Positions 1 to 64,000 of a DNA stretch of 64,000 nucleotides are shown here, one piece after another (the stretch's first letter is position 1; the number at the start of each line of letters is the position of its first letter). The stretch is from Thermoplasmatales archaeon E-plasma (GTDB lineage: Archaea > Thermoplasmatota > Thermoplasmata > Thermoplasmatales > Thermoplasmataceae): positions 496,001 to 560,000 of the forward strand of contig KI542675.1 in NCBI GenBank assembly GCA_000496135.1, read 5' to 3'. The notes below the pieces were generated by a model. The model was not told the origin of the DNA, did no database searches, and saw only the letters and a list, made by a program, of their open reading frames with translations. Made by a program: the position numbers and the translations under genes.

Positions 1-549
1 TATGAGCTTAACCTTGTCATTCTCCACGTTATATGGAATAGTATATCCCGCATCTCCAACATCATCCCGGCAGTTTATTCTTTTGAATTCACCCTTTCTG
101 TTTTTTTCTTCTATGGTGATATTTCCTATGACGCTGGCTCCATTTTCCTCAGGTCTCAATTTAAAATCTTCCCGCATAAGCGTTGTGATAACCTCAAGGT
201 CTTCGGCCAGCATATTTGATTCGTCCTGTGTATGGAATTTATAATCCTTCCACCCTTCTGATATGTAATACATTTCCCTCAAGGTTGAAGATTTCTGGCT
301 CTTTATCATATCCATAATAAATTCGATTGTGTAGAGAGCCTTTGCCATGAACTGGGCACCATCAGTGGTCCTGGCACTTCTGGATACAAATGACCCGCCA
401 TATTTCCAAACATTCATTGCCTGATCAAACACTATATTATCTTTGGTTCTTGAGGATAATTTAAGTTCGGGTACCTCTCCGGAAATGAGTTCATTGTACA
501 TCTTTTCAACAAGTTTGATGAGTACTTCATCTGTTTTTATATTAACCAT
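1..549 (-). CDS. top6A: DNA topoisomerase VI subunit A, N-terminal part (runs off the window)
   Basis: Catalytic subunit of the archaeal type IIB topoisomerase, which cuts both DNA strands through a tyrosine and works as an A2B2 complex with subunit B. Read on the minus strand from the ATG at 549, 183 codons are open to the window edge, beginning MVNIKTDEVL. The segment TLREMYYISEGW at about residues 97-108 matches the winged-helix active site of the Spo11/Top6A family, where one of the paired tyrosines is the nucleophile. The Toprim domain lies outside the window. Its start overlaps the end of top6B by 8 bases, so the two are translationally coupled and co-transcribed, B first. The family call is firm; only the C-terminus is missing. 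Confidence 0.9.
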   Translation of the reverse strand, partial: MVNIKTDEVLIKLVEKMYNELISGEVPELKLSSRTKDNIVFDQAMNVWKYGGSFVSRSARTTDGAQFMAKALYTIEFIMDMIKSQKSSTLREMYYISEGWKDYKFHTQDESNMLAEDLEVITTLMREDFKLRPEENGASVIGNITIEEKNRKGEFKRINCRDDVGDAGYTIPYNVENDKVKLI

Positions 550-2395
550 CCTGTTCCACCTCACTGTTTCGCAGATCCCAATCACCTGGAAGAGGTTCAG
601 CCCCCTGTATTTTGGAAACATCTATTCCGGTGAAATAGTAATCTGTTCCCGGGTATTGCCCCGGCCATTGAACAAAGTTCTGAAATACCCTCTCTTCGGC
701 AGGTTTCAGGTCACTGATCTCTAAATCTGTACTCCTGTCTTCCATGCCTCCGAATACAGCCTTCAGAGTAAATTTATGAGTAGATCTTGTGAAGTTGAAT
801 ATCTCTGTGCGTATATTATATCCTGAATCGGCTTGAATCGCTTCTTCATGGATAAATACCACATTTGCAATTTTGGATACCACAGGATTAATATCTGGAA
901 CATCTTTTCCAAGTATTAAAGAGCATTTGCTGGCAATCTCCGGGATAAGTCTCCTGAAAAGATTGAATTTCTCGGCGACCTTCTTCATTTTATCTTTTCG
1001 GTTACCAAAGGTTTTCAGCATTCTCATTTCCTGCTTTATTGCAGCTTTGATTTCGTCTGTTATGATTTCCACGCTGGATATAGCCTCCTTTGATTCAGAG
1101 GTATAAGGCAGCCTTGGGCCATATACATGGACGAGAATGATGGCTGGACCATATGGCTGACCTTTTCCCTGTTTCTGTTCAAGTCCGTATGTTCTCCAGT
1201 CCAGATCGAAAACGGATTGCGTTATAGCGCATGAACCAGGCTGATAGAGCAGGGGAACCTTGTTGGCAAACCGTATTATCCTGACCGGCTGGTCACCGGG
1301 AAGGTATCCTCCGTAGACCATGCCCACTTCTACAGAAAAAGGATTTCCATTGTATACACTTGCTTTCCTTGTAACAGGTCTTCCATAGAATTCAGGTCTC
1401 TCCTCTCCGTATATGCTCATCATTCCTCTTCTGATAAATTCCTCCCCAATTGGAGAGAGACTCTCCTGTGAGGGGGGCATAAGTTTTGCCTTCTGTATGG
1501 ATTCTCTGAGAGAGGATATCTCCTTATTGTTCAGCGATGACGGGAGAACTTCAGCCTTAAGCCCTGCTGCGTTAATGATCTCACTTGCAGTATTATCGCT
1601 GACTCTGCTGAAATCATCAGCAAGGAATCTTAAGAGGGTCTTTGCTGATGTGGACTTCGCCATTGTTATCAGTTCCCCTATTTCAATTCCATACGGATGA
1701 GGTTTTACCGCCTTTGATATGTAGGGAGCCTTCTCTATATTCCTGTTAAAATGTATCCTGTTGCCATCCGGATCCACAAATGTGATGCTTGCATGTGGAT
1801 TTACGACGGCACTTTCTTTCAGATATTCAATTGTTGACTGTCTTCCAGTTACGTATCTTCCCTTTGCAGTAATGGACACGCTTGTCCCGTGTGGTCTATC
1901 CCAGATAAATGGTTCCTGAGTCTTTATATCTGCTTTATTTTCTTTGACATTTATTCCCAGGATGAAACGAAATGCCACGTCATCCTGATCCCTCTTCGTC
2001 TCAACGCGGGCCTTTTCTCCAGTGGTAAGCTGGCCATAAAGGATTGCCGCCGTAATGCCAAGTCCCTGCTGTCCCCTTGACTGCCTGATCACATGAAATC
2101 TTGATCCGTACAGCAGTTGACCAAAAACCCTTGGAACCTGAGTTCTTTCAATACCGGGACCGTTGTCTGAAACAGTTACATTAAATATATCATCTGAAAC
2201 TCTTGAAATGGAAACAACAATCTCAGGTAAAATCGCATATTCGTCACAGGCATCAAGTGAATTGTCAAAAGCCTCCTTGACAATCATGAAAAGAGATTTT
2301 TGCGGCGAATCAAATCCAAGAATGTGCCTGTTTTTCTCGAAGAATTCAGATAGAGAAACCTCACGATACTGTGTCTGTTCCTTAGCTTTGGCCAT
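542..2395 (-). CDS. top6B: DNA topoisomerase VI subunit B
   Basis: ATPase subunit of topoisomerase VI; ATP binding and dimerisation drive strand passage with subunit A. The N-terminus is a GHKL ATPase: FDNSLDACDEY holds the Mg-binding Asn and is followed by DNGPGI and the GQQGLGIT lid. An H2TH-like linker, a transducer domain (with the KQGKGQPYG stretch) and a C-terminal Ig-like region follow. About 617 residues is a normal full length. I chose the ATG at 2395 (MAKAKEQTQ); the frame can also open at a TTG six codons upstream, but the ATG gives the usual N-terminus. It is the first gene of a leftward pair with top6A. Confidence 0.93.
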   Translation of the reverse strand: MAKAKEQTQYREVSLSEFFEKNRHILGFDSPQKSLFMIVKEAFDNSLDACDEYAILPEIVVSISRVSDDIFNVTVSDNGPGIERTQVPRVFGQLLYGSRFHVIRQSRGQQGLGITAAILYGQLTTGEKARVETKRDQDDVAFRFILGINVKENKADIKTQEPFIWDRPHGTSVSITAKGRYVTGRQSTIEYLKESAVVNPHASITFVDPDGNRIHFNRNIEKAPYISKAVKPHPYGIEIGELITMAKSTSAKTLLRFLADDFSRVSDNTASEIINAAGLKAEVLPSSLNNKEISSLRESIQKAKLMPPSQESLSPIGEEFIRRGMMSIYGEERPEFYGRPVTRKASVYNGNPFSVEVGMVYGGYLPGDQPVRIIRFANKVPLLYQPGSCAITQSVFDLDWRTYGLEQKQGKGQPYGPAIILVHVYGPRLPYTSESKEAISSVEIITDEIKAAIKQEMRMLKTFGNRKDKMKKVAEKFNLFRRLIPEIASKCSLILGKDVPDINPVVSKIANVVFIHEEAIQADSGYNIRTEIFNFTRSTHKFTLKAVFGGMEDRSTDLEISDLKPAEERVFQNFVQWPGQYPGTDYYFTGIDVSKIQGAEPLPGDWDLRNSEVEQDG

Positions 2396-2511
2396 CTTAA
2401 CACTTAAATGCAAATAGTAAATGAATTTTTATTCTATTTCTGTTATTCGCGGAATTTATTATTCAGTAAAAATATATAATAATAAGATATGTTTTGTTTA
2501 TAATTATTAAT

Positions 2512-3528
2512 TTATCTCATGAACAGATCCGATGCAATCTTATTGCCAAGCTTGCCAAATTCATCGCTGGTGAATATTCCATATTCTGTAATATAGCCAG
2601 TTACATATTTAGCAGGAGTAACATCGAAAGCAGGATTTTTGGCTCTGCTTGTCTCCGGGCTATGTCTCACACCATTAATAACCAGAACTTCATCCTCTCC
2701 TCTTTCTTCAATGGGTATTTCGGCGCCAGACTTTATTTTGAAATCGAATGTGCTTGCAGGAGCAGCCACATAGAACGGAATTCCATTTTCTCTGGCTAAA
2801 ACAGCCTTTTCATATGTTCCAATTTTGTTTGCAAAATCTCCATTTGCTCCTATTCTGTCTGCACCTACTATGGCAAGATCGACATCTCCTCTATGCATGT
2901 AAAATCCAGCGGCATTATCTGCAATGATTGCGTGATCTATACCCTCCTGTCCCAATTCCCATGCAGTGAGCCTTGCTCCCTGCAGCCTGGGTCTGGTCTC
3001 ATCCACATATACAAATATGTTCTTTCCTGATTCCTTTGCAACTCTCATGGGGGCCAGTGCGGTTCCCCAATCCAGTACTGCAAGTGCTCCAGCGTTGCAG
3101 TGGGTTAGAAGATGGGCGCCGTCTTTAATCAAAGCATTTCCATATTCTCCAATTTTTTTGCATCTCCCGGATATTTCGTTTGCATATCTTTCAGCGGCAT
3201 TCAGTTCAAAGTTTTCCCTTTTCATAAAGTTGATTGCCTTGAACAGATCAAAGGCGGTTGGCCTGGTAGAGGCAATAAGTTTCTCAATCTCTTCCATATT
3301 TTCTCCCTGAATCTTTGACATCGCTAAACCATATGCTGCAGTTACACCTATGGCAGGGGCTCCCCTAACAACCATATCTTTTATAGAATAAGCAATATCA
3401 CTGGCATTTTTTGCATCATAAATTTCCATGGAAACCGGAAGCTTTCTCTGGTCGATCATTCGAACTATACCATTCTCATACCAGACTGCTCTCAACTTTC
3501 TTTCCTTTCCATCAACAACCATTTTCAT
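2512..3528 (-). CDS. mtnA: S-methyl-5-thioribose-1-phosphate isomerase (MtnA / eIF2B-like family)
   Basis: Isomerises 5-methylthioribose-1-phosphate to the ribulose form in methionine salvage. Archaeal members may instead or also act on ribose-1,5-bisphosphate or related pentose phosphates. Visible motifs are RGAPAIG (residues 55-61), LTHCNAGAL with the catalytic Cys144, DETRPRLQGARLTAW, and VGADRI with the catalytic Asp224. The length of 338 residues is normal. The start has a GGAG five bases before the ATG at 3528; a second in-frame ATG lies two codons later. It lies alone between top6B and a divergent membrane protein, with no other salvage gene nearby. Substrate preference cannot be settled from sequence. 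Confidence 0.87.
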   Translation of the reverse strand: MKMVVDGKERKLRAVWYENGIVRMIDQRKLPVSMEIYDAKNASDIAYSIKDMVVRGAPAIGVTAAYGLAMSKIQGENMEEIEKLIASTRPTAFDLFKAINFMKRENFELNAAERYANEISGRCKKIGEYGNALIKDGAHLLTHCNAGALAVLDWGTALAPMRVAKESGKNIFVYVDETRPRLQGARLTAWELGQEGIDHAIIADNAAGFYMHRGDVDLAIVGADRIGANGDFANKIGTYEKAVLARENGIPFYVAAPASTFDFKIKSGAEIPIEERGEDEVLVINGVRHSPETSRAKNPAFDVTPAKYVTGYITEYGIFTSDEFGKLGNKIASDLFMR

Positions 3529-3742
3529 GTGATCTCCAGTTTATTTTTTCAAAGTATTTTAACGATTTCAATTAAACTCTTTCAGATCAATTTTTCTGAA
3601 ATTTTTTTATAATTAAGAATGTGGAAATTACCATGAACTGTGATATTCTTGCTATAACTTCACGTTTTCTAATAACTTCGAATATTGGATGTACCTTATA
3701 TGTAAAGCAGAATAAATTAATTAACAGATTGTATTTTCATAT

Positions 3743-4210
3743 ATGTATAATAGGAATGCAAAACATTCAAATGTGTTGAATATAAAAACTGTATTAATTT
3801 TTATAACAACGAGTTTTATCTATTTGTTATCCGGGATAATCATTCTGATGATTGATATGATAGCTGGTCTGGGAATCAGGAGGGACGCCATATTTATCAT
3901 GTGGCTCTTTGGTTTTGTTGCCATGATAGTATTCGGATTATCCTACATGTTTGTATCTGGATTCACAAGAAATAAGGCACTCATGAATTCAACTATGAAA
4001 TATGAATACATTTTTCTGAATATTGGTGTAATAACATTCTTTGCAGGATTTTCAGGTATTATTGCTGCAGATTTTACACTGGATATCGCAGGGGCAGGGC
4101 TGATGCTCTTGATTATTGCAATAACACTGCACATTTTTAATATTGCTTTTAGTGCATTTTCCGGTAATCAGAACAACACTAAGGAAAGGAACTTCACTGA
4201 TTCGCAGTAG
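3743..4210 (+). CDS. hypothetical four-helix membrane protein
   Basis: I do not recognise this 155-residue protein. Hydrophobic segments lie at about residues 15-40, 50-72, 88-108 and 112-135, suggesting four membrane helices with short loops and a polar tail rich in Asn, Lys and Glu. There are no obvious metal or nucleotide motifs. The stretch before the ATG is very AT-rich and fits a leaderless or short-leader transcript. It stands alone between the divergent mtnA and the tRNA-Lys/RNA polymerase operon. Confidence 0.6.
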   Translation: MYNRNAKHSNVLNIKTVLIFITTSFIYLLSGIIILMIDMIAGLGIRRDAIFIMWLFGFVAMIVFGLSYMFVSGFTRNKALMNSTMKYEYIFLNIGVITFFAGFSGIIAADFTLDIAGAGLMLLIIAITLHIFNIAFSAFSGNQNNTKERNFTDSQ

Positions 4211-4337
4211 GAATCCAATGAATAAAGTCATTTACAAAAAAGGATCTCTTCATGTTGTTAGTATGTCCCATATAAATAGCATTAATATGTGAGGGAAAAC
4301 CCATATCAAAAAATGAAAGAATGTTTATATCAAGTTA

Positions 4338-4344
4338 TTATATA
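4338..4344 (+). promoter_or_regulatory. TATA-like box for tRNA-Lys (and perhaps the rpo operon)
   Basis: The sequence TTATATA lies 21-27 bases before the mature tRNA 5' end, which is the expected spacing for an archaeal TBP site. rpoH begins 17 bases after the tRNA and no separate promoter fits between them, so the same transcript may continue into the RNA polymerase operon. Confidence 0.5.
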
Positions 4345-4364
4345 CCGATTGCCATCAAAAGCCG

Positions 4365-4438
4365 GGGCCCGTAGCTTAGCTAGGTAGAGCATCTGGCTTT
4401 TAACCAGAGGGTCAGGGGTTCGAATCCCCTCGGGCCCG
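4365..4438 (+). tRNA. tRNA-Lys (anticodon TTT)
   Basis: A complete cloverleaf is visible. The acceptor stem GGGCCCG (4365-4371) pairs with CGGGCCC (4431-4437) and the discriminator is G. The D arm holds GTAGCTTAGCTAGGTAGAGC. The anticodon arm CTGG-CTTTTAA-CCAG carries TTT. The T arm GGGGTTCGAATCCCC is perfect. No intron is seen and CCA is not encoded. It lies directly upstream of rpoH. Confidence 0.97.
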
Positions 4439-4454
4439 TAAGGAGTTGAAAAAA

Positions 4455-4718
4455 ATGAGTAAATTTAATGTGCTTCATCATGAATTGGTACCAGAACACC
4501 ACGTTGTTGAAATCAAGGAAGAGGAAAAGGTTCTTAATGCATTGGGAATTACCAAGGACTCATTGCCAAAAATTAGCAGAAATGATGCGGCATTGAAAAC
4601 ACTGGAAGAAATGCATGGAAAAATCGAGGCGGGGAGAATAATAAAGATCGTAAGGAAGAGCTCTACTCTTGGTTTCACAGAATATTACAGGGTAGTGAGT
4701 AATGAGGTTTTTAAATGA
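4455..4718 (+). CDS. rpoH: RNA polymerase subunit H (Rpo5)
   Basis: Small archaeal RNA polymerase subunit equal to the C-terminal domain of eukaryotic RPB5; it sits at the downstream jaw. The 87-residue protein begins [18 protein letters not shown], and the HxLVPxH pattern and the C-terminal YYRVV are typical. The ATG at 4455 is preceded at nine bases by AAGGAG (4440-4445), which settles the start over the TTG at 4446. It overlaps rpoB by four bases (ATGA) and opens the conserved H-B-A'-A'' order. Confidence 0.95.
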
Positions 4719-7700
4719 AGGAGCTTGTTGAAGTATTTTTTAAAACAGAAAGTGTAGTAAACCATCAGATAGAATCAATGAACCATTTTGTTGCCACTAA
4801 GGACAACACAGACAATCTAATGCAGATGATCGTGGATGAGACAAGGGTATCAGATGATGATGAACCCGGTGTTATTGTTCTGGATCCATCCAAGACTGGA
4901 GGCAAGGATATAAGGATATATTTCGGAAGACCCAGGGATAAAGGGGTTCCTTTTGGTGCTCCAACCATATGGGTAGAATCTCCGGAAATAAAGGAAGCAT
5001 CAGGTGCATCCAATCAGATTACTCCACACGAGGCAAGAATGAGGGATCTGAACTATACTGCGCCAATCATGATCAAACTCAGAGTTGTCGAGGACGGAAG
5101 GGAAAAGGATCCTGAAACCATAAAAATTGGAGATATGCCGGTGATGGTCAGATCCAAGGTATGTACTCTCTCCGGAAATAAGCTTGACAGTTACATTGAA
5201 AAGAATAACGGTCCAATAAATGCAACAAGAAAGGAAAAATTACAGTATATAGGAGAAGATCCTGATGATTCGGGTGGATACTTCATAATCAGCGGCAGTG
5301 AAAGAGTTATTGTTTCCCTTGAAGATCTCGCACCAAACAAAATTCTGGTTGAATTTGAAGAGAAATACGATACAAAGGTAGAAGTGGCAAAGGTGTTCTC
5401 CCAGACAGGTGGTTACCGTGCACTGACTTCACTGGAAAAGTCATCTGAAGGTATCATCAATGTTTCAATACCAAGTGTTGCCGGAACGGTTCCACTGGTA
5501 ATTCTGATGAAAGCCCTTGGGATGGAAAAAGATAATGAAATTCACGAGTCAATCTTTTCAAGAAATGAAATGGATCCAATTATTTACGCAAATCTGGAAG
5601 ACAGCCGAAATCCAAAGATATTTCCACCCAATGGAGTCATAACCGGAGCAGATGCAATTGCATATCTGGAAAAGAGATTTGCAGCCGGACAGGCTAAAGA
5701 ATTCAGAGAAAAGAAAGTTTCACAAATGCTGGATAAATCCCTTCTTCCGCATCTTGGAGACAAACCGGAAGACCGTTTCAAGAAAGCACTCTATCTTGGA
5801 AGAATGTCCAGATCCCTGCTGGAACTTAACCTTGGAATAAGGAAGGAGGACGATAAGGATCATCTTGCAAACAAGAGGATAAAATTGGCCGGTGATCTTC
5901 TGGATGAACTTTTCAGAAACGCATTCCAGGCAGTTATTAAGGATCTTAAATATCAGCTTGAAAGAACGTTCAACAGGAAGAAAGGCATAAAGCTGAAACC
6001 TGCGGTCAGGCAGGATTTACTTACACAGAAACTGCAGCATTCAATGTCAACGGGAAACTGGATTGGCGGACGAACAGGCGTTTCTCAGTTGCTTGACAGA
6101 GTATCAAATGTAAGTACATTGAGTCACCTGAGGAGAATAATATCTCCACTGACAAGATCTCAACCTCACTTTGAAGCAAGAGATCTTCACCCGACCCAAT
6201 GGGGAAGAATTTGTCCAAACGAAACACCGGAAGGGCAAAATTGCGGTCTTGTTAAAAATGCCGCACTCCTTATTAATGTGTCTGAAGGAATCGACTCAAC
6301 TAAAATTCTGGAATTTCTCAGGGGAATGGGACTGAAAGAACTCACCAAGGAGGATCCAAACACCGGGAGAGTCTACCTGAACGGAGATTTTGTTGGATAT
6401 CACGATGACCCTGCAGAACTGACAAAAAATGTCAGGGGAAGCAGAAGATCAGGACAGATATCTGATGAGGTCAACATAAGATACGATGAGGCAACAAGAG
6501 AAGTAATCATCAACTGTGACAGAGGCAGAATAAGGAGACCACTTCTTATCGCAGAGAATGGTAATGTAAAGATAACAAAAGTTCAGCTGGAAAAACTCAG
6601 ACTGGGCGAAATCACAATCAAGGATCTGGTGAAGCAGGGAGCAATGGAATGGATTGACTCAGAAGAAGAGGAAAATCTTTTCATTGCCATATACGCCTAC
6701 GACCTTCCAAAGGAATGTCCAAGATGTCACAGCCAGCTTTACAGAGGTGTGGTGGACTGGACAAATCCAGGAGAGGAGGTTATAGAACTTCTGTGCGAGA
6801 GATGTGGCGGTAGATTCCCGTCAGAATCTCTTCTCACAAATGAACACACACATCTTGAGATTGATCCTGCATTGATTCTGGGAGTCGTTGCATCCATGAT
6901 ACCATATCCAGAGCATAATTCTTCGCCAAGGGTTACCATGGCAGCAGCAATGACAAAGCAATCCATTGGATTATCATCAACGAACTTCAGGATAAGAACC
7001 GATACAAGAGGTCACTATATGGACTATCCGCAGAAGCCTCTTGTTAAGACGCAGGTTATGGACTACATTAAATATGATAAGAAACCAGCAGGTCAGAATT
7101 TTGTTGTTGCAATTATGTCATATCAGGGTTATAACATTCAGGACGCCATAGTATTTAATAAAGCTGCGGTGGAAAGAGGACTTGGGAGAAGCAGTTTCTT
7201 TAGAACCTATACTGCAGAGGAAAGAAGATATCCTGGAGGACAGGAGGACAGATTTGAAATTCCAACTCACGAGGTTCTGGGAGCAAGGGCAGAGGAATAC
7301 TACAAGAATCTTGATGAGAACGGAGTCATATTCCCTGAATCATACGTTGAGGGTTCAGATGTTCTTGTGGGAAAAACTTCACCGCCAAGATTCCTTGAAG
7401 AGGGTGGAGAAAAGCTTGGCCCACAGAGAAGAAGGGAATCGTCAATCACAATGCGTCCCAATGAAAAGGGATATGTGGATAACGTTATCCTTACCGTATC
7501 AGAAAGCAACAGCAGAATAGTGAAGATAAGGGTCAGGAGTCCAAGAATTCCTGAACTTGGAGATAAATTCGCTTCAAGGCATGGACAGAAGGGTGTCATC
7601 GGGTCAGTGGTGGCGCAGGAAGACATGCCTTTCACAGAGGAGGGTATTATTCCGGATATTATCATCAACCCGCATGCAATTCCTTCAAGAATGACTATCG

Positions 7701-8303
7701 GTCATATTCTGGAAATGATTGGTGGTAAAGTTGCCACTATGAGAGGATCAATAATTGACGGTACAATCTTTAAGGGAGAACCGGAAAAATCTCTTAGAGA
7801 AGATCTTGTCAAATATGGTTTCAGATATGACTCCACAGAGAGTATGTATGACGGTATTACAGGAAAAAAGCTAAAGGCCGACATATTCACAGGCGTAATT
7901 TACTATCAGAAGCTGCATCACATGGTTGCAGGGAAATTCCATGCCAGATCAAGAGGACCTGTACAGATTCTAACAAGACAGCCAACAGAGGGAAGATCCA
8001 GACAGGGAGGTCTCAGATTTGGAGAAATGGAGAGAGATACCCTTATTGCCCATGGTGCAGCAATGGTTATCAAGGACAGGCTTCTGGATCAGAGCGATGG
8101 TACAATTCTATACATCTGCGGGAACCCGAAATGCGGGGCACATTGCCATAATGGACAGGAGAAAGGGTACCTTCAAGTGTCCAGTGTGTGGAAATACTGG
8201 AAATATACATGCTGTGGAAACCAGCTATGCTTTCAAACTTATGAGAGATGAACTGATGTCAATGGGTGTAATGATGAGACTTTTACTGGGTGATATGAAA
8301 TGA
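4715..8303 (+). CDS. rpoB: RNA polymerase subunit B (Rpo2), with a frameshift near the C-terminus
   Basis: Second-largest RNA polymerase subunit, unsplit here at about 1195 residues. Lobes, the hybrid-binding region, the zinc site at CPRCHSQ and CERCGG, and the active-site segment [15 protein letters not shown] are all present. The first frame ends at 8251 with a nonsense tail after ICGNPKCG. One base over, the true end ([28 protein letters not shown]) continues to a stop at 8303. Dropping one G from GGGG at 8135-8138 restores one continuous protein and the C-terminal zinc site. The corrected end overlaps rpoA1 by four bases (ATGA), as elsewhere in the operon. An essential single-copy gene is unlikely to be truly broken, so a sequence error is the likeliest reading. 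Confidence 0.93.
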
Positions 8304-10960
8304 GTAGCTGGATTTCAAAAAGAATAAACAAGATTCAATTTGCACTGCTTTCACCTGAAGAAATCAGAAAGATGTCACAGGTGAAGGTTATAACTGCTGA
8401 TACATACGACGATGATGGATATCCAATAGAGAGAGGTCTTATGGATCTCCATATGGGTGTTATAGAACCAGGTTTGAAGTGTGCAACCTGCGGTGGAAAA
8501 GTTGATGAGTGCCCAGGGCACTTCGGGCACATAGAACTTGCAATGCCGGTTGTTCACGTTGGTTTTATAAAGGAAATAAAGACGTTTCTCGAATCCACAT
8601 GTAAAGTATGCGGCAGGATAAAACTTACAGAGGATGAAATCAAATCATATAGCGCAATATTAAACGAAGCAGCGTTCAATGAACTTGACCCGGACGGACT
8701 GGCATCAAGATCCAAAAAGGTTACAGATCAGTGTACACAGAGACTTGTATGTCCACACTGCGGCGCACAGCAGATAAAGGTAATTCTGGACAAGCCGACC
8801 ACTTTCAGGGAGGAAGGCATAAAGATCACACCAAAGGAGATCAGAGAAAGATTGGAAAGAATTCCCGACTCAGACCTTGCATTCTTTGGATTAAACAGAG
8901 AAGTGGCAAGACCAGAGTGGATGGTTCTGATGGTACTTCCAGTTCCACCACTTAATGTTAGGCCATCAATCACTCTTGAGACAGGAGAGAGAAGTGAGGA
9001 TGATCTGACTCACAAACTTGTGGATATAATAAGAATTTCACAGAGACTCAGAGAGAGCAGAGATAACGGTTCTCCTCAGCTGATCATTGAGGATCTTTGG
9101 GATTTACTGCAATTCCATGTAACCACATACTTTGACAATCAGACAGCTGGAATTCCCCCTGCAAGACACAGATCAGGAAGACCTTTGAAAACACTGGTTC
9201 AGAGAATGAAAGGAAAGGAAGGAAGATTCAGATCCAACCTGTCAGGTAAAAGAGTTAATTTTTCCGCAAGGACTGTAATTTCACCGGAGCCTTTCCTTTC
9301 TGTTAATGAAGTTGGCGTTCCGGAAAAGGCTGCCAGAGAACTAACTATACCCGTTACAATCAACCAGTTCAATCTCGAGGTTATGAGGGAATGGGTTAAG
9401 AGAGGACCTGAACCCAGGGACGAATACGGAAAATACATGTCGGGAGTCAATTATATCATAAGACCGGACCAGAGAAGAGTAAAGGTAACAAAGGCAAACG
9501 CTGAAGAAAACAGTAAGAGAATAGAAATTGGATGGGTTGTTGAAAGGCAGTTATCCGAAGGAGATATCGTTCTATTCAACAGGCAGCCATCACTTCACAG
9601 AATGTCAATGATGGGACACAGTGTGAGAATTCTCGACGGACAGACTTTCAGATTCAATCTTGCTGTGTGCACTCCATACAATGCAGATTTTGACGGAGAT
9701 GAAATGAATCTACATGTATTACAGAAGGAGGAAGCAAGGGCAGAAGCAAGGATAATAATGAAGGTTCAGGAACAGATAATGTCTCCGAGATTTGGTGGAC
9801 CTATCATAGGAGGTATTCACGACCACATAACATCGATGTTTCTTCTGACTCATGGCAATCCGGAATTCTCAGAGGAAGAAGTCATTCACATGATGAGCTA
9901 TCTGGATCTGGACGAGCCAAAGGAGTTCATAATGAGGGATGGAAAGAAATTTTTCAGGGGACGTGACATATTCTCAGTTCTGCTCCCAAAGGATTTCAAT
10001 CTCAAATTCAGAAGTAAACTCTGCGCAGGAGCAAAGGATAAATGTGAATATGAAGAAGACCCTGCAGACAAGGATGTTGTCATTATCAACGGCAAAATGA
10101 TTCATGGAACAATAGATGAGGAGGCAATTGGCCCATTCTCGGGGCAAATAATAGATAAGCTTTACAGAAAATATGGGCCTCAGGAAGCTGCCAGATTCAT
10201 AGATAATGTAACAAGGCTTGGTGTCGCATTTATAAGTCAAAGAGGCTTTTCAACCGGAATAGGGGATTATGATATCCCTGAAAACGCCATTTCTGATATT
10301 CTCCAGGTTTCAACGGAAGCAGTGCAGAAAGTTACCAAGAATATAGATATTTTCAAAGCAGGACAATTCCAGTCATCTCCAGGACGTTCCATAGAGGAAA
10401 CTCTTGAAATTGAGATAATGTCCATAACAGGTCACGCAAGGGATGAATCAGGAAAAATTGCATCTACATATCTTGGTTTGACAAATCCATCGGTTATTAT
10501 GGCCCGTTCCGGCGCAAGGGCAAAAATGCTTAACATATCTGAGGTAGCAGGAATGGTTGGTCAGCAGTCCGTAAGGGGTGAAAGACTAAACAGAGGCTAT
10601 ACTCAGAGAACATTACCGCATTTCCAGAAGGGCGATATCGGTGCAAACGCAAGAGGATTCGTGAAATCATCATATAAGGATGGATTGAATCCGCTTGAAT
10701 ATTTCATGCACAGTATTGGAGGAAGAGAGGGTCTGGTGGATATTGCAGTGAGAACTTCAAGGTCAGGATATATGCAGAGGAGACTGATCAATGCATTTGA
10801 GGATCTGAAAGTGGATGAATCAAGGAGAGTTACGGATACCGTTGGTTCAATAATTCAGTTTGACTATGGAGAGGATGGAGTCGACCCGACAAGGAGCGAC
10901 AAAGGAAAAACCATTGATCTGGACTACATTTTATTCGATATTGACCAGGAGGAAAATTAG
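8300..10960 (+). CDS. rpoA1: RNA polymerase subunit A' (Rpo1N)
   Basis: N-terminal portion of the largest, catalytic RNA polymerase subunit, which archaea divide into A' and A''. The 886-residue length is typical. The clamp zinc ligands appear as CATCGGKVDECPGH near residues 55-70 and as a second CPHCG site. The absolute signature NADFDGDEM, whose three Asp residues hold the catalytic Mg2+, is at residues 461-469. The funnel and bridge-helix region, with GGREGLVD, lies near the end. The gene abuts rpoA2 with no gap (stop at 10960, ATG at 10961). Confidence 0.97.
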   Translation: MSSWISKRINKIQFALLSPEEIRKMSQVKVITADTYDDDGYPIERGLMDLHMGVIEPGLKCATCGGKVDECPGHFGHIELAMPVVHVGFIKEIKTFLESTCKVCGRIKLTEDEIKSYSAILNEAAFNELDPDGLASRSKKVTDQCTQRLVCPHCGAQQIKVILDKPTTFREEGIKITPKEIRERLERIPDSDLAFFGLNREVARPEWMVLMVLPVPPLNVRPSITLETGERSEDDLTHKLVDIIRISQRLRESRDNGSPQLIIEDLWDLLQFHVTTYFDNQTAGIPPARHRSGRPLKTLVQRMKGKEGRFRSNLSGKRVNFSARTVISPEPFLSVNEVGVPEKAARELTIPVTINQFNLEVMREWVKRGPEPRDEYGKYMSGVNYIIRPDQRRVKVTKANAEENSKRIEIGWVVERQLSEGDIVLFNRQPSLHRMSMMGHSVRILDGQTFRFNLAVCTPYNADFDGDEMNLHVLQKEEARAEARIIMKVQEQIMSPRFGGPIIGGIHDHITSMFLLTHGNPEFSEEEVIHMMSYLDLDEPKEFIMRDGKKFFRGRDIFSVLLPKDFNLKFRSKLCAGAKDKCEYEEDPADKDVVIINGKMIHGTIDEEAIGPFSGQIIDKLYRKYGPQEAARFIDNVTRLGVAFISQRGFSTGIGDYDIPENAISDILQVSTEAVQKVTKNIDIFKAGQFQSSPGRSIEETLEIEIMSITGHARDESGKIASTYLGLTNPSVIMARSGARAKMLNISEVAGMVGQQSVRGERLNRGYTQRTLPHFQKGDIGANARGFVKSSYKDGLNPLEYFMHSIGGREGLVDIAVRTSRSGYMQRRLINAFEDLKVDESRRVTDTVGSIIQFDYGEDGVDPTRSDKGKTIDLDYILFDIDQEEN

Positions 10961-12502
<1,542 letters not shown>

Positions 12503-12504
12503 GT

Positions 12505-12939
12505 TTGGCGACGAAAGAGGTAACAATCGACAACAGGATAATGGGATATATTGCATTGTTTGAAAAAACTGCAAAAATCCCCCTGAAAGAATGCCTGGAA
12601 AACGAAGATATGGTTCTTTTTATCGTTGGAGAAAAAAAGATGGCAGAAATGTTCGCCAAAAATCAGAACATCATAGCCCAGCTTCGAGAACACATAAACA
12701 AACACATTCTTGTTGCGGAATTATCAAGAGATCTTCTCACATTCGTCCTGAATCTTTTCTTCAGATTTGGGCCAAGGGAAATAAATGTGACATGGAAGCA
12801 GGGAAGAATTGAAGTACAGGTTGCCGTAGATCCAATGAAGACAGGTTCAGCAATAGGAAAAGAAGGAAGGAACATTAAGCTCTTTAAGGACGCAGTCTCC
12901 AGACTCTTTGAAATTGGAAACCTGAGTATAAAACAGTAA
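12505..12939 (+). CDS. nusA: archaeal NusA-type transcription factor
   Basis: Short archaeal NusA of 144 residues, made of two KH domains without the bacterial N- and C-terminal parts; it binds RNA and is linked to elongation or termination. The second KH has a clear loop, IGKEGR at residues 117-122; in the first KH the loop is degenerate. The start is taken as TTG at 12505, three bases after the rpoA2 stop, since it retains the usual residues before GYIALFEKT; an ATG lies at 12541. It is the last gene of the rpo operon. The usual rpl30e before it and rps12-rps7 after it are absent. Confidence 0.88.
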   Translation: MATKEVTIDNRIMGYIALFEKTAKIPLKECLENEDMVLFIVGEKKMAEMFAKNQNIIAQLREHINKHILVAELSRDLLTFVLNLFFRFGPREINVTWKQGRIEVQVAVDPMKTGSAIGKEGRNIKLFKDAVSRLFEIGNLSIKQ

Positions 12940-12960
12940 AAATTTAAACCATAACATTTC

Positions 12961-13395
12961 CTAATTTTTATACAGATGTTCTTCAAAGGAGGTGTCGTAT
13001 GGGAAATCATGGGCATTCACACCGTCATTTGAAATATTTTTCTTTTTACGGGATGTGATTTTCTCACTTTTAAAATTTGTATGCCGGGTGTACCATGACG
13101 GCCTGAAACCACCTATATTTATAATCGGATTTGAATGTTTATTTAGTCTTTTTGAATAGAAGTAAAGAATGAAAACTGTAATGAATATCTGAACGGATAG
13201 ACTTATATATTCAGGTAAACCCAGGGCTACTTTCATAAGCTCCGCAATGATATCAGCGAAAGTTATGGCAACGAAATAAAATCTCCTGATTTTTTTAGCC
13301 CTTTTCCGAAATTCTGCAACCTTCTTCCTGCTCTCATCGGAGAGTCCGGATGTATTTTTGTATCTGTTCCTCATATTTCTTACGTTAAATACCAT
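12961..13395 (-). CDS. hypothetical protein with two membrane helices
   Basis: I do not recognise this 144-residue protein. A basic N-terminal half, with a probable short helix of Arg and Lys residues 20-36, precedes two hydrophobic segments at about residues 40-58 and 63-82. A polar, very basic tail with KKK and His residues follows. It converges on nusA with only 21 bases between the stops, and is followed on its upstream side by the MFS carrier gene in the same orientation. Function unknown. Confidence 0.5.
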   Translation of the reverse strand: MVFNVRNMRNRYKNTSGLSDESRKKVAEFRKRAKKIRRFYFVAITFADIIAELMKVALGLPEYISLSVQIFITVFILYFYSKRLNKHSNPIINIGGFRPSWYTRHTNFKSEKITSRKKKNISNDGVNAHDFPYDTSFEEHLYKN

Positions 13396-13420
13396 GGATT
13401 AAATATAATTTTGCCGGTTT

Positions 13421-14692
13421 TCAGGTATTCGAAGCCACAACTTCCTCTTTGACAACTCTTGTAAACCTTTTAGAGAATAGCCTGCTGATGGAAACATACA
13501 TCCCGCCTACAACTACAGATCCAATGGCTATGTATACCCAATACGTAGATGAAACGTTTTCCAGAACAAAGAGAAGATACAGACCAAATACCGCCCCTGC
13601 AAATCCACCTATGCTTGTATAAAGATTGTATACGCCAATATACGACCCCCTCATATTGTCGGGGGCTATAGTAGTTATTATGCTCTGTGTTGTTGGAGAA
13701 ACAAGGTCTTCACCGAAAGTGGATATGGTCATGAAGGCAAACAAAATTGCCAGTGTTGGAGTATAAATCAGGAAAAGGAAGCCTATGGCATAAAACAGAG
13801 AGCCAACACCTCTCCAAAGCATGGGATTACCATATTTGGTCATTACACGAAGGAGCGGAAACTGAAGAACAACAACGAGAAATCCGTTTAAAGCCCAAAC
13901 ATATCCAAGGTACAGATAAGGCAAATGCTGAATATATATGGTGTAGACAGTAAAAGTAGATCCTCTCTGTCTCATGAAGAAGCCGAGTATGATACCTATG
14001 ATTATGAATATGATGAAGAAGCGGTCTTTTGAATATGATTTTGTAAGTTCACCCCTCTTAAGTATAACATGATCCTTCGGGTTGTATGTCTCTTTCATGA
14101 GATAATAAAGCATGAAAATCTCCACTACGGTAACAGCAGAAGAAACAAGAAAGATATATTGCAAACCGTAAGTGGCGAGAAAAGCTCCCAGAAGAGGACC
14201 GACAGCTATCCCCAAATTGGCCATGATTCTCATCACAGTATAACCTGATAATCTGTCGTGAACAGAAGTTACATCTGCAACTGCTGCCTGTACGGCCGGA
14301 TATTGTATTGAATTGATAATTATGGTACCATACCATGATGCAAGCAGGATCAGGAAATAGTGGGGAACTGCTATGCTGTAATAAATAAACAAATAGAAGA
14401 ATATTGCAGGTATCTGGGAATAAACAAGGATCGTTCTCCGCCCTATCTTGTCAGTAAGAATCCCGGCAAAATATTGTATAACTGCCATAAGAAGTGTGGC
14501 AGAACCCAGGAATAAACCCGTATCAATAAATGAAATGCCATATGTTATTATGAAAATAAGAGGAACAAAAATAAAGGTTGAACCTCTCCCGAATGCCCTG
14601 ATAAACCTCGTGGCTCCTAAAATCCATACTCCACGATCAAGGTGACGTATATTGTATGAATAGTTATCTCCTGACGTTTTTAGGTTATGCAA
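13421..14692 (-). CDS. major facilitator superfamily transporter
   Basis: Membrane carrier of 423 residues with about twelve hydrophobic segments and the MFS loop motif GILTDKIGRR between helices 2 and 3, which is diagnostic of the drug/sugar-type superfamily. A second, weaker copy follows the middle loop. Substrate cannot be told; multidrug or sugar efflux carriers look similar. It reads leftward and may share a transcript with the small membrane gene that follows, 25 bases away. No regulator is adjacent. Confidence 0.85.
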   Translation of the reverse strand: MHNLKTSGDNYSYNIRHLDRGVWILGATRFIRAFGRGSTFIFVPLIFIITYGISFIDTGLFLGSATLLMAVIQYFAGILTDKIGRRTILVYSQIPAIFFYLFIYYSIAVPHYFLILLASWYGTIIINSIQYPAVQAAVADVTSVHDRLSGYTVMRIMANLGIAVGPLLGAFLATYGLQYIFLVSSAVTVVEIFMLYYLMKETYNPKDHVILKRGELTKSYSKDRFFIIFIIIGIILGFFMRQRGSTFTVYTIYIQHLPYLYLGYVWALNGFLVVVLQFPLLRVMTKYGNPMLWRGVGSLFYAIGFLFLIYTPTLAILFAFMTISTFGEDLVSPTTQSIITTIAPDNMRGSYIGVYNLYTSIGGFAGAVFGLYLLFVLENVSSTYWVYIAIGSVVVGGMYVSISRLFSKRFTRVVKEEVVASNT

Positions 14693-14744
14693 AATAAATA
14701 CTTATTCTTATCTGAATCTTGGACAAACAGGAGGTTTCGAAACT

Positions 14745-14837
14745 GTGGTTGAGTTTAAATCTATTACTGAGGGGAAATTCAGCATTGATGTTAAATCTGT
14801 GGAAGACCAGGTCATATTATATGTAAAAAAGCTCTGA
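14745..14837 (+). CDS. possible 30-residue small protein
   Basis: A short frame beginning GTG encodes about 30 residues (VVEFKSITEGKFSID at its start, ending VILYVKKL). A full AGGAGG (14729-14734) sits ten bases before the GTG, one of the best ribosome-binding sites in the window. The composition alternates polar and hydrophobic residues, as in a beta hairpin. No family is recognised. It lies between the divergent MFS gene and an insertion sequence, and could be the tail of a larger lost gene. Confidence 0.35.
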   Translation: MVEFKSITEGKFSIDVKSVEDQVILYVKKL

Positions 14838-14984
14838 CATAAAAGTGAAAAATAACCAGCGGAGTCAGTTCTGCCTTATTAAAAACAGGTATTGTCCAGA
14901 GACCTTATAATCACTTATAAGAAGTGCTTCCGTTCAAAGACTGAATTTCTAACGTTTATTCCTTTCTAATAAAAATTGAAATTA

Positions 14985-14992
14985 AAAAAATT
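14985..14992. repeat. left target-site duplication AAAAAATT
   Basis: The eight bases immediately before the left end of the ISL3-type element are identical to the eight bases after its right end at 16258-16265. An 8-bp AT-rich duplication is what this family produces on insertion. Confidence 0.85.
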
Positions 14993-16257
14993 GGATCTCT
15001 TGAACTCATTGGGGGTAAATTATAAACTCCCAATGAATTACATTCTGTGAATTCAGAGGAACTGTTCAGGAAGCTTCTAGGCTTAGAGGAACCGTGGATC
15101 ATAAAGGAGATCAAGTTCGATCACAAGGAAAAGAGAGTTGATATTTTCATAGACTTCCCAAGGGGATCAAGATTCCCATGCCCTGTCTGTGGTATTCCTT
15201 ATGGTGTTCATGACACAGAGGAACGTACATGGAGGCACCTTAACATATTCCAGTATCCCGCATATGTCCATGCACGAGAACCCAGGATAAAATGCAATGA
15301 TCATGGAAAGAAGACCGTTGATCTTCCATGGGCCAGAAAAGGATCAGGATTCTCACTGCACTTTGAGGCGATGATTATGGAGATGGGCAGAGAGATGCCG
15401 GTATCCGCTGTTTCCAGAATAGCGGGAATCAATGAGGATTCTGTGTGGAGGATCCTGAAGCATTATGTGGATGAGACCAGGAAGGATGTGGATCTTTCAG
15501 ATCTGAAGGTGCTTGGAATTGATGAATTCTCAGTGGAGAAACATCATGTGTATGTCACTCTTTTTTATGATATAAAAAACAGCAGGGTCATACACATCGA
15601 AGAGGGAAAGGAATCAGATGTGTTTGGAAAATTCATAATGAAGCATCCCTTCCTTGATCCTTCGGGAATAGAGCACATCACCATGGATATGTATCCATCA
15701 TACATATCCGGGGCAAAAGAGTATTTTCCTGCATCTGAGATAGTCTTTGATCATTTTCATGTCATAAAGATGATGAATGACACACTTGATAAGATCAGGC
15801 GAAAAGAAGCAAGGGAGAATGAGATCCTGAAACACACAAGATACGACTGGCTGAAGAATTATCCTGATCTCTCAGAGAAGGAAAGGGATCGACTGATGTC
15901 TGTGAAATCTTTGGATCTACAGACATCACATGCCTATCATTTCAGGATTGCACTCCAGAGATTATGGCAGGTGAATGCTTCCATTGCTGAATCATATCTG
16001 ATGAAATGGATATCATGGGCATCCAGGTCAAGGATGCCTGATATAATCAAGCTTGGAAAGACCATGAAGAGACATCTCAATGGCATTCTTGAAGCCATAA
16101 GATCTGGAATAAATTCAGCTGTTGTGGAAGGGCTGAACAACAAGATCAGAACAGCATTCAAGCGTTCATATGGTTTCAAGGCCCAGAAATACAGAGACAC
16201 AATAATCTATCTTGTGGCAGGAGGATTGAAGTTACCCCCAGAATGTTAAAGAGATCC
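14993..16257 (+). mobile_element. complete ISL3-family insertion sequence, 1265 bp
   Basis: The ends are near-perfect inverted repeats of about 27 bases: the left begins GGATCTCTTGAACTC and runs to GGGGGTAA, and the right, read inward, begins GGATCTCTTTAACATTC and runs to GGGGGTAA. Both are flanked by the same 8-bp sequence, AAAAAATT. A single intact transposase gene fills the inside and its stop lies within the right repeat. Intact ends, an intact gene and an unmutated duplication together point to a recent insertion that may still be mobile. Confidence 0.93.
15047..16249 (+). CDS. ISL3-family transposase
   Basis: Catalyses cut-and-paste movement of the surrounding element. The 400-residue protein has an N-terminal zinc-finger (CPVCG near residue 45, then a Cys/His pair in the next 50 residues), a helix-turn-helix with INEDSVWRILKHY, and a DDE catalytic domain. 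The acidic residues are in VLGIDEFSV, ITMDMYPSY and VVEGLNNKIRTAFKRSYGF. The start codon is GTG at 15047. The reading frame is uninterrupted, unlike the other transposase genes in this window. Confidence 0.93.
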   Translation: MNSEELFRKLLGLEEPWIIKEIKFDHKEKRVDIFIDFPRGSRFPCPVCGIPYGVHDTEERTWRHLNIFQYPAYVHAREPRIKCNDHGKKTVDLPWARKGSGFSLHFEAMIMEMGREMPVSAVSRIAGINEDSVWRILKHYVDETRKDVDLSDLKVLGIDEFSVEKHHVYVTLFYDIKNSRVIHIEEGKESDVFGKFIMKHPFLDPSGIEHITMDMYPSYISGAKEYFPASEIVFDHFHVIKMMNDTLDKIRRKEARENEILKHTRYDWLKNYPDLSEKERDRLMSVKSLDLQTSHAYHFRIALQRLWQVNASIAESYLMKWISWASRSRMPDIIKLGKTMKRHLNGILEAIRSGINSAVVEGLNNKIRTAFKRSYGFKAQKYRDTIIYLVAGGLKLPPEC

Positions 16258-16265
16258 AAAAAATT
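16258..16265. repeat. right target-site duplication AAAAAATT
   Basis: Exact copy of the eight bases at 14985-14992, directly after the right terminal inverted repeat of the ISL3-type element. Confidence 0.85.
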
Positions 16266-16300
16266 TATAATTTTTTATCCCGCTGTTTAAGGGGGGATTA

Positions 16301-17821
16301 TTAAAATTCACTTTCCATTTCGCTGTTTTCTATTATACCCTCATCCTTAACCTTATGTAACAGAAGACTTATTCCGTGCATGATAAGAACGGCTGCTACA
16401 TTTAGAATCAGACCAAATATCCCAACATACATGTAGTCTATTGGAGCATAAAGAGAACCGGAGAAATTCAATAAGTAAAGGATATAAAGTGTTGAGGAAA
16501 GTCCAACTAACCATCCAGCACCGATTGAATATTTACTGAATTTTCTCGTGTAAAGGGCTAAGTATACCGCCGGAAGTGTTTGAAGAATAAAAGCACCACC
16601 AAATGTTTGAAGGTAGATCACATATCCGCTTGCTGCAGGTGTCAATGAAAATATTAAGGCCGCTACTATGACCACAATTACCAGGAATTTAGAAAGTCTC
16701 GCCTGTTGGGCTGATGTTGCATTTTTGTTAATGTATTCAACATAGACGTTCCTTGTCAATAAATTCGCAGAGGCCAGAGCCATAATTGAGGCGGGAACTA
16801 CACTTCCTACCACTATTGCAGCATATGCAAGAGCTGTAAAAGTTGAGGGGAATAGATCTTTTATAAGGTATGGGAAAGCAAATGATGTTGCGGGCTGACC
16901 CTTTGTTCCAAAAACAGCCCCATTTGCAACCACCGCTGCAATACCTAAAATTGCTACAATTAATAATAGAACATTGTACAGAGGTAAAAGTGAGGCGTTT
17001 CTCTTAATGGTTCTTACATCCTTGGAACCCAAGGTACCTGTTATTCCATGAGGATAAAGAAATAGGGCGAGTGCGGAACCAAGTGCAAGAGTAACGTATC
17101 CCAGCGCAAGTGATGGGGGCATATCTAACGGGGAGAATGTTTTGGTAGTCTTTGTATAGGAAGAGGCTGCTGTAAAAATATTTCCGAAACCGCCATAATG
17201 AATTGGAACGTATATGACAATCGTCAATACAACCCCCCAAATTATCGCATCCTTCAATATTGCTGTTAAAGCTGGTGCCCTCATTCCACTGAGAAAAGTA
17301 AAGGCAGCGACCAGCAGAAATGCTATTATCAGACTTATGGAAACCGGAAGCAATATTGCCTGCATCACATATCCTATGCTTACCATCTGCAGTGCCAGAT
17401 AAGGCAGTTCCGCAAGAACTCCTGTCATGGCTATGAGTAATGCCAGAAACGGAGAAGAAAATCTATCCTTTACAAAATCCCCTACTGTAATGTAATTTCT
17501 GTTTTTGGAAACCGTCCACAAACGAGGCATCATTAGATAAACAATCGGATAAATCATTATTCCGTATGTGATGGCAAACATTGCCAGAGCCCCAGAACCC
17601 CCGGCAACCCCAGGTACTGCTATGAGAGTATATGCAGTATACATATCCCCTCCAAGGAGGAACCATATGACTACTGTGCCGAACCTTCTTCCTCCAAGTC
17701 CCCACTCTGTAATATCATCCATGGTTTTTGGTTTACGCCACAGAAATGATATGAATCCTATAAAAAGAACTACTATTATTACTGCGAAAAATAATGCATA
17801 ATCATAATCTGTAAACGACAT
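16301..17821 (-). CDS. sodium:solute symporter family permease
   Basis: Secondary transporter of the SSF family, of the type that carries acids such as acetate, pantothenate or monocarboxylates with a cation. It has 506 residues and about thirteen hydrophobic segments. The N-terminal part, with WGLGGRRFGTVVIWFLLGGDMYT quoted only in part, and the segment TLALGSALALFLYPHG are typical. The ATG at 17821 shares one base with the stop of the DUF3311 gene (TGATG), so the pair is translationally coupled, a common arrangement for SSF carriers. Substrate is unknown; in a peptide-using acidophile an organic acid or amino acid is plausible. Confidence 0.87.
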   Translation of the reverse strand: MSFTDYDYALFFAVIIVVLFIGFISFLWRKPKTMDDITEWGLGGRRFGTVVIWFLLGGDMYTAYTLIAVPGVAGGSGALAMFAITYGIMIYPIVYLMMPRLWTVSKNRNYITVGDFVKDRFSSPFLALLIAMTGVLAELPYLALQMVSIGYVMQAILLPVSISLIIAFLLVAAFTFLSGMRAPALTAILKDAIIWGVVLTIVIYVPIHYGGFGNIFTAASSYTKTTKTFSPLDMPPSLALGYVTLALGSALALFLYPHGITGTLGSKDVRTIKRNASLLPLYNVLLLIVAILGIAAVVANGAVFGTKGQPATSFAFPYLIKDLFPSTFTALAYAAIVVGSVVPASIMALASANLLTRNVYVEYINKNATSAQQARLSKFLVIVVIVAALIFSLTPAASGYVIYLQTFGGAFILQTLPAVYLALYTRKFSKYSIGAGWLVGLSSTLYILYLLNFSGSLYAPIDYMYVGIFGLILNVAAVLIMHGISLLLHKVKDEGIIENSEMESEF

Positions 17822-18018
17822 CAGGACCTCACCTTTTTCATGTCATATTCACGACTTTCCAGGGTATATACCGTGAAAGTAAGCCCAGCGGCTAGAAAAA
17901 TCCACAGTAGCTGGTACCAATAGAAGAAGGGCAGACCCCCTAATTGTGGATTCACTCTGTTGTAAATAGCGAATCCCAATACCATAAAAATATATGGTAG
18001 CAATAGGTTTTGGGACAA
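17821..18018 (-). CDS. DUF3311 small membrane protein, partner of the symporter
   Basis: A 65-residue protein with two hydrophobic helices (about residues 5-20 and 30-52) and a WxxxxG pattern, followed by a short charged tail. Small DUF3311 proteins typically sit directly before SSF symporter genes, and this one overlaps the symporter start by a single base. It is probably an accessory subunit, though no activity is known. The gene is two bases from the end of the next upstream gene (18021), suggesting a three-gene transcript. Confidence 0.75.
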   Translation of the reverse strand: MSQNLLLPYIFMVLGFAIYNRVNPQLGGLPFFYWYQLLWIFLAAGLTFTVYTLESREYDMKKVRS

Positions 18019-18020
18019 AA

Positions 18021-18323
18021 TTATTCATGGGTCTCCCCTAATGTTTTTTCGTCGTCCGGTGTCAGCTTTATCTCCCTAACATGCAGGGTCAGAGAATACT
18101 GCCCTAGAAACTCAAGTACTTTTGGAGCATCTTCGTTCCTGAGTATCAGGACTCCTCTAAGCAGTTTTCTGTGAGGTATGTTCTCCAGCAAACCATGTCT
18201 GTGATACGTGTATTTTCCTTTCCATGAAGTTGAATCCTGCCCGTAGAATTTCTGCATGAACTTGTTTATTGTTCCATGATCGGACTTCTCAGGAAAATGA
18301 AAGAGTATCATTGTCCCATTCAT
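18021..18323 (-). CDS. small conserved-looking hypothetical protein
   Basis: A 100-residue soluble protein with no membrane segment. It starts MNGTMILFHFPEK, with an alternative start at the second Met (18311). Basic and aromatic residues cluster at GKYTYHRHGLLENIPHRK, a possible nucleic-acid or ligand surface, followed by a predicted beta strand RGVLILR. I have an impression of similar small proteins in other acidophilic archaea but cannot name a family. It ends two bases before the DUF3311-symporter pair. Its start codon lies at the edge of a perfect 9-bp palindrome next to the neighbouring insertion sequence. Confidence 0.55.
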   Translation of the reverse strand: MNGTMILFHFPEKSDHGTINKFMQKFYGQDSTSWKGKYTYHRHGLLENIPHRKLLRGVLILRNEDAPKVLEFLGQYSLTLHVREIKLTPDDEKTLGETHE

Positions 18324-18344
18324 TATGTGGAATAGTCCACATAA
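18323..18344. repeat. perfect 9-bp inverted repeat
   Basis: TTATGTGGA, a four-base loop ATAG, then TCCACATAA. It lies between two divergent genes: it touches the start codon of the leftward gene and sits 15 bases before the transposase start. It could be an operator for a dimeric regulator or a hairpin at the end of the insertion sequence. The two cannot be told apart here. Confidence 0.6.
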
Positions 18345-18358
18345 CTATTTAAACCTGT

Positions 18359-19484
18359 TTGTCATATACACATGTGGCCAGGAAGAATGTCGAGGACCTG
18401 AGGAATCTTGTTAAATCGGTAAGGGATCAATCCTTCTCCTACGAGAAGAGGGAACCGGCCGAAAGGAACTGGCACCAGTATGACCAGGCACAGGTAAACG
18501 AGATCGCCGACGTTCTGGAAACAATAAGGGATGTTGTTAACATTGCCTCATCCCGTATCCAGGTGGAGAAGAGGGGAGCGGGAAGGCCTCCCGTTCCAAC
18601 TTCGGATATAGTTAAGGTCATGCTGATGCAGACATACTTCGGCATGCCCAACAGGATTGCAGAGGGATTCCTGAGATTATTCGGGGGAAAAACTTGGAGT
18701 GTCATCTGAAATCTCATACAAGACCATAGAGAGAGGGTATGATCCCGGACGATCAAAAAAACTACTGGATGAGGTTCTGAAGATCATGAATGATTCGGGC
18801 AATTCCATGGAGAAGATATTCTCCACCGATGGAACCGGTGATCCAGACACCATGAAGGTCAACTACGAATCAAAGAGGAGCCAGCAGAGGATCGAGAAGG
18901 AGAAGAATAAGAATAAGGATAAGATGGAATCGGATGCTTTCCCGCACACAAAGGGAAAGCATGACTTCCAGTATTCCTCCTTTTCAGTGGGTGTTCACAC
19001 CAAGATGATAGCTGGTTTATACACAACTGATGATCACTCCATAGGAGAGCTGTCCATGTTTCCGGATATAATGGCACACACTGTGGATCTGTGCCCGCAG
19101 ATTGAGGTAATGCTTGGAGATGCACTGTATTCCAACAGGAAGATCTGCTCAATAGTGGAAGAATACGGAATCACACCATATTTCCTCCCGAAGACAAATG
19201 CAACATTCCGTTCCAAAGGAGTGGCTTCATGGAAAACCATGTTATACAGTTTCGTTGATGACACTCAATCATGGCTGGAGCAGTACCACATGCGATCCAT
19301 ATCAGAATCCGTGAATTCCATGATAAAGAGGAAGATGCCTGTAAAGATAAGGAAGAAACTGCCTCAGAGAAAACAGACGGAGGAGACTCTGAAGATCAAC
19401 ATGCACAACCTGAGACAGTACAGCTATCTGAAGCGTACCAATCCAGAGATGATAAAAGATTACAGGGGACTCTGCTCAAAATAA
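18359..19484 (+). CDS. DDE transposase, IS4/IS5 superfamily, frameshifted
   Basis: Transposase in two overlapping frames, 18359-18709 and a continuation to 19484. The first part carries a helix-turn-helix-like region with GAGRPPVPTSDIVKVMLMQ. The second carries the catalytic residues in FSTDGTGDPD, MLGDALYSNRK and SESVNSMIKRK. The frames join at GGGGGAAAAA (18683-18692): dropping one base reads LRLFGGKLGVSSEI, a smooth continuation. Some elements of this type use programmed frameshifting, but five other genes in this window show the same kind of extra base, so a sequence error or a dead copy is as likely. The start is TTG at 18359 or GTG at 18374. Confidence 0.75.
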
Positions 19485-19607
19485 TATTGTCCCAAAGCCG
19501 TAGCAATAGCAGTATTCCTTTCAAAAACTTGTTCATGTATGACACTAATTGTCACTTATTAATAAATTTTTCTAAATCCGTACTGTAACTATGAAATTCG
19601 AAATCAA

Positions 19608-20346
19608 TTAATATATTCGGTGATCCCATTTATGTGGTTTCACAAATCCTCTCGTCAATCTTATCCAGTATACTGGTATATACAGGAAATTTTTGATATT
19701 TCTTGAATTGCTGAGCATAAGAAATACAACAAGCAATGAATAAAGGTATTCTCTCAGTATGGATTCAGCAGTAAGCCTTACAAAGGCAAATTCGGCCAGT
19801 ATCTAAACTCTTCAGGGTATAAGTGTGAATCATTGAATTATTTACATATCTAACTTTCAGTTTTTGTTTTCTTAAATAACTCTGAATGTAGTAGGTTTCC
19901 CTGCCTTTTACATTTTCAGGAAAATCAATTGAGTTCAACGTGTGCCTTTCAATCATAGTTAAACCTAAAGGAAGTCCGTAATTGAAGGGGAAATGAAGTG
20001 AATTTCCAACTACGGCTCCCGTTTTAAACTTCTTGAAAAGATTAAGGGCGATATCCGGAAACTTATTGTTAATTAATTCAACATCGCTGTCTATAAACAG
20101 AATAAAATCCTTTGTACTGATCTTTCCGGCGATACCTGTTGCAAAAGATAGACCCTTGTCTTCATATATTATTTTAGATGCAAAACTTTCAGCAATACGT
20201 ACTGTATTATCTGTGCTTTTCCCATCTATCACAATAATATCTGCATCTGGAATAAGCCTCCTGATGGATGCTAAACATTTACCAATTCCTCTCTCCGAGT
20301 TTTTTGTTCTGATTACCACATCGAAGAGAGCATTGATATTTTTCAT
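19608..20346 (-). CDS. family 2 glycosyltransferase, frameshifted near the C-terminus
   Basis: GT-A fold glycosyltransferase that adds a sugar from a nucleotide sugar, probably to a lipid or surface glycan. VVIRTKNSERGIGKCLASI opens the nucleotide-binding domain, DGKSTDNT follows, and the metal-binding DSD motif is in FILFIDSDVELI. The first frame stops at 19765 with an odd Cys-rich tail. One base over, a clearly coding tail continues for about 60 residues, with a hydrophobic segment (YLYSLLVVFLML) and a basic end (RGFVKPHKWDHR), to a stop at 19608. The slip is near GGCC at 19794-19797. The corrected length is about 245 residues. It lies just beyond the second insertion sequence, and no other glycan gene is adjacent. 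Confidence 0.75.
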
Positions 20347-20466
20347 TGCACCTTATTACAACCCAGTTTTATAATTTTGATTGTGGAATAATCAAATTTC
20401 AATTCTCACTGAATTCCATTTTAAGAATAGTGCAATTAATCCTTAAAAACAATGGACAAAATAAGC

Positions 20467-21522
20467 TCACATCTTTCCGTAAACGGCATTAAATTTTCTT
20501 ATCCTGTTAATCCTTTTCTCCGTGATATGTTGCATTCTTTTCTCATATCTAACCTGCTGTTTCTGTGTCATGGGGCGAAGCGGCACCATAAGGGATTTTT
20601 TCTTCTCTATGGCTGAAATAAAGGGATCAGCACCTGGAAGATGTTTGATTACGTTCAGGTCTGCTCTGGACTGAAGGAATGAGGAGAGTTTCAAAATGAA
20701 AAAAGGAACCGTGAGAATCATCATCAGCCCTGCAAATGACAGAACGAGAAGATAAATGAAATAAACCTGGGAAACGAGAGTAATAAGGAAGGATGAAATA
20801 AGTAGAATATCAACGGCGATAATCACATAAGCAGTTCCGGCAAGGATCAGTTTTTTGGCAACACCACCCTTTCTGGAATAATATGCTTCAAGAAGAACCG
20901 CATCGATCTGGGATGAATCCAGCTGTTGAATTGCACCATCTTTTAACATAACATGCCATTCTTTTCCGTTGGATGTTTCTGCAAATGATCGCATTATAGC
21001 CTTGTGGGATAAGTAAACATCGTGGTTACATTTATCTGTGCAATCCAGAAGGCTGTGCAGCCTTTCGGTGTATTCATTGCTAAAGTCATCCGGATTAAGA
21101 GTGACAGATTTTCCCAACCTGTGAAGCAATAATGCTGGGACTGCAAGTATGACGGCGTCTATGGGGATGAAAAGTAACAGTCTGTTTACAATGCCATGAG
21201 CAGACAAAATATAAACAACAGACCCAAGGATTATGAACAGGAGAAGTGAAACCAGTGCGAATATGCGAGGATTGATTTGCTTTACGTTCGGACCACGGCC
21301 AAATCTTAACAGGATATAAGATATTCCCATGGAAACAGGGAGAGCCAGAATAACACCTTCCTCCACAGTGATGATGCCAGACAGAACCAGTTGCGGTATG
21401 ACGAAAACCGGCATATAAATAAGTATGAACGAAACAAGTGAAACCATCATCTGCCTTATGTTACGCTTCATGTTGCCATGCAGATATTCTGAAATTATAT
21501 AAGTAAATTGATTTATCGGCAT
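20467..21522 (-). CDS. membrane protein resembling an M48/HtpX protease without its active site
   Basis: A 351-residue membrane protein. It has four N-terminal hydrophobic segments (to about residue 130), a soluble stretch, two further helices near 225-275, and a very basic C-terminal tail. The order matches HtpX-type M48 proteases. VYLSHKAIMRSFA corresponds to their strand before the active site, and LDSSQIDAVLLEAYYSRKGG aligns with their LxxxELxAVLAHELxHxKxxD. In place of HExxH it has EAYYS, so both zinc ligands are missing. SRADLNVIKHLPGADPFISAIEK resembles their SRxxExxAD segment, with the Glu gone. This looks like a pseudoprotease with an unknown role. The likeness is mine by eye and distant. 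Confidence 0.5.
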   Translation of the reverse strand: MPINQFTYIISEYLHGNMKRNIRQMMVSLVSFILIYMPVFVIPQLVLSGIITVEEGVILALPVSMGISYILLRFGRGPNVKQINPRIFALVSLLLFIILGSVVYILSAHGIVNRLLLFIPIDAVILAVPALLLHRLGKSVTLNPDDFSNEYTERLHSLLDCTDKCNHDVYLSHKAIMRSFAETSNGKEWHVMLKDGAIQQLDSSQIDAVLLEAYYSRKGGVAKKLILAGTAYVIIAVDILLISSFLITLVSQVYFIYLLVLSFAGLMMILTVPFFILKLSSFLQSRADLNVIKHLPGADPFISAIEKKKSLMVPLRPMTQKQQVRYEKRMQHITEKRINRIRKFNAVYGKM

Positions 21523-21951
21523 CCTGCCGATGATATGGTCATCGCAAGTGTTTTTCCTGAAGCCTTAAAGATATTCGTGGTATTTGATAGATGGCAATAA
21601 TTTCAAATGCGTTATAGTTGATCTGATTATTATTTACCTTTTATAACAGGTTTTCCGTTGTTTTACAAAGATGGATCAGAAAAGTGGAATTAGAACAACC
21701 TTGCAGGAGGTAATTAATTCTGGTATTCCATACTCTGTTTTAAGACAATGAAGGGAATTAATCGTAAGGGGCTTTGCAATATATAGAATAGGACCATAAA
21801 TATGGCTATGTTAAAACCAATGGAATGTATAATTATGCAAACTTATCATTTGAAAATACACCATTAAATATCAAAAATTTGTCTTCAATATGTTTATTAA
21901 GATATACAATCCTTAAAATAAAAATAATATATATTAGTTGTAATTAGAAAA
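21523..21951. other. gene-free stretch between the M48-like gene and the 5S rRNA
   Basis: I see no convincing gene here. A 26-residue frame starting ATG at 21671 and ending at 21751 (MDQKSGIRTTLQ at its start) is present but has no recognisable ribosome-binding site. The left part must hold the promoter of the leftward membrane protein gene, and the right end is AT-rich sequence downstream of the 5S rRNA. Confidence 0.5.
21913..21930 (-). terminator. T-rich terminator after 5S rRNA
   Basis: Read on the minus strand, about 22 bases past the 5S 3' end, the sequence becomes TTATTTTTATTTTAAGG. Runs of T are the usual archaeal termination signal. There is no hairpin. Confidence 0.4.
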
Positions 21952-22072
21952 TGTGACAGCGATTCGCACTTCCCGTCCCCTCGCGGAAGACAGTACGCAT
22001 ACGAAACGTTGTGAGCTTTACCGTCGGGTTCGGAATGGGACCGGGTGTTTCCCCACAGCTATGGCCGTCACA
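21952..22072 (-). rRNA. rrf: 5S ribosomal RNA, orphan copy
   Basis: Read on the minus strand, the 121-base gene has the universal core CCCATTCCGAACCCGAC, preceded by GGGGAAACACCCGG. Its ends pair over eight to nine bases (TGTGACGGC with GCTGTCACA, with one G-U pair). No 16S or 23S sequence is adjacent. Unlinked rRNA genes are known in Thermoplasma and relatives, which supports the taxonomic placement. Confidence 0.95.
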
Positions 22073-22090
22073 GCACGTAATCATGTTCCA

Positions 22091-22100
22091 CTATAAATAT
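22091..22100 (-). promoter_or_regulatory. TATA-like box of the 5S rRNA gene
   Basis: On the minus strand, ATATTTATAG ends 19 bases before the 5S 5' end, so its centre is about 24 bases from the expected start of transcription, as usual for an archaeal promoter. Confidence 0.6.
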
Positions 22101-22231
22101 TTGACTTCAAATTTTGAGAATATAGCATAGTTGCATTTAAACAAAGAATGGAAACACATTATTCGGTGTTACTGTTATAATTTTATTCTTATTTTCAGAG
22201 CTTATTAAATATCATATCATCATGTTCATAT

Positions 22232-23570
22232 ATGTCATACATTATAGTCACGAGCCGTAGTCCCTATTCCTATGATAAGGTCAGGGGCAAAATCAACAGA
22301 AGGATGAACATTGGCGGTGTGGCAATAGTCTTAAACGATTTAATAACAGAAGAAGGAGGGACCTGGGTCTGCTGGGGCGATGGCACAGCGGATCTGGATT
22401 ATCAGGAGGAGGATAACGGAAAATTCAGAATCTTTAGAGTTATTTTGAGTGTACCGGAAAGGAGAGGATTTTATGATGAATATTCAAACTCCACTTTATG
22501 GCCGCTCTTTCACTATTTCAGGGAAAAGATCCAGCATGACCAGAAATATTTCAGGATGTACAGCAGAGTAAACAGCCTTTTTGCGGAATCAATAAAAAAG
22601 GCTATCCGCAGAGCGGATGAGGTAATATGGGTTCACGACTATCAGCTATCCCTCGTCCCGGGATTTCTCAGGAACCTCGGAGTTACGAATCCGATCATAT
22701 TCACATGGCATATTCCCTGGGGTCTCAAGGGAATTTTATTCCATACTTCCGGAGAGAGATCAGTTATTACAATCGATCGCTTCAGCCGATTCAATTACTT
22801 TCCATACGAAAGAATACAGAACAAATTTTAGAGATTCCTATGAAGCCCTAATCGGGGATCCAAAAAACCTTGACAAAAAGCTTCACTATTATCCACTGGG
22901 AATAGATTACAAAGCCTATGAAGATATTGAGAGATTCAGAAAGCTGCCGAAGCCCATGGAACGGCTAAAAATTATATTTTCCATAGACCGATTGGATTAT
23001 ACAAAAGGTCTCATAGCGAGGGTTAAGGCAATCGAAACACTTCTAAGGACTAACCCTGAGCTTTCGCAGAAATTTATGTACCTGATGATCGTTACTCCAA
23101 GCAGAACAAATGTAGGTCAATACATGGAACTCAAGAATGAGCTTGAAATGAATATCGGGAGAATTAATGGGGAATATGGCCGTATTGGGTGGTATCCAAT
23201 AACATATATCTACAGAAAGGTTTCACAGAAGACCTTGATAAACTATTACAAATGGGCAGATATAGCCCTCATTACACCATTAATCGATGGCCTTAATCTG
23301 GTGTGCAAGGAGTTTGTTGCAGCCAGCACCAAAGGGCTTCTAATTTTATCAGAATTTGCTGGTTCCTCAGAAGATTTAAAAGAGGCGGTTAAGGTTAATC
23401 CGAACTCAATCGAAGACCTTTCTTCCACCCTTTTTAAGGCTCTTTCAATGCCTGAATCTGAAATTATGGAAAGATTATCTCTCCTTAAGGAAAGAGTAAA
23501 AAGAAGAGATATTGAATGGTGGGCAAAGAAGGTTACTGATACCGTTAAGAGGAAAGAACCGGATGCCTGA
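22232..23570 (+). CDS. otsA: trehalose-6-phosphate synthase (GT20), frameshifted
   Basis: Joins a glucose from a nucleotide sugar to glucose-6-phosphate, the first step of trehalose synthesis. MNIGGVAIVL near the start, WVHDYQLSLVPGFLR, FTWHIPW, and later FSIDRLDYTKGLIARVKA are family signatures for substrate binding. The first frame ends at 22831. From about 22720 the next frame reads REFYSILPERDQLLQSI and FHTKEYRTNF and continues to 23570. Removing one G from GGGG at 22719-22722 gives HIPWVSREFYSIL and a single protein of about 445 residues, a normal length. The gene overlaps otsB by eight bases. Trehalose is a common compatible solute in acidophilic archaea. Confidence 0.88.
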
Positions 23571-24297
23571 CATTTCTGAGATAGAGCCAGAACTTAAAAA
23601 ATTTCAGTCTGGCAGGAGTCAAATGTTTTTGGATTATGATGGAACACTAGTGCCAATTAAAATGAATCCTGAAGAATGTTATCCGGATAAAAATCTCTTG
23701 CTCCTCTTGGAAAAAATCTCAAAGGCTCATGAGCTATATATTGTGACTGGAAGAAGTCTTGCAGACATTACAGAATTTCTGGGCAGGGAATTTAATGTTA
23801 TAGCTCTACATGGAGCACTGGGTAGGATTGATGGGAAAGAGGTTCAATTTGTGCAGAATATTGATAAATATAAAATTCTCTTTAAGACAATTGAAAAAAA
23901 TATCAGGGATAAGTTAAAGATACCCGGGTTGAGAATTTACGAAAAGAATGGAGGCTTACTTCTCCATCTAGGGCTTGTGGAGCCGGCTTATCGTCAGATA
24001 ATACTCAGTGAATATGACTATCTGTGCAGGGAATATGGATTAGAACCATATTATGGCATCAATATTGTTGAATTCAGAATCAGGGGTATCAATAAGGGCC
24101 GAACGATTTTAAAGTTAAGAAAAAAGGGTATGAATGCACTTATCGCAGGAGATGAAGAAACTGATGAAGACTCGTTTTTATTGAATAGTGACGCTCTGAC
24201 AATTCACATCGGAAAGGGAAAAACAAATGCCAAATATACTGTGAACGATTATCTCGAATTCAGAAAGATACTACACGAGATAGCCTATGGAAGATAA
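23563..24297 (+). CDS. otsB: trehalose-6-phosphate phosphatase
   Basis: HAD-superfamily phosphatase that releases trehalose from trehalose-6-phosphate, the second step after otsA. The nucleophile and acid are Asp24 and Asp26 in MFLDYDGTLV. VTGRSL is motif 2, GINKGRTILK carries the motif 3 lysine region, and AGDEETDEDSF is motif 4. The 244-residue length is normal for an archaeal OtsB. The ATG at 23563 lies inside the end of otsA (ATGCCTGA), so translation is coupled; an upstream in-frame start at 23512 would only add residues foreign to the family. Confidence 0.9.
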   Translation: MPDISEIEPELKKFQSGRSQMFLDYDGTLVPIKMNPEECYPDKNLLLLLEKISKAHELYIVTGRSLADITEFLGREFNVIALHGALGRIDGKEVQFVQNIDKYKILFKTIEKNIRDKLKIPGLRIYEKNGGLLLHLGLVEPAYRQIILSEYDYLCREYGLEPYYGINIVEFRIRGINKGRTILKLRKKGMNALIAGDEETDEDSFLLNSDALTIHIGKGKTNAKYTVNDYLEFRKILHEIAYGR

Positions 24298-24420
24298 TCG
24301 CGTTTTAAAGGAAAGTATTTCACCCTTAGCCTAAATTATATATGTTTCTCCACTTCTTTGCGTTTCTTGATAATTTTATCCTATACATATTAGCAAAGAC
24401 CTTTAAAATTTTGCATAATT

Positions 24421-24429
24421 ATATAAATA
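24421..24429 (+). promoter_or_regulatory. TATA-like box before the 24456 gene
   Basis: ATATAAATA lies about 30 bases before the ATG at 24456, in a 158-base gap after otsB. The spacing fits a leaderless or very short-leader transcript for the two-gene unit that follows. Confidence 0.45.
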
Positions 24430-24455
24430 AATTCACAATCTCACGTAAGTAATAT

Positions 24456-24758
24456 ATGAAAACATTCCAAAAAAGAAATTATAGATATGAACAGAGAGAA
24501 CCGGTGAGACCTAAAAGGATAAAAAAGCTTAACATGAGAAAGAGCGAGGAATTCAACTATATGCTGGGAAGAATTGTTGAAGGTTTGCCAGACAGCATTA
24601 GAGGCTCCATAATGGGGAGCGTTTATGCCATCGCATCAAAGAAGGGGATCAGAGAGGCAAAAGATTTCATATTAAAAAAAGGTGAGGAAGGTCTTATATC
24701 AGAAGATATCCAGAAAAAATTAACCGATCTCGTTTTCGATTACAGCACGTACAGATGA
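24456..24758 (+). CDS. hypothetical small basic protein
   Basis: A 100-residue soluble protein that I do not recognise. The first 30 residues are strongly basic (Lys/Arg with RYEQREPVRPKRIKK). The remainder looks helical, with alternating charges and the segment GKIV-like LGRIVEGLPDSIRG followed by two helices. A basic tail plus a helical body would suit binding to nucleic acid or ribosome, but that is inference. Its end overlaps the DUF357 gene by four bases (ATGA), so the two are probably made together. Confidence 0.6.
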   Translation: MKTFQKRNYRYEQREPVRPKRIKKLNMRKSEEFNYMLGRIVEGLPDSIRGSIMGSVYAIASKKGIREAKDFILKKGEEGLISEDIQKKLTDLVFDYSTYR

Positions 24759-25048
24759 TAGAAAAGGAACTTGAAGAAAGGGTAAAGAAATACATATTAC
24801 TCGAGGAAGAAGCACTTTCAAAAGTTTCCATATGTGTACCGGATGAATCTTTTCTTAGAACTTTTGCTATTGATCTAATGAACATGGTAAAATCATATTT
24901 TGAGGATGCAAAGCACTTCTACGAAAAGAACGATTTAATCAATGCCCTTTCAGCGCTCAATTATTCATATGGATGGCTTGATTCTGGCGTAAGATTGGGA
25001 ATCATAGATGGAAATTCAGACAACAGGCTTTTTACACTATTTAAATAA
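24755..25048 (+). CDS. DUF357 family protein
   Basis: A 97-residue helical protein matching the archaeal DUF357 family. The signature is the C-terminal NALSALNYSYGWLDSGVRLG, which recurs almost unchanged in that family. The N-terminal half is a charged helix. The function is unknown; the fold suggests a helical bundle. It is coupled to the preceding basic protein through an ATGA overlap and lies just before the ribosomal protein operon. Confidence 0.75.
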   Translation: MIEKELEERVKKYILLEEEALSKVSICVPDESFLRTFAIDLMNMVKSYFEDAKHFYEKNDLINALSALNYSYGWLDSGVRLGIIDGNSDNRLFTLFK

Positions 25049-25108
25049 CAGGAGAATGGATATTTCTGGTATGCCTAATAGTTGCAATGAGTTGCTTATG
25101 TTCGCAAA

Positions 25109-25118
25109 GAATATATAT
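25109..25118 (+). promoter_or_regulatory. TATA-like box of the rps13 operon
   Basis: GAATATATAT preceded by a purine-rich GCAAA lies about 85 bases before the rps13 start. If it is used, the transcript has a leader of around 60 bases, unlike most genes here, which leaves room for regulation of the ribosomal operon. Confidence 0.4.
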
Positions 25119-25199
25119 CGTTTAAAGATAAGCCTAAACCCGCAACAGATGATTTAGTTTCAGCTGTGATGGATTCATTTAAAGAGGTTTGATGATTTA

Positions 25200-25667
25200 A
25201 TGCCAGAGGAACAGGAAAAAAAGGAAGATTTCCAGTATATAGTGAGAATTGCAAATAAAGATCTCAAAGGAGAGAGAAATACTGTGTTGGCACTTGCCGA
25301 TCTAAAGGGCGTAGGAATTAGACTGGCTAAGGCAATTGCAAATAAACTTGAACTTGATTCAACCAGGAAACTGGGAGAGCTATCTGAAGAAGAAGTTGAA
25401 GAAATCAGGGAATTTGTGGAATCAGAGGAATACGAAGATTTTCCTGCATGGTTATTGAACAATAGAAACGATCCTGTAACGGGAAAAAATGTGAATCTGG
25501 TGTCAAACGATCTGGAAATTCAGCTTCAGGATAATGTAAACCTGATGAGAAGGATAAGATCTTATAAGGGAATAAGGCACGAATCCGGACACAAAGTAAG
25601 AGGACAGAGAACAAGAAGCAATGGCAGAAAAGGTCTGACCATTGGTGTTCAAAGAAAAAAGGAGTAA
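25200..25667 (+). CDS. rps13: ribosomal protein S13 (uS13)
   Basis: Protein of the small-subunit head that contacts the large subunit and P-site tRNA. The 155-residue protein has the archaeal N-terminus with YIVRIANKDLKGER, the helix-two-turn-helix LKGVGIRLAKAIANKL, and the basic tail MRRIRSYKGIRHESGHKVRGQRT quoted here only in outline. A short non-conserved acidic start (MPEEQEKKED) precedes it. It is the first gene of rps13-rps4-rps11-rpoD, the standard archaeal order. Confidence 0.96.
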   Translation: MPEEQEKKEDFQYIVRIANKDLKGERNTVLALADLKGVGIRLAKAIANKLELDSTRKLGELSEEEVEEIREFVESEEYEDFPAWLLNNRNDPVTGKNVNLVSNDLEIQLQDNVNLMRRIRSYKGIRHESGHKVRGQRTRSNGRKGLTIGVQRKKE

Positions 25668-25675
25668 TGAGTTAA

Positions 25676-26317
25676 ATGGGAGATCCTAAATTTTCAAAGA
25701 AAACATATTCAACGCCAAGGCATCCATGGGAAAAGGAAAGAATAGATGCAGAGAAAGAGATTTTAATAAGATACGGCCTGAAAAATAAGAGGGAACTCTG
25801 GAAGGGAATGGCAATGCTTGATTCCATGAGAACTCAGGCAAGGCAGCTCCAGGCTAAGATTAGAACTAATGATCCTGCTTCTATGAAGCAACTGAACGCA
25901 TTAACAACAAGGCTGGAAAGATATAATATTTCAAAAAACACCGGTTCTCTCGATGATATTCTCTCTTTGAATCTTGATAATGTTCTGGAGAGAAGATTGC
26001 AAACCATAGTTTATAGAAAGAGCCTTGCAAAGACAATTAATCAGGCCCGCCAGTTAATTACGCATGGACACATAGCTATGAATGGCAGAAGGGTCACAAT
26101 TCCAGGAATTCTTGTGGAACAGGCAGAGGAAGATTCAATTCAGTATTATGAAAACTCAGTTTTGACAGATGAACTTCACCCACTCAGGAGAGCAATGGTA
26201 GAAGGGGGCAATTCTGAAAAGAGCGAAGAAGAAGAGAAACCTTCAGAGGAGCAGGAAAATGCACCTGAAGAAGAAACTCAAACCGATGAAACGGCAAATG
26301 AAGAGGAAGTTAAATGA
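25676..26317 (+). CDS. rps4: ribosomal protein S4 (uS4) with acidic tail
   Basis: Primary 16S rRNA-binding protein and assembly initiator. The N-terminal half begins [19 protein letters not shown] as in other archaea. The S4 RNA-binding domain is at about residues 105-165, with [19 protein letters not shown] and [14 protein letters not shown]. The last 35 residues are nearly all Glu, Asp, Ser and Thr, an acidic tail not needed for RNA binding and probably disordered. Its stop overlaps rps11 (ATGA). Confidence 0.96.
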
Positions 26318-26697
26318 ATAAGACAGGAGTGGCACACATATTTGCATCTCAAAACAACACCATCATTCTGGTAACTGATCAAACCGGGGCTGAGACACTT
26401 GCCAAAGCATCAGGAGGAATGGTAGTTAAGAATGACAGAGATGAATCAAGTCCATATGCAGCAATGAAGGCAGCTGATCTCATAGCTGAAAAATTGAGGG
26501 AAAAGGAAGTTACAGATCTTGTTATTAAGGTAAGGGCTCCAGGGGGAAACAAATCAAAGATTCCAGGACCAGGCGCGCAGTCAGCAATAAGAGCATTATC
26601 CAGGGCAGGATTTAAGATTCTGAGAATTGAAGAAGTCACACCGATTCCACACGACGGAACAAAGAAGAAAGGTGGAAAGAGAGGTAGGAGAGTTTAG
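26314..26697 (+). CDS. rps11: ribosomal protein S11 (uS11)
   Basis: Small-subunit platform protein of 127 residues. The signatures are [18 protein letters not shown] near the start, [19 protein letters not shown] in the middle, and the C-terminal ITPIPHDG-type motif [13 protein letters not shown] with a basic tail. It overlaps rps4 by four bases and is directly followed by rpoD with no gap, so all four genes are one transcript. Confidence 0.96.
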
Positions 26698-27519
26698 ATG
26701 GCTCTTAAGCTAATTGAAATTAAACCAAATTCAGCACTGTTTGAAATAACAGGTATTAGTTCTTCACAGGCAAATGCTTTGCGCAGGACTCTCATCAATG
26801 ATATACCAAAACTGGCTATTGATAAGATCATGTTTCATCACGGACAGATAAGGGACATGGATGGAAACGTATATGACTCATCACTACCACTTTTCGACGA
26901 GGTAGTTGCCCACAGAATAGGGTTGCTGCCTTTAAAAACAGATTTAAAGATGAATTTTAGAAATGAATGTACCTGTGAAGGTAAGGGATGTCCTCTTTGT
27001 ACTGTAACCTATTCAATAAACAAACTTGGCCCGGCAACAGTCACATCAGGTGATCTGCAGCCAGTGGGAAATCCAGACTTAGTTCCGGCAGATAAGGATA
27101 TTCCCATAGTAAAACTGGGTCCTAAGCAGGCCATTCTTCTTACTGCAGAGGCCATACTTGGTAGAGCAAGTGAGCATGCAAAATGGCAGGCAACTTCTGG
27201 AGTGAGCTACAAATACCACAGAGAAGCTGAGCTCATTAAATCAAAGATTCCAGAATGGAAGGTAATGAAGGAAAAGAATCCTGAGGCTGTAGTTTCAGAA
27301 ACAAAAGATAAAATAAAGTTCACTGATGATTTCAAAACAAGACTCTTTTCTCCCATAATGGGAAAAGATGGGGTCAGCATAACTGAAGATTCAAACAGAT
27401 TCATTTTCCGTTTCGAAAGTGACGGGTCTCTTGAGGTAAGTGAAATTATTACATACGCATTAGCAAGAATACCGGAGAGATTGAACATCCTTCACGAAAG
27501 TATAGTATCTGCAGACTAA
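26698..27519 (+). CDS. rpoD: RNA polymerase subunit D (Rpo3)
   Basis: Assembly platform of RNA polymerase, the archaeal counterpart of bacterial alpha and eukaryotic RPB3; it pairs with subunit L. The 273-residue protein has the dimerisation domain split by an inserted domain. Cys91, Cys93, Cys98 and Cys101 form a CxCx4CxxC loop like the zinc loop of RPB3. The four extra Cys that carry an Fe-S cluster in the D subunit of some other archaea are not seen. Here the operon ends, whereas in most archaea rpl18e-rpl13-rps9-rpoN follow; those genes lie 11 kb away. Confidence 0.95.
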
Positions 27520-27616
27520 TTGTCACGCCAACCCTTAATTTTATAAAAACAACTTACCATAAATTATTAAATTATCATAGTAGTAAGTTTAGCCAGACAT
27601 AAAGGGAAATATGGGA

Positions 27617-27632
27617 ATATATATATATATAT
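27617..27632 (+). promoter_or_regulatory. AT dinucleotide run, likely promoter of the surface protein gene
   Basis: An unbroken AT alternation of about 16 bases lies 27-42 bases before the ATG at 27659. Its distance suits a TATA box and leaderless transcript. Such runs are prone to length change, so expression might vary between strains; that is inference. Confidence 0.35.
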
Positions 27633-27658
27633 CAATGATATTTCGTGAATGATATAGA

Positions 27659-29356
27659 ATGGAACTATCTTTAAAAAAAATAAAGAATGATCTGGGGAAT
27701 TTATCGAAAGGAAAAAAAATCGTCATAGCAATTGTTTTTTCCATAGTAATGGTTTTATCTTCGCTGGCTGTTGTGGGATTCACACAGAGCAAAACTTCTC
27801 AACAAGGGCAGCCCACAGGACCTCTTACAACGGGACATGTTACATTTTCAAACGGAACATCAACAGTTTTTTCATTCAGCACCGTTTCAAACCAGATAAC
27901 ACATCATTATGAAATTGGATCAGTGGAGGCATTTATGGTTTCTCCTATGTCCGCCAACACATTAAACACAACCGGGATTCCACACGTTAGTAATAACTAT
28001 AAACAGATAGGAGAAGCACAGCTTTCCTCTAATGGTTTCTTTAATTTGTCTCTCAACTATTCCTTCTACACTTATAGTAATCAATGGGCAGAATATCTTA
28101 ACCATACAAAAGCCAACAGCACAGAAATCAGTATTATGTATGAAGTAAATTATGAAGTATATAAAAACAATAAAACATTTCTATATACATTCCCTCAACC
28201 CTATTTGTTTACGCCAGGAGAATTTATTGGTCAAGGGCAAAATCAACGAAGAACGTTTTCAATAGACAGGAACTATGTTCTCGGAACACCTGCGGAAATT
28301 ATCAACGGAACCTCATCTCCGAATGTTCATTCCGACTATATCCCTAACCCTGGCGGCGGTAAGATAATAGTGACAACATATTCATACTATTCATGGGAAA
28401 ACAATTTTGCTAATTCATTTACTGGACCTTTACCCTTGATTATCGTGACGAGTAATATTCCTAATATTCCCAATGGAGATTTTCCATTCAGTGCATCATT
28501 AGGTGCATTAAAGAACCAGGAGTCATTCTCCTCTTCCAATGGTTTTACTAACTCGACAACGTGCATAAACAATGTAAAAAATTGGCACTTTGAGGAATCA
28601 ACAGGCGGAACAGTCTCAATGGGAGATTTTTCTGAGGCCAATGGTATACTTCCAAATTCATATTTTCCTTCTACAAATAACAGTTATGATATATACCTTT
28701 CAAATATAACTGTTGAAATCACAGGTTATGAATTGTACGATATTCAGGTAACACAGGAATTTGAAAATGGATTTCTTATAAGTTCATCCAGTTCAAAGAC
28801 TCCAACGGGAGACGTTCAATATCAGCAGGAGATAACAAACGATGCAGGATCAGGAACCACTCTGAGATCAGGGAGCTTTGACAAAAATGCTACTCAGGCA
28901 TTTGAGGACTTGTATTCTAATAGTGGTACAGATAATGTGGGTAATCTAAACCCCGGCAACGAAATTCAGTTTTATAACATAACAAACAATTTAAATGCGG
29001 GAGTTAACAGTGCTGAAATACAGGATATAGTAAACACCATATCAATGGCAGTGGCAACACTTGGAATAATGACAACTGCAGCAGCAGCCCTTGCCGCGGC
29101 TCCCGAAGCTGCAACTCCGGACATTCTTGCCATGGCTGTTTCTTTTGCAGGGGTATTTGCCAGCATAGCAGCAGCGGTACAATCAGTGGGGATAGCTGCA
29201 AACGATACAACGACAATTTATGGTTCCTCGATAACTAATTATTACTCTCAATCTGTCAATGTTGAAGTCTATCTTGATCCCACTACATTTGGGATAGATG
29301 GTCATACATTCTATTCAGCTTCACCACTAATAAATCTGTCTCCTCAATCCACATAG
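27659..29356 (+). CDS. large secreted or membrane-anchored surface protein, unknown family
   Basis: A 565-residue protein with a basic N-terminus and one hydrophobic helix at about residues 22-42, a signal anchor. The outer portion is rich in Asn, Ser, Thr, Tyr and Phe, with many NxS/T sites (for example NGT, NLS, NHT, NST), as expected for a glycosylated extracellular protein. Near residues 460-520 there is a striking Ala-rich hydrophobic stretch with AAAALAAAPEAATPDIL, probably a second and third membrane helix. A short outer tail follows. I recognise no domain. It is monocistronic, inserted after rpoD where rpl18e would normally be, and is followed by decayed DNA. Confidence 0.6.
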   Translation: MELSLKKIKNDLGNLSKGKKIVIAIVFSIVMVLSSLAVVGFTQSKTSQQGQPTGPLTTGHVTFSNGTSTVFSFSTVSNQITHHYEIGSVEAFMVSPMSANTLNTTGIPHVSNNYKQIGEAQLSSNGFFNLSLNYSFYTYSNQWAEYLNHTKANSTEISIMYEVNYEVYKNNKTFLYTFPQPYLFTPGEFIGQGQNQRRTFSIDRNYVLGTPAEIINGTSSPNVHSDYIPNPGGGKIIVTTYSYYSWENNFANSFTGPLPLIIVTSNIPNIPNGDFPFSASLGALKNQESFSSSNGFTNSTTCINNVKNWHFEESTGGTVSMGDFSEANGILPNSYFPSTNNSYDIYLSNITVEITGYELYDIQVTQEFENGFLISSSSSKTPTGDVQYQQEITNDAGSGTTLRSGSFDKNATQAFEDLYSNSGTDNVGNLNPGNEIQFYNITNNLNAGVNSAEIQDIVNTISMAVATLGIMTTAAAALAAAPEAATPDILAMAVSFAGVFASIAAAVQSVGIAANDTTTIYGSSITNYYSQSVNVEVYLDPTTFGIDGHTFYSASPLINLSPQST

Positions 29357-29562
29357 TTTAGCAATAAAAATTAAATCTACTTCAACCTCACCATCAAAAA
29401 TCACAATATTTTCACATTTTTTTATTAGTTACACTTTTAAACCCGGTCAATCATAATTCTATTTTATACTGAGACATTGATAATTTGAAATACGTCTAAA
29501 AACAATATTCATTCAAGTTCATTCTATTGCTTCTGGTGATTATTATTCATAGCAACTTCCTG

Positions 29563-29716
29563 CATAATCAATTTAAGTATTAATGCATTTATCCATGATG
29601 AAAATCATTGCCGAATTTTTCATAGATATCAGGGCATGCATTGGCAAAAAAAGGCAATCAGGAATGTTGATATTGCAGCCTCCAAGCTCCTCCTTAACGG
29701 AGGCCGGAGGGAAGGC
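29563..29716 (+). pseudogene. internally deleted remnant of the IMPase gene
   Basis: The first part of this stretch (29563 to about 29625) matches the promoter and first codons of the intact gene at 31247-31312: both read through GCCGAATTTTTCATAGA. The second part (about 29645-29716) matches that gene far downstream, at 31874-31945, through GAATGTTGATATTGCAGCCTCCA-type sequence quoted here in part. About 560 bases between are missing. It cannot encode a working enzyme and has picked up further changes. Confidence 0.8.
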
Positions 29717-29770
29717 CATCTAAGCGTTTACATTGCTGCAATAGGAGATCTTTAAAAGAGGTATTGAAAA

Positions 29771-30214
29771 TTGAAAACGTCAGGTGTATCTCGAAATGAG
29801 CGATTGGAAATGACACCTGATTCTATCATATTTAATGGTGCCAAATTCCAAACCAGTGAGGTAAAATTGACTTTTTATAGTCGAACAAACAAGTTTAGAG
29901 GTGGAACCAGAATTTTATTCATTTCAATATTATATTTTTCAATCCTGGCAGTAATATTAACCAGTCCTGTATACACAATTTTTTTTAACTACATGTTTTT
30001 TATTTATTTTCCCTGGGGTGTCTCTTTCCTCTATTTCTTATATTATATTTATGTCAATTATATCATGGAATATGTGATCGTGGAATTTGGTACATCAAAA
30101 GTTAAGCTCTTCAAGGTAAATAATAAAAAGAACTATGATTTAATAAATTCTATAAAAGATAGATCATTCTCTGTTGTCTATGTCGAGATTGGCAAGGGTT
30201 TCAGGATTGACTGA
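29771..30214 (+). CDS. hypothetical protein with two membrane helices
   Basis: A 147-residue protein, beginning with TTG at 29771 nine bases after AAGAGG, or at the ATG at 29810. Two adjacent hydrophobic and very aromatic segments at about residues 48-70 and 75-100 form a helical hairpin. Around them lies a polar domain with short beta-like stretches (EYVIVEFGTSKVKLF), like a membrane-anchored PH-type domain, though that is only an impression. It lies between a dead IMPase copy and dead transposases, so it may have been carried in with that DNA. Confidence 0.45.
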   Translation: MKTSGVSRNERLEMTPDSIIFNGAKFQTSEVKLTFYSRTNKFRGGTRILFISILYFSILAVILTSPVYTIFFNYMFFIYFPWGVSFLYFLYYIYVNYIMEYVIVEFGTSKVKLFKVNNKKNYDLINSIKDRSFSVVYVEIGKGFRID

Positions 30215-30292
30215 AAAAAGTGTATAACATTTTTTATTTCATACTGGATACGGTTATAATTTTTTGGTTGGATTCTCTATTATAAGTCTAGG

Positions 30293-30616
30293 TCAAGACA
30301 GCATGTTTGTAAACATTCTATTCGACTCAGCGACAAACTGCCTGTTCAATAGAAGATTGACTCTCTGGTCAGGCGATAGTGAATAAGGATGCCCGGGACC
30401 ATGAATGATCTTGATTGAAGTTATTGCCTCATTTACAAGCGGATCAAGTTATTTCATCGCCAGTTTAATTCTGGTGGAAAACTGCCGTTAGTATGTTATC
30501 CAGTCACTCTCTTTCTTCAGGCGTTCAAGTTTATATTTATCACTGAGCATGTTGTCTATTTTGTATAATAGTTTTAGCCAGTTCTGATTCCATGAACTGG
30601 CCAGGGATATGCGTTG
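30293..30616 (-). pseudogene. transposase remnant (N-terminal region)
   Basis: On the minus strand, 108 codons in one frame look like the N-terminal region of archaeal transposases, with NQNWLKLLYKIDNMLSDKYK, KIIHGPGHPYSLSPDQRVN, and an AESNRMFTNML ending. Two in-frame stops (after WITY and after LAMK) and the missing catalytic part show that it is dead. The exact family is uncertain. Confidence 0.5.
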
Positions 30617-30787
30617 TTTAACTTGAGTATAAATCCTCGTTGAGGGGCATACGTCCCCCTTCTTTCATTCCGTACCTGGATGGGATGTCGCAGTATATCT
30701 GCGGATAAAAGACAAGTCTGTGGTGAATGAAAAAGATTGGGAGGGAAACTGACGGGCAATATAATGATAACATATATTTGATTTGAT

Positions 30788-31057
30788 ATGGCAAAGGACA
30801 AATTTGATCATTGCGCAATTGATGATACCCTCAACATTCTATGCAGCAGAAGCATTAAGTAGAATACGAATGAAAGATTCAAAGAGCTGTCAGATCTGAT
30901 CAAAACACTGAAATCTACCGGTACCATGATGAAGATTGTAATGGAATCAACTGGAATATATCATCTTCCATTGTATAACCACCAGAGAGCATATGGATTC
31001 AATGTGCGCATTCTCATAGCTCTGATCATTTGTTTTCCAGTTTATCTTATTTTGTGA
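30788..31057 (+). pseudogene. IS110-family transposase remnant (N-terminal region)
   Basis: The frame reads MAKDKFDHCAIDDTLNIL, a degraded form of the family's start with its D-x-SKDTL motif. A TAG stop follows, then NTNERFKELSDLIKTL and KIVMESTGIYHLPLYNH, the family's conserved E-x-TG-x-YH segment. The rest of the gene is absent. It lies opposite the other transposase remnant and belongs to the same decayed block. Confidence 0.65.
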
Positions 31058-31252
31058 GGGTTGATAATGGGGTAGATGTATTACATACCTACGATTTTGA
31101 CTCATTTATTATAAGTTAGAACAGGTGTTGAATCCATAAAGATAGAATTCATCTGAGAAGGCTCCAATTTTCGGGTAAAACATTTTGAATATCTTGTTTT
31201 GACTCACATGAAAGTACGATGACCCTGTTTTCTATTATTCTCAAACATAATG
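31058..31252. other. gene-free stretch before the IMPase gene
   Basis: No reading frame longer than about 20 codons looks real. This appears to be more of the decayed mobile DNA, ending at the IMPase promoter. A TATA-like AATTTAAGT at 31253-31261 follows. Confidence 0.4.
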
Positions 31253-31277
31253 AATTTAAGTCTTGATGCATTTAGCC

Positions 31278-32051
31278 ATGATGAAAACAAACGCCGAATT
31301 TTTCATAGACATAGGACATGAAGTCATGGAGTCAATTCGGGAATCAAGAGAGAGTGGTGAAATCAGAGGTACCACGGGTATGGGTGCAGACGGAACAACC
31401 ACAAGTGTTCTTGACCAGCTTTGTGAGGATATCATAATTGGAAGAATAACTGAAAACGACCTTCCATATAATATCGTAAGCGAAGAAATAGGAAAGATCG
31501 AAAGAGGTTATGAACAAAATCTTGTTATAGATCCTCTGGATGGAACATTCAATGCTGAAAATGATATTCCACTATATTCTATGTCAGTGGCAATAATGAA
31601 AGACTATTTCAATAGTTTGAACGAAGCTCTCATTATGAACCTGTCCAATGGTTCTTATTATTATGCAATAAAAGGGACGGGCGCATTCAAAAATTCAAAT
31701 AAAATAACTGTAAGTAAAAAAAGGAGGAACGCTTATATTATATCATCAGGCTCAGTAAGGGAAATTCCAGAGTATCTGAAATTTGCAGAAGGGCGCTTCA
31801 GAATTTTAGGATGCGCTTCATTGGAAATGTCACTTGTAGCTGAAGGTGTCTTTGATCTCATGGCATATATCGGCGAAAGAAAAGCAATCAGAAATGTTGA
31901 TATTGCAGCCTCCACGCTCCTTTTAAGGGAAGCCGGCGGGAAAGTATTGAATGAAAAACTGGAAGATTTAAACATGGGTCTAAGTCTCCTTGAAAAGAGT
32001 CAGGTAATAGCCGTAAGTGATGAAAAGTTGCTGGAGAAACGACACAAATGA
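31278..32051 (+). CDS. inositol-monophosphatase family phosphatase (possible NADP or FBP phosphatase)
   Basis: Mg-dependent phosphomonoesterase of the IMPase fold. IVSEE, VIDPLDGT and RNVDIAAST carry the metal-binding Glu and Asp residues. About 257 residues is normal for archaeal IMPase/FBPase enzymes, which often act on inositol-phosphate, fructose-1,6-bisphosphate or NADP. The start is uncertain: ATGs lie at 31266, 31278 and 31281; 31278 or 31281 fits a leaderless message from the TATA-like box at 31253-31261. It overlaps the NAD kinase gene by four bases. Since IMPase and NAD kinase are fused in methanogens such as Methanocaldococcus, where the IMPase part removes phosphate from NADP, the same role is plausible here. 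Confidence 0.85.
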   Translation: MMKTNAEFFIDIGHEVMESIRESRESGEIRGTTGMGADGTTTSVLDQLCEDIIIGRITENDLPYNIVSEEIGKIERGYEQNLVIDPLDGTFNAENDIPLYSMSVAIMKDYFNSLNEALIMNLSNGSYYYAIKGTGAFKNSNKITVSKKRRNAYIISSGSVREIPEYLKFAEGRFRILGCASLEMSLVAEGVFDLMAYIGERKAIRNVDIAASTLLLREAGGKVLNEKLEDLNMGLSLLEKSQVIAVSDEKLLEKRHK

Positions 32052-32866
32052 AAGTTGCCTTTATAATAAGAAAAGATTGCCCCAGGTGTGCAAAAATAGT
32101 TGAGAGAATTCTGAATATCTTACCAGATGATATAGAAACAATTTTTGAAACAGAGATTGCAAAATACCTCAACGTTCCAACGGTATCTGTAGATACCATT
32201 GAAGCAGATATAATAATCACCATAGGCGGGGACGGAACAGTACTTCTTGCAAGCCAGAAAGCAAAAGGTGCAATTCTTGGAATTAATATGGGTACTCTCG
32301 GTTTTCTGTCAGAAGTGGAACTTGGGAATGTGGAGTCATCCATATACAAATTAATCAGAGGGGATTATAAGGAGATCGAGGTCATGCGATTAGCCGTATA
32401 TGTTAATGGCGAATTTCGCGGTAAATGCATTAACGAAGCGGTAATACATTCAAGGCAGATATCTAAAGTACGAAGTTTCAAGGTCTATGTGGACGATAAC
32501 TTCGTGGATAAAACCAGAGCCGATGGTATTATTATTGCAACGCCAATGGGGTCAACATCTTATTCCATGAGTGCAGGTGGGCCAATCATTCTTCCTTCTG
32601 CAGAGGCAATGGTTCTTTCCTTTATTGCCCCGGTGACGCTCAGGATAAGGCCAATGGTAGTCTCATCAAATTCCACTGCAATAATTGTCATGGGAGGAAC
32701 AAATGAAGAGAGCATCATAATACTTGATGGACAGGAGGAAATTGATATAAAGTCGGGGGACAAGGTTGAGATAAGAAAATGTGATCAGGCAGCTAAATTT
32801 ATAACCATGCGGAGGAATTTCTTTACAAAATTCAGGGAGAAACTGTTAAAAGATGTGGTCAATTAG
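32048..32866 (+). CDS. nadK: NAD kinase
   Basis: Phosphorylates NAD to NADP. The family signature GGDGT is at residues 60-64, followed by ILGINMGTLGFLSEVE. The second substrate loop has RADGIIIATPMGSTSYSMSAGGP, quoted here only in part as GSTSYSMSAGGP. The 272-residue length is normal. It overlaps the IMPase gene (ATGA) and the JAMM gene by 14 bases, so the three form one tightly coupled operon. Confidence 0.92.
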   Translation: MKVAFIIRKDCPRCAKIVERILNILPDDIETIFETEIAKYLNVPTVSVDTIEADIIITIGGDGTVLLASQKAKGAILGINMGTLGFLSEVELGNVESSIYKLIRGDYKEIEVMRLAVYVNGEFRGKCINEAVIHSRQISKVRSFKVYVDDNFVDKTRADGIIIATPMGSTSYSMSAGGPIILPSAEAMVLSFIAPVTLRIRPMVVSSNSTAIIVMGGTNEESIIILDGQEEIDIKSGDKVEIRKCDQAAKFITMRRNFFTKFREKLLKDVVN

Positions 32867-33218
32867 AAGAAGAGTAATAAGAATGGTAATGGAAGCATCT
32901 CTGGATAGCCTTCCAAAGGAATTCGGAGCTTTTCTCAGAGCCGAAAACAAGGTCATATTTGAGATTGCCATACTACCTGGAACAATTCAGGGAGATTCCC
33001 ATACAATCTTTCAGCTTTATAACAAGCCAATAGATTTCAGTATAGTGGGCACAATCCATTCACATCCTTCGGGTGTCATATCTCCATCCGATGCAGATCT
33101 TCATATGTTTTCAAATTCAGGGCCAATTCATATAATTGTTGGATACCCTTTCAAAGAATACTCTTTCATAGCGTTCAACAGAAAGGGAGAAGCGGAAAAA
33201 ATAGAGGTTATTGGGTGA
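32853..33218 (+). CDS. JAMM/MPN-type metalloprotease-like protein
   Basis: A 121-residue protein consisting of a single JAB1/MPN domain. Glu23 (in EFGAFL), His69 and His71 in HSHP, Ser79 and Asp82 complete the HxHx7SxxD zinc motif, so the protein should be catalytically competent. Archaeal members cleave isopeptide bonds to small ubiquitin-like modifiers or act on sulfur-carrier precursors; the target here is unknown. It is coupled by a 14-base overlap to NAD kinase, an uncommon partner. An alternative start is the ATG at 32883. Confidence 0.82.
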   Translation: MWSIRRRVIRMVMEASLDSLPKEFGAFLRAENKVIFEIAILPGTIQGDSHTIFQLYNKPIDFSIVGTIHSHPSGVISPSDADLHMFSNSGPIHIIVGYPFKEYSFIAFNRKGEAEKIEVIG

Positions 33219-33222
33219 CACC

Positions 33223-33245
33223 TCCCACACCATTAAAGGGTGGGA
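33223..33245. terminator. hairpin between convergent genes
   Basis: TCCCAC and GTGGGA pair, with CC/GG continuing the stem after a single bulged A and an ATTAAA loop. It lies between the stops of the JAMM gene (33218) and the citrate synthase gene (33261), so it can serve both directions. Confidence 0.5.
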
Positions 33246-33260
33246 TTTAATGCTCACAAA

Positions 33261-34328
33261 TTAAAGGGTTAAATTTTCCGGGCCAACATATTCTGCTGCA
33301 GGTCTGATTATTTTGTTACTGTTGACCTGTTCAAAATAGTGGGCATTCCAGCCGTAAATCCTTGATGCAGCAAATACGGGCAGATAGAAACTCTCTTCAA
33401 TTCCAAGGAATTTCATGAGAATTGCTGCATACAGATCCACGTTAGCAGGAAGATTCTTCTTCTCCCAGAGATAATCTTCAACTGCTTCAGCTGCCTGAAA
33501 CAGATCATAATCCGGGGCTATTTTCTTCAGTTCCCCTTTGACAAATTGTGCTCTGGGATCTCTCCTCTTGTAAACACGATGCCCAAAGCCCATTATTTTT
33601 TCGCCATTAAGAATTTTCTCATCTACGTAATGTCTTGCATCGTCCTTCGATTTAATCGATCCAAGATATTCAAGAACCTCCGAATTGGCTCCGCCGTGAA
33701 GTGGGCCCTTAAGTGTTGCCAGAGCTGAGCAGACTGCAGATACAGGATCGGTCAAAGTTGATGCAGCAACTCTCAGTGCAAAGGTTGAAGCATTGAATTC
33801 ATGCTCCATGTAAAGTATCATTAATTTCTGGAATGATCTTGCATACTCCTTATGCTTCCCGTCTGATATCATTGAAAAGAATGTATCAGAATATCCGTCT
33901 CCCTCGCCATCTCTGTAAGGTTTACCTTTGAATGAATTGTAAGTATCTGATGAAAGCTGTGGAATAATTGAATCCATCTTCAAAAACAATCCCTGCTGAT
34001 CTTTTTCAACGTATGGATAAAGCGATATCATTGATCTGATGTTTCTCATAAGGTCCTTTTCCTTATTGATCTTCATTATTTCTCTGACGGAATGATCTAT
34101 TTTCATATTGTTATGAATTGCCTGTTTGAATCTATCAGATTCAGCCTCATCTGGAAGCTTACCGTTTATTATGAGGAAAGCTGTATCCTCAAAGCTCTTC
34201 TTCTCTGCCAGATCAATTGCTTTATATCCTCTGTAAAGCAAATCTCCTGAGCTGCTTGTTGTTGCTATTGCAGTCTTATCGACTACCACATTTTCCAAAC
34301 CTTTTGCCACTTTTACAATTTCTGCCAT
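33261..34328 (-). CDS. prpC: citrate/2-methylcitrate synthase
   Basis: Condenses an acyl-CoA with oxaloacetate. The small archaeal type (355 residues) has LKGPLHGGANSEV with one catalytic His, MGFGHRVYKRRDPRA with the second, and the Asp region near the C-terminus. Its position as last gene of an operon with prpD and prpB indicates that propionyl-CoA is at least one substrate, giving 2-methylcitrate. Small citrate synthases are often active with acetyl-CoA too, and no other citrate synthase is in view. It begins four bases after prpB. Confidence 0.87.
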   Translation of the reverse strand: MAEIVKVAKGLENVVVDKTAIATTSSSGDLLYRGYKAIDLAEKKSFEDTAFLIINGKLPDEAESDRFKQAIHNNMKIDHSVREIMKINKEKDLMRNIRSMISLYPYVEKDQQGLFLKMDSIIPQLSSDTYNSFKGKPYRDGEGDGYSDTFFSMISDGKHKEYARSFQKLMILYMEHEFNASTFALRVAASTLTDPVSAVCSALATLKGPLHGGANSEVLEYLGSIKSKDDARHYVDEKILNGEKIMGFGHRVYKRRDPRAQFVKGELKKIAPDYDLFQAAEAVEDYLWEKKNLPANVDLYAAILMKFLGIEESFYLPVFAASRIYGWNAHYFEQVNSNKIIRPAAEYVGPENLTL

Positions 34329-34332
34329 CTTA

Positions 34333-35220
34333 TCACCTTATTTTACTCAACTCACTATCCTCTTTTCCATAATCGTCATATCCTATTATATCGTAAAATT
34401 CCTTTCTTGTCATCAAACGATCCATAAAATTTTTCTGAGTTCCTTCCCTATACAGGTCATTATATATTCCCTGTATATTTTTCATCATTGCTCTGAAGGC
34501 TGTTAATGGATATATTACTATTGCGTATCCCAGTGATTTAAGTTCATTAAATGAAAGAAAAGGACTCTTGCCAAATTCAGTCATGTTTGCAAGAAGCGGT
34601 GCTTTTACTTTCTTTGCAAATTCCTTGAATTCAGATTCAGATTCAAGGGCCTCGATAAATATTGCATCTGCCCCGGCCTTCAGGTATTCCCTCGCTCTTT
34701 CGACGGATGAATCGAAACCCTCAACACTCCTGGCATCCGTTCTTGCAATTATTGTAAACTCTCTTATTTTCTTAGACAGAGACGCAGACCTTAATTTTTT
34801 ATTCATATCCTCAACCGGAATGAGTTCTTTCCCGTCCAGATGCCCGCATCTTTTTGGTAAAATCTGATCTTCCAGATGAATAGCTGAAACCCCTGCCTCC
34901 TCCATCATTCTCACAGTGCGGGAAACGTTTATTGTTTCTCCGAAACCCGTGTCGCAATCCACAATTAGAGGCATCCGGGTTACTCTAACTATTCTCCTTG
35001 CCTCTTCGACCACTTCGCTGAGTGTGGTTAAGGAAATGTCAGGATATCCCATGCTGGCAGCCACTCCTGAACCTGACAGATATGAAGCCTTAAAGCCCGA
35101 GTGTTCTGCTATTATTGCAGAAATTCCATTGAATACGCCAGCTGCAAAGCAACCCTCTTCTTTCATCATTCTCCTGAATTCTTTTGGACCCTGATTGATA
35201 TTATCCCTAAGAATGGACAT
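34333..35220 (-). CDS. prpB: 2-methylisocitrate lyase
   Basis: Splits 2-methylisocitrate into pyruvate and succinate, the final step of the methylcitrate cycle. The ICL/PEP-mutase barrel is clear: LIVDCDTGFGE binds Mg, and the catalytic loop contains LEDQILPKRCGHLDGK with the Cys of KRCGH. The 295-residue length is typical. It overlaps prpD by 14 bases and leads directly to prpC, so the whole pathway is made from one message. Confidence 0.92.
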   Translation of the reverse strand: MSILRDNINQGPKEFRRMMKEEGCFAAGVFNGISAIIAEHSGFKASYLSGSGVAASMGYPDISLTTLSEVVEEARRIVRVTRMPLIVDCDTGFGETINVSRTVRMMEEAGVSAIHLEDQILPKRCGHLDGKELIPVEDMNKKLRSASLSKKIREFTIIARTDARSVEGFDSSVERAREYLKAGADAIFIEALESESEFKEFAKKVKAPLLANMTEFGKSPFLSFNELKSLGYAIVIYPLTAFRAMMKNIQGIYNDLYREGTQKNFMDRLMTRKEFYDIIGYDDYGKEDSELSKIR

Positions 35221-36535
35221 TGGAAATTACCTCGATGAGTTCATCCACTCCCCTGTTCTCCATTGACCTGCAGAATTCTGTCAGCTCCTTTGCGCTTTCG
35301 CTACTCATAACGCGCTTTGCCTTTACAATTACATCGTCCCACGTGTATGGTTTCTTATAGTGGCCTTTCGGAACTATGAGTTCTTCTTCATATGTACCCT
35401 TGTCAGTTTTAATTGATATCTTAAATGGCAGATTTTCAGGATATAATTTATCGTATTCCTTTGTTACCCTGAATTTCATCTTTTCTATTAATGACAGAAT
35501 CTTCTTATCTTTCAGGAATTTATCATCAAATGATGACGGATTTGGTTCTCCATTTACAAGGGTGTATGCAATAATATATGGCATACTGTGGTCTGCCGTT
35601 TCCCTAGTTTTCGGTTTTAGTTTTTCCGGGTCCTTGATAATTATTGTATTTGCTACAGTAAAGGTTTCAACATCTATTGATTTAATATCTCCCTTTATTT
35701 TATTCCTGATTGACAGAGAAGCCTCTGCAGCGCTCATTGCATGGTATTCCACAGGAAAATTCTTTATCATGGTTTTTCCAACATGGCTGTTATCAAGGGT
35801 TATATCAAAGGTTCCTGATACCTGTTTAAAGAATCCCATTTCTCCCTCGAATATGGGAGATGGTCCTGAGAAGCCGTTTCTGGCCAGAAGAGCTCCAAAG
35901 AGACTGTTTCTGCAGGCATTTGCCGCCGTGGCTCCCTTCCACATGCTCAGTTCTCCTGCCCTCGTCTGTCTCATACTTATATTGTTATTCAGACCTATAT
36001 TGATAGCATTGGCGTATCTGTCGCCGGTTAATTCCATTAAGTGGGCAATTCCTGCACCTGACGATATACTGATATATGTAACATGATCCCATCCTCTATC
36101 TCTTATTGAGACCTGATCAGATAAACTGCAGACAACCTCATAGGAGATATTAGCTGCATCCAGAACATCTTTACAGGATTTTTCTGTTGCTTCAGCAACA
36201 GCTATGAGCGGAGGTATATTATCAGAAGGGTGAAGGGCCTCCTTCGAAAGGTATGTATCGTTATAGTCAAGATATCTTGTCATTGTTCCATTCAGGAAAG
36301 CTGCAACATCAGACGAAGCCTTTTTTCCTGTGAAAAATACTGTGGAATTCAGATTGCCTGAACTGGGCAGCAGTGACCTGATTCCTATTTTAACCGGTTC
36401 CACGTTTCTGGCACCATAGGATGTAATTATAATATCTGCTATTCTCTTTTTAAGCTCTTCATTATTTTTCTCCGGAATTCCTTCTTCAGAAATCTTCCTT
36501 GAGAACTCTTCTATTCTCGAAACGATCCTGTCCAT
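35207..36535 (-). CDS. prpD: 2-methylcitrate dehydratase (MmgE/PrpD family)
   Basis: Dehydrates 2-methylcitrate to 2-methylaconitate. The 442-residue protein follows the MmgE/PrpD pattern: FLNGTMTRYLDYNDTYL near residue 85, HPSDNIPPLIAVAEA, the segment RAGELSMWKGATAANACRN quoted in part, and FPVEYHAMSAAEA. It is the first gene of a leftward prpD-prpB-prpC operon. The start at 36535 lies 24 bases from a TATA box, so the message is likely leaderless. No regulator is adjacent. Confidence 0.91.
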   Translation of the reverse strand: MDRIVSRIEEFSRKISEEGIPEKNNEELKKRIADIIITSYGARNVEPVKIGIRSLLPSSGNLNSTVFFTGKKASSDVAAFLNGTMTRYLDYNDTYLSKEALHPSDNIPPLIAVAEATEKSCKDVLDAANISYEVVCSLSDQVSIRDRGWDHVTYISISSGAGIAHLMELTGDRYANAINIGLNNNISMRQTRAGELSMWKGATAANACRNSLFGALLARNGFSGPSPIFEGEMGFFKQVSGTFDITLDNSHVGKTMIKNFPVEYHAMSAAEASLSIRNKIKGDIKSIDVETFTVANTIIIKDPEKLKPKTRETADHSMPYIIAYTLVNGEPNPSSFDDKFLKDKKILSLIEKMKFRVTKEYDKLYPENLPFKISIKTDKGTYEEELIVPKGHYKKPYTWDDVIVKAKRVMSSESAKELTEFCRSMENRGVDELIEVISNVHS

Positions 36536-36554
36536 TGTTCTATATGCTAATGAA

Positions 36555-36563
36555 TATTATAAA
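36555..36563 (-). promoter_or_regulatory. TATA box of the methylcitrate operon
   Basis: TTTATAATA on the minus strand is centred 24 bases before the prpD ATG, so transcription should begin at or next to the start codon. Confidence 0.6.
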
Positions 36564-36663
36564 TTTACAAGAGTTTTAAATACGGTTTGTTAGATTGCTG
36601 ATGAAATTTTTCATGTTTAGCGCATAAAGGATTTCTTAAGTTATTTGTAAAGGTTCTTCATCA

Positions 36664-37179
36664 ATGCAGCATGAAGTATATATAAGCACGGACAGAAGAT
36701 TTTATTTGGTAAAGGGGAGCAATGTTAATGATCCACAACTAAAGAGAGATACAGGGGAGGATATGTGGAAAATTAATATGGCTGGAAATGAAGACGGAAA
36801 GAAGCATCATTACATCGTTCCATGGTTTCTTGAAATCGTTAAACGTTCAATTGAGGAGAATGTAAATGTTACAGTAAAGGTTCTTGATCCATCCATATCC
36901 AATATTGGAATGCTTGGAAAACAGATAATCTACATAATACCGGAAGTTAAGCTGAATTATGGATTTGAAACACCACAGAACAATGGCTCCACAACAATTC
37001 TTACCGGGAATGCTGAAAAACAGTTAAATCATGAAAAATTCACAATGATATCAGGGTATGTTGGCGATAATAATTCAAGGAGTATCATCAGAAAGGAAGA
37101 AATGGGGTTAAGAGAAATATCTACTGAAATAATCAGCGAACTCATGAACTCGAGGAAAATGGAGAACCTGAAATACTGA
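36664..37179 (+). CDS. hypothetical soluble protein
   Basis: A 171-residue protein that I do not recognise. It has no membrane segment or signal. Beta-like stretches (VYISTDRRFYLVKG, VNVTVKVLDP, KQIIYIIPEVKLNYG) suggest a compact alpha/beta domain, followed by a polar linker with ILTGNAEKQ and a charged helical tail. It is divergent from the methylcitrate operon and stands alone before the FKBP gene. Confidence 0.5.
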   Translation: MQHEVYISTDRRFYLVKGSNVNDPQLKRDTGEDMWKINMAGNEDGKKHHYIVPWFLEIVKRSIEENVNVTVKVLDPSISNIGMLGKQIIYIIPEVKLNYGFETPQNNGSTTILTGNAEKQLNHEKFTMISGYVGDNNSRSIIRKEEMGLREISTEIISELMNSRKMENLKY

Positions 37180-37319
37180 TACATAATTAGGGATAAAAAC
37201 AAAGGGTACACTTGAGCTATCGTGGTGTATGAAAAACGATTGAAATATCGAATTGCCCGCGATACGATATATATAAATATATTCAAGGCTTACCGCTCTT
37301 TGTTTGTTCCGGTGAGGAA

Positions 37320-38084
37320 ATGGAAGACGGCGATTTTATAAAAATAGACTTTGAGATGAGACTTGGAAACGAGAAGAAGCTAGTGGCTACTAATGAGGAA
37401 AAACTGGCAAAAGACAATGGAATATATGATCCGGATACGAAATATAAGGAAACTACCCTTATTATTGGATCTGAGGGAATTTTTAAAGAGATCAATGAAT
37501 CCCTGAAATCTTCAGAGGTTGGAAAGGAAGTTGAGGTTGAGATACCAATGGCCAACGCCTATGGTGCCAGAGATCCCAACAATATCAAAGTACACACCAT
37601 GAGAGAGTTCCAGAAAAACAAGATTGACCCGGTACCGGGTCAGGAAGTTAGAATTAACAACAGAAGAGGAAAAGTTATCTCAGTGAGCCCGGGGAGAGTT
37701 CTGGTCGATTACAACCATCAATGGGCAGGAAAGGATGTTTTTTATAAGTATACGGTAAAGGGGAAACTGGAAACTGAAGATGAAAAGATCAGTGCCATAA
37801 TCGATATGAGTTATTCCAAAGGCGTTGACAATTTTACCATTTCAGCTGCAGATTCCACTGCAAACATAACAGTACCTGAAGAGGCAAAATTTGACATAGA
37901 ATGGCTTGATGCAAAGTTCAGAATTGTTGATTTGATAAGGAAACACCTTCCTTCTTTTAAGATTGTAATATCTGAAGAATATCTCCCGAGACCCAAAGAG
38001 GGAAAGACTGAGGAGACATCTGCTGAAGCCGTTAAGGATGAGGCAGATAAAGCAGAGAAAAATCAGGAAGAAACAACTCAATAA
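37320..38084 (+). CDS. FKBP-type peptidyl-prolyl isomerase (SlyD-like, long archaeal form)
   Basis: Catalyses proline isomerisation and probably acts as a chaperone. The FKBP half begins GDFIKIDFEMRLGN and includes VEIPMANAYGARDPN, where the chaperone insert-in-flap domain splits the fold. The return strand is AGKDVFYKYTVKGKLE. A second domain of about 80 residues, characteristic of long archaeal FKBPs, and an acidic Glu/Ala/Lys tail follow. The 254-residue length fits this class. It is followed after 14 bases by the TrmJ-like gene. Confidence 0.85.
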   Translation: MEDGDFIKIDFEMRLGNEKKLVATNEEKLAKDNGIYDPDTKYKETTLIIGSEGIFKEINESLKSSEVGKEVEVEIPMANAYGARDPNNIKVHTMREFQKNKIDPVPGQEVRINNRRGKVISVSPGRVLVDYNHQWAGKDVFYKYTVKGKLETEDEKISAIIDMSYSKGVDNFTISAADSTANITVPEEAKFDIEWLDAKFRIVDLIRKHLPSFKIVISEEYLPRPKEGKTEETSAEAVKDEADKAEKNQEETTQ

Positions 38085-38098
38085 TTTTTATTTTTTTC

Positions 38099-38830
38099 AT
38101 GAACAATGTTGAAAAGATCACTACTGTAATTCTTGTGGAACCAGAATACCAGGGAAATATAGGAGCAGTTGCCAGAGCTATGAAAAACACCGGCTTTGAA
38201 AAACTTTTCATTGTCGGTAAACGAACCATAGATGACGAGGCATTATCGAGAGCTAGGGATGGGGCTTCCATTCTTCTTAATGCTTATTTCTTTAATACAC
38301 TCAAAGAGGCCATAGAAGGTTTTGACATTGTAGTTGGTTCATCATCGGTAAAAACATCAAATTTTAAAAAATTCAGGAGAATTCCCATAACACCGAGGGA
38401 ACTCTGGCAAAGTTATGGAAATGGAATGAAAAAAATTGCGCTTGTTTTTGGGAGAGAAGGGGATGGATTAAGTAACGAGGAGATTTCCATGTGCAATGTT
38501 TTTATTCATATTCCTTCATCGAAGGATTACTCCGTTTACAATCTGTCACATGCTGTAACAATTGTACTTTATGAAGCCCTTTTATACAGAGGAAATGAGG
38601 AGATCAAGGAACTTCCGGCAACGGGAGAACAAACGCATCTAATAGTGGAAAAGACAATAGAAATAATGAAGAAGACAAACTATCCACAATACAAAATTGA
38701 GAATACAGCTGTTATGCTTGAAAGGCTGCTCACCAGATCAAGTCTCACTGAACATGAATTTTATAAGATTATGGGCATCATAAAAAAGATAAATCTAAAA
38801 GTGAGCAATGAAGATGGGAAAAACAACTGA
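38099..38830 (+). CDS. trmJ: TrmJ-like tRNA 2'-O-methyltransferase (SPOUT family)
   Basis: Methylates a ribose in the tRNA anticodon loop (position 32 in characterised TrmJ). VEPEYQGNIGAVARAMKNTG is motif 1 (quoted in full at 20 residues), LVFGREGDGLSNEEI is motif 2, and IPSSKDYSVYNLSHAV is the knotted cofactor site, motif 3. The 243 residues include the C-terminal helical domain of archaeal TrmJ. It reads into the rpl18e operon 70 bases on. Confidence 0.85.
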   Translation: MNNVEKITTVILVEPEYQGNIGAVARAMKNTGFEKLFIVGKRTIDDEALSRARDGASILLNAYFFNTLKEAIEGFDIVVGSSSVKTSNFKKFRRIPITPRELWQSYGNGMKKIALVFGREGDGLSNEEISMCNVFIHIPSSKDYSVYNLSHAVTIVLYEALLYRGNEEIKELPATGEQTHLIVEKTIEIMKKTNYPQYKIENTAVMLERLLTRSSLTEHEFYKIMGIIKKINLKVSNEDGKNN

Positions 38831-38899
38831 TTGTTTGTTAAAGGAACCGAAAATGTTTATTAGGCTCTCACCATTTAGCTTTTACTTCTGTTGATTAAA

Positions 38900-39268
38900 A
38901 TGTCATTAAAAACGCAAAGGAAAACAAGCTACGTATTAAAGGACACGGTAGATGAACTTGGAAAGATCTCAAGAGAAAGCAAATCCGCTCTCTGGAGAGA
39001 TATAGCCAACAGGCTGACCAGGCCAAGCCGTGTAATGAGTCAGGTAAATCTGGGAAAGATTTCTAAAATGATTTCAGATGGAGAAACCATTGTAATTCCA
39101 GGAAAAGTTCTGGGAAACGGTTATTTCAATAAGAAAATAACCATATCTGCGCTATATGCAAGTGAAAGTGCATTGAAGAAGATAAAGGATTCCGGTTCTC
39201 AATTCATAAGCTTGAGAGATCTTGCAACAGAGAATCCAAAGGGAAGCAATCTTAAGATTATAGGGTGA
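38900..39268 (+). CDS. rpl18e: ribosomal protein L18e (eL18)
   Basis: Large-subunit protein of archaea and eukaryotes, about 122 residues. LWRDIANRLTRPSR and GKVLGNGYFNKKITISA are typical, as is the C-terminal GSNLKIIG. I take the ATG at 38900 (MSLKTQRKTS); the TTG three codons earlier is less likely. It heads rpl18e-rpl13-rps9-rpoN, the second half of a cluster that normally continues straight from rpoD. Confidence 0.94.
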   Translation: MSLKTQRKTSYVLKDTVDELGKISRESKSALWRDIANRLTRPSRVMSQVNLGKISKMISDGETIVIPGKVLGNGYFNKKITISALYASESALKKIKDSGSQFISLRDLATENPKGSNLKIIG

Positions 39269-39272
39269 GGCA

Positions 39273-39692
39273 ATGAAAGTAATAGATGCATCAAACAGTG
39301 TATATGGGAGATTATCAACAAAAATTGCCAAGGAACTGCTTAACGGAGAGGAAATAGTTATTATAAATTCAGCAAGTGTAGTGGTTACCGGCAGCAAAGA
39401 ATCAGTTCTGAAAAGATTCAGGGCAAGAAGAGATATTGGAAGTGTAAGAAAAGGTCCACATTATCCAAGGAGTCCAAACGCAATACTTAGAAGATCAATA
39501 GGTCAGATGCTTCCTAAAAAAACCACTAGGGGTAAGGAAGCTTTGAGCAGGTGTAAGGTGTACAACTTTGAACCAAAATTGTATAAGGATTCAAAAAAGG
39601 AGAGAATTGAAGGGGCCGACAATTCCAGGATGAGCGGATTCGTAACACTGCTTGAAATTTCAAAGCATCTCGGTATTGAGGTGAATCAATGA
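39273..39692 (+). CDS. rpl13: ribosomal protein L13 (uL13)
   Basis: Early-assembling large-subunit protein of 139 residues. The start VIDASNSVYGRLSTKIAK, the middle KGPHYPRSPNAILRRSIGQMLP (quoted in outline) and the ALSRCKVY segment fit archaeal L13. It follows rpl18e after four bases and overlaps rps9 by four (ATGA). Confidence 0.95.
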   Translation: MKVIDASNSVYGRLSTKIAKELLNGEEIVIINSASVVVTGSKESVLKRFRARRDIGSVRKGPHYPRSPNAILRRSIGQMLPKKTTRGKEALSRCKVYNFEPKLYKDSKKERIEGADNSRMSGFVTLLEISKHLGIEVNQ

Positions 39693-40099
39693 AAAATAAT
39701 TCCATAATAATGACATCAGGAAAGAGGAAAACCGCCATTGCAAGAGCTTATACCAGAAAGGGAAATGGAAAGATAACAATAAACGGTGCGCCTGTTGAGT
39801 TTTATCCTATACCACTGTTGAAGGAAAAGTTGATTGAGCCACTGTCTCTGATTGGAGATAAGGCTAACCAGGTCGACATAGAAATCAATGTACAGGGTGG
39901 TGGCGTAACGGGTCAGGCTGACGCTTCAAGAACTGCAATGGCCAAAGGAATAGTTAAATTCTTCAAAGACGATGCAGAACTGGAAGAAACATACAGAAAA
40001 TATGACAGGACACTTCTGGTCAATGATATCAGAAGGAAACTTCCGAAAAAGCCCATGGGTCGCGGAGCCAGAGTTAAGAGACAGAAATCTTACAGGTGA
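39689..40099 (+). CDS. rps9: ribosomal protein S9 (uS9)
   Basis: Small-subunit head protein whose C-terminal tail reaches the P-site tRNA. The 136-residue protein has TSGKRKTAIARAYTRKGNG near its start, GGGVTGQADASRTAMAKGI in the middle, and the invariant basic end with KKPMGRGARVKRQKSYR. The final Arg that touches tRNA is present. It overlaps rpl13 and is followed by rpoN. Confidence 0.96.
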   Translation: MKNNSIIMTSGKRKTAIARAYTRKGNGKITINGAPVEFYPIPLLKEKLIEPLSLIGDKANQVDIEINVQGGGVTGQADASRTAMAKGIVKFFKDDAELEETYRKYDRTLLVNDIRRKLPKKPMGRGARVKRQKSYR

Positions 40100-40105
40100 T
40101 CTGAG

Positions 40106-40324
40106 TTGATTATACCTGTTAGATGCTTCAGCTGTGGAAAAGTGATCGGTTCAAGTTACGATAAGTTCAGTAAAATGATGGCTGAAATCAGGGAAAAAGG
40201 TCGAGAGCCAACCCCTGAGGAAGTATCAAAGGCAATGGATTCTCTGGGGCTGGAAAGATACTGCTGCAGAAGAATGATCATGTCTCATACTGATCTCATC
40301 GATGAAATTCTCCCCTTCTCTTAA
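40106..40324 (+). CDS. rpoN: RNA polymerase subunit N (Rpo10)
   Basis: Small zinc-binding assembly subunit, counterpart of eukaryotic RPB10. PVRCFSCGKVIG near the start and RYCCRRMIMSH give the unusual CxxC...CC zinc site. The length of 72 residues is usual. The start codon is TTG (40106), placed six bases after rps9 and just before IIPVRCF. It ends the operon; tRNA-Pro begins ten bases later. Confidence 0.95.
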   Translation: MIIPVRCFSCGKVIGSSYDKFSKMMAEIREKGREPTPEEVSKAMDSLGLERYCCRRMIMSHTDLIDEILPFS

Positions 40325-40334
40325 TTTTCCAGAG

Positions 40335-40407
40335 GGGACCGTGGGGTAGCTTGGTATCCTACCAGCTTGGGGTGTTGGTGACTTGTGTTCAAATCACAAC
40401 GGTCCCA
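40335..40407 (+). tRNA. tRNA-Pro (anticodon GGG)
   Basis: The acceptor stem GGGACCG (40335-40341) pairs with CGGTCCC (40400-40406), and the discriminator is A. The anticodon arm CCAGC-TTGGGGT-GTTGG has GGG in the loop. The T arm TTGTGTTCAAATCACAA is complete. No intron is seen and CCA is not encoded. It directly follows rpoN and may be processed from the ribosomal transcript. Confidence 0.95.
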
Positions 40408-40605
40408 TAATCATTTTCGATCTATTAGCGCTTTGAATTGAAATCATAAATCTCATTCCATTATCAATTATTACCTTTCATTCGAAGCCAACCTGGCTAA
40501 TAAAGTACACATTTCCCATCTAAATTCACGGAAAATTAAGCTTCAATGGCTAAACCATACTGAAGTTATTTGAAAATAGTATTCAAAATAATATTCCACA
40601 TTTCA

Positions 40606-41244
40606 TTACAAAAATTTATCAAATCCAATCATTTCGAGTTCTTCCGGTTTTGCTAAAATGATATGTGGCTCATAACTTTCTAAGATCTCCCTGTTGCCAG
40701 AACCCCATGTAACACCGATAACTTTAACACCTGCTTCCCTGGCTGCCATTATGTCATATGGCTGATCTCCAATATATATGCACTCGTCGTGTTTTATCTT
40801 TAATCTTTTGATGGCTTCCAGAATAGGCTCGGGATTTGGTTTATGCTTATCGGTATCTTCATGGCCAACAATAAATTCAAAATAACTGCTTAATTTTGTA
40901 GCTATGAGCATCCTCATTACAATTTCTTTGCTGCTGGAAGAAACTATGGCCATCCTGAGTTTCCTGCTAAAGAAGTGAAGCATATCCTCAATTCCATCAT
41001 ATGGTTTCACTTTATTCATTGTTTCGACGAAGTAATTTGTAGCCTCCTCAAATATTTCCTTTCCAGTTTCCTGAAACCATTCTTCAAGTATTTTGTTTGC
41101 AGGTCTACCCAGTAAGCCCTTACTTTCCTCTTCCGTCAAAGGCCTCTTTAATATACGTCTAAACGCATAATCCGTAGCGCATGCCGATAAGGTTTCGCTA
41201 TCTACTAAGGTTCCGTCGCAGTCAAATAAAATTGCCTTAATCAT
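40606..41244 (-). CDS. HAD-superfamily phosphatase (phosphoglycolate phosphatase / phosphoglucomutase-like)
   Basis: Phosphoryl-transfer enzyme with a helical cap between the core motifs. Asp8 and Asp10 in LFDCDGTLVDSE are the nucleophile and acid. IVSSSSKEI is motif 2, Lys in HKPNPEPILEAI is motif 3, and YIGDQPYDIMAA binds Mg. The 212 residues and cap type put it with GmhB/PGP-like subfamily I enzymes whose substrates vary widely. It stands alone, so the substrate cannot be judged. Confidence 0.85.
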   Translation of the reverse strand: MIKAILFDCDGTLVDSETLSACATDYAFRRILKRPLTEEESKGLLGRPANKILEEWFQETGKEIFEEATNYFVETMNKVKPYDGIEDMLHFFSRKLRMAIVSSSSKEIVMRMLIATKLSSYFEFIVGHEDTDKHKPNPEPILEAIKRLKIKHDECIYIGDQPYDIMAAREAGVKVIGVTWGSGNREILESYEPHIILAKPEELEMIGFDKFL

Positions 41245-41347
41245 TTCTCTTGCTTCCTTTATGGATATTCTATGTTAAAACAGTTTAATTAACTTTTCAA
41301 GGTAATTGAATGGATCAATAATATGAAGGAATAAGGCATCCATAGTC

Positions 41348-42659
41348 ATGAAAATATTGATCATAGGCGGTGGTGCAGCAGGAATGTCTGCAGCATCCAA
41401 AGCAAAAAGGGTAGACCCATCTTCGGAAGTTATTGTTTTTGATTCAGGTAATTTTGTATCTTATGCTGAGTGCGGCCTGCCTTACTATCTCGGAGGTAAA
41501 TTTGATGATTATGGTAAACTCATACATTACCCTGTCAAGGAATTTACAGAAAAGAGAGGCATCGTGGTAAAAACGGGAGTGTTAATACAATCTGTTGATC
41601 CTGAGATGAACTTTGTCTCCTTTTCAGACGGTTCCCGTGATACATTTGACCGTTTGATCATATGTGTGGGTGCGCATCCTAAGATCGATGAGAAGTTTAA
41701 AAATTCAGGGGTCCTAGCTATAAGATCTCTTGACAGTGGCATAGAAATTAAGTCAAAAATTCATGAAAAAATGAGAATTACAGTTGTGGGAGATGGAGTT
41801 CTGGGAATGGAGCTGGCCTCGTCCTTCAGAGAAGGAGGGCATGAAGTAGTATTGGTTTCACATCATCACACACTCTTCCCGAAAATAAGTAAAGACATAT
41901 CAAAAGTTTTACTTGACGACTTTGGTAAAAAGATCAAAGTGGAACTTGATTCCGAAATCCTTGATATAAAAAAAGAGGGAGGCTGGTATAAAGTATTTAC
42001 AACCATGGGAACCCATAACACGGGACTTGTCATATTTGCCACTGGAATTGAACCCAACACTGATTTTCTTAAAAATTCAACCATCCATCGATCTCACCGA
42101 ATCAGGGATTATTAAGACCAATGAGAAAATGCAGACAAATTTTGAATATATTTATGCTGCAGGGGACTGTGCAACTTCAAAGGATATAGTTACCGGGAAA
42201 TCATCATGGCATCCTCTTGCACAGGTCTCCAATAAAATGGGAAGGGTGGCAGGTTCGAATGCAGCTGGAAGCAAAATGGTTTTCCCCGGCTCAATAGGGA
42301 CAACTCTTGTTAAAATTTTTGATTATGAGGTAGGTTTTGCTGGAATAACACTTGAAGAGGCCGTTAAGGAAGGTTTTAATGCCGATAAAACAGTGATAAA
42401 AGCATGGAGTAGAGCGGCATATTACGAAGGAGGTTCAGAAGTATTTATAGAAATAGTTTATGAAAAACTTTCGGGAAGACTCCTTGGATGTCAGATAGTA
42501 GGAAAGGATAATTGTGCATGGAGATTGAATTCCGTGGCAGTAGCAATACAGGCAAAATTATCAGTCGAGGAATTATTCTATACAGACTTTGGCTATACCC
42601 CTCCATTTGGACCAGTATGGGATCCAATAGTAATCGCAGCTTCACAGTCCATGAAATAG
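41348..42659 (+). CDS. CoA-disulfide reductase / NADH oxidase-type flavoprotein, frameshifted
   Basis: FAD-dependent pyridine nucleotide-disulfide reductase. GGGAAGMSAASKAKR binds FAD, Cys42 in SYAECGLPYY is the single redox cysteine of CoA-disulfide reductases and NADH oxidases, VVGDGVLGMELA binds NAD(P)H, and YIYAAGDCA is the second FAD site. The first frame stops at 42115 just after EPNTDFLKN. The next frame continues with SIDLTESGIIKTNEKMQTN to 42659. One extra base between 42071 (a run of five A) and 42092 accounts for it. The corrected length of about 437 residues is normal. In an aerobic acidophile it would maintain reduced CoA or remove oxygen. Confidence 0.83.
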
Positions 42660-42819
42660 ATGCTTGAATGCGGCAGTTTATTTTAATGTGAAAATAACTT
42701 CAATCTTTTGAGAGCAGCAAGTTTAAAAGCAGCCACAGTGGGAAATACTGTAAATTCCTATACGTGGTCATAAGAAGGGCTTTTTCATTGCGTCACTGAA
42801 ATCACAAAAAAATTAATCT

Positions 42820-43869
42820 ATGGTATGTATTACCTTTTCAATGGTCAGCATCTCAGCGTTTCTTAACAATATTAAGAAATTGCTCCGAGACAACTTGTGG
42901 AAAGCATCTATATTGTCTGTGATTATGCTCATTTATTCGACTATCTCAGAATATTTAATTGAAAATCCTATTAACTCTTCAGGAATCCACTCTCTTTTTG
43001 AATCACTCTGGTGGACAATGCAGACCATAACCACAGTCGGTTACGGGGATGTAACCATAGTAGGAACCTATGGCAAGCTTAATGCCATGCTTGTTATGGT
43101 ATTTGGCATTGGGAGTTTCAGTTTTTTGCTGGTTTCCATTGCAGCTGAAATACTCGACGCAACGATTTTAAGAAGAATAGGGGCAAAGGTGACAAGAATG
43201 AAAGATCACGTTATAGTATGCAATTATGGAAGCAACGGAAAGGAGATCCTTGAATCCATACTCAAGGAGAAAGAATCACTGGTTTATCTGGGCGGATCCA
43301 AACCTCCTATTGATAACGATAAGCTGGATTTTGTAAACGGTTCTCCCCTTGAAGATGAGGACCTTAAAAAAGCAGGAATAATGTCTGCTAAAATGGTCGT
43401 AATATTTCCCGATGAAAGATCAACCGGCAAGAATCCAAATGCCACAGATGCAGAAACAATTCTATCTGCAATGAACGCGAGAAGGTTGAATCCGGATGCT
43501 TTTATTATAGTTGAACTTATGAATGAAAGCAACTCAAGTCATGCCAGAAAAGGTGGTATTCAGGAAATAATAGTGAGAGGGAAACTTTCTTCTTACCTTA
43601 TTATGAAGTCAATTAAAGAGGGAAATGTTGGAAAATTCATACAAAATATACTAGAACCGACAGGACAGGTTGAAATAAGCGAATTAACACTGAATGGAAA
43701 AGAAAAAATATACAGGGAAATTTATGAATCGATTGAAGCAGAAAATAAAAGGGTAATTGCCGTGGTAGGTAAGCAGGGAATCTTTCCGAAGCCCAACGAA
43801 GATTCAAAATACAACGGTGAAACTCTTCTCATCCTGAACTTCAAGTCAAACCAGTCAGTAAAAGCATAA
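42820..43869 (+). CDS. potassium channel with RCK/TrkA-N domain
   Basis: K+ channel of the two-helix type with a cytoplasmic regulatory domain. A helix at about residues 28-48 is followed by a pore loop with the selectivity filter TTVGYGD (residues 71-77) and a second helix at about 85-108. An RCK domain (HVIVCNYGSNGKEILESIL, degenerate NAD-type GxGxxG) and a likely C-terminal RCK-C half follow. At 349 residues it is like MthK-type channels. The start may instead be the ATG at 42841, about 25 bases after an AT-rich box. The next gene is a cation/proton antiporter, so the pair may serve K+ and pH balance. Confidence 0.86.
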   Translation: MVCITFSMVSISAFLNNIKKLLRDNLWKASILSVIMLIYSTISEYLIENPINSSGIHSLFESLWWTMQTITTVGYGDVTIVGTYGKLNAMLVMVFGIGSFSFLLVSIAAEILDATILRRIGAKVTRMKDHVIVCNYGSNGKEILESILKEKESLVYLGGSKPPIDNDKLDFVNGSPLEDEDLKKAGIMSAKMVVIFPDERSTGKNPNATDAETILSAMNARRLNPDAFIIVELMNESNSSHARKGGIQEIIVRGKLSSYLIMKSIKEGNVGKFIQNILEPTGQVEISELTLNGKEKIYREIYESIEAENKRVIAVVGKQGIFPKPNEDSKYNGETLLILNFKSNQSVKA

Positions 43870-43971
43870 AATTAAATCATAGAATAGTGCCATTTAACTA
43901 TGATTTGTATACCTGAATCATTAATCTTATAGGCAAAATATTAAGAGTAAAATCCCATTCTATCGTTGAAA

Positions 43972-45132
43972 ATGGATATTATCACTGAGGTTCTTATAAT
44001 TCTGGCATTGTCTATTGTCATTGGAGAAATCATGGAATCCAGGGGATTCCCCAATGTTGTAGCGGCAATGATAGTTGGTATAATACTGGGACCTGCTGTA
44101 CTGAATTACATTTCACCAAACCCGGTATTGGCAGGTATTTCAGATATATCCTTATTTTTCATAGTTCTCCTTATTGGAGTGGAAGTGACAACAGAATTAT
44201 TGACAAAATATAATAAAACTTCAACATCGCTTTCCGTGGGAAGTTTTGGGATCCCCTTTCTTCTTATGATTGCGTTCTCTGTTCTCATTTATAATCTCCA
44301 GATAAAGGAAGCCATTATACTTTCACTCTCAATTTCAATTCCCTCGATCTCAATTGTTTCCGTTTTGCTCCTGAGATATAACTTACTTTCCAGGGAGGGG
44401 GGGATGAGAATTCTGGCCAGTGTGGTGATCTCAGACGTGCTGGCATTTATAATTCTCTCTTCTTTAATAAATACCTCAGAGATATATTTTAAACTCATAG
44501 CGATAACGGTTTTCATATTTCTCCTCCTCCTTCTCGACCGCTACATGAGAAAAAATGGAGAAAGGTCGAAGCTATTTTTTGAAAAATTAAGGGCCAAGGA
44601 CAGGGGAGAGCAATTAATATTTGCGGCAATAATAATTTGGGGACTTTTTGTGTCCAGGATATTCGAGGAACTTGGATTCACATTCATTCTTGGAGCCCTT
44701 TTTTCGGGAATGATCATAAATGATGTTGTTATAGGTCCTGAGCTCATAGGCATCATAAAGAGAACATTAACAAGGATTAATGACAGTTTTTTCATACCCA
44801 TATTCTTCACCATCGCGGGACTTGGCGTCGTCATCCCTCCTGAGAAGTATTACGGGCTTCTCCTTGGAATGGTTATCATTACCGTAGTTGCAGGAGGTCT
44901 GCTCAATTTTCTCACAAGCAGAATATTTCTCACTGATCTGAAAAGTACAACAACAATGGCAATACTCGGCGGAAGAGGTGCTGTAGGAGTTATAATTGCA
45001 ACATTTGCGCTTTCGGAAGGTTTGATAACGAACAACATTTATTCCATTGCCATTGTTGGGACGATTATGGTTTCCCTTATAATGCCACCATTAATCAGCA
45101 AGGAAGATAGAAAAACAATTGTAGTCAATTGA
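43972..45132 (+). CDS. cation/proton antiporter, CPA2 (KefB-type) membrane domain
   Basis: Membrane carrier that exchanges Na+ or K+ for protons. There are about twelve hydrophobic segments over 386 residues, beginning with MESRGFPNVVAAMIVGIILGP, of which VVAAMIVGIILGP is the usual first signature. Later segments include GALFSGMIINDV and GGRGAVGVIIATFALSEG, typical of the family. It lacks the C-terminal TrkA-N domain of KefB/KefC. The ATG at 43972 is preferred to the TTG two codons earlier. It lies downstream of the K+ channel with about 100 bases between. Confidence 0.84.
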   Translation: MDIITEVLIILALSIVIGEIMESRGFPNVVAAMIVGIILGPAVLNYISPNPVLAGISDISLFFIVLLIGVEVTTELLTKYNKTSTSLSVGSFGIPFLLMIAFSVLIYNLQIKEAIILSLSISIPSISIVSVLLLRYNLLSREGGMRILASVVISDVLAFIILSSLINTSEIYFKLIAITVFIFLLLLLDRYMRKNGERSKLFFEKLRAKDRGEQLIFAAIIIWGLFVSRIFEELGFTFILGALFSGMIINDVVIGPELIGIIKRTLTRINDSFFIPIFFTIAGLGVVIPPEKYYGLLLGMVIITVVAGGLLNFLTSRIFLTDLKSTTTMAILGGRGAVGVIIATFALSEGLITNNIYSIAIVGTIMVSLIMPPLISKEDRKTIVVN

Positions 45133-45406
45133 AAAGAACATAGATGCAGGAATGCAATTTGATCGGCAGGAAACCATTGTCGGGGATCTGGACATGGATT
45201 GGCCGAGATAGCTTATTATTATTTAGGTTCCGGAGAAAGCGTTGATTTTTAGTTTATCATTGTCTAATTTGCCTGATTCAGCTTGTTCATTAATTTTGCA
45301 AATATTTAATCTATTTTATATGCTAACTTTAGAAGCGAAAATTAGAGCAAAGAACCAATAGATTTTATATCTAGGATACCCATAATCTAGGAAGAGGAAA
45401 ATTTCA

Positions 45407-45667
45407 ATGGCGCAATTTGACACGTCAAAGGAGGCGAAGAAGATCCTTAAAATAGGTATATTCGGCGTCGTGGCTCTGGCCGCTTTAGTAACTCCTGGAA
45501 TGAGATTCTGGATTCGCATTCTTATGATTTTAAGCGCCAGCTGGATATTTCTCAATATTACGTTTTTTATTGGTCGTGTAAAACAGGGTAACAGAATCTT
45601 AAATTTTACAGAGCTATCCAAACTGGTGGAAAGAGATTCCATAAATCAAAGTAATAACATTGAATGA
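45407..45667 (+). CDS. hypothetical small membrane protein
   Basis: An 86-residue protein with two hydrophobic segments (about residues 16-31 and 35-53) forming a helical hairpin, a short polar N-terminus and a charged tail. GAAGAGG lies about ten bases before the ATG as a ribosome-binding site. I recognise no family. It sits alone between the antiporter and pyruvate kinase genes. Confidence 0.5.
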   Translation: MAQFDTSKEAKKILKIGIFGVVALAALVTPGMRFWIRILMILSASWIFLNITFFIGRVKQGNRILNFTELSKLVERDSINQSNNIE

Positions 45668-45725
45668 AACTAATTAGAATTGATAGGGCATAACTGTTTT
45701 TAGTCTCAGTTCACTTTAGATAAAT

Positions 45726-47403
45726 ATGTCACTGACTAAAATCATTGCAACTATTGGACCTTCCATTGAAGATTATGAGAGCTTAAAATCGCTCGCTCTT
45801 TCAGGTATGAACTGCATAAGAATCAATACTGCCCATGCGTCAGAGGAAAGCATCGAAAAGATAGTAAAAATGCGCAATTCACTTGAAATAGACACTGGCA
45901 AAATAATCTCAATTATGGTGGATCTGAAAGGTGAAGAACTCAGAATTCTTACAAAAGACGGTGATATTGAAATAAAAGCTGGTAAGGATTATAAAATATC
46001 TGACAGAACATTCCATGCATGGGAAATAGCCATTAACCTCGAAAAGTCAATTGGTGTTATAGAACCGGGAGATTCGCTCATAGCAATGGATGGAAGGGTT
46101 AAGTTTCATGTAAACAGGGTGGAAAAGGGTGTACTGTCCGCAACTGCAACGACCTCAGGCACATTAAAAAACATGGGAAGGTTAAACATCCCGGGAAGAT
46201 ATGTTCCACTGGCATCCGTTACAGAAAGAGACAGACAATTCCTTCAACTGGCAATAAAACATCAAATTGAATTCTGTGCCATGTCGTTCGTGCAATCTGC
46301 CAGCCAGATAAATGATCTTCATGACCTCATAATGGAAATGAATGGGAATCTGAAGATCGTAGCTAAGATCGAAACAAAAAAAGCCCTTGACAATATCAGG
46401 GATATCGTTGCTGTATCTGATGTAATCATGGTTGCGCGAGGGGACCTGGGCGTGGAGGTACCTCTTAGTGAAGTGAGTATGTCACAGAAAGAGATTATCA
46501 GTGCTGCCCACAGGAATGGAGTTCCTACCATAGTGGCAACGCAGATTCTTGAATCAATGGTCAATTCAGAAACCCCAACCAGGGCTGAGGTTTCTGATAT
46601 AACAAATGCAATTCTCGATAACGCCGATGCATTGATGCTGTCAGAAGAGACCGCAGTGGGAAAATATCCGGCAGAGGCAGTTAAAACACTCTCAGGAATT
46701 GCTGAATATGTTGAAAGGAAAGTAAAACATTTTCCCGGTCCGGATGAATATTTCGGTAACAGGGTAACATTTTCAATATCGAAGGCTACCAGAGTAATAT
46801 CTGATGAGGTTTCATCCGATGCCATAATTGTTATTACAAGAACCGGAAATACCGCGAGGATGGTCTCTGCAGTAAGACCATCCATGATCATAATAGCTGC
46901 GGTTCGTCAACGCCTGATTGCCGGTTTCACTACCCTTGTTAAGGGGTGTCATTCCTGTAATTATAAACTCCGATTCTCCGGATCGTATAACGATCCATCA
47001 GATTATTGAACAGATCAGGCAAAAAGGATTGATATGCGCAGGCAACAGGATCGTGGTAACATCAGGAATCCCGGAAATGATATTTGGAGGAACAACAGAA
47101 GTAAAAGTGATGACCGTTGGTAATGTTGCAGGAAGAGGGTTTGGATCAGGATTAAATTTGAAGGGTAAATTGACCATTGACCCTGATTATTCTGGGGAAA
47201 TAATCCTGATAAAGGGCAAAATTGATATTAACCTGATGAAGGGAAAGAAAGGTATCATTACGGAGGGTCAGCTTAAGAGAGACGAAGCTGAAAAGCTTAA
47301 AGCACAAAATATAACAACCCTCAGCGGAACTGTTTTATTCAGGGAACTTGCAAATAATGATATAATATCCGTAGATATAGAAACCGGGGTCATATATTTA
47401 TGA
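45726..47403 (+). CDS. pyk: pyruvate kinase with C-terminal PEP-mobile-like domain, frameshifted
   Basis: Makes ATP and pyruvate from phosphoenolpyruvate. KIIATIGPS opens the barrel; ETKKALDNI, MVARGDLGVEVP, TQILESMVNSETPTRAEVSD are catalytic and K+/Mg-site regions. The first frame drifts after IIIAAVRQR. One base over, SLPLLRGVIPVIIN resumes the C domain and reads to 47403, so one extra base lies near 46911-46930. After the C domain come about 90 further residues (GIITEGQLKRDEAEKL, NDIISVDIETGVIYL) resembling the mobile PEP-utilising domain appended to Bacillus pyruvate kinases, but without the catalytic TSH motif. The total is about 559 codons, longer than the common 470. Confidence 0.86.
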
Positions 47404-47432
47404 TTCCATGATAGGCTATTGCCCGCTCAATA

Positions 47433-48191
47433 TTATTTATGATCTAAGGGTTTGACAGGCTCAAATCTTGTCCCAAATGGTGTCTCGTATCTTTTGAATG
47501 TTACATTGAATGCCGCAGACAGAACATCTTCATTCAAAATTTCCTTGGGATTTCCGCAAATTAAAGATTTTCCATTCTTAAGCAAAATAATTGAATCACA
47601 GTGTTCATTCAGAATATCTATTTCGTGGAAAACACCTATGAGAGTTTTTCCCTTCTCCTTTAATTTATGAATTATTGAAAGAACCCTCATCCTTTTTTCA
47701 ACATCCAGAAATGTGGTAGGTTCATCCATAAGTATGATATCTGAATTTTGAACAATAGCAGCAGCAAACATCACTATCCGTTTCTCTCCACCGCTGAGCG
47801 ATGAAAAATCTCTATCTTCATACTCTGTTATTCCGCACAATGCTTCAGCATATTCAATTGATCCACCTTCATTTTCAGCAGAATAGGCAGCTATTTCAAG
47901 AATATCTCTAACCTTCATATTCATCGGGAGTGGTGTTTCCTGAGGCACATATGCAATTATTCTGGCAATTTCTCTTTGCTTTAATTTTGAAATATCAATT
48001 CCATCAATAAGAACACTGCCATCGTTATGTTGGTAATGCTTAAACAGAACCTTGAGAAGTGAAGATTTTCCTGATCCATTTTCTCCGCCTATACCAAATA
48101 TGATTCCTTTTTGCACAGTAAACGAAATATCCTTAAGAGAGAACTTCCCTCCCGGGTGTGAAAAACTTATGTTCCTTATTTCAAGCTTCAT
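47433..48191 (-). CDS. ABC transporter ATPase, iron-siderophore/cobalamin type
   Basis: Energises import by the adjoining permease. Walker A GGENGSGKSS, Q-loop YVPQETPL, signature LSGGEKR, and Walker B with catalytic Glu ILMDEPTTFLD are all intact, and the switch His is in GVFHEIDIL. The length of about 252 residues is usual. The start is taken as the ATG at 48191 (MKLEIRNISF), which overlaps the permease end by 11 bases; another ATG lies two codons before. It is the last gene of a leftward three-gene importer. Confidence 0.9.
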   Translation of the reverse strand: MKLEIRNISFSHPGGKFSLKDISFTVQKGIIFGIGGENGSGKSSLLKVLFKHYQHNDGSVLIDGIDISKLKQREIARIIAYVPQETPLPMNMKVRDILEIAAYSAENEGGSIEYAEALCGITEYEDRDFSSLSGGEKRIVMFAAAIVQNSDIILMDEPTTFLDVEKRMRVLSIIHKLKEKGKTLIGVFHEIDILNEHCDSIILLKNGKSLICGNPKEILNEDVLSAAFNVTFKRYETPFGTRFEPVKPLDHK

Positions 48192-49263
48192 ACGCACCCT
48201 TTGAAATTTTCATCATTAAAATTATGAATATTGGAACTCCAAGCAAGCCGGTCACTATCCCTATGGGAAGTATTTCCGGTTTAGCGATATTCCTTGCAAT
48301 ATCATTACAGATTAGCAAGAAAGTTGCCCCGATTATTGCGGAAGATGGAATTACGAATTTGTTCGATCCACCAAAAAGAAGACGGGAAATGTGCGGTATT
48401 ATCAATCCCACGAAACCTATTAAACCACTTATGGAGACTGCAGCCGAAACGCTTATTGCTGTCAACATAAGAAAAGCCCCCTTTGAAAAGTTAACATTGA
48501 CGCCAACGCTCCTGGCATATTCATCACCCATTTGAAGCGCGTTGAGCTCCCTGTAATACATAAAAGTAAGAATCATTGCAATGGTCATAATAGGTATCGT
48601 TATGATCAATTCCGGCGTTGTCATTAATCCAATTGACCCTAGCAACCAGAAAAAGGCCTCATTTTGTAATTTTATATTTGAAAAGAGGAAGAATGCTACA
48701 ATGGCCGACACGAAATAGCTTAAGGCTATTCCTACAAGAAGCAGGAAAAGCCCTGAAATCTTCCCGGATCTCACTGAAACCATAAAAACGATTGAGACTA
48801 TGGCCATGGCAAAAATAAAAGCAAAAATGGATTCAGTATAGAGTCCGAAGAGAGATATACCGAAAGCCAGAACCAGGACAACCCCAAGAGTGGCGCCGCT
48901 GGAAATTCCTATAATGTAGGGTTCAGTGATGGGATTCCGGAAAATACTCTGAATAACAGCACCACCTACACCCAGAGTCGCACCTATAAAAAGAGCCGCG
49001 ATTATAGTAGGTTCGCGTAAAATAGTTACGATCTCATAGCTTGAGGGTTTGATTGAGAAATGGAAATATCCTCCTAACAGAGGAATCTGGGTCAGGAATA
49101 TTTTCAGTATAGTTTCTACTTGCACATTGACGGCACCTAAAAAAATAGAAATAACTGTGGCAACAAACATTAACAAAATTAAAATTAAAAATTTGGTTTT
49201 TGTCAGTCGATTAATTTTCTCCAATCGGTTCAGGCTTGAGTATATTTTTCCCAGTCTTATCAT
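48181..49263 (-). CDS. ABC transporter permease, FecCD/BtuC family
   Basis: Membrane channel for iron-siderophore, haem or cobalamin import; it acts as a homodimer. The 360-residue protein has about ten hydrophobic segments. TLGVGGAVIQSIFRNPITEP and GLIGFVGLIIPHISRLL are the family signatures, the latter near the coupling helix that touches the ATPase. It overlaps the binding-protein gene by four bases (ATGA). Confidence 0.9.
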   Translation of the reverse strand: MIRLGKIYSSLNRLEKINRLTKTKFLILILLMFVATVISIFLGAVNVQVETILKIFLTQIPLLGGYFHFSIKPSSYEIVTILREPTIIAALFIGATLGVGGAVIQSIFRNPITEPYIIGISSGATLGVVLVLAFGISLFGLYTESIFAFIFAMAIVSIVFMVSVRSGKISGLFLLLVGIALSYFVSAIVAFFLFSNIKLQNEAFFWLLGSIGLMTTPELIITIPIMTIAMILTFMYYRELNALQMGDEYARSVGVNVNFSKGAFLMLTAISVSAAVSISGLIGFVGLIIPHISRLLFGGSNKFVIPSSAIIGATFLLICNDIARNIAKPEILPIGIVTGLLGVPIFIILMMKISKGAYEA

Positions 49264-50267
49264 GTGGGCGTCTCATAGTTGAAATTAGGGCTGTATGTTA
49301 ATTTTATGGGAAACGGTGGCAACTCGCTTAACTCTGACAGCATTTTTGCATTTCCCTGGGCTCTCCACTGGAGAAGCCACTGGATGCCATAGACAAATCT
49401 GAAATCTGGATTTGTAAAGTAAGTATCGTTAAAGAATTGTACATAATTATGATTTTTTACAGCATTCGTAGAGTTAAATGGAGCCTGAGACATGTATGAT
49501 GGTGAAGCACAGCAATCTATTAAAATTGCGTTAGGATTAGAACTTGCAATCACCTCAGGTGAAATGGTTGCGAATCCGGACACGTTGAAGATATTTACAA
49601 GATGAGCATATTGCATTTCATCATTGACAAATGTATTTATTCCTGAGGTGTAAATTTCACCATTATATTCACATTCCAGATAGAATGCGGACTCATCGGG
49701 AAGGGACTTTGAAATATTTGACATGTCGGAGAGAGATTGATTAATCCAGTTTGTTATCAGCGTGGCATTGGTGAAGGTACCGGTCAATTCACCAAGCATG
49801 AGAGTTTCATTCTCTATCTGGGCTACACTGTTTGGATTATCTAGAATAAATGGAATGTGAAGGGTATTATTTATCTGCTGACCATATGATGGGACAGTCG
49901 CACCATAGCCCAAAACAGCCTGCGGATTCAGGGATACAAGCTTTTCATTGTTCACGGTAAAGTCATTGCATATTACGGGGGCGTTTCCACCTGGAGGGTA
50001 ATAGTCATATGAGCCCGTGGCTATAACATCTTTGTATGCTCCAAGTGCATAGAGGACGGCAGTTGCTGATGGATCAAGCGAAACAATTCTTGTCAGCGTA
50101 CTGTTAAATGTGAACTTCTGTCCCAGTATATCAGTCACAGTAATTTTTCCACTACCCGAGGCCTGTGATGGTTTGACATATTCCGCATATCCTATGGCCG
50201 ATATTATGACCACTACCACAACGGCAACCGATATGAGCACCTTTATTTTATTTCCACTTAATTTCAT
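49260..50267 (-). CDS. ABC transporter substrate-binding lipoprotein-like protein, FecB/BtuF family
   Basis: Extracellular receptor for the importer. One N-terminal hydrophobic helix (about residues 9-28) anchors it. TVTDILGQKFTFNSTLTRIVSLDPSATAVLYALGA, of which TRIVSLDPSATAVLYALGA is the telling part, opens the binding fold, and SLNPQAVLGYG and SNPNAILIDCC follow. Two adjacent Cys residues there are unusual. I chose the ATG at 50267 (MKLSGNKIK) over one three codons earlier. Iron-chelate or corrinoid is the likely ligand; sequence alone does not decide. Confidence 0.86.
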   Translation of the reverse strand: MKLSGNKIKVLISVAVVVVVIISAIGYAEYVKPSQASGSGKITVTDILGQKFTFNSTLTRIVSLDPSATAVLYALGAYKDVIATGSYDYYPPGGNAPVICNDFTVNNEKLVSLNPQAVLGYGATVPSYGQQINNTLHIPFILDNPNSVAQIENETLMLGELTGTFTNATLITNWINQSLSDMSNISKSLPDESAFYLECEYNGEIYTSGINTFVNDEMQYAHLVNIFNVSGFATISPEVIASSNPNAILIDCCASPSYMSQAPFNSTNAVKNHNYVQFFNDTYFTNPDFRFVYGIQWLLQWRAQGNAKMLSELSELPPFPIKLTYSPNFNYETPT

Positions 50268-50424
50268 AGTAATCACACAAATAATTCTTACTTAACTGAA
50301 ATAATTTTTAGTATAAAATCATTTTCCCTCTTTGAAAATCACTAAAAAATCAGTGAATAGCGAATAAAATACTCCTTTTTCCCATATCAAAAACTTTATA
50401 GATATAAATATAATCGTACAAAAA

Positions 50425-51333
50425 ATGTCCAACAGAAAATATTCAAAAACCAAGAAAGCTCAGGCAGCTGAGAGGGAAGTGGAATCGAAGAAAACTATCC
50501 CTGATTTGTTTAAAGAGAACAGGAAACTGTTTACGGTTATTGCGGCGGTCATTATTGCCGTTATACTTGTTTCTGTATCACTGGAATTTAATATTTTTAA
50601 GGATAATGCTACGAACAGTGTGAGCATTCCGAACCCATTTCCCTGGGGTAGCTTTGTAAAGATATCTGATAATAATTTTGGTAATCAGATTCATTTCTAC
50701 TGGATATCATGGTATGGTTGCCCTATTGGAGCAGCAAACTCATGGGGGCTATATCTTGCTGTTCAGGAGCATATCCCGTCAATAAGCAGTGACATTACTT
50801 TGCACACATCGGATCCATATGATGCAGCGCCTGGTGAACCAGGGCTGCTCTTTAATGGAGACGTATCAAATGGAAATTACTATTTCAGCACTTATTACAT
50901 GTATAATCAATATCATAACGCAACCACGGCAGGTACCCCTATTTCAGGTAACCAGCTTGTTTCTGTGGGTCTTCAGGAGGTAAATTCAACGGAACCTTTA
51001 TTCATAAGTTCAATGATTTATACCATTCAGACTCAAACTCCAAGCCAGACATCCAGTACAGGTGCGCCAATAGCACCCATAGGTGCAAGCGGTTATCATC
51101 TTGTCACAACACTTATAATAACCGGCCCTAATGGTGCGTATTATATGCAGGGGCCTGCTTTTAATCTTGCTGATCTAACTACCGATCCAAGTGTTGCTTC
51201 CCAATACTTAAATAACCCTGCTTACGAAAATTATGTACTTTCTCCAAATTATGTTGATAGCAATATGAAAAACATAGGGGTCATAACAGACTATATGGGA
51301 GAAATAAATACTATTGTAGGAGATGTATCATAA
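50425..51333 (+). CDS. DUF929-like membrane-anchored protein
   Basis: A 302-residue protein with a basic start, one hydrophobic helix at about residues 36-54 and a large outer domain. HFYWISWYGCPIGAANSWGLYLA is the striking motif, of which WYGCPIGAANSWGLYLA recalls the DUF929 family of Sulfolobales and Thermoplasmatales; its lone Cys is reminiscent of redox sites. A Ser/Thr/Gly/Pro stretch near residues 205-225 looks like a flexible linker. It is divergent from the ABC importer with a 150-base shared upstream region. Function unknown. Confidence 0.6.
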   Translation: MSNRKYSKTKKAQAAEREVESKKTIPDLFKENRKLFTVIAAVIIAVILVSVSLEFNIFKDNATNSVSIPNPFPWGSFVKISDNNFGNQIHFYWISWYGCPIGAANSWGLYLAVQEHIPSISSDITLHTSDPYDAAPGEPGLLFNGDVSNGNYYFSTYYMYNQYHNATTAGTPISGNQLVSVGLQEVNSTEPLFISSMIYTIQTQTPSQTSSTGAPIAPIGASGYHLVTTLIITGPNGAYYMQGPAFNLADLTTDPSVASQYLNNPAYENYVLSPNYVDSNMKNIGVITDYMGEINTIVGDVS

Positions 51334-51523
51334 TTTGCTCAGATTTGCAATTGATACTAACGGGGATAATAATAATTTAAACCAAAACTCCGTTGTAAAT
51401 CTTGTACATTTTATTTATCATTTATATAAGAAACATATTAGAAAAGGATCAGGAAAATAATGAAGAAACCAATCTCATTTGATATTTCATGGAACAAACA
51501 TTTTTTTATTAGTTAAATATCCG

Positions 51524-52153
51524 ATGACATTGCCAAAAAATAAAAAGCATCCACTGGAAATGACCGTTCAGGTAAGGAGAACTGATTGTCTAATAACTGA
51601 TGCAACGTTTAATATTCCCGATCTCAAAGGACTGACAAGACTTAAGATAGAAGTTGATGAAACTCTCCATAGTCTTGAAGTAAAGAAGGTTGACGATAAA
51701 ACAATGACTGCACTTAGAAAAGTATCAAGAAAGATAGTTCAGGCTGGCCCTACACGGTTATGGGTATACGGAAAGAGTTGCAGTGCATGTAAATTCATGG
51801 CTCTCAGCGATGCTGTTGTTCTAGGTACAAAGAGCATTGACAGGACTACGGTAAGATTCAGGCTACTTGTCAGTTCAACAGGTAATGCAAGAAAATTGGT
51901 TCATGACCTGGAAGAATCCGGGCTGGAACCTGTAGTCATTGATGGTCCTGAAGAAATAAAGACGGAGATTACGGATAGAGAGAATCAGGTATTGAGGTTG
52001 TGTCTTGATCTGGGCTATTTCGATAATGAACGGGAAGCATCTCTCAAGGACATATCTAAACTCCTTGGAATATCCGTATCATCCTTATCGGAAACACTCA
52101 GACGAGCACTTCGGAAAATCACTGAAGATTATGTCAACAGAAATCCGACATAG
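51524..52153 (+). CDS. transcription regulator with C-terminal HTH-10 domain (Bat-like)
   Basis: About 209 residues. The last 55 residues (LTDREN-like ITDRENQVLRLCLDLGYFD, then LKDISKLLGISVSSLSETLRRA) are the HTH-10 DNA-binding domain of archaeal bacterio-opsin-activator-type regulators. The N-terminal part is a small sensory domain with GKSCSACKFMAL, whose two Cys spaced by two could bind metal or sense oxidation. The ATG at 51524 lies about 20 bases after TTTTTTATT and suits a leaderless start; the frame could also open at 51479. Its targets are unknown; the convergent trp operon and the DUF929 gene are neighbours. Confidence 0.75.
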   Translation: MTLPKNKKHPLEMTVQVRRTDCLITDATFNIPDLKGLTRLKIEVDETLHSLEVKKVDDKTMTALRKVSRKIVQAGPTRLWVYGKSCSACKFMALSDAVVLGTKSIDRTTVRFRLLVSSTGNARKLVHDLEESGLEPVVIDGPEEIKTEITDRENQVLRLCLDLGYFDNEREASLKDISKLLGISVSSLSETLRRALRKITEDYVNRNPT

Positions 52154-52192
52154 TAAATTATGGTAAAAACTTGAAAATAGTTGGATTTAAAA

Positions 52193-52975
52193 TTAAAATT
52201 TTGACATGGTTTCCCTTAGGATATTTACCCTTTTGTATAACAATTCAAACTGCTTAAAATTCAGTTGTTGTTTGCTATCGCTCAAGGCTTCCTGAGGCTC
52301 AGGATGAACTTCAATCATTAAACCATCCGCCCCTGCACCCACAGCAGCCAGCGATAAAGGTTCAACATATCTGGCAAGACCGGCCGGATGGCTTGGATCC
52401 ACATATACAGGATATGGTACTCTTTCCTTAAGAACGGGAACCGCTGATATGTCCAGTGTGAATCTGGTTGCATTCTCGAATGTTCTAATTCCTCTTTCCA
52501 CCATTATAATCTGGCTATTTCCAGCCCCTGAAATATATTCGGAGGCCTGAACGAATTCATCTATTGTGTTGCCGAATCCACGTTTTATCAGGACAGGTCT
52601 ATTGAGCTCTCCAACTCTTCTGAGAAGAGAAAAATTCTGGCAGTTCCTGCTTCCTATCTGCAGGATATCAGCATATTTTGTAACTGTTGTCAGGTTGTCA
52701 GAATCCATCACTTCTGTTACTATGTTGATCCCTGTTTCCTCCTTGGCCATTGCCAGTATTTTTAATCCCTCTTCCTTGAGACCCTGGAAACTTTTTGGCG
52801 AGGTTCTTGGCTTATATGCACCGCCTCTCATGAAATTTATTCCCAAAGTTTTGAGAAATCTGGCCGTTTCAATAACCTGCTCTTCACTCTCAACTGCGCA
52901 TGGCCCAGCTATAAAAATGAATTTTTCTTTACTGAAAAGATCCTCAATTGTAAGATCTGGAGCCATCATACCCAA
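52193..52975 (-). CDS. aroF: 3-deoxy-7-phosphoheptulonate (DAHP) synthase, type I-beta
   Basis: First enzyme of the shikimate pathway, joining PEP and erythrose-4-phosphate. IAGPCAVESEEQ carries the metal-site Cys, MRGGAYKPRTSP holds substrate residues, and VDPSHPAGLARYVEPL has the His. The 260-residue single-domain form lacks a regulatory domain. It overlaps trpC by up to 32 bases (starts at 52975, 52969 and 52966 are possible), making it the last gene of the trp operon and linking aromatic precursor supply to tryptophan demand. Confidence 0.93.
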   Translation of the reverse strand: MGMMAPDLTIEDLFSKEKFIFIAGPCAVESEEQVIETARFLKTLGINFMRGGAYKPRTSPKSFQGLKEEGLKILAMAKEETGINIVTEVMDSDNLTTVTKYADILQIGSRNCQNFSLLRRVGELNRPVLIKRGFGNTIDEFVQASEYISGAGNSQIIMVERGIRTFENATRFTLDISAVPVLKERVPYPVYVDPSHPAGLARYVEPLSLAAVGAGADGLMIEVHPEPQEALSDSKQQLNFKQFELLYKRVNILRETMSKF

Positions 52976-53717
52976 TCACCCCCAAGTTTTTAATTTCTCT
53001 CAAAAACTCTTTGTCTTTCAATACTGCCTCACCTATAAGATATCCGTCAAATTTTAGTTCGTTTATCCTCTCAATATTTTCACCATTTATTCCGCTCTCC
53101 AGAATGAACGGATTGTCAGTTTCATCAATCAAATTGTTTATCATTTCCTCTTCGCCTTCCATTTTTAATGTCCTCAGATTCCTTCTATTATATCCGATTA
53201 TCAACCCATCCATTGATTTGATCATATCGAATCGATCTTTTTCATGAAATTCAACAAGCACATCCAGGCCAAGTGCCTTCGCATAACCTGAAAGGTCTCT
53301 AACCTGATCGGTGGATAGAAAATCTGAAATCAGGAGAATACAATCAAAATTCTCAGAATAAGCCTTATCTATCATTACCTTCCGATCAACAAAATCTTTC
53401 ATGAGTAGAGGTTTGTTCATTCTCACAAAACCCTTTGAGTCATCGAACTTCCCGCCAAAGTAAAGAGGTTCTGTGAGAATACTGAACGCGTTGCAATATC
53501 CATTCGAAGCACTGGCAAATTCTTCCGGATCAGCGTAGTTTATATTTTTAAATCCAGATGCAGAAGATCGTTTAAATTCAAATATGGTGGCTCTCTTACC
53601 GTTATCCCTGCATTGCATAATTTCGTCACGCAAACTGATAACCGGCCTTGTCCTTTCATTGATGCAGGTAAAATCTCTACGTGAATTATTTCTGTAAATT
53701 TCTTCAACAATAGTCAA
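52944..53717 (-). CDS. trpC: indole-3-glycerol-phosphate synthase
   Basis: Closes the indole ring in tryptophan synthesis. The TIM-barrel signatures are IFEFKRSSASG, LMKDFVD, VLVEFHEKDRF, GYNRRNLRTL (the usual N-N-R-L segment) and FDGYLIGEAVLK. The 257-residue length is normal. It overlaps trpG by four bases and aroF at its end. Confidence 0.92.
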   Translation of the reverse strand: MTIVEEIYRNNSRRDFTCINERTRPVISLRDEIMQCRDNGKRATIFEFKRSSASGFKNINYADPEEFASASNGYCNAFSILTEPLYFGGKFDDSKGFVRMNKPLLMKDFVDRKVMIDKAYSENFDCILLISDFLSTDQVRDLSGYAKALGLDVLVEFHEKDRFDMIKSMDGLIIGYNRRNLRTLKMEGEEEMINNLIDETDNPFILESGINGENIERINELKFDGYLIGEAVLKDKEFLREIKNLGVIGYDGSRSYN

Positions 53718-54292
53718 AGCGCACCACTCATGAAATTTCTGAATATGGTCTCCCCGAACTGGGAATAATAACTTTCCGGGTGAAACTGAACTCCAAATAT
53801 GGATTCGTCTTTTGTATGGAAACCCATTACAGTCTCATCCTTCTCGGAAACACAATCAATTATGATGTTTTCATTGGGTTTTATGGCAAGAGAATGATAT
53901 CGTATCACGTTAAAAGTATCCGGCACATTTTCATATAAGGGAGATTTCTGATGCTTTACCCGGTCCACCTGTCCATGCATCAGCTGCCTTGAAAGTATGA
54001 TTTCACTGCCAAGATAGTGTGCAAGAAACTGGTGTCCAAAGCAAATTCCCAATACTTTTGCACCAGGCGTTATGGAATCCATCATTGAATACAGATTTCC
54101 GGAGTCCTTCCTGTTTACGGGGTTTCCCGGACCCGGTGATATAATTATTCTCTCATATTTCTCAACGTTTTGAATGTCTTCATCGTCATTGAGCTTCACG
54201 TCAACATCTGCCCCTATACCAAGAAGAATCTGGTATATATTATAAACAAAAGAATCGTGGTTGTTAATCAATAACACTTTCGTTCTGAACAC
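53714..54292 (-). CDS. trpG: anthranilate synthase, glutamine amidotransferase component
   Basis: Supplies ammonia from glutamine to TrpE. The class I triad is complete: Cys in LGICFGHQFLA, and His and Glu in GVQFHPESYY. INNHDSFVYNIYQILLG opens the protein. The 192 residues and INNHDSFVYN start are usual. It begins 29 bases inside the end of trpE, a deep overlap that implies coupled translation and matched subunit amounts. Confidence 0.94.
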   Translation of the reverse strand: MFRTKVLLINNHDSFVYNIYQILLGIGADVDVKLNDDEDIQNVEKYERIIISPGPGNPVNRKDSGNLYSMMDSITPGAKVLGICFGHQFLAHYLGSEIILSRQLMHGQVDRVKHQKSPLYENVPDTFNVIRYHSLAIKPNENIIIDCVSEKDETVMGFHTKDESIFGVQFHPESYYSQFGETIFRNFMSGAL

Positions 54293-55409
54293 CCCCTAAA
54301 ACCGTTGCTGCTTTTGCAAAAACTTCCCTGTTTTCATTTTCCGGAACAGAATCTTTCACAATGCCTGCCCCCGCCCTTGTAACAATTTCTCCGTTCATTG
54401 TATAGAGTGATCTTATGCAGAGAGCCATATCTATATAAGAATTTGAATAAATGCCTGCTGCTCCTGAATATGGGCCTCTCTCCCCTTTCTCATATTCCAA
54501 TATTAATTCCAGAGCCCTCTCCTTTGGTGCGCCAGAAACAGTTCCTGCAGGAAAAACCGCCTGTAAAAGATCTGCGGCATCCAGATCATTTCTTATGAGT
54601 GACTCAACATCGCTCAGTATATGAATAACTGATGCGAATTTCTTAATATAATGGGATTTTACAACCTTAACAGTTCCCGGAACAGATACTTTTCCCAGGT
54701 CATTTCTCGCCAGGTCAACCAGCATTCTGTGCTCGAGCAGTTCTTTTTCATCAGAGAGCAGTTCCTGATATATCTGATTAAAGGTTTTTCCATTTCCTGA
54801 AATAGGTCTGGTTCCTGCAATGGGATTGATCAGGCATTTCCTGTTTTGAAGCTTTACAAGGCTTTCTGGTGAGCTTCCCATAAGAATATTCTTTCCAATC
54901 TTAAAGAAAAACACGTAGGCTGAGCGATCATGAGTTAGAAAATACTCCAGAGTTGGAATTAAGGATATGTTCCCAACAGAAATCTCCCTGGATAGTACCA
55001 CCTGCAGTAGTTCTCCGTTTCTTATTCTCTTTACTGATTTTTCAACACTTTCCATGTATTCGGTATCCAGTTCAGTAAAGATTGGGGTAAATTGTTGAAA
55101 TGCTTCATTGCGTCTGAAATTTCCCTCTATTTTCCTGGAATTAATAATGCAATATCCCTTTGGCCAGTTCTTTTCTTCCACACTAATATTTGAATAAACA
55201 TCAGAAATCATGCCGAAGGTCAGGATCACGGGGCATTGCTCACCGGCAAGTTCTCTCAATTCTCTGATTGAATTGATGGAAATACTCTGTCCGTTAAAAA
55301 ACAGACTTTCCTTTCCATCAAGCTTATCTTCTCCTTCAAAGGAGCAAAAATATGCAAAGTCTCCACCTTCCTTCATGAGCTCATCAATTTTTTCAAGCAA
55401 ATGATTCAA
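54264..55409 (-). CDS. trpE: anthranilate synthase component I
   Basis: Converts chorismate to anthranilate using ammonia from TrpG. The chorismate-binding domain fills the C-terminal two thirds: NPIAGTRPISG, AGTVSGAPKERALELI, GPYSGAAGIY and AGAGIVKDSVPENE. At 381 residues it is shorter than many TrpE proteins (about 450-500); the shortening is in the N-terminal feedback domain, so tryptophan inhibition may be weak or altered. It overlaps trpF by 17 bases. Confidence 0.92.
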   Translation of the reverse strand: MNHLLEKIDELMKEGGDFAYFCSFEGEDKLDGKESLFFNGQSISINSIRELRELAGEQCPVILTFGMISDVYSNISVEEKNWPKGYCIINSRKIEGNFRRNEAFQQFTPIFTELDTEYMESVEKSVKRIRNGELLQVVLSREISVGNISLIPTLEYFLTHDRSAYVFFFKIGKNILMGSSPESLVKLQNRKCLINPIAGTRPISGNGKTFNQIYQELLSDEKELLEHRMLVDLARNDLGKVSVPGTVKVVKSHYIKKFASVIHILSDVESLIRNDLDAADLLQAVFPAGTVSGAPKERALELILEYEKGERGPYSGAAGIYSNSYIDMALCIRSLYTMNGEIVTRAGAGIVKDSVPENENREVFAKAATVLGGVQNESVID

Positions 55410-55995
55410 GTGACGATTTCACCTCCCCGATTCTTGTTAGCATTTTAATATCCTTAATACCTGGTGAAACCTCCAAACTGCTGCTTAAATCAACAAATTG
55501 AAATCCCCTCCTTACAATTTCAGGAATATCATCTGGCGTTATACCTCCTGCAAGACCAACATTAACATGGACTGGTTTTAAATCAGCAAGAAGTGTAATA
55601 ATCCTAGGTTTTTGTTCAATTAATACAAGATCTGCTTCTCTTACATATGGTTCAATTCTGAATTCTGGATCAATTACATTGGCCGCCTTTATCACAGATA
55701 TGATCTTTTTCCCTGAAATTTTTCTCATTCTGGAAATTTCTTCCGGCTGGTGGGGATAATGTATTTGAATGTACGCCTCCTCTGAAAAATTATATTTCAT
55801 ATATTCCCTGTCGTCATAAACCCCAGCAACGTTAAATCCCATGGAAACAAGAGAATCAGAAAATTTTGCATCCATAAATCTTTTCGAGGATTTTGCCCTC
55901 ACAACACCTATTATGTCTGCTCCGTTATCCCTAGCTGCATTGGCATCCCTTACTCGGGTAATTCCACAGATCTTAATGGTTAAACTATGATCCAG
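55393..55995 (-). CDS. trpF: phosphoribosylanthranilate isomerase (non-ATG start likely)
   Basis: Isomerises phosphoribosylanthranilate to the ribulose form. LTIKICGITRVRDANAA carries the catalytic Cys, GVVRAKSSKRF and VNVGLAGGITPDDI follow. The first family residues (LTIKICGIT) lie after the end of trpD. The only upstream ATG in frame (56052) would add about 20 foreign residues inside trpD. A perfect AAGGAGG at about 56005-56011 on the minus strand sits nine bases before an in-frame CTG at 55995, which I prefer; ATT codons nearby are alternatives. Confidence 0.85.
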   Translation of the reverse strand: MDHSLTIKICGITRVRDANAARDNGADIIGVVRAKSSKRFMDAKFSDSLVSMGFNVAGVYDDREYMKYNFSEEAYIQIHYPHQPEEISRMRKISGKKIISVIKAANVIDPEFRIEPYVREADLVLIEQKPRIITLLADLKPVHVNVGLAGGITPDDIPEIVRRGFQFVDLSSSLEVSPGIKDIKMLTRIGEVKSSLESFA

Positions 55996-57007
55996 ATAAA
56001 TTCGCCTCCTTGATCTTTCCAATTTCCCTGAGCTTTTGTAAAGCGCTTCCATTTCTTATTGCCCTTATGGCCAGCTCGTATGCATCACTGAAATTTTGTG
56101 TCAAACCATTTGATATTATTGCGGGAGCTGCATTCAAAGCTATAAATTTCGAACAGGCATCATCTTTTCCCGATATACCTTCTATTGTTTTCATATAAAG
56201 ATCATCTCTGTTGTCTGCTGTTACGCAATCAAGGTCATAGTAACGGCCAATGATTTGATCGGATTTTATGGTAAATTCTCTTATGGAATCATTCACCTGC
56301 AGCACTTTTGTATCAGAACCTATGGAAATCTCATCAGTTCCGTCCTCTGCTGTAATAACATACCCTGTTTTTTTCTGATTTCTCATTACCTCTGCATACG
56401 TAAATGGGTCTATTCCTCCAGCCACTCCAACTATAATGATATCCGGATCAAGCGGATTTGTTATTGGGCCCATCAGGTTAAATATTGTTCTGAACTGAAG
56501 TTTTTTTCGAACAGATGAAAATTTTGAAAAAGCAGAGTTATGAAGCGGGGCAAGAATAAATGTGAACGAATGCTTTGAAATCTCTCCTTTAACAGTTTCA
56601 TTATCTTTCTGAAATTCATAACCGATCCGTTCAAGGAAATCAGCGCTGCCCATAAGACCAGTGACACTTCTGTTTCCATGTTTGGCAACTTTAATTTTAA
56701 GTGCAGAGCACACTATTGAAGCTGCTGTGGATACATTTATTGTATTTTTGTGATCGCCCCCGGTTCCAACTATATCAGTTAGACCCGGAATCCTTGTGAG
56801 CGGTGAAAATTTACGCAGTCCTCTGGAAAAACCTGAAATTTCACTAAGACTTTCCCCTTTTATATACAGTGTAGAAAGAACAGAAGCCTTTGTTGCCTCA
56901 GTTACATTCTCGTTGACAAGATAAACTAAAAGCTCTTCTGCTTCCTCTTCCGTAAGGTTGGCTCCCATGACATTTTTAAGAATGATATCAGAATTCATCC
57001 ATGACAC
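55985..57007 (-). CDS. trpD: anthranilate phosphoribosyltransferase
   Basis: Attaches phosphoribose to anthranilate. DIVGTGGDHKNTINVSTAAS binds PRPP, KHGNRSVTGLMGSADFLE lines the anthranilate tunnel, and the later DEISIG loop carries Mg-binding acids. The 340-residue length is normal. It overlaps trpA by 20 bases and contains the trpF start region in its last codons. Confidence 0.94.
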   Translation of the reverse strand: MSWMNSDIILKNVMGANLTEEEAEELLVYLVNENVTEATKASVLSTLYIKGESLSEISGFSRGLRKFSPLTRIPGLTDIVGTGGDHKNTINVSTAASIVCSALKIKVAKHGNRSVTGLMGSADFLERIGYEFQKDNETVKGEISKHSFTFILAPLHNSAFSKFSSVRKKLQFRTIFNLMGPITNPLDPDIIIVGVAGGIDPFTYAEVMRNQKKTGYVITAEDGTDEISIGSDTKVLQVNDSIREFTIKSDQIIGRYYDLDCVTADNRDDLYMKTIEGISGKDDACSKFIALNAAPAIISNGLTQNFSDAYELAIRAIRNGSALQKLREIGKIKEANLSGS

Positions 57008-57728
57008 CCCTCAATTCTTTCAAAACTTTCTTAAATCCTTCAACATCTCCACGCTTCAGGTAATCTATAAACATTGAACCGATGGCTATGCCGTCTGCAC
57101 CGCTTTCCATAACTCTCCTGGCATCTTCCGTATTTGAAATTCCAAAGCCAAAAATAATCTCACGGGAGCCGGAAATCCTCCGGATTCTTTCTCCGGTTTT
57201 TTCGGTGTCCACAGGCACATTAACCCCTGTGGAGGGTTGAATCCCGTGATAAACCCATGAACTGGTTCTTTCAAGCATTGCATGCACAACACCATCTGGC
57301 GTGGACGATGTAAAAAATGGAATCAGTGAAAGGTTCTCCTGATCCATTATTCTGAGCGTGTCTTCCCTTGTATCATAATAATCTATAAGCAAATCGGGAA
57401 ATATGACACCTTCAAAGCCCGAATCCTTAAGATTTTTAATTCCAGTTTCCTGATCTTTCTCAATTGAATTGAGGTAAGTCAGCGCATAGGTTTTAAGACT
57501 TTTATTTCTTAATTCTTTAATCTCCTTACGCATTTCATCCGGTTTAAAATGCTCAATAGATGATCCATGAGTTGTTCTTATCTTCGGGCCATCATAGTAA
57601 GGGTTTTTTACTGGAATACCCAGTTCCACATAGTCTACCAGTTCACTGTTTATTGAAGCAAGAAATGGTCTGATTGTCGCATAATCTGGAAACGGGAATG
57701 TGAAATACACTGCAAGTTTCTTCCTCAA
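56988..57728 (-). CDS. trpA: tryptophan synthase alpha subunit
   Basis: Cleaves indole-3-glycerol phosphate to indole for the beta subunit. [19 protein letters not shown] corresponds to the family's ELGxPFSDPxADGPxIQ loop (Glu catalytic, Asp in DGP), and [12 protein letters not shown] and [12 protein letters not shown] complete the barrel. The change of the usual SDP to KNP is notable but occurs outside the catalytic pair. It overlaps trpB by four bases. Confidence 0.91.
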
Positions 57729-58978
57729 GCCTTTCCATCTCCGAATATGGACAGATCCATCAAACCATGACCGCTGACATTTATCACAATATCCTTTCCC
57801 TTATTGGATGGGTTGGAAGCGTAAGCCATGGCCGTGGCAATTGCATGCGATGACTCAGGAGCTGGAATAAATCCCTGCGTTTTAGAGAATACTCTCATTG
57901 CTTCCCTGCTTTCATCTTCTGAAACCTCTGATGTTTTTATCCTTCCATTTCTTATGAGAAGGGAAAGCGATGGCGCCACACCATGATATCTTAACCCTCC
58001 GGAATAAATACCTTCAGGAACATAATCTGAACCAAGCGTGAGCATTTTCAACTGGGGAAGTATCCCTGCAGTGTCGATGTTGTCATATCTAAACTCTCCC
58101 TTACTGAACTTAGGGACCTCCGTAGCTGCGGAAGCAATCATTTCGATTTTTTTATCACTTATTAAAGGGTAAGTAAAGCCACAAAAATTACTTCCTCCTC
58201 CTACACATCCAATGAGCACATCTGGCTGAATGTCCATATCCTCCAGCTGTGCCTTTGTTTCCTGCCCTATGATGCTCTGATGGGTTATAACAGAGTTCAT
58301 TACGCTTCCCAGCAAATATCTGTAATCATGATCAAGAGCATACTGTACAGCTTCGCTGATTGCTATTCCAAGGCTTCCCGGATGATTCTTATCCTTTTCC
58401 AGGATCTGGCGGCCATATTCTGTCTTTGAGGAAGGACTTGAAAAAACATTAGCCCCGTAAAGATTCATTATGGTTCTTCTCAGGGGTTTCTGGTCATGGC
58501 TAACCCTTACCATGAAAACATTTGATCTCAGGTTGTTAAGAGATGCTGCAAGGGCTGTAGCTGTGCCCCACTGTCCTGCTCCAGTTTCCGTAGTTATTTC
58601 ACTTATCCCTTCATTTGCAGCATAGAATGCCTGCGGGATCGCCGTATTTATTTTATGAGAACCTGTTGCTGTAGCCCCTTCATACTTGAAAAAAATCCTA
58701 CCGTCAAATTTCAGATGTCTCTCTAGATTTTTAGCTCTTATGACAGGAGTTGGTCTTCCAATCTGCAAATACTGTTCCAGGACTTCATCTGGAATATTTT
58801 CATATCTGGATGATGTAAATTCCTGTCGTAACACCTCTTTCGGTATAATCCTGTTTAAGAGTTCTATTGCTGAACTGTCTGTTTTTCCATCACGGGGTGG
58901 TGATATTGGAACAGGTAGATCAGGAATAATATTATACCATTTTTTTGGGAGAATTTCCAGTTTATCTGCATTTAACAT
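57725..58978 (-). CDS. trpB: tryptophan synthase beta chain, TrpB2 type
   Basis: PLP enzyme condensing indole and serine. The PLP lysine is Lys109 in TGSHKINTA. The N-terminal [16 protein letters not shown] and the length of 417 residues indicate the TrpB2 group rather than TrpB1. TrpB2 often works without TrpA, but here the two are adjacent, with the stop of trpB overlapping the start of trp[12 protein letters not shown] is the phosphate-binding loop. It is the first gene of the operon, and its ATG at 58978 fits a leaderless message. Confidence 0.92.
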
Positions 58979-58996
58979 ATGATTTGTAATTGAATG

Positions 58997-59007
58997 TTAA
59001 TATTAAA
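58997..59007 (-). promoter_or_regulatory. TATA-like box of the trp operon
   Basis: On the minus strand TTTAATATTAA is centred 24 bases before the trpB ATG, so the transcript probably starts at the start codon. No attenuator or leader peptide can exist in so short a leader, so any control must act at the promoter. Confidence 0.6.
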
Positions 59008-59033
59008 GCATTACTGCATTGTATCACACATTC

Positions 59034-59717
59034 TTATTTTATTGCAGTATGAATAAATACTGTACCTCCTGCCATTCGTTTAAATGTTACTTCGGAAAAT
59101 CCTGCCTTTAGAAGAATAGTGTTAAGAGATGGAGGACTGACAAAAGTCTGTACGGATCTTGCTAGGTATGAATATGATTCCGTACCTGACATTTTATCAA
59201 ATATAATGGGGACAATCTTGTAAAAGTAGATTCTAAAGAGTGGAGCAATAAGAGCTTTTTGTGGGTCAAATATATCGAGATTACAAAATATTCCTCCAGG
59301 TTTTAACACTCTGTAAACCTCTCCTATATAGGTTTCAAGGGAAGGTACATTTCGTGTAAGAAACCCTGAAACTACACGGTCAATGCACTTATCTTCCAAT
59401 GGTATACTCATCGCGGAACCCTCAATGAATTGAACTTTTGATCCTTTATTAAAGGGAAACATTTCTTTAGTTATATCCATGGCATAGATGTGGTCTGCTC
59501 TGATTTCATTCTCTATGGAGTACGATATTTTGCCGGAACCGCATCCAACATCTAGAATATCATGCCCATCTTTTAATTTCAGGCTTTCGATCAATTTTTT
59601 CCGCCAGTAGGTATCCATGCCAAAACTCATAATGGAATCTATGAGATCATATTTTGTGCTAATTACTTTGAATATTTCCTTAACATTCTCTTCATTTTTG
59701 TTTAACAAAGCAATCAT
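59034..59717 (-). CDS. UbiE/MenG-type quinone methyltransferase
   Basis: SAM-dependent C-methyltransferase of 227 residues, probably adding the last methyl of menaquinone (or thermoplasmaquinone). FKVISTKYDLIDSIMSFGMD is the UbiE N-terminal signature, ILDVGCGSGKISYS binds SAM, and YRVLKPGGIFCNLD is the post-motif. It lies three bases after the DUF424 gene in the same orientation. The respiratory oxidase operon nearby would use the quinone. Confidence 0.82.
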   Translation of the reverse strand: MIALLNKNEENVKEIFKVISTKYDLIDSIMSFGMDTYWRKKLIESLKLKDGHDILDVGCGSGKISYSIENEIRADHIYAMDITKEMFPFNKGSKVQFIEGSAMSIPLEDKCIDRVVSGFLTRNVPSLETYIGEVYRVLKPGGIFCNLDIFDPQKALIAPLFRIYFYKIVPIIFDKMSGTESYSYLARSVQTFVSPPSLNTILLKAGFSEVTFKRMAGGTVFIHTAIK

Positions 59718-59720
59718 CCT

Positions 59721-60032
59721 TCACGGGCGAATCATCTTTGCATATTGACAGTGCTTAATTTTTTCTATCTCAATTACATTATCCTTGTCTATGAATTTCG
59801 CTTCAATAGCGGTTTTGACTGTATAATTTCCTACTAAATTTGCAATGGTGCAAATACTCATTGTCTCCAGGAACAGAGCTTTGGATACTGGGTTTGAACC
59901 GTAAAAGTCCTCTTTTACTTCAAGGTGCAGAATTCCTTCTCTTAAATTTTTGCCCAGGATTTCTTTATCAGCCGCAGCAAGGATAATCTCATTGGATATG
60001 GAACTAACTTTCATTACGATTCTATTGTTCAT
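59721..60032 (-). CDS. DUF424 family protein
   Basis: A 103-residue archaeal protein. EILGKNLREGILHLEV, YGSNPVSKA, ANLVGNYTVKTAIEAKFID and the end KHCQYAKMI match the DUF424 pattern. The role is unknown; the family has been linked by neighbourhood to translation. Here it is the first gene of a pair with the UbiE-type methyltransferase. Confidence 0.75.
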   Translation of the reverse strand: MNNRIVMKVSSISNEIILAAADKEILGKNLREGILHLEVKEDFYGSNPVSKALFLETMSICTIANLVGNYTVKTAIEAKFIDKDNVIEIEKIKHCQYAKMIRP

Positions 60033-60363
60033 TTCTGTTTGAAAAGTGGATGCCTTACGTTAATATTAATTTAGGTAAGAAAAGTGAATCAACCCAACCA
60101 TTACTTCATATCCGTTGGACTTTTCATCTACATTAATTGAAAACAGCAATAAAATGAAGAAGTGTGTACCCACAATATTTGGAAAGAAGGTATGTGAGAC
60201 TTCTAAAATCTAAATAGCAAGTTTATGCACATAAATTTATAGAAATTACAGGCCTGATTAAATCAAGGGAACTTACAAATCATTGACCTTATAACTATAC
60301 TTAATCAACTGCTAAATGATAATAGATTGATATGATAATATATTGTAATTTAATTAAGAGAAT
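60033..60363. other. divergent intergenic region without genes
   Basis: No frame looks coding. The left side should hold the DUF424/UbiE promoter: on the minus strand, AAATTAATATTAACG lies about 35 bases before that start. The right side has a TATA-like AATATATTG about 25 bases before the ATG at 60364. The middle is plain AT-rich sequence. Confidence 0.45.
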
Positions 60364-60861
60364 ATGGATTTATCAAGAATTTCTGACTTCATAATAAGGA
60401 AAAGGATTCTCAGTTTTCTTTTATATCTTACATTTATAAGCATTATAGTTATAGGTTCGTCCTATGACGATCTTTTCCTTGTTGCCCCACCTTATGCTGT
60501 TTCCCTTTATTTGATTACATTTGAATCAAAATCTAAATTTTCTAGAAAGAAAAATATTATTTTTTCATATTCTTTCGTAATTTTGACTACAGAACTTATA
60601 CACGTTATAATGGGCATAGGAACATTGCCACTTCTACTGAACCTGATCCTTGTATCAACTTTCATTTCCTTTTCAAAGTTCAGCCATCCTCCGGCTCTAG
60701 CTTTAACTATATTTTCATATATTGAACATCAACTGACCGCTTTCACCATAGATTCCGTTGTTATAATGGGAGTTGTAATAATAGCTGAACTTGCCAATGA
60801 GAGAATTGAGCTATTTCAGAACAGTCTGTTAGACAAAAAATCACATAATGGATCAATGTAA
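60364..60861 (+). CDS. HPP-family membrane protein
   Basis: A 165-residue protein with about four to five hydrophobic segments. FSKFSHPPALALTIFSYIEHQ includes the HPP signature (HPPALAL) typical of this family, some members of which transport nitrite. The N-terminal helix pair and the LVAPPYAVSLYL segment, which resembles the family's first repeat, also fit. It is separated by about 150 bases from the oxidase operon and probably independent. Confidence 0.7.
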   Translation: MDLSRISDFIIRKRILSFLLYLTFISIIVIGSSYDDLFLVAPPYAVSLYLITFESKSKFSRKKNIIFSYSFVILTTELIHVIMGIGTLPLLLNLILVSTFISFSKFSHPPALALTIFSYIEHQLTAFTIDSVVIMGVVIIAELANERIELFQNSLLDKKSHNGSM

Positions 60862-61015
60862 TCTTCTCATATATTGAATCTATCCAAGTTCATTTACTTA
60901 AATAAGAGCAATTACAGAATAAATCCCCACATCATTATAATGATAAAAATGTAACAAAACAGGTTATTCTTTATTGATATAAAGAAAAATTAACCTAGAA
61001 AAAGATATTAATAAA

Positions 61016-61282
61016 ATGGAAATATGCAGAACTATGAAAGAGCAGAGAAATATAGTTCTCTCAATTTTGATAGTTTCTATAATTATCGGTGTAATTTCTT
61101 ATTTCGTATTGAGCTATGAATTCGTGAACTATTTTGCGGCTCAGGAAGCAGTTAACGCTTCATATGCTAATGCTGCTTTTGTATCAATGGGAATTGCATC
61201 AGGGATTTTTTCCTGTTCAATTTTATTTTATCCAGTTTTTAAACACGGGGTCAAAGATTATGAGGGGGAGGATTACAGATGA
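61016..61282 (+). CDS. small membrane protein of the terminal oxidase operon
   Basis: An 88-residue protein with two hydrophobic helices (about residues 14-32 and 52-72) joined by a polar loop with FVNYFAAQEAVNASYANA. It overlaps the oxidase subunit II gene by four bases, so it belongs to the operon. It may be a small accessory subunit like those of ba3-type oxidases. The start may instead be the ATG at 61034. Confidence 0.6.
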   Translation: MEICRTMKEQRNIVLSILIVSIIIGVISYFVLSYEFVNYFAAQEAVNASYANAAFVSMGIASGIFSCSILFYPVFKHGVKDYEGEDYR

Positions 61283-61740
61283 ATCAGAAGTATAAAGTGG
61301 AAATAATATGGATTATAGCAGTTCTAGCAGTATTGTTTGCCTCTATGGGTATTAATTTCTACGTAACGGGAATGAAGAGCTTTTCAATAGCAACAAAGGA
61401 AACCCCCGGGGAGCATCTAAACGGTACAATAATACAAGTTACGGGTGTTCAATGGTCATGGTCATTTGAAATTAATGGCGTAAAATCCGTAGACAATTTT
61501 ACCCTTATAGTAAATCACACATATACCATGGTAGTAGATTCTTTACCTGTCGGTACTGGTCAAGCGGTTATCCATGATTTACTTATACCTCAGTTTGGAA
61601 TCCAGGTTTATGCTGTTCCCGGTCAAAATAACACAATTACGTTTACTCCTGATAAAACAGGAACCTTTATCTTTGAATGTGTAGAATATTGTGGTTATGA
61701 CCATTACAAGATGAGAGGATATTTTTCGGTGGTTAAGTAA
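61279..61740 (+). CDS. heme-copper oxidase subunit II (CuA)
   Basis: Accepts electrons at a dinuclear copper centre. After one hydrophobic helix (about residues 9-27) comes a cupredoxin domain with all CuA ligands: His99 in VIHDLLIPQFGI, then Cys134, Glu136, Cys138, His142 and Met145 in ECVEYCGYDHYKM. The aromatic WSWSF patch for electron entry is present. At 153 residues with a single helix it is the short B-type form. Its stop overlaps the subunit I start (TAATG). Confidence 0.92.
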   Translation: MNQKYKVEIIWIIAVLAVLFASMGINFYVTGMKSFSIATKETPGEHLNGTIIQVTGVQWSWSFEINGVKSVDNFTLIVNHTYTMVVDSLPVGTGQAVIHDLLIPQFGIQVYAVPGQNNTITFTPDKTGTFIFECVEYCGYDHYKMRGYFSVVK

Positions 61741-63416
61741 TGAGCACAACAGATTATCTTATAGAAGTCTCTGTAACCATATCAATAATATTTCTCATTC
61801 TGTTTTTCATCTATTATAAATATAATTCAGCCAAGAGTGAAATGGATTCGGTGGCAGAGAAGAATGATTATGTCGATACCGGTTCATATTTTAGAGATAA
61901 ATTTGGAGGAAAAACCAAAGAAATTGGTATTAAGCCTTTCCTTCTGAATGATTCAAAAAGCATTGGAATCAGATATATCATCACAAGCATCATATTTTTC
62001 TTCATTGCCGGAACCTTTGGAGTGATTATGAGAGTGAGTCTTGTCGAGCCCACACCAACGCTGTTTCTCAACAGAACTGTTATATATGATGTTCTCACAA
62101 CGCAGCATGGAATATTGATGATATATATGTGGGCCCTTGGCAGTGCCCTGGGATTTTCATATTATCTATTACCTTCATTCCTTAAAGTTAAAAAGGATTC
62201 AATGGGAGGCTACTCATCTGCGGCATATTGGATTTACCTTCTGGGGGCAATCTTCATTGTCCTGTCAAGATCATCTACAAGGTGGTATTTCTATCCTCCT
62301 CTGTCAATAAATTTGAATCCATATAATGCTGGTTCTTTCAACTGGCTGGCTGTACTTGGTATGGAGATGATATTTGTCGGTGTTGTGATTGCTGCAATTG
62401 TTGTCATAAAAATGATAATAATGGACAGAGATGACAGTATCAAAATAGAACAGATGCCTATTTTTGCATGGGCAGTTTTATTTACCCTCATTATGCTCGT
62501 TGCTTCAGCACCATTCTTTATGCTTGGTCTTGCCATGACATTCTATGACTTTTTTAACCCCATATTCTTTGTGAGTTCCTCAAGTTCACCACTTTCATTT
62601 GCGGAAATGTTCTGGATATGGGGACATCCCATTGTATATATTGCTGTACTTCCACAATTTGGGCTCATCTATGAAATAATGCCTAAATTTACAGGGAACA
62701 AGGTTTATAGTTATGCATCAGGTGTATTAGCTCTCGGTTTATTGATGCCATTAAGTGAACTGGTATGGGGACACCACCTTCTAAATTCAGGATTTGGAAT
62801 TGAGTGGGGCTTATTCTTTGCAACAGCATCCTTCGTTGTAGTTATACCATCAGCCATTACTGTATTCAATTACATTGCTACTCTTTGGACATCCACAAAG
62901 ATAAGAATGACTGTACCAATGTTATTCGTGGTTAATGGAATATTCGACTTCATTATTGGTGGTATAACAGGAGTTATCCAATCTAATCTTGCACTGAATG
63001 AGGTTTTACATGGTACATACTGGGTTACCGGTCACTTTCACTTCATCTTTTTGGGGATAACAACGGGAATAGGGTTTGCAACAATTTACATGCTTTTCCC
63101 ATCTCTCACTAATGGTAGGAAATACAATGTAAGGCTGGCTTACTGGCATTTTACCTTAACAGCCATTGGCTCCTTCATTATGTCAATGGGCTGGACTGTT
63201 GGAGGATTTTATGGAATGCCAAGATTTGTAGCGGGATATTTTGCACGATTCCAGGCTTTTCAGGACACTGCAATTTTGGGTGGTGTTATAGTGGGAGTTG
63301 CTCAACTTTTCTTCCTCGCCAACATATTCGTCACATATTCAAAGAAACCATCAATCTCAACTAATAATGCCCTGGAAGATGCATATAATTTACCAGCAGT
63401 AGATGGAGGTGAATAA
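61740..63416 (+). CDS. heme-copper oxidase subunit I
   Basis: Catalytic oxidase subunit of 558 residues with at least twelve helices. Low-spin haem ligands are in TTQHGILMIYMW and TGHFHFIF. CuB and the Tyr-linked His are in WGHPIVYIAVLPQFG, and the other CuB His pair is in VWGHHLL. HPIVY rather than HPEVY, that is, no D-channel Glu, places it with B-type (ba3-like) oxidases. An extra N-terminal helix precedes the core. It starts inside the stop of subunit II and is followed two bases later by a cupredoxin gene that may be the electron donor. Confidence 0.93.
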   Translation: MSTTDYLIEVSVTISIIFLILFFIYYKYNSAKSEMDSVAEKNDYVDTGSYFRDKFGGKTKEIGIKPFLLNDSKSIGIRYIITSIIFFFIAGTFGVIMRVSLVEPTPTLFLNRTVIYDVLTTQHGILMIYMWALGSALGFSYYLLPSFLKVKKDSMGGYSSAAYWIYLLGAIFIVLSRSSTRWYFYPPLSINLNPYNAGSFNWLAVLGMEMIFVGVVIAAIVVIKMIIMDRDDSIKIEQMPIFAWAVLFTLIMLVASAPFFMLGLAMTFYDFFNPIFFVSSSSSPLSFAEMFWIWGHPIVYIAVLPQFGLIYEIMPKFTGNKVYSYASGVLALGLLMPLSELVWGHHLLNSGFGIEWGLFFATASFVVVIPSAITVFNYIATLWTSTKIRMTVPMLFVVNGIFDFIIGGITGVIQSNLALNEVLHGTYWVTGHFHFIFLGITTGIGFATIYMLFPSLTNGRKYNVRLAYWHFTLTAIGSFIMSMGWTVGGFYGMPRFVAGYFARFQAFQDTAILGGVIVGVAQLFFLANIFVTYSKKPSISTNNALEDAYNLPAVDGGE

Positions 63417-63417
63417 A

Positions 63418-64000
63418 ATGGCAGAAAGAACTTTTTCACAAGGAATGATTTTTGGAATAGTTATCATAGTTTTGATGTTTGGAGGATTATATTACATGCT
63501 ATCGGCGCCGACATCGCTGAATGGCGGACTTTTAGAGCCGTCTAATACTCCTTATACTCATACAATCAATGTTACACTCTACGCAAATGCATTAGGATGG
63601 GATTACGGAATCAAGGGAGATCATACAAACCCTACATTTAATATCACCGCAGGCACTCGAATAGTTTTCACTGTGATAGAAGACGATACTGCTCCTCACA
63701 CGTTAACAATTGCAGATTCACCATCTGAGTCGAGTACCCATCTTACGCTGGTCACAACATCGCAACTAACACAGATAATTGGCCATAAGGTTGTTGCAAG
63801 TTACGTTTTTAATAAGGTTGGTACATGGACATACTGGTGCGAAATACACACAACTACAATGGTTGGTAAAATAAATGTCATTGCATCGGCAAACACGTCT
63901 GCCATTCCTAACTGTAATAGCCCACACTCTGCTGGACCCCATTCTCAAAATAACAACTTGGATTCATTTTTTCAATTTCTTTTAGACATTTCAGGTGCAA
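63418..64000 (+). CDS. membrane-anchored cupredoxin (blue copper protein), runs off the window
   Basis: Open for 194 codons from the ATG at 63418 to the window end. One hydrophobic helix (about residues 9-28) anchors an outer domain. Copper ligands are His94 in APHTLTIAD and Cys141, His144 and Met148 in YWCEIHTTTMVG, a Cx2Hx3M spacing as in pseudoazurin-like proteins. After the domain a Ser/Asn/His-rich stretch leads to a second hydrophobic segment (FFQFLLDI) at the edge, so a further domain or membrane helix may follow. Placed just after oxidase subunit I, it probably delivers electrons to it. Confidence 0.82.
   Translation, partial: MAERTFSQGMIFGIVIIVLMFGGLYYMLSAPTSLNGGLLEPSNTPYTHTINVTLYANALGWDYGIKGDHTNPTFNITAGTRIVFTVIEDDTAPHTLTIADSPSESSTHLTLVTTSQLTQIIGHKVVASYVFNKVGTWTYWCEIHTTTMVGKINVIASANTSAIPNCNSPHSAGPHSQNNNLDSFFQFLLDISGA

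Follow-up and report, generated by a model that had tools for sequence, protein, structure and literature searches.

Membrane pseudoproteases of the M48 fold form a family in Thermoplasmata

The 64,000-nucleotide stretch of DNA analysed here (the window) carries on its reverse strand a gene whose product is, as judged from sequence comparison, a membrane pseudoprotease derived from M48 metalloproteases. This assignment combines homology to M48 proteins, the loss of all three zinc ligands, membership of a single clade and purifying selection. The protein and its relatives form a new pseudoprotease family on the known M48 fold. The papers searched contained no description of this family, in agreement with an initial annotation made from the DNA sequence alone, which knew of no described system of this kind in Thermoplasmata. 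This establishes for archaea a family of membrane pseudoproteases with the M48 fold, whose own conserved residues can be mutated.

Gene and start site

The open reading frame at window positions 20467-21522 (reverse strand, 351 aa) is real, but translation very probably begins 17 codons further in, at Met18 (window 21471), which would give a 334-aa protein. This placement follows from close relatives, in which the sequence immediately before this Met contains a stop codon or lacks a start codon, and from a promoter-like box before Met18. A stop codon lies upstream of the aligned Met in the relatives L008 and L025, and L007 has no Met there. The box TTATATAA is found about 30 nt 5' of Met18 in the window gene and at equal distance in its close relatives, while most other relatives have similar AT-rich boxes ahead of the start. 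Its position fits a transcript that is probably leaderless and has a promoter of its own.

20467..21471, reverse strand: M48-derived pseudoprotease gene (334 aa; start corrected from the ORF end at 21522)
21495..21502, reverse strand: TATA box TTATATAA; transcript probably leaderless (spacing common to close relatives)

Homology to M48 proteases

Single-sequence searches with the window protein against Pfam, PDB sequences, NCBIfam, PADLOC and PHROGs gave no match, and the Pfam M48 model (PF01435) matched none of 20 family members. Because the single-sequence Pfam and PDB searches were empty, the kinship to M48 is visible only by profile and fold comparison. In hhalign, the family profile matched the M48s of the peptide/M48/SpoIIM cassettes described below at 99.2% (E = 2.3e-19) and HtpX at 97% (E = 1.2e-10), compared with 0.1% (E = 0.65) for the unrelated membrane protein SpoIIM, used as a control. 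The family profile also retrieved active M48s from the members' own genomes, including one in the window's genome (E = 3e-7). On these comparisons, the resemblance to M48 is far above chance.

The AF2 model of the window protein (mean pLDDT 82, pTM 0.67) was compared with the PDB using Foldseek. Its top matches were ZMPSTE24, BlaR1 and Ste24p (probability ~1.0, E = 2e-3), with low global TM-scores of 0.31-0.38, and the model of an active cassette M48, used as a positive control, returned an identical match list. The HtpX/M48 layout that the initial annotation had drawn by eye is thus borne out both by the profile-profile comparison and by the predicted fold, the two checks that it had proposed for that claim. 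The family resembles HtpX and Ste24/ZMPSTE24 (PF01435) in helix order, in the cytosolic domain between TM4 and TM5, in the V-Y strand and active-site helix, and in the Asp of ExxxAD and the C-terminal RIxxL helix, as well as in profile and fold. In contrast to PF01435 proteases, it lacks all three zinc ligands and has its own conserved Asp221 and TxGxxW motif, and the window protein falls outside the Pfam and NCBIfam M48 models. It would be a membrane protein of M48 fold with six helices that has lost catalysis; from the model helices and the positive-inside rule, its former protease domain is predicted to face the cytosol.

Lost and conserved residues

Residues were counted in the columns of an alignment containing 27 members of the family and 36 active relatives. 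The positions of the window protein that are discussed below are as follows.

21157..21159, reverse strand: Asp105 in TM4 (column counts)
20944..20991, reverse strand: edge-strand region with TxGxxW (alignment and orthologue conservation)
20875..20889, reverse strand: EAYYS at the place of HExxH (alignment columns)
20809..20811, reverse strand: Asp221 in TM5, hallmark of the family (alignment columns)
20671..20673, reverse strand: Gln267, replacing the Glu that is the third zinc ligand (alignment columns)
20659..20661, reverse strand: Asp271, the retained Asp of ExxxAD (alignment columns)
20479..20565, reverse strand: basic C-terminal helix ending in an M48-type RIxxI/L (columns 320-324; helix 303-331 in the AF2 model)

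The H, E and H of HExxH were found in all 36 active relatives and in 0/27 family members. The Glu that serves as third zinc ligand was present in 29/36 active relatives versus at most one of the 27. The replacement of HExxH by EAYYS noticed earlier is therefore confirmed, and the third ligand is also replaced, by Gln267. The survey of orthologues that had been suggested shows that the non-catalytic sequence is kept, and by sequence the protein belongs among pseudoproteases, its catalytic residues being lost across an orthologous group under purifying selection.

Other positions are retained or specific to the family. The Asp of the M48 ExxxAD motif was present in 36/36 active relatives and in 26/27 members. 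Asp221, in the middle of TM5, was likewise found in 26 of the 27 members and was seen in none of the active M48s, where this column consists mostly of gaps. Asp105, which follows Pro103 in TM4, was found in 18 of the 21 members of the main clade and is not conserved in the second; the aligned TM4 column is also Asp in HtpX. The TxGxxW motif of the edge strand is peculiar to the main clade. In gluzincins, the edge strand lines the substrate groove. Among five close orthologues, invariant positions made up 67% of the former HExxH helix and 69% of the edge strand, against 50% overall. Finally, HtpX and the cassette M48s have their C-terminal RIxxL helix where the window protein has its basic tail; by alignment the tail is thus an ordinary M48 element and not, as had been proposed, an added extension.

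Distribution, selection and origin of the family

Homologues were found in 21/117 genomes of the order. A profile of 20 members searched against 400 genomes of the class detected further members, nearly all in a single archaeal family (f1), with one outside it. Among public sequences, three named relatives are metagenome bins of Thermoplasmata. No readable member has HExxH. Occurrence is patchy (about a third of f1), and two genomes have broken copies, one with five in-frame stops (G074) and one with a broken frame (G102). These copies are decaying, so the gene is dispensable there. The dN/dS ratios of eight usable pairs, taken across clades, were 0.13-0.32. The family is under purifying selection, and the earlier claim that selection preserves the scaffold holds.

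A tree built from 75 M48-type proteins placed the family in one clade (support 93; 61 in a smaller first tree), which grouped with the cassette M48s apart from HtpX (support 96). A topology that unites the cassette proteases in a single clade was not rejected (p-AU 0.57); as far as these trees tell, the family may be nested inside the cassette proteases or be their sister, both being compatible with them. The HtpX-likeness proposed at first thus stands for the M48 fold, with the qualification that the nearest relatives are cassette M48s and not HtpX itself. Repeated loss of the zinc site by different members was considered and is unsupported, because all 27 in the alignment belong to a single clade. 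The family would descend from, or share an ancestor with, the cassette M48s, and a single loss of the zinc site would lie at the root of the clade, whose members are now dispersed within one Thermoplasmata family.

Within the window's genus, this version of the gene is present in just one of four genomes (the other three are 83-88% complete), and the nearest relatives of the window protein, with 59-67% identity, belong to another genus. This occurrence suggests horizontal spread of the gene. No plasmid or viral homologue was found at the sensitivity used.

Peptide/M48/SpoIIM cassettes of the active relatives

The active sister M48s sit between a short leader-peptide gene and a SpoIIM gene in many places in f1. 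The identity of SpoIIM was given by the Pfam SpoIIM model, above cut-off for one copy from the window's own genome. The product of the short gene consists of a conserved leader containing a single hydrophobic stretch and, after it, a variable hydrophobic core whose last residue is in most cases Ala, Tyr, Phe or Trp. Two such cassettes are present in the window's own genome but outside the window, on contig C3: L109 6463-9346 (~653-656 kb) and L110 6486-9045 (~894-897 kb). About 20 peptide genes like theirs occur in f1, with variable cores and conserved leaders. A second kind of cassette contains more distant M48s (L156 1839-4326, L157 2649-5205, L158 3428-5978 and L159 1093-3571). It has a different leader and a small similar precursor ending in Ala-Tyr, Ala-Phe or Thr-Phe, and in two of these four cases the peptide and M48 genes are divergently oriented.

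SpoIIM/DUF95 proteins are present in all known circular-bacteriocin clusters of the enterocin AS-48 type (PMC6131525). Which enzyme carries out the cleavage and cyclisation of circular bacteriocins is a longstanding question, and M48 genes have been noted in two such clusters (PMC8659200). We infer that the cassettes may be bacteriocin-like; the two in the window's genome resemble circular-bacteriocin systems. A dedicated M48 beside peptide and SpoIIM genes makes the question of circular-bacteriocin cleavage and cyclisation directly testable.

The cassette M48s (L109, L110 and others) resemble the pseudoproteases as a sister clade of equal size, with an ADR motif and no HP motif before the C-terminal RIxxL; unlike them, they keep HExxH and lie between the leader-peptide gene and SpoIIM. 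The likeness to circular-bacteriocin clusters lies in these relatives, which accompany SpoIIM and a peptide made of a leader plus a hydrophobic core. In genome G043, a dead M48 (L119 9364-10365, forward strand) is encoded between a cassette peptide gene and an active M48. It has QQVGL in place of HExxH and keeps the third ligand Glu. Judged by these residues, it seems to have lost its zinc site separately, although a common clade with the family was not rejected.

Cassettes were detected in 10/27 genomes with a pseudoprotease gene versus 6/50 without (p = 0.012; p = 0.015 by genus; both uncorrected for phylogeny). Against such a link, no cassette was detected in the other 17 of those 27 genomes. 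One orthologue only, in G062, adjoins a cassette, with a mobile-element protein and a truncated SpoIIM in between. This adjacency was rejected as proof of function because the intervening 100-aa gene is multi-copy and apparently belongs to a mobile element (five identical copies in the window's genome); it is probably accidental.

Possible roles of the pseudoprotease

We consider it probable that the protein as a whole is what its features suggest, a catalytically dead membrane protein of M48 fold that binds peptides or proteins. Its fold and groove would be kept by selection, and the old substrate groove would bind, without cutting, a membrane-embedded or membrane-inserting polypeptide. Hydrophobic peptides of the cassette type would be the likeliest class of ligand, given the kinship to cassette proteases, the co-occurrence, the patchy distribution and the separate dead M48 in the G043 cassette; the role would then resemble tolerance (immunity) or a chaperone. 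A role like bacteriocin immunity is put forward tentatively, and the binding of other membrane proteins is a similarly tentative suggestion. Known circular-bacteriocin immunity proteins are small, cationic and cluster-encoded, whereas this protein has 334 aa and its gene stands alone nearly everywhere. Rather doubtful is a more complete scheme, in which the dead M48 would be the tolerance protein of an archaeal circular-bacteriocin-like system, the active M48 its missing leader peptidase and SpoIIM the partner of the latter. The family would have arisen from a cassette maturase that lost its zinc site and kept peptide binding, and would then have spread as orphan resistance genes.

The non-catalytic role proposed initially included the regulation of an active HtpX. 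The selected pseudoprotease scaffold supports the first part of this proposal; regulation of HtpX does not hold as a rule. A regulatory or decoy subunit pairing with an active M48 or HtpX in the same membrane could be expected from the active membrane M48s that are its nearest relatives, from the many genomes that hold both and from G043, where a separate dead M48 adjoins an active one. However, the genomes of the four closest relatives (G104, G106, G107 and G108) carry the gene and no detectable PF01435 match, G104 being a single contig that is 97% complete and the other three only 66-86% complete, and the dead gene is as a rule not co-located with any M48. We therefore regard such pairing as very unlikely. 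No M48 partner would be needed by a quality-control adaptor that retains misfolded membrane proteins on behalf of another protease, such as membrane LonB, and the retained groove and membrane scaffold would suit this function. The analogy is with the inactive rhomboids iRhom and Derlin, which keep a membrane protease scaffold without catalytic residues and whose partners are known; they have a serine protease fold, unlike the M48 fold of this family. A patchy gene that occurs in about a third of the family f1 and decays in some genomes is unlike a housekeeping gene, making an adaptor unlikely.

Two further explanations are highly improbable. A new, non-zinc activity might use the transmembrane acids Asp221 and Asp105, conserved in the family and in its main clade respectively; yet no known catalytic motif is present, Asp105 is not conserved in the second clade and matches an Asp of HtpX in TM4, and a buried Asp may be structural. 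As for a decaying relic without function, the broken copies of G074 and G102 are what it predicts, but the low dN/dS across clades, the conserved motifs and the conserved promoter-like box speak against it. Binding through the former substrate groove thus remains the preferred reading.

Surroundings of the gene

The pseudoprotease gene stands alone in the window and in nearly all relatives. A conserved operon partner was sought around the family's genes and none was found; neighbourhoods vary by genus and are common only to close relatives. At window 18021-18323 (reverse strand) lies a gene for a 100-aa protein of unknown family, present in five identical copies in the genome, with truncated copies at contig ends elsewhere. 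It is probably part of a mobile element or the passenger of an insertion sequence. A short glycosyltransferase-like ORF (window 19765-20346, reverse strand, 193 aa), perhaps truncated, lies between the pseudoprotease gene and transposase fragments. On the forward strand, at window 22232-23570, a change of frame near 22700-22830 interrupts the gene for a trehalose-6-phosphate synthase, as a result of either a sequencing error or damage to the gene; an apparently intact phosphatase gene adjoins it.
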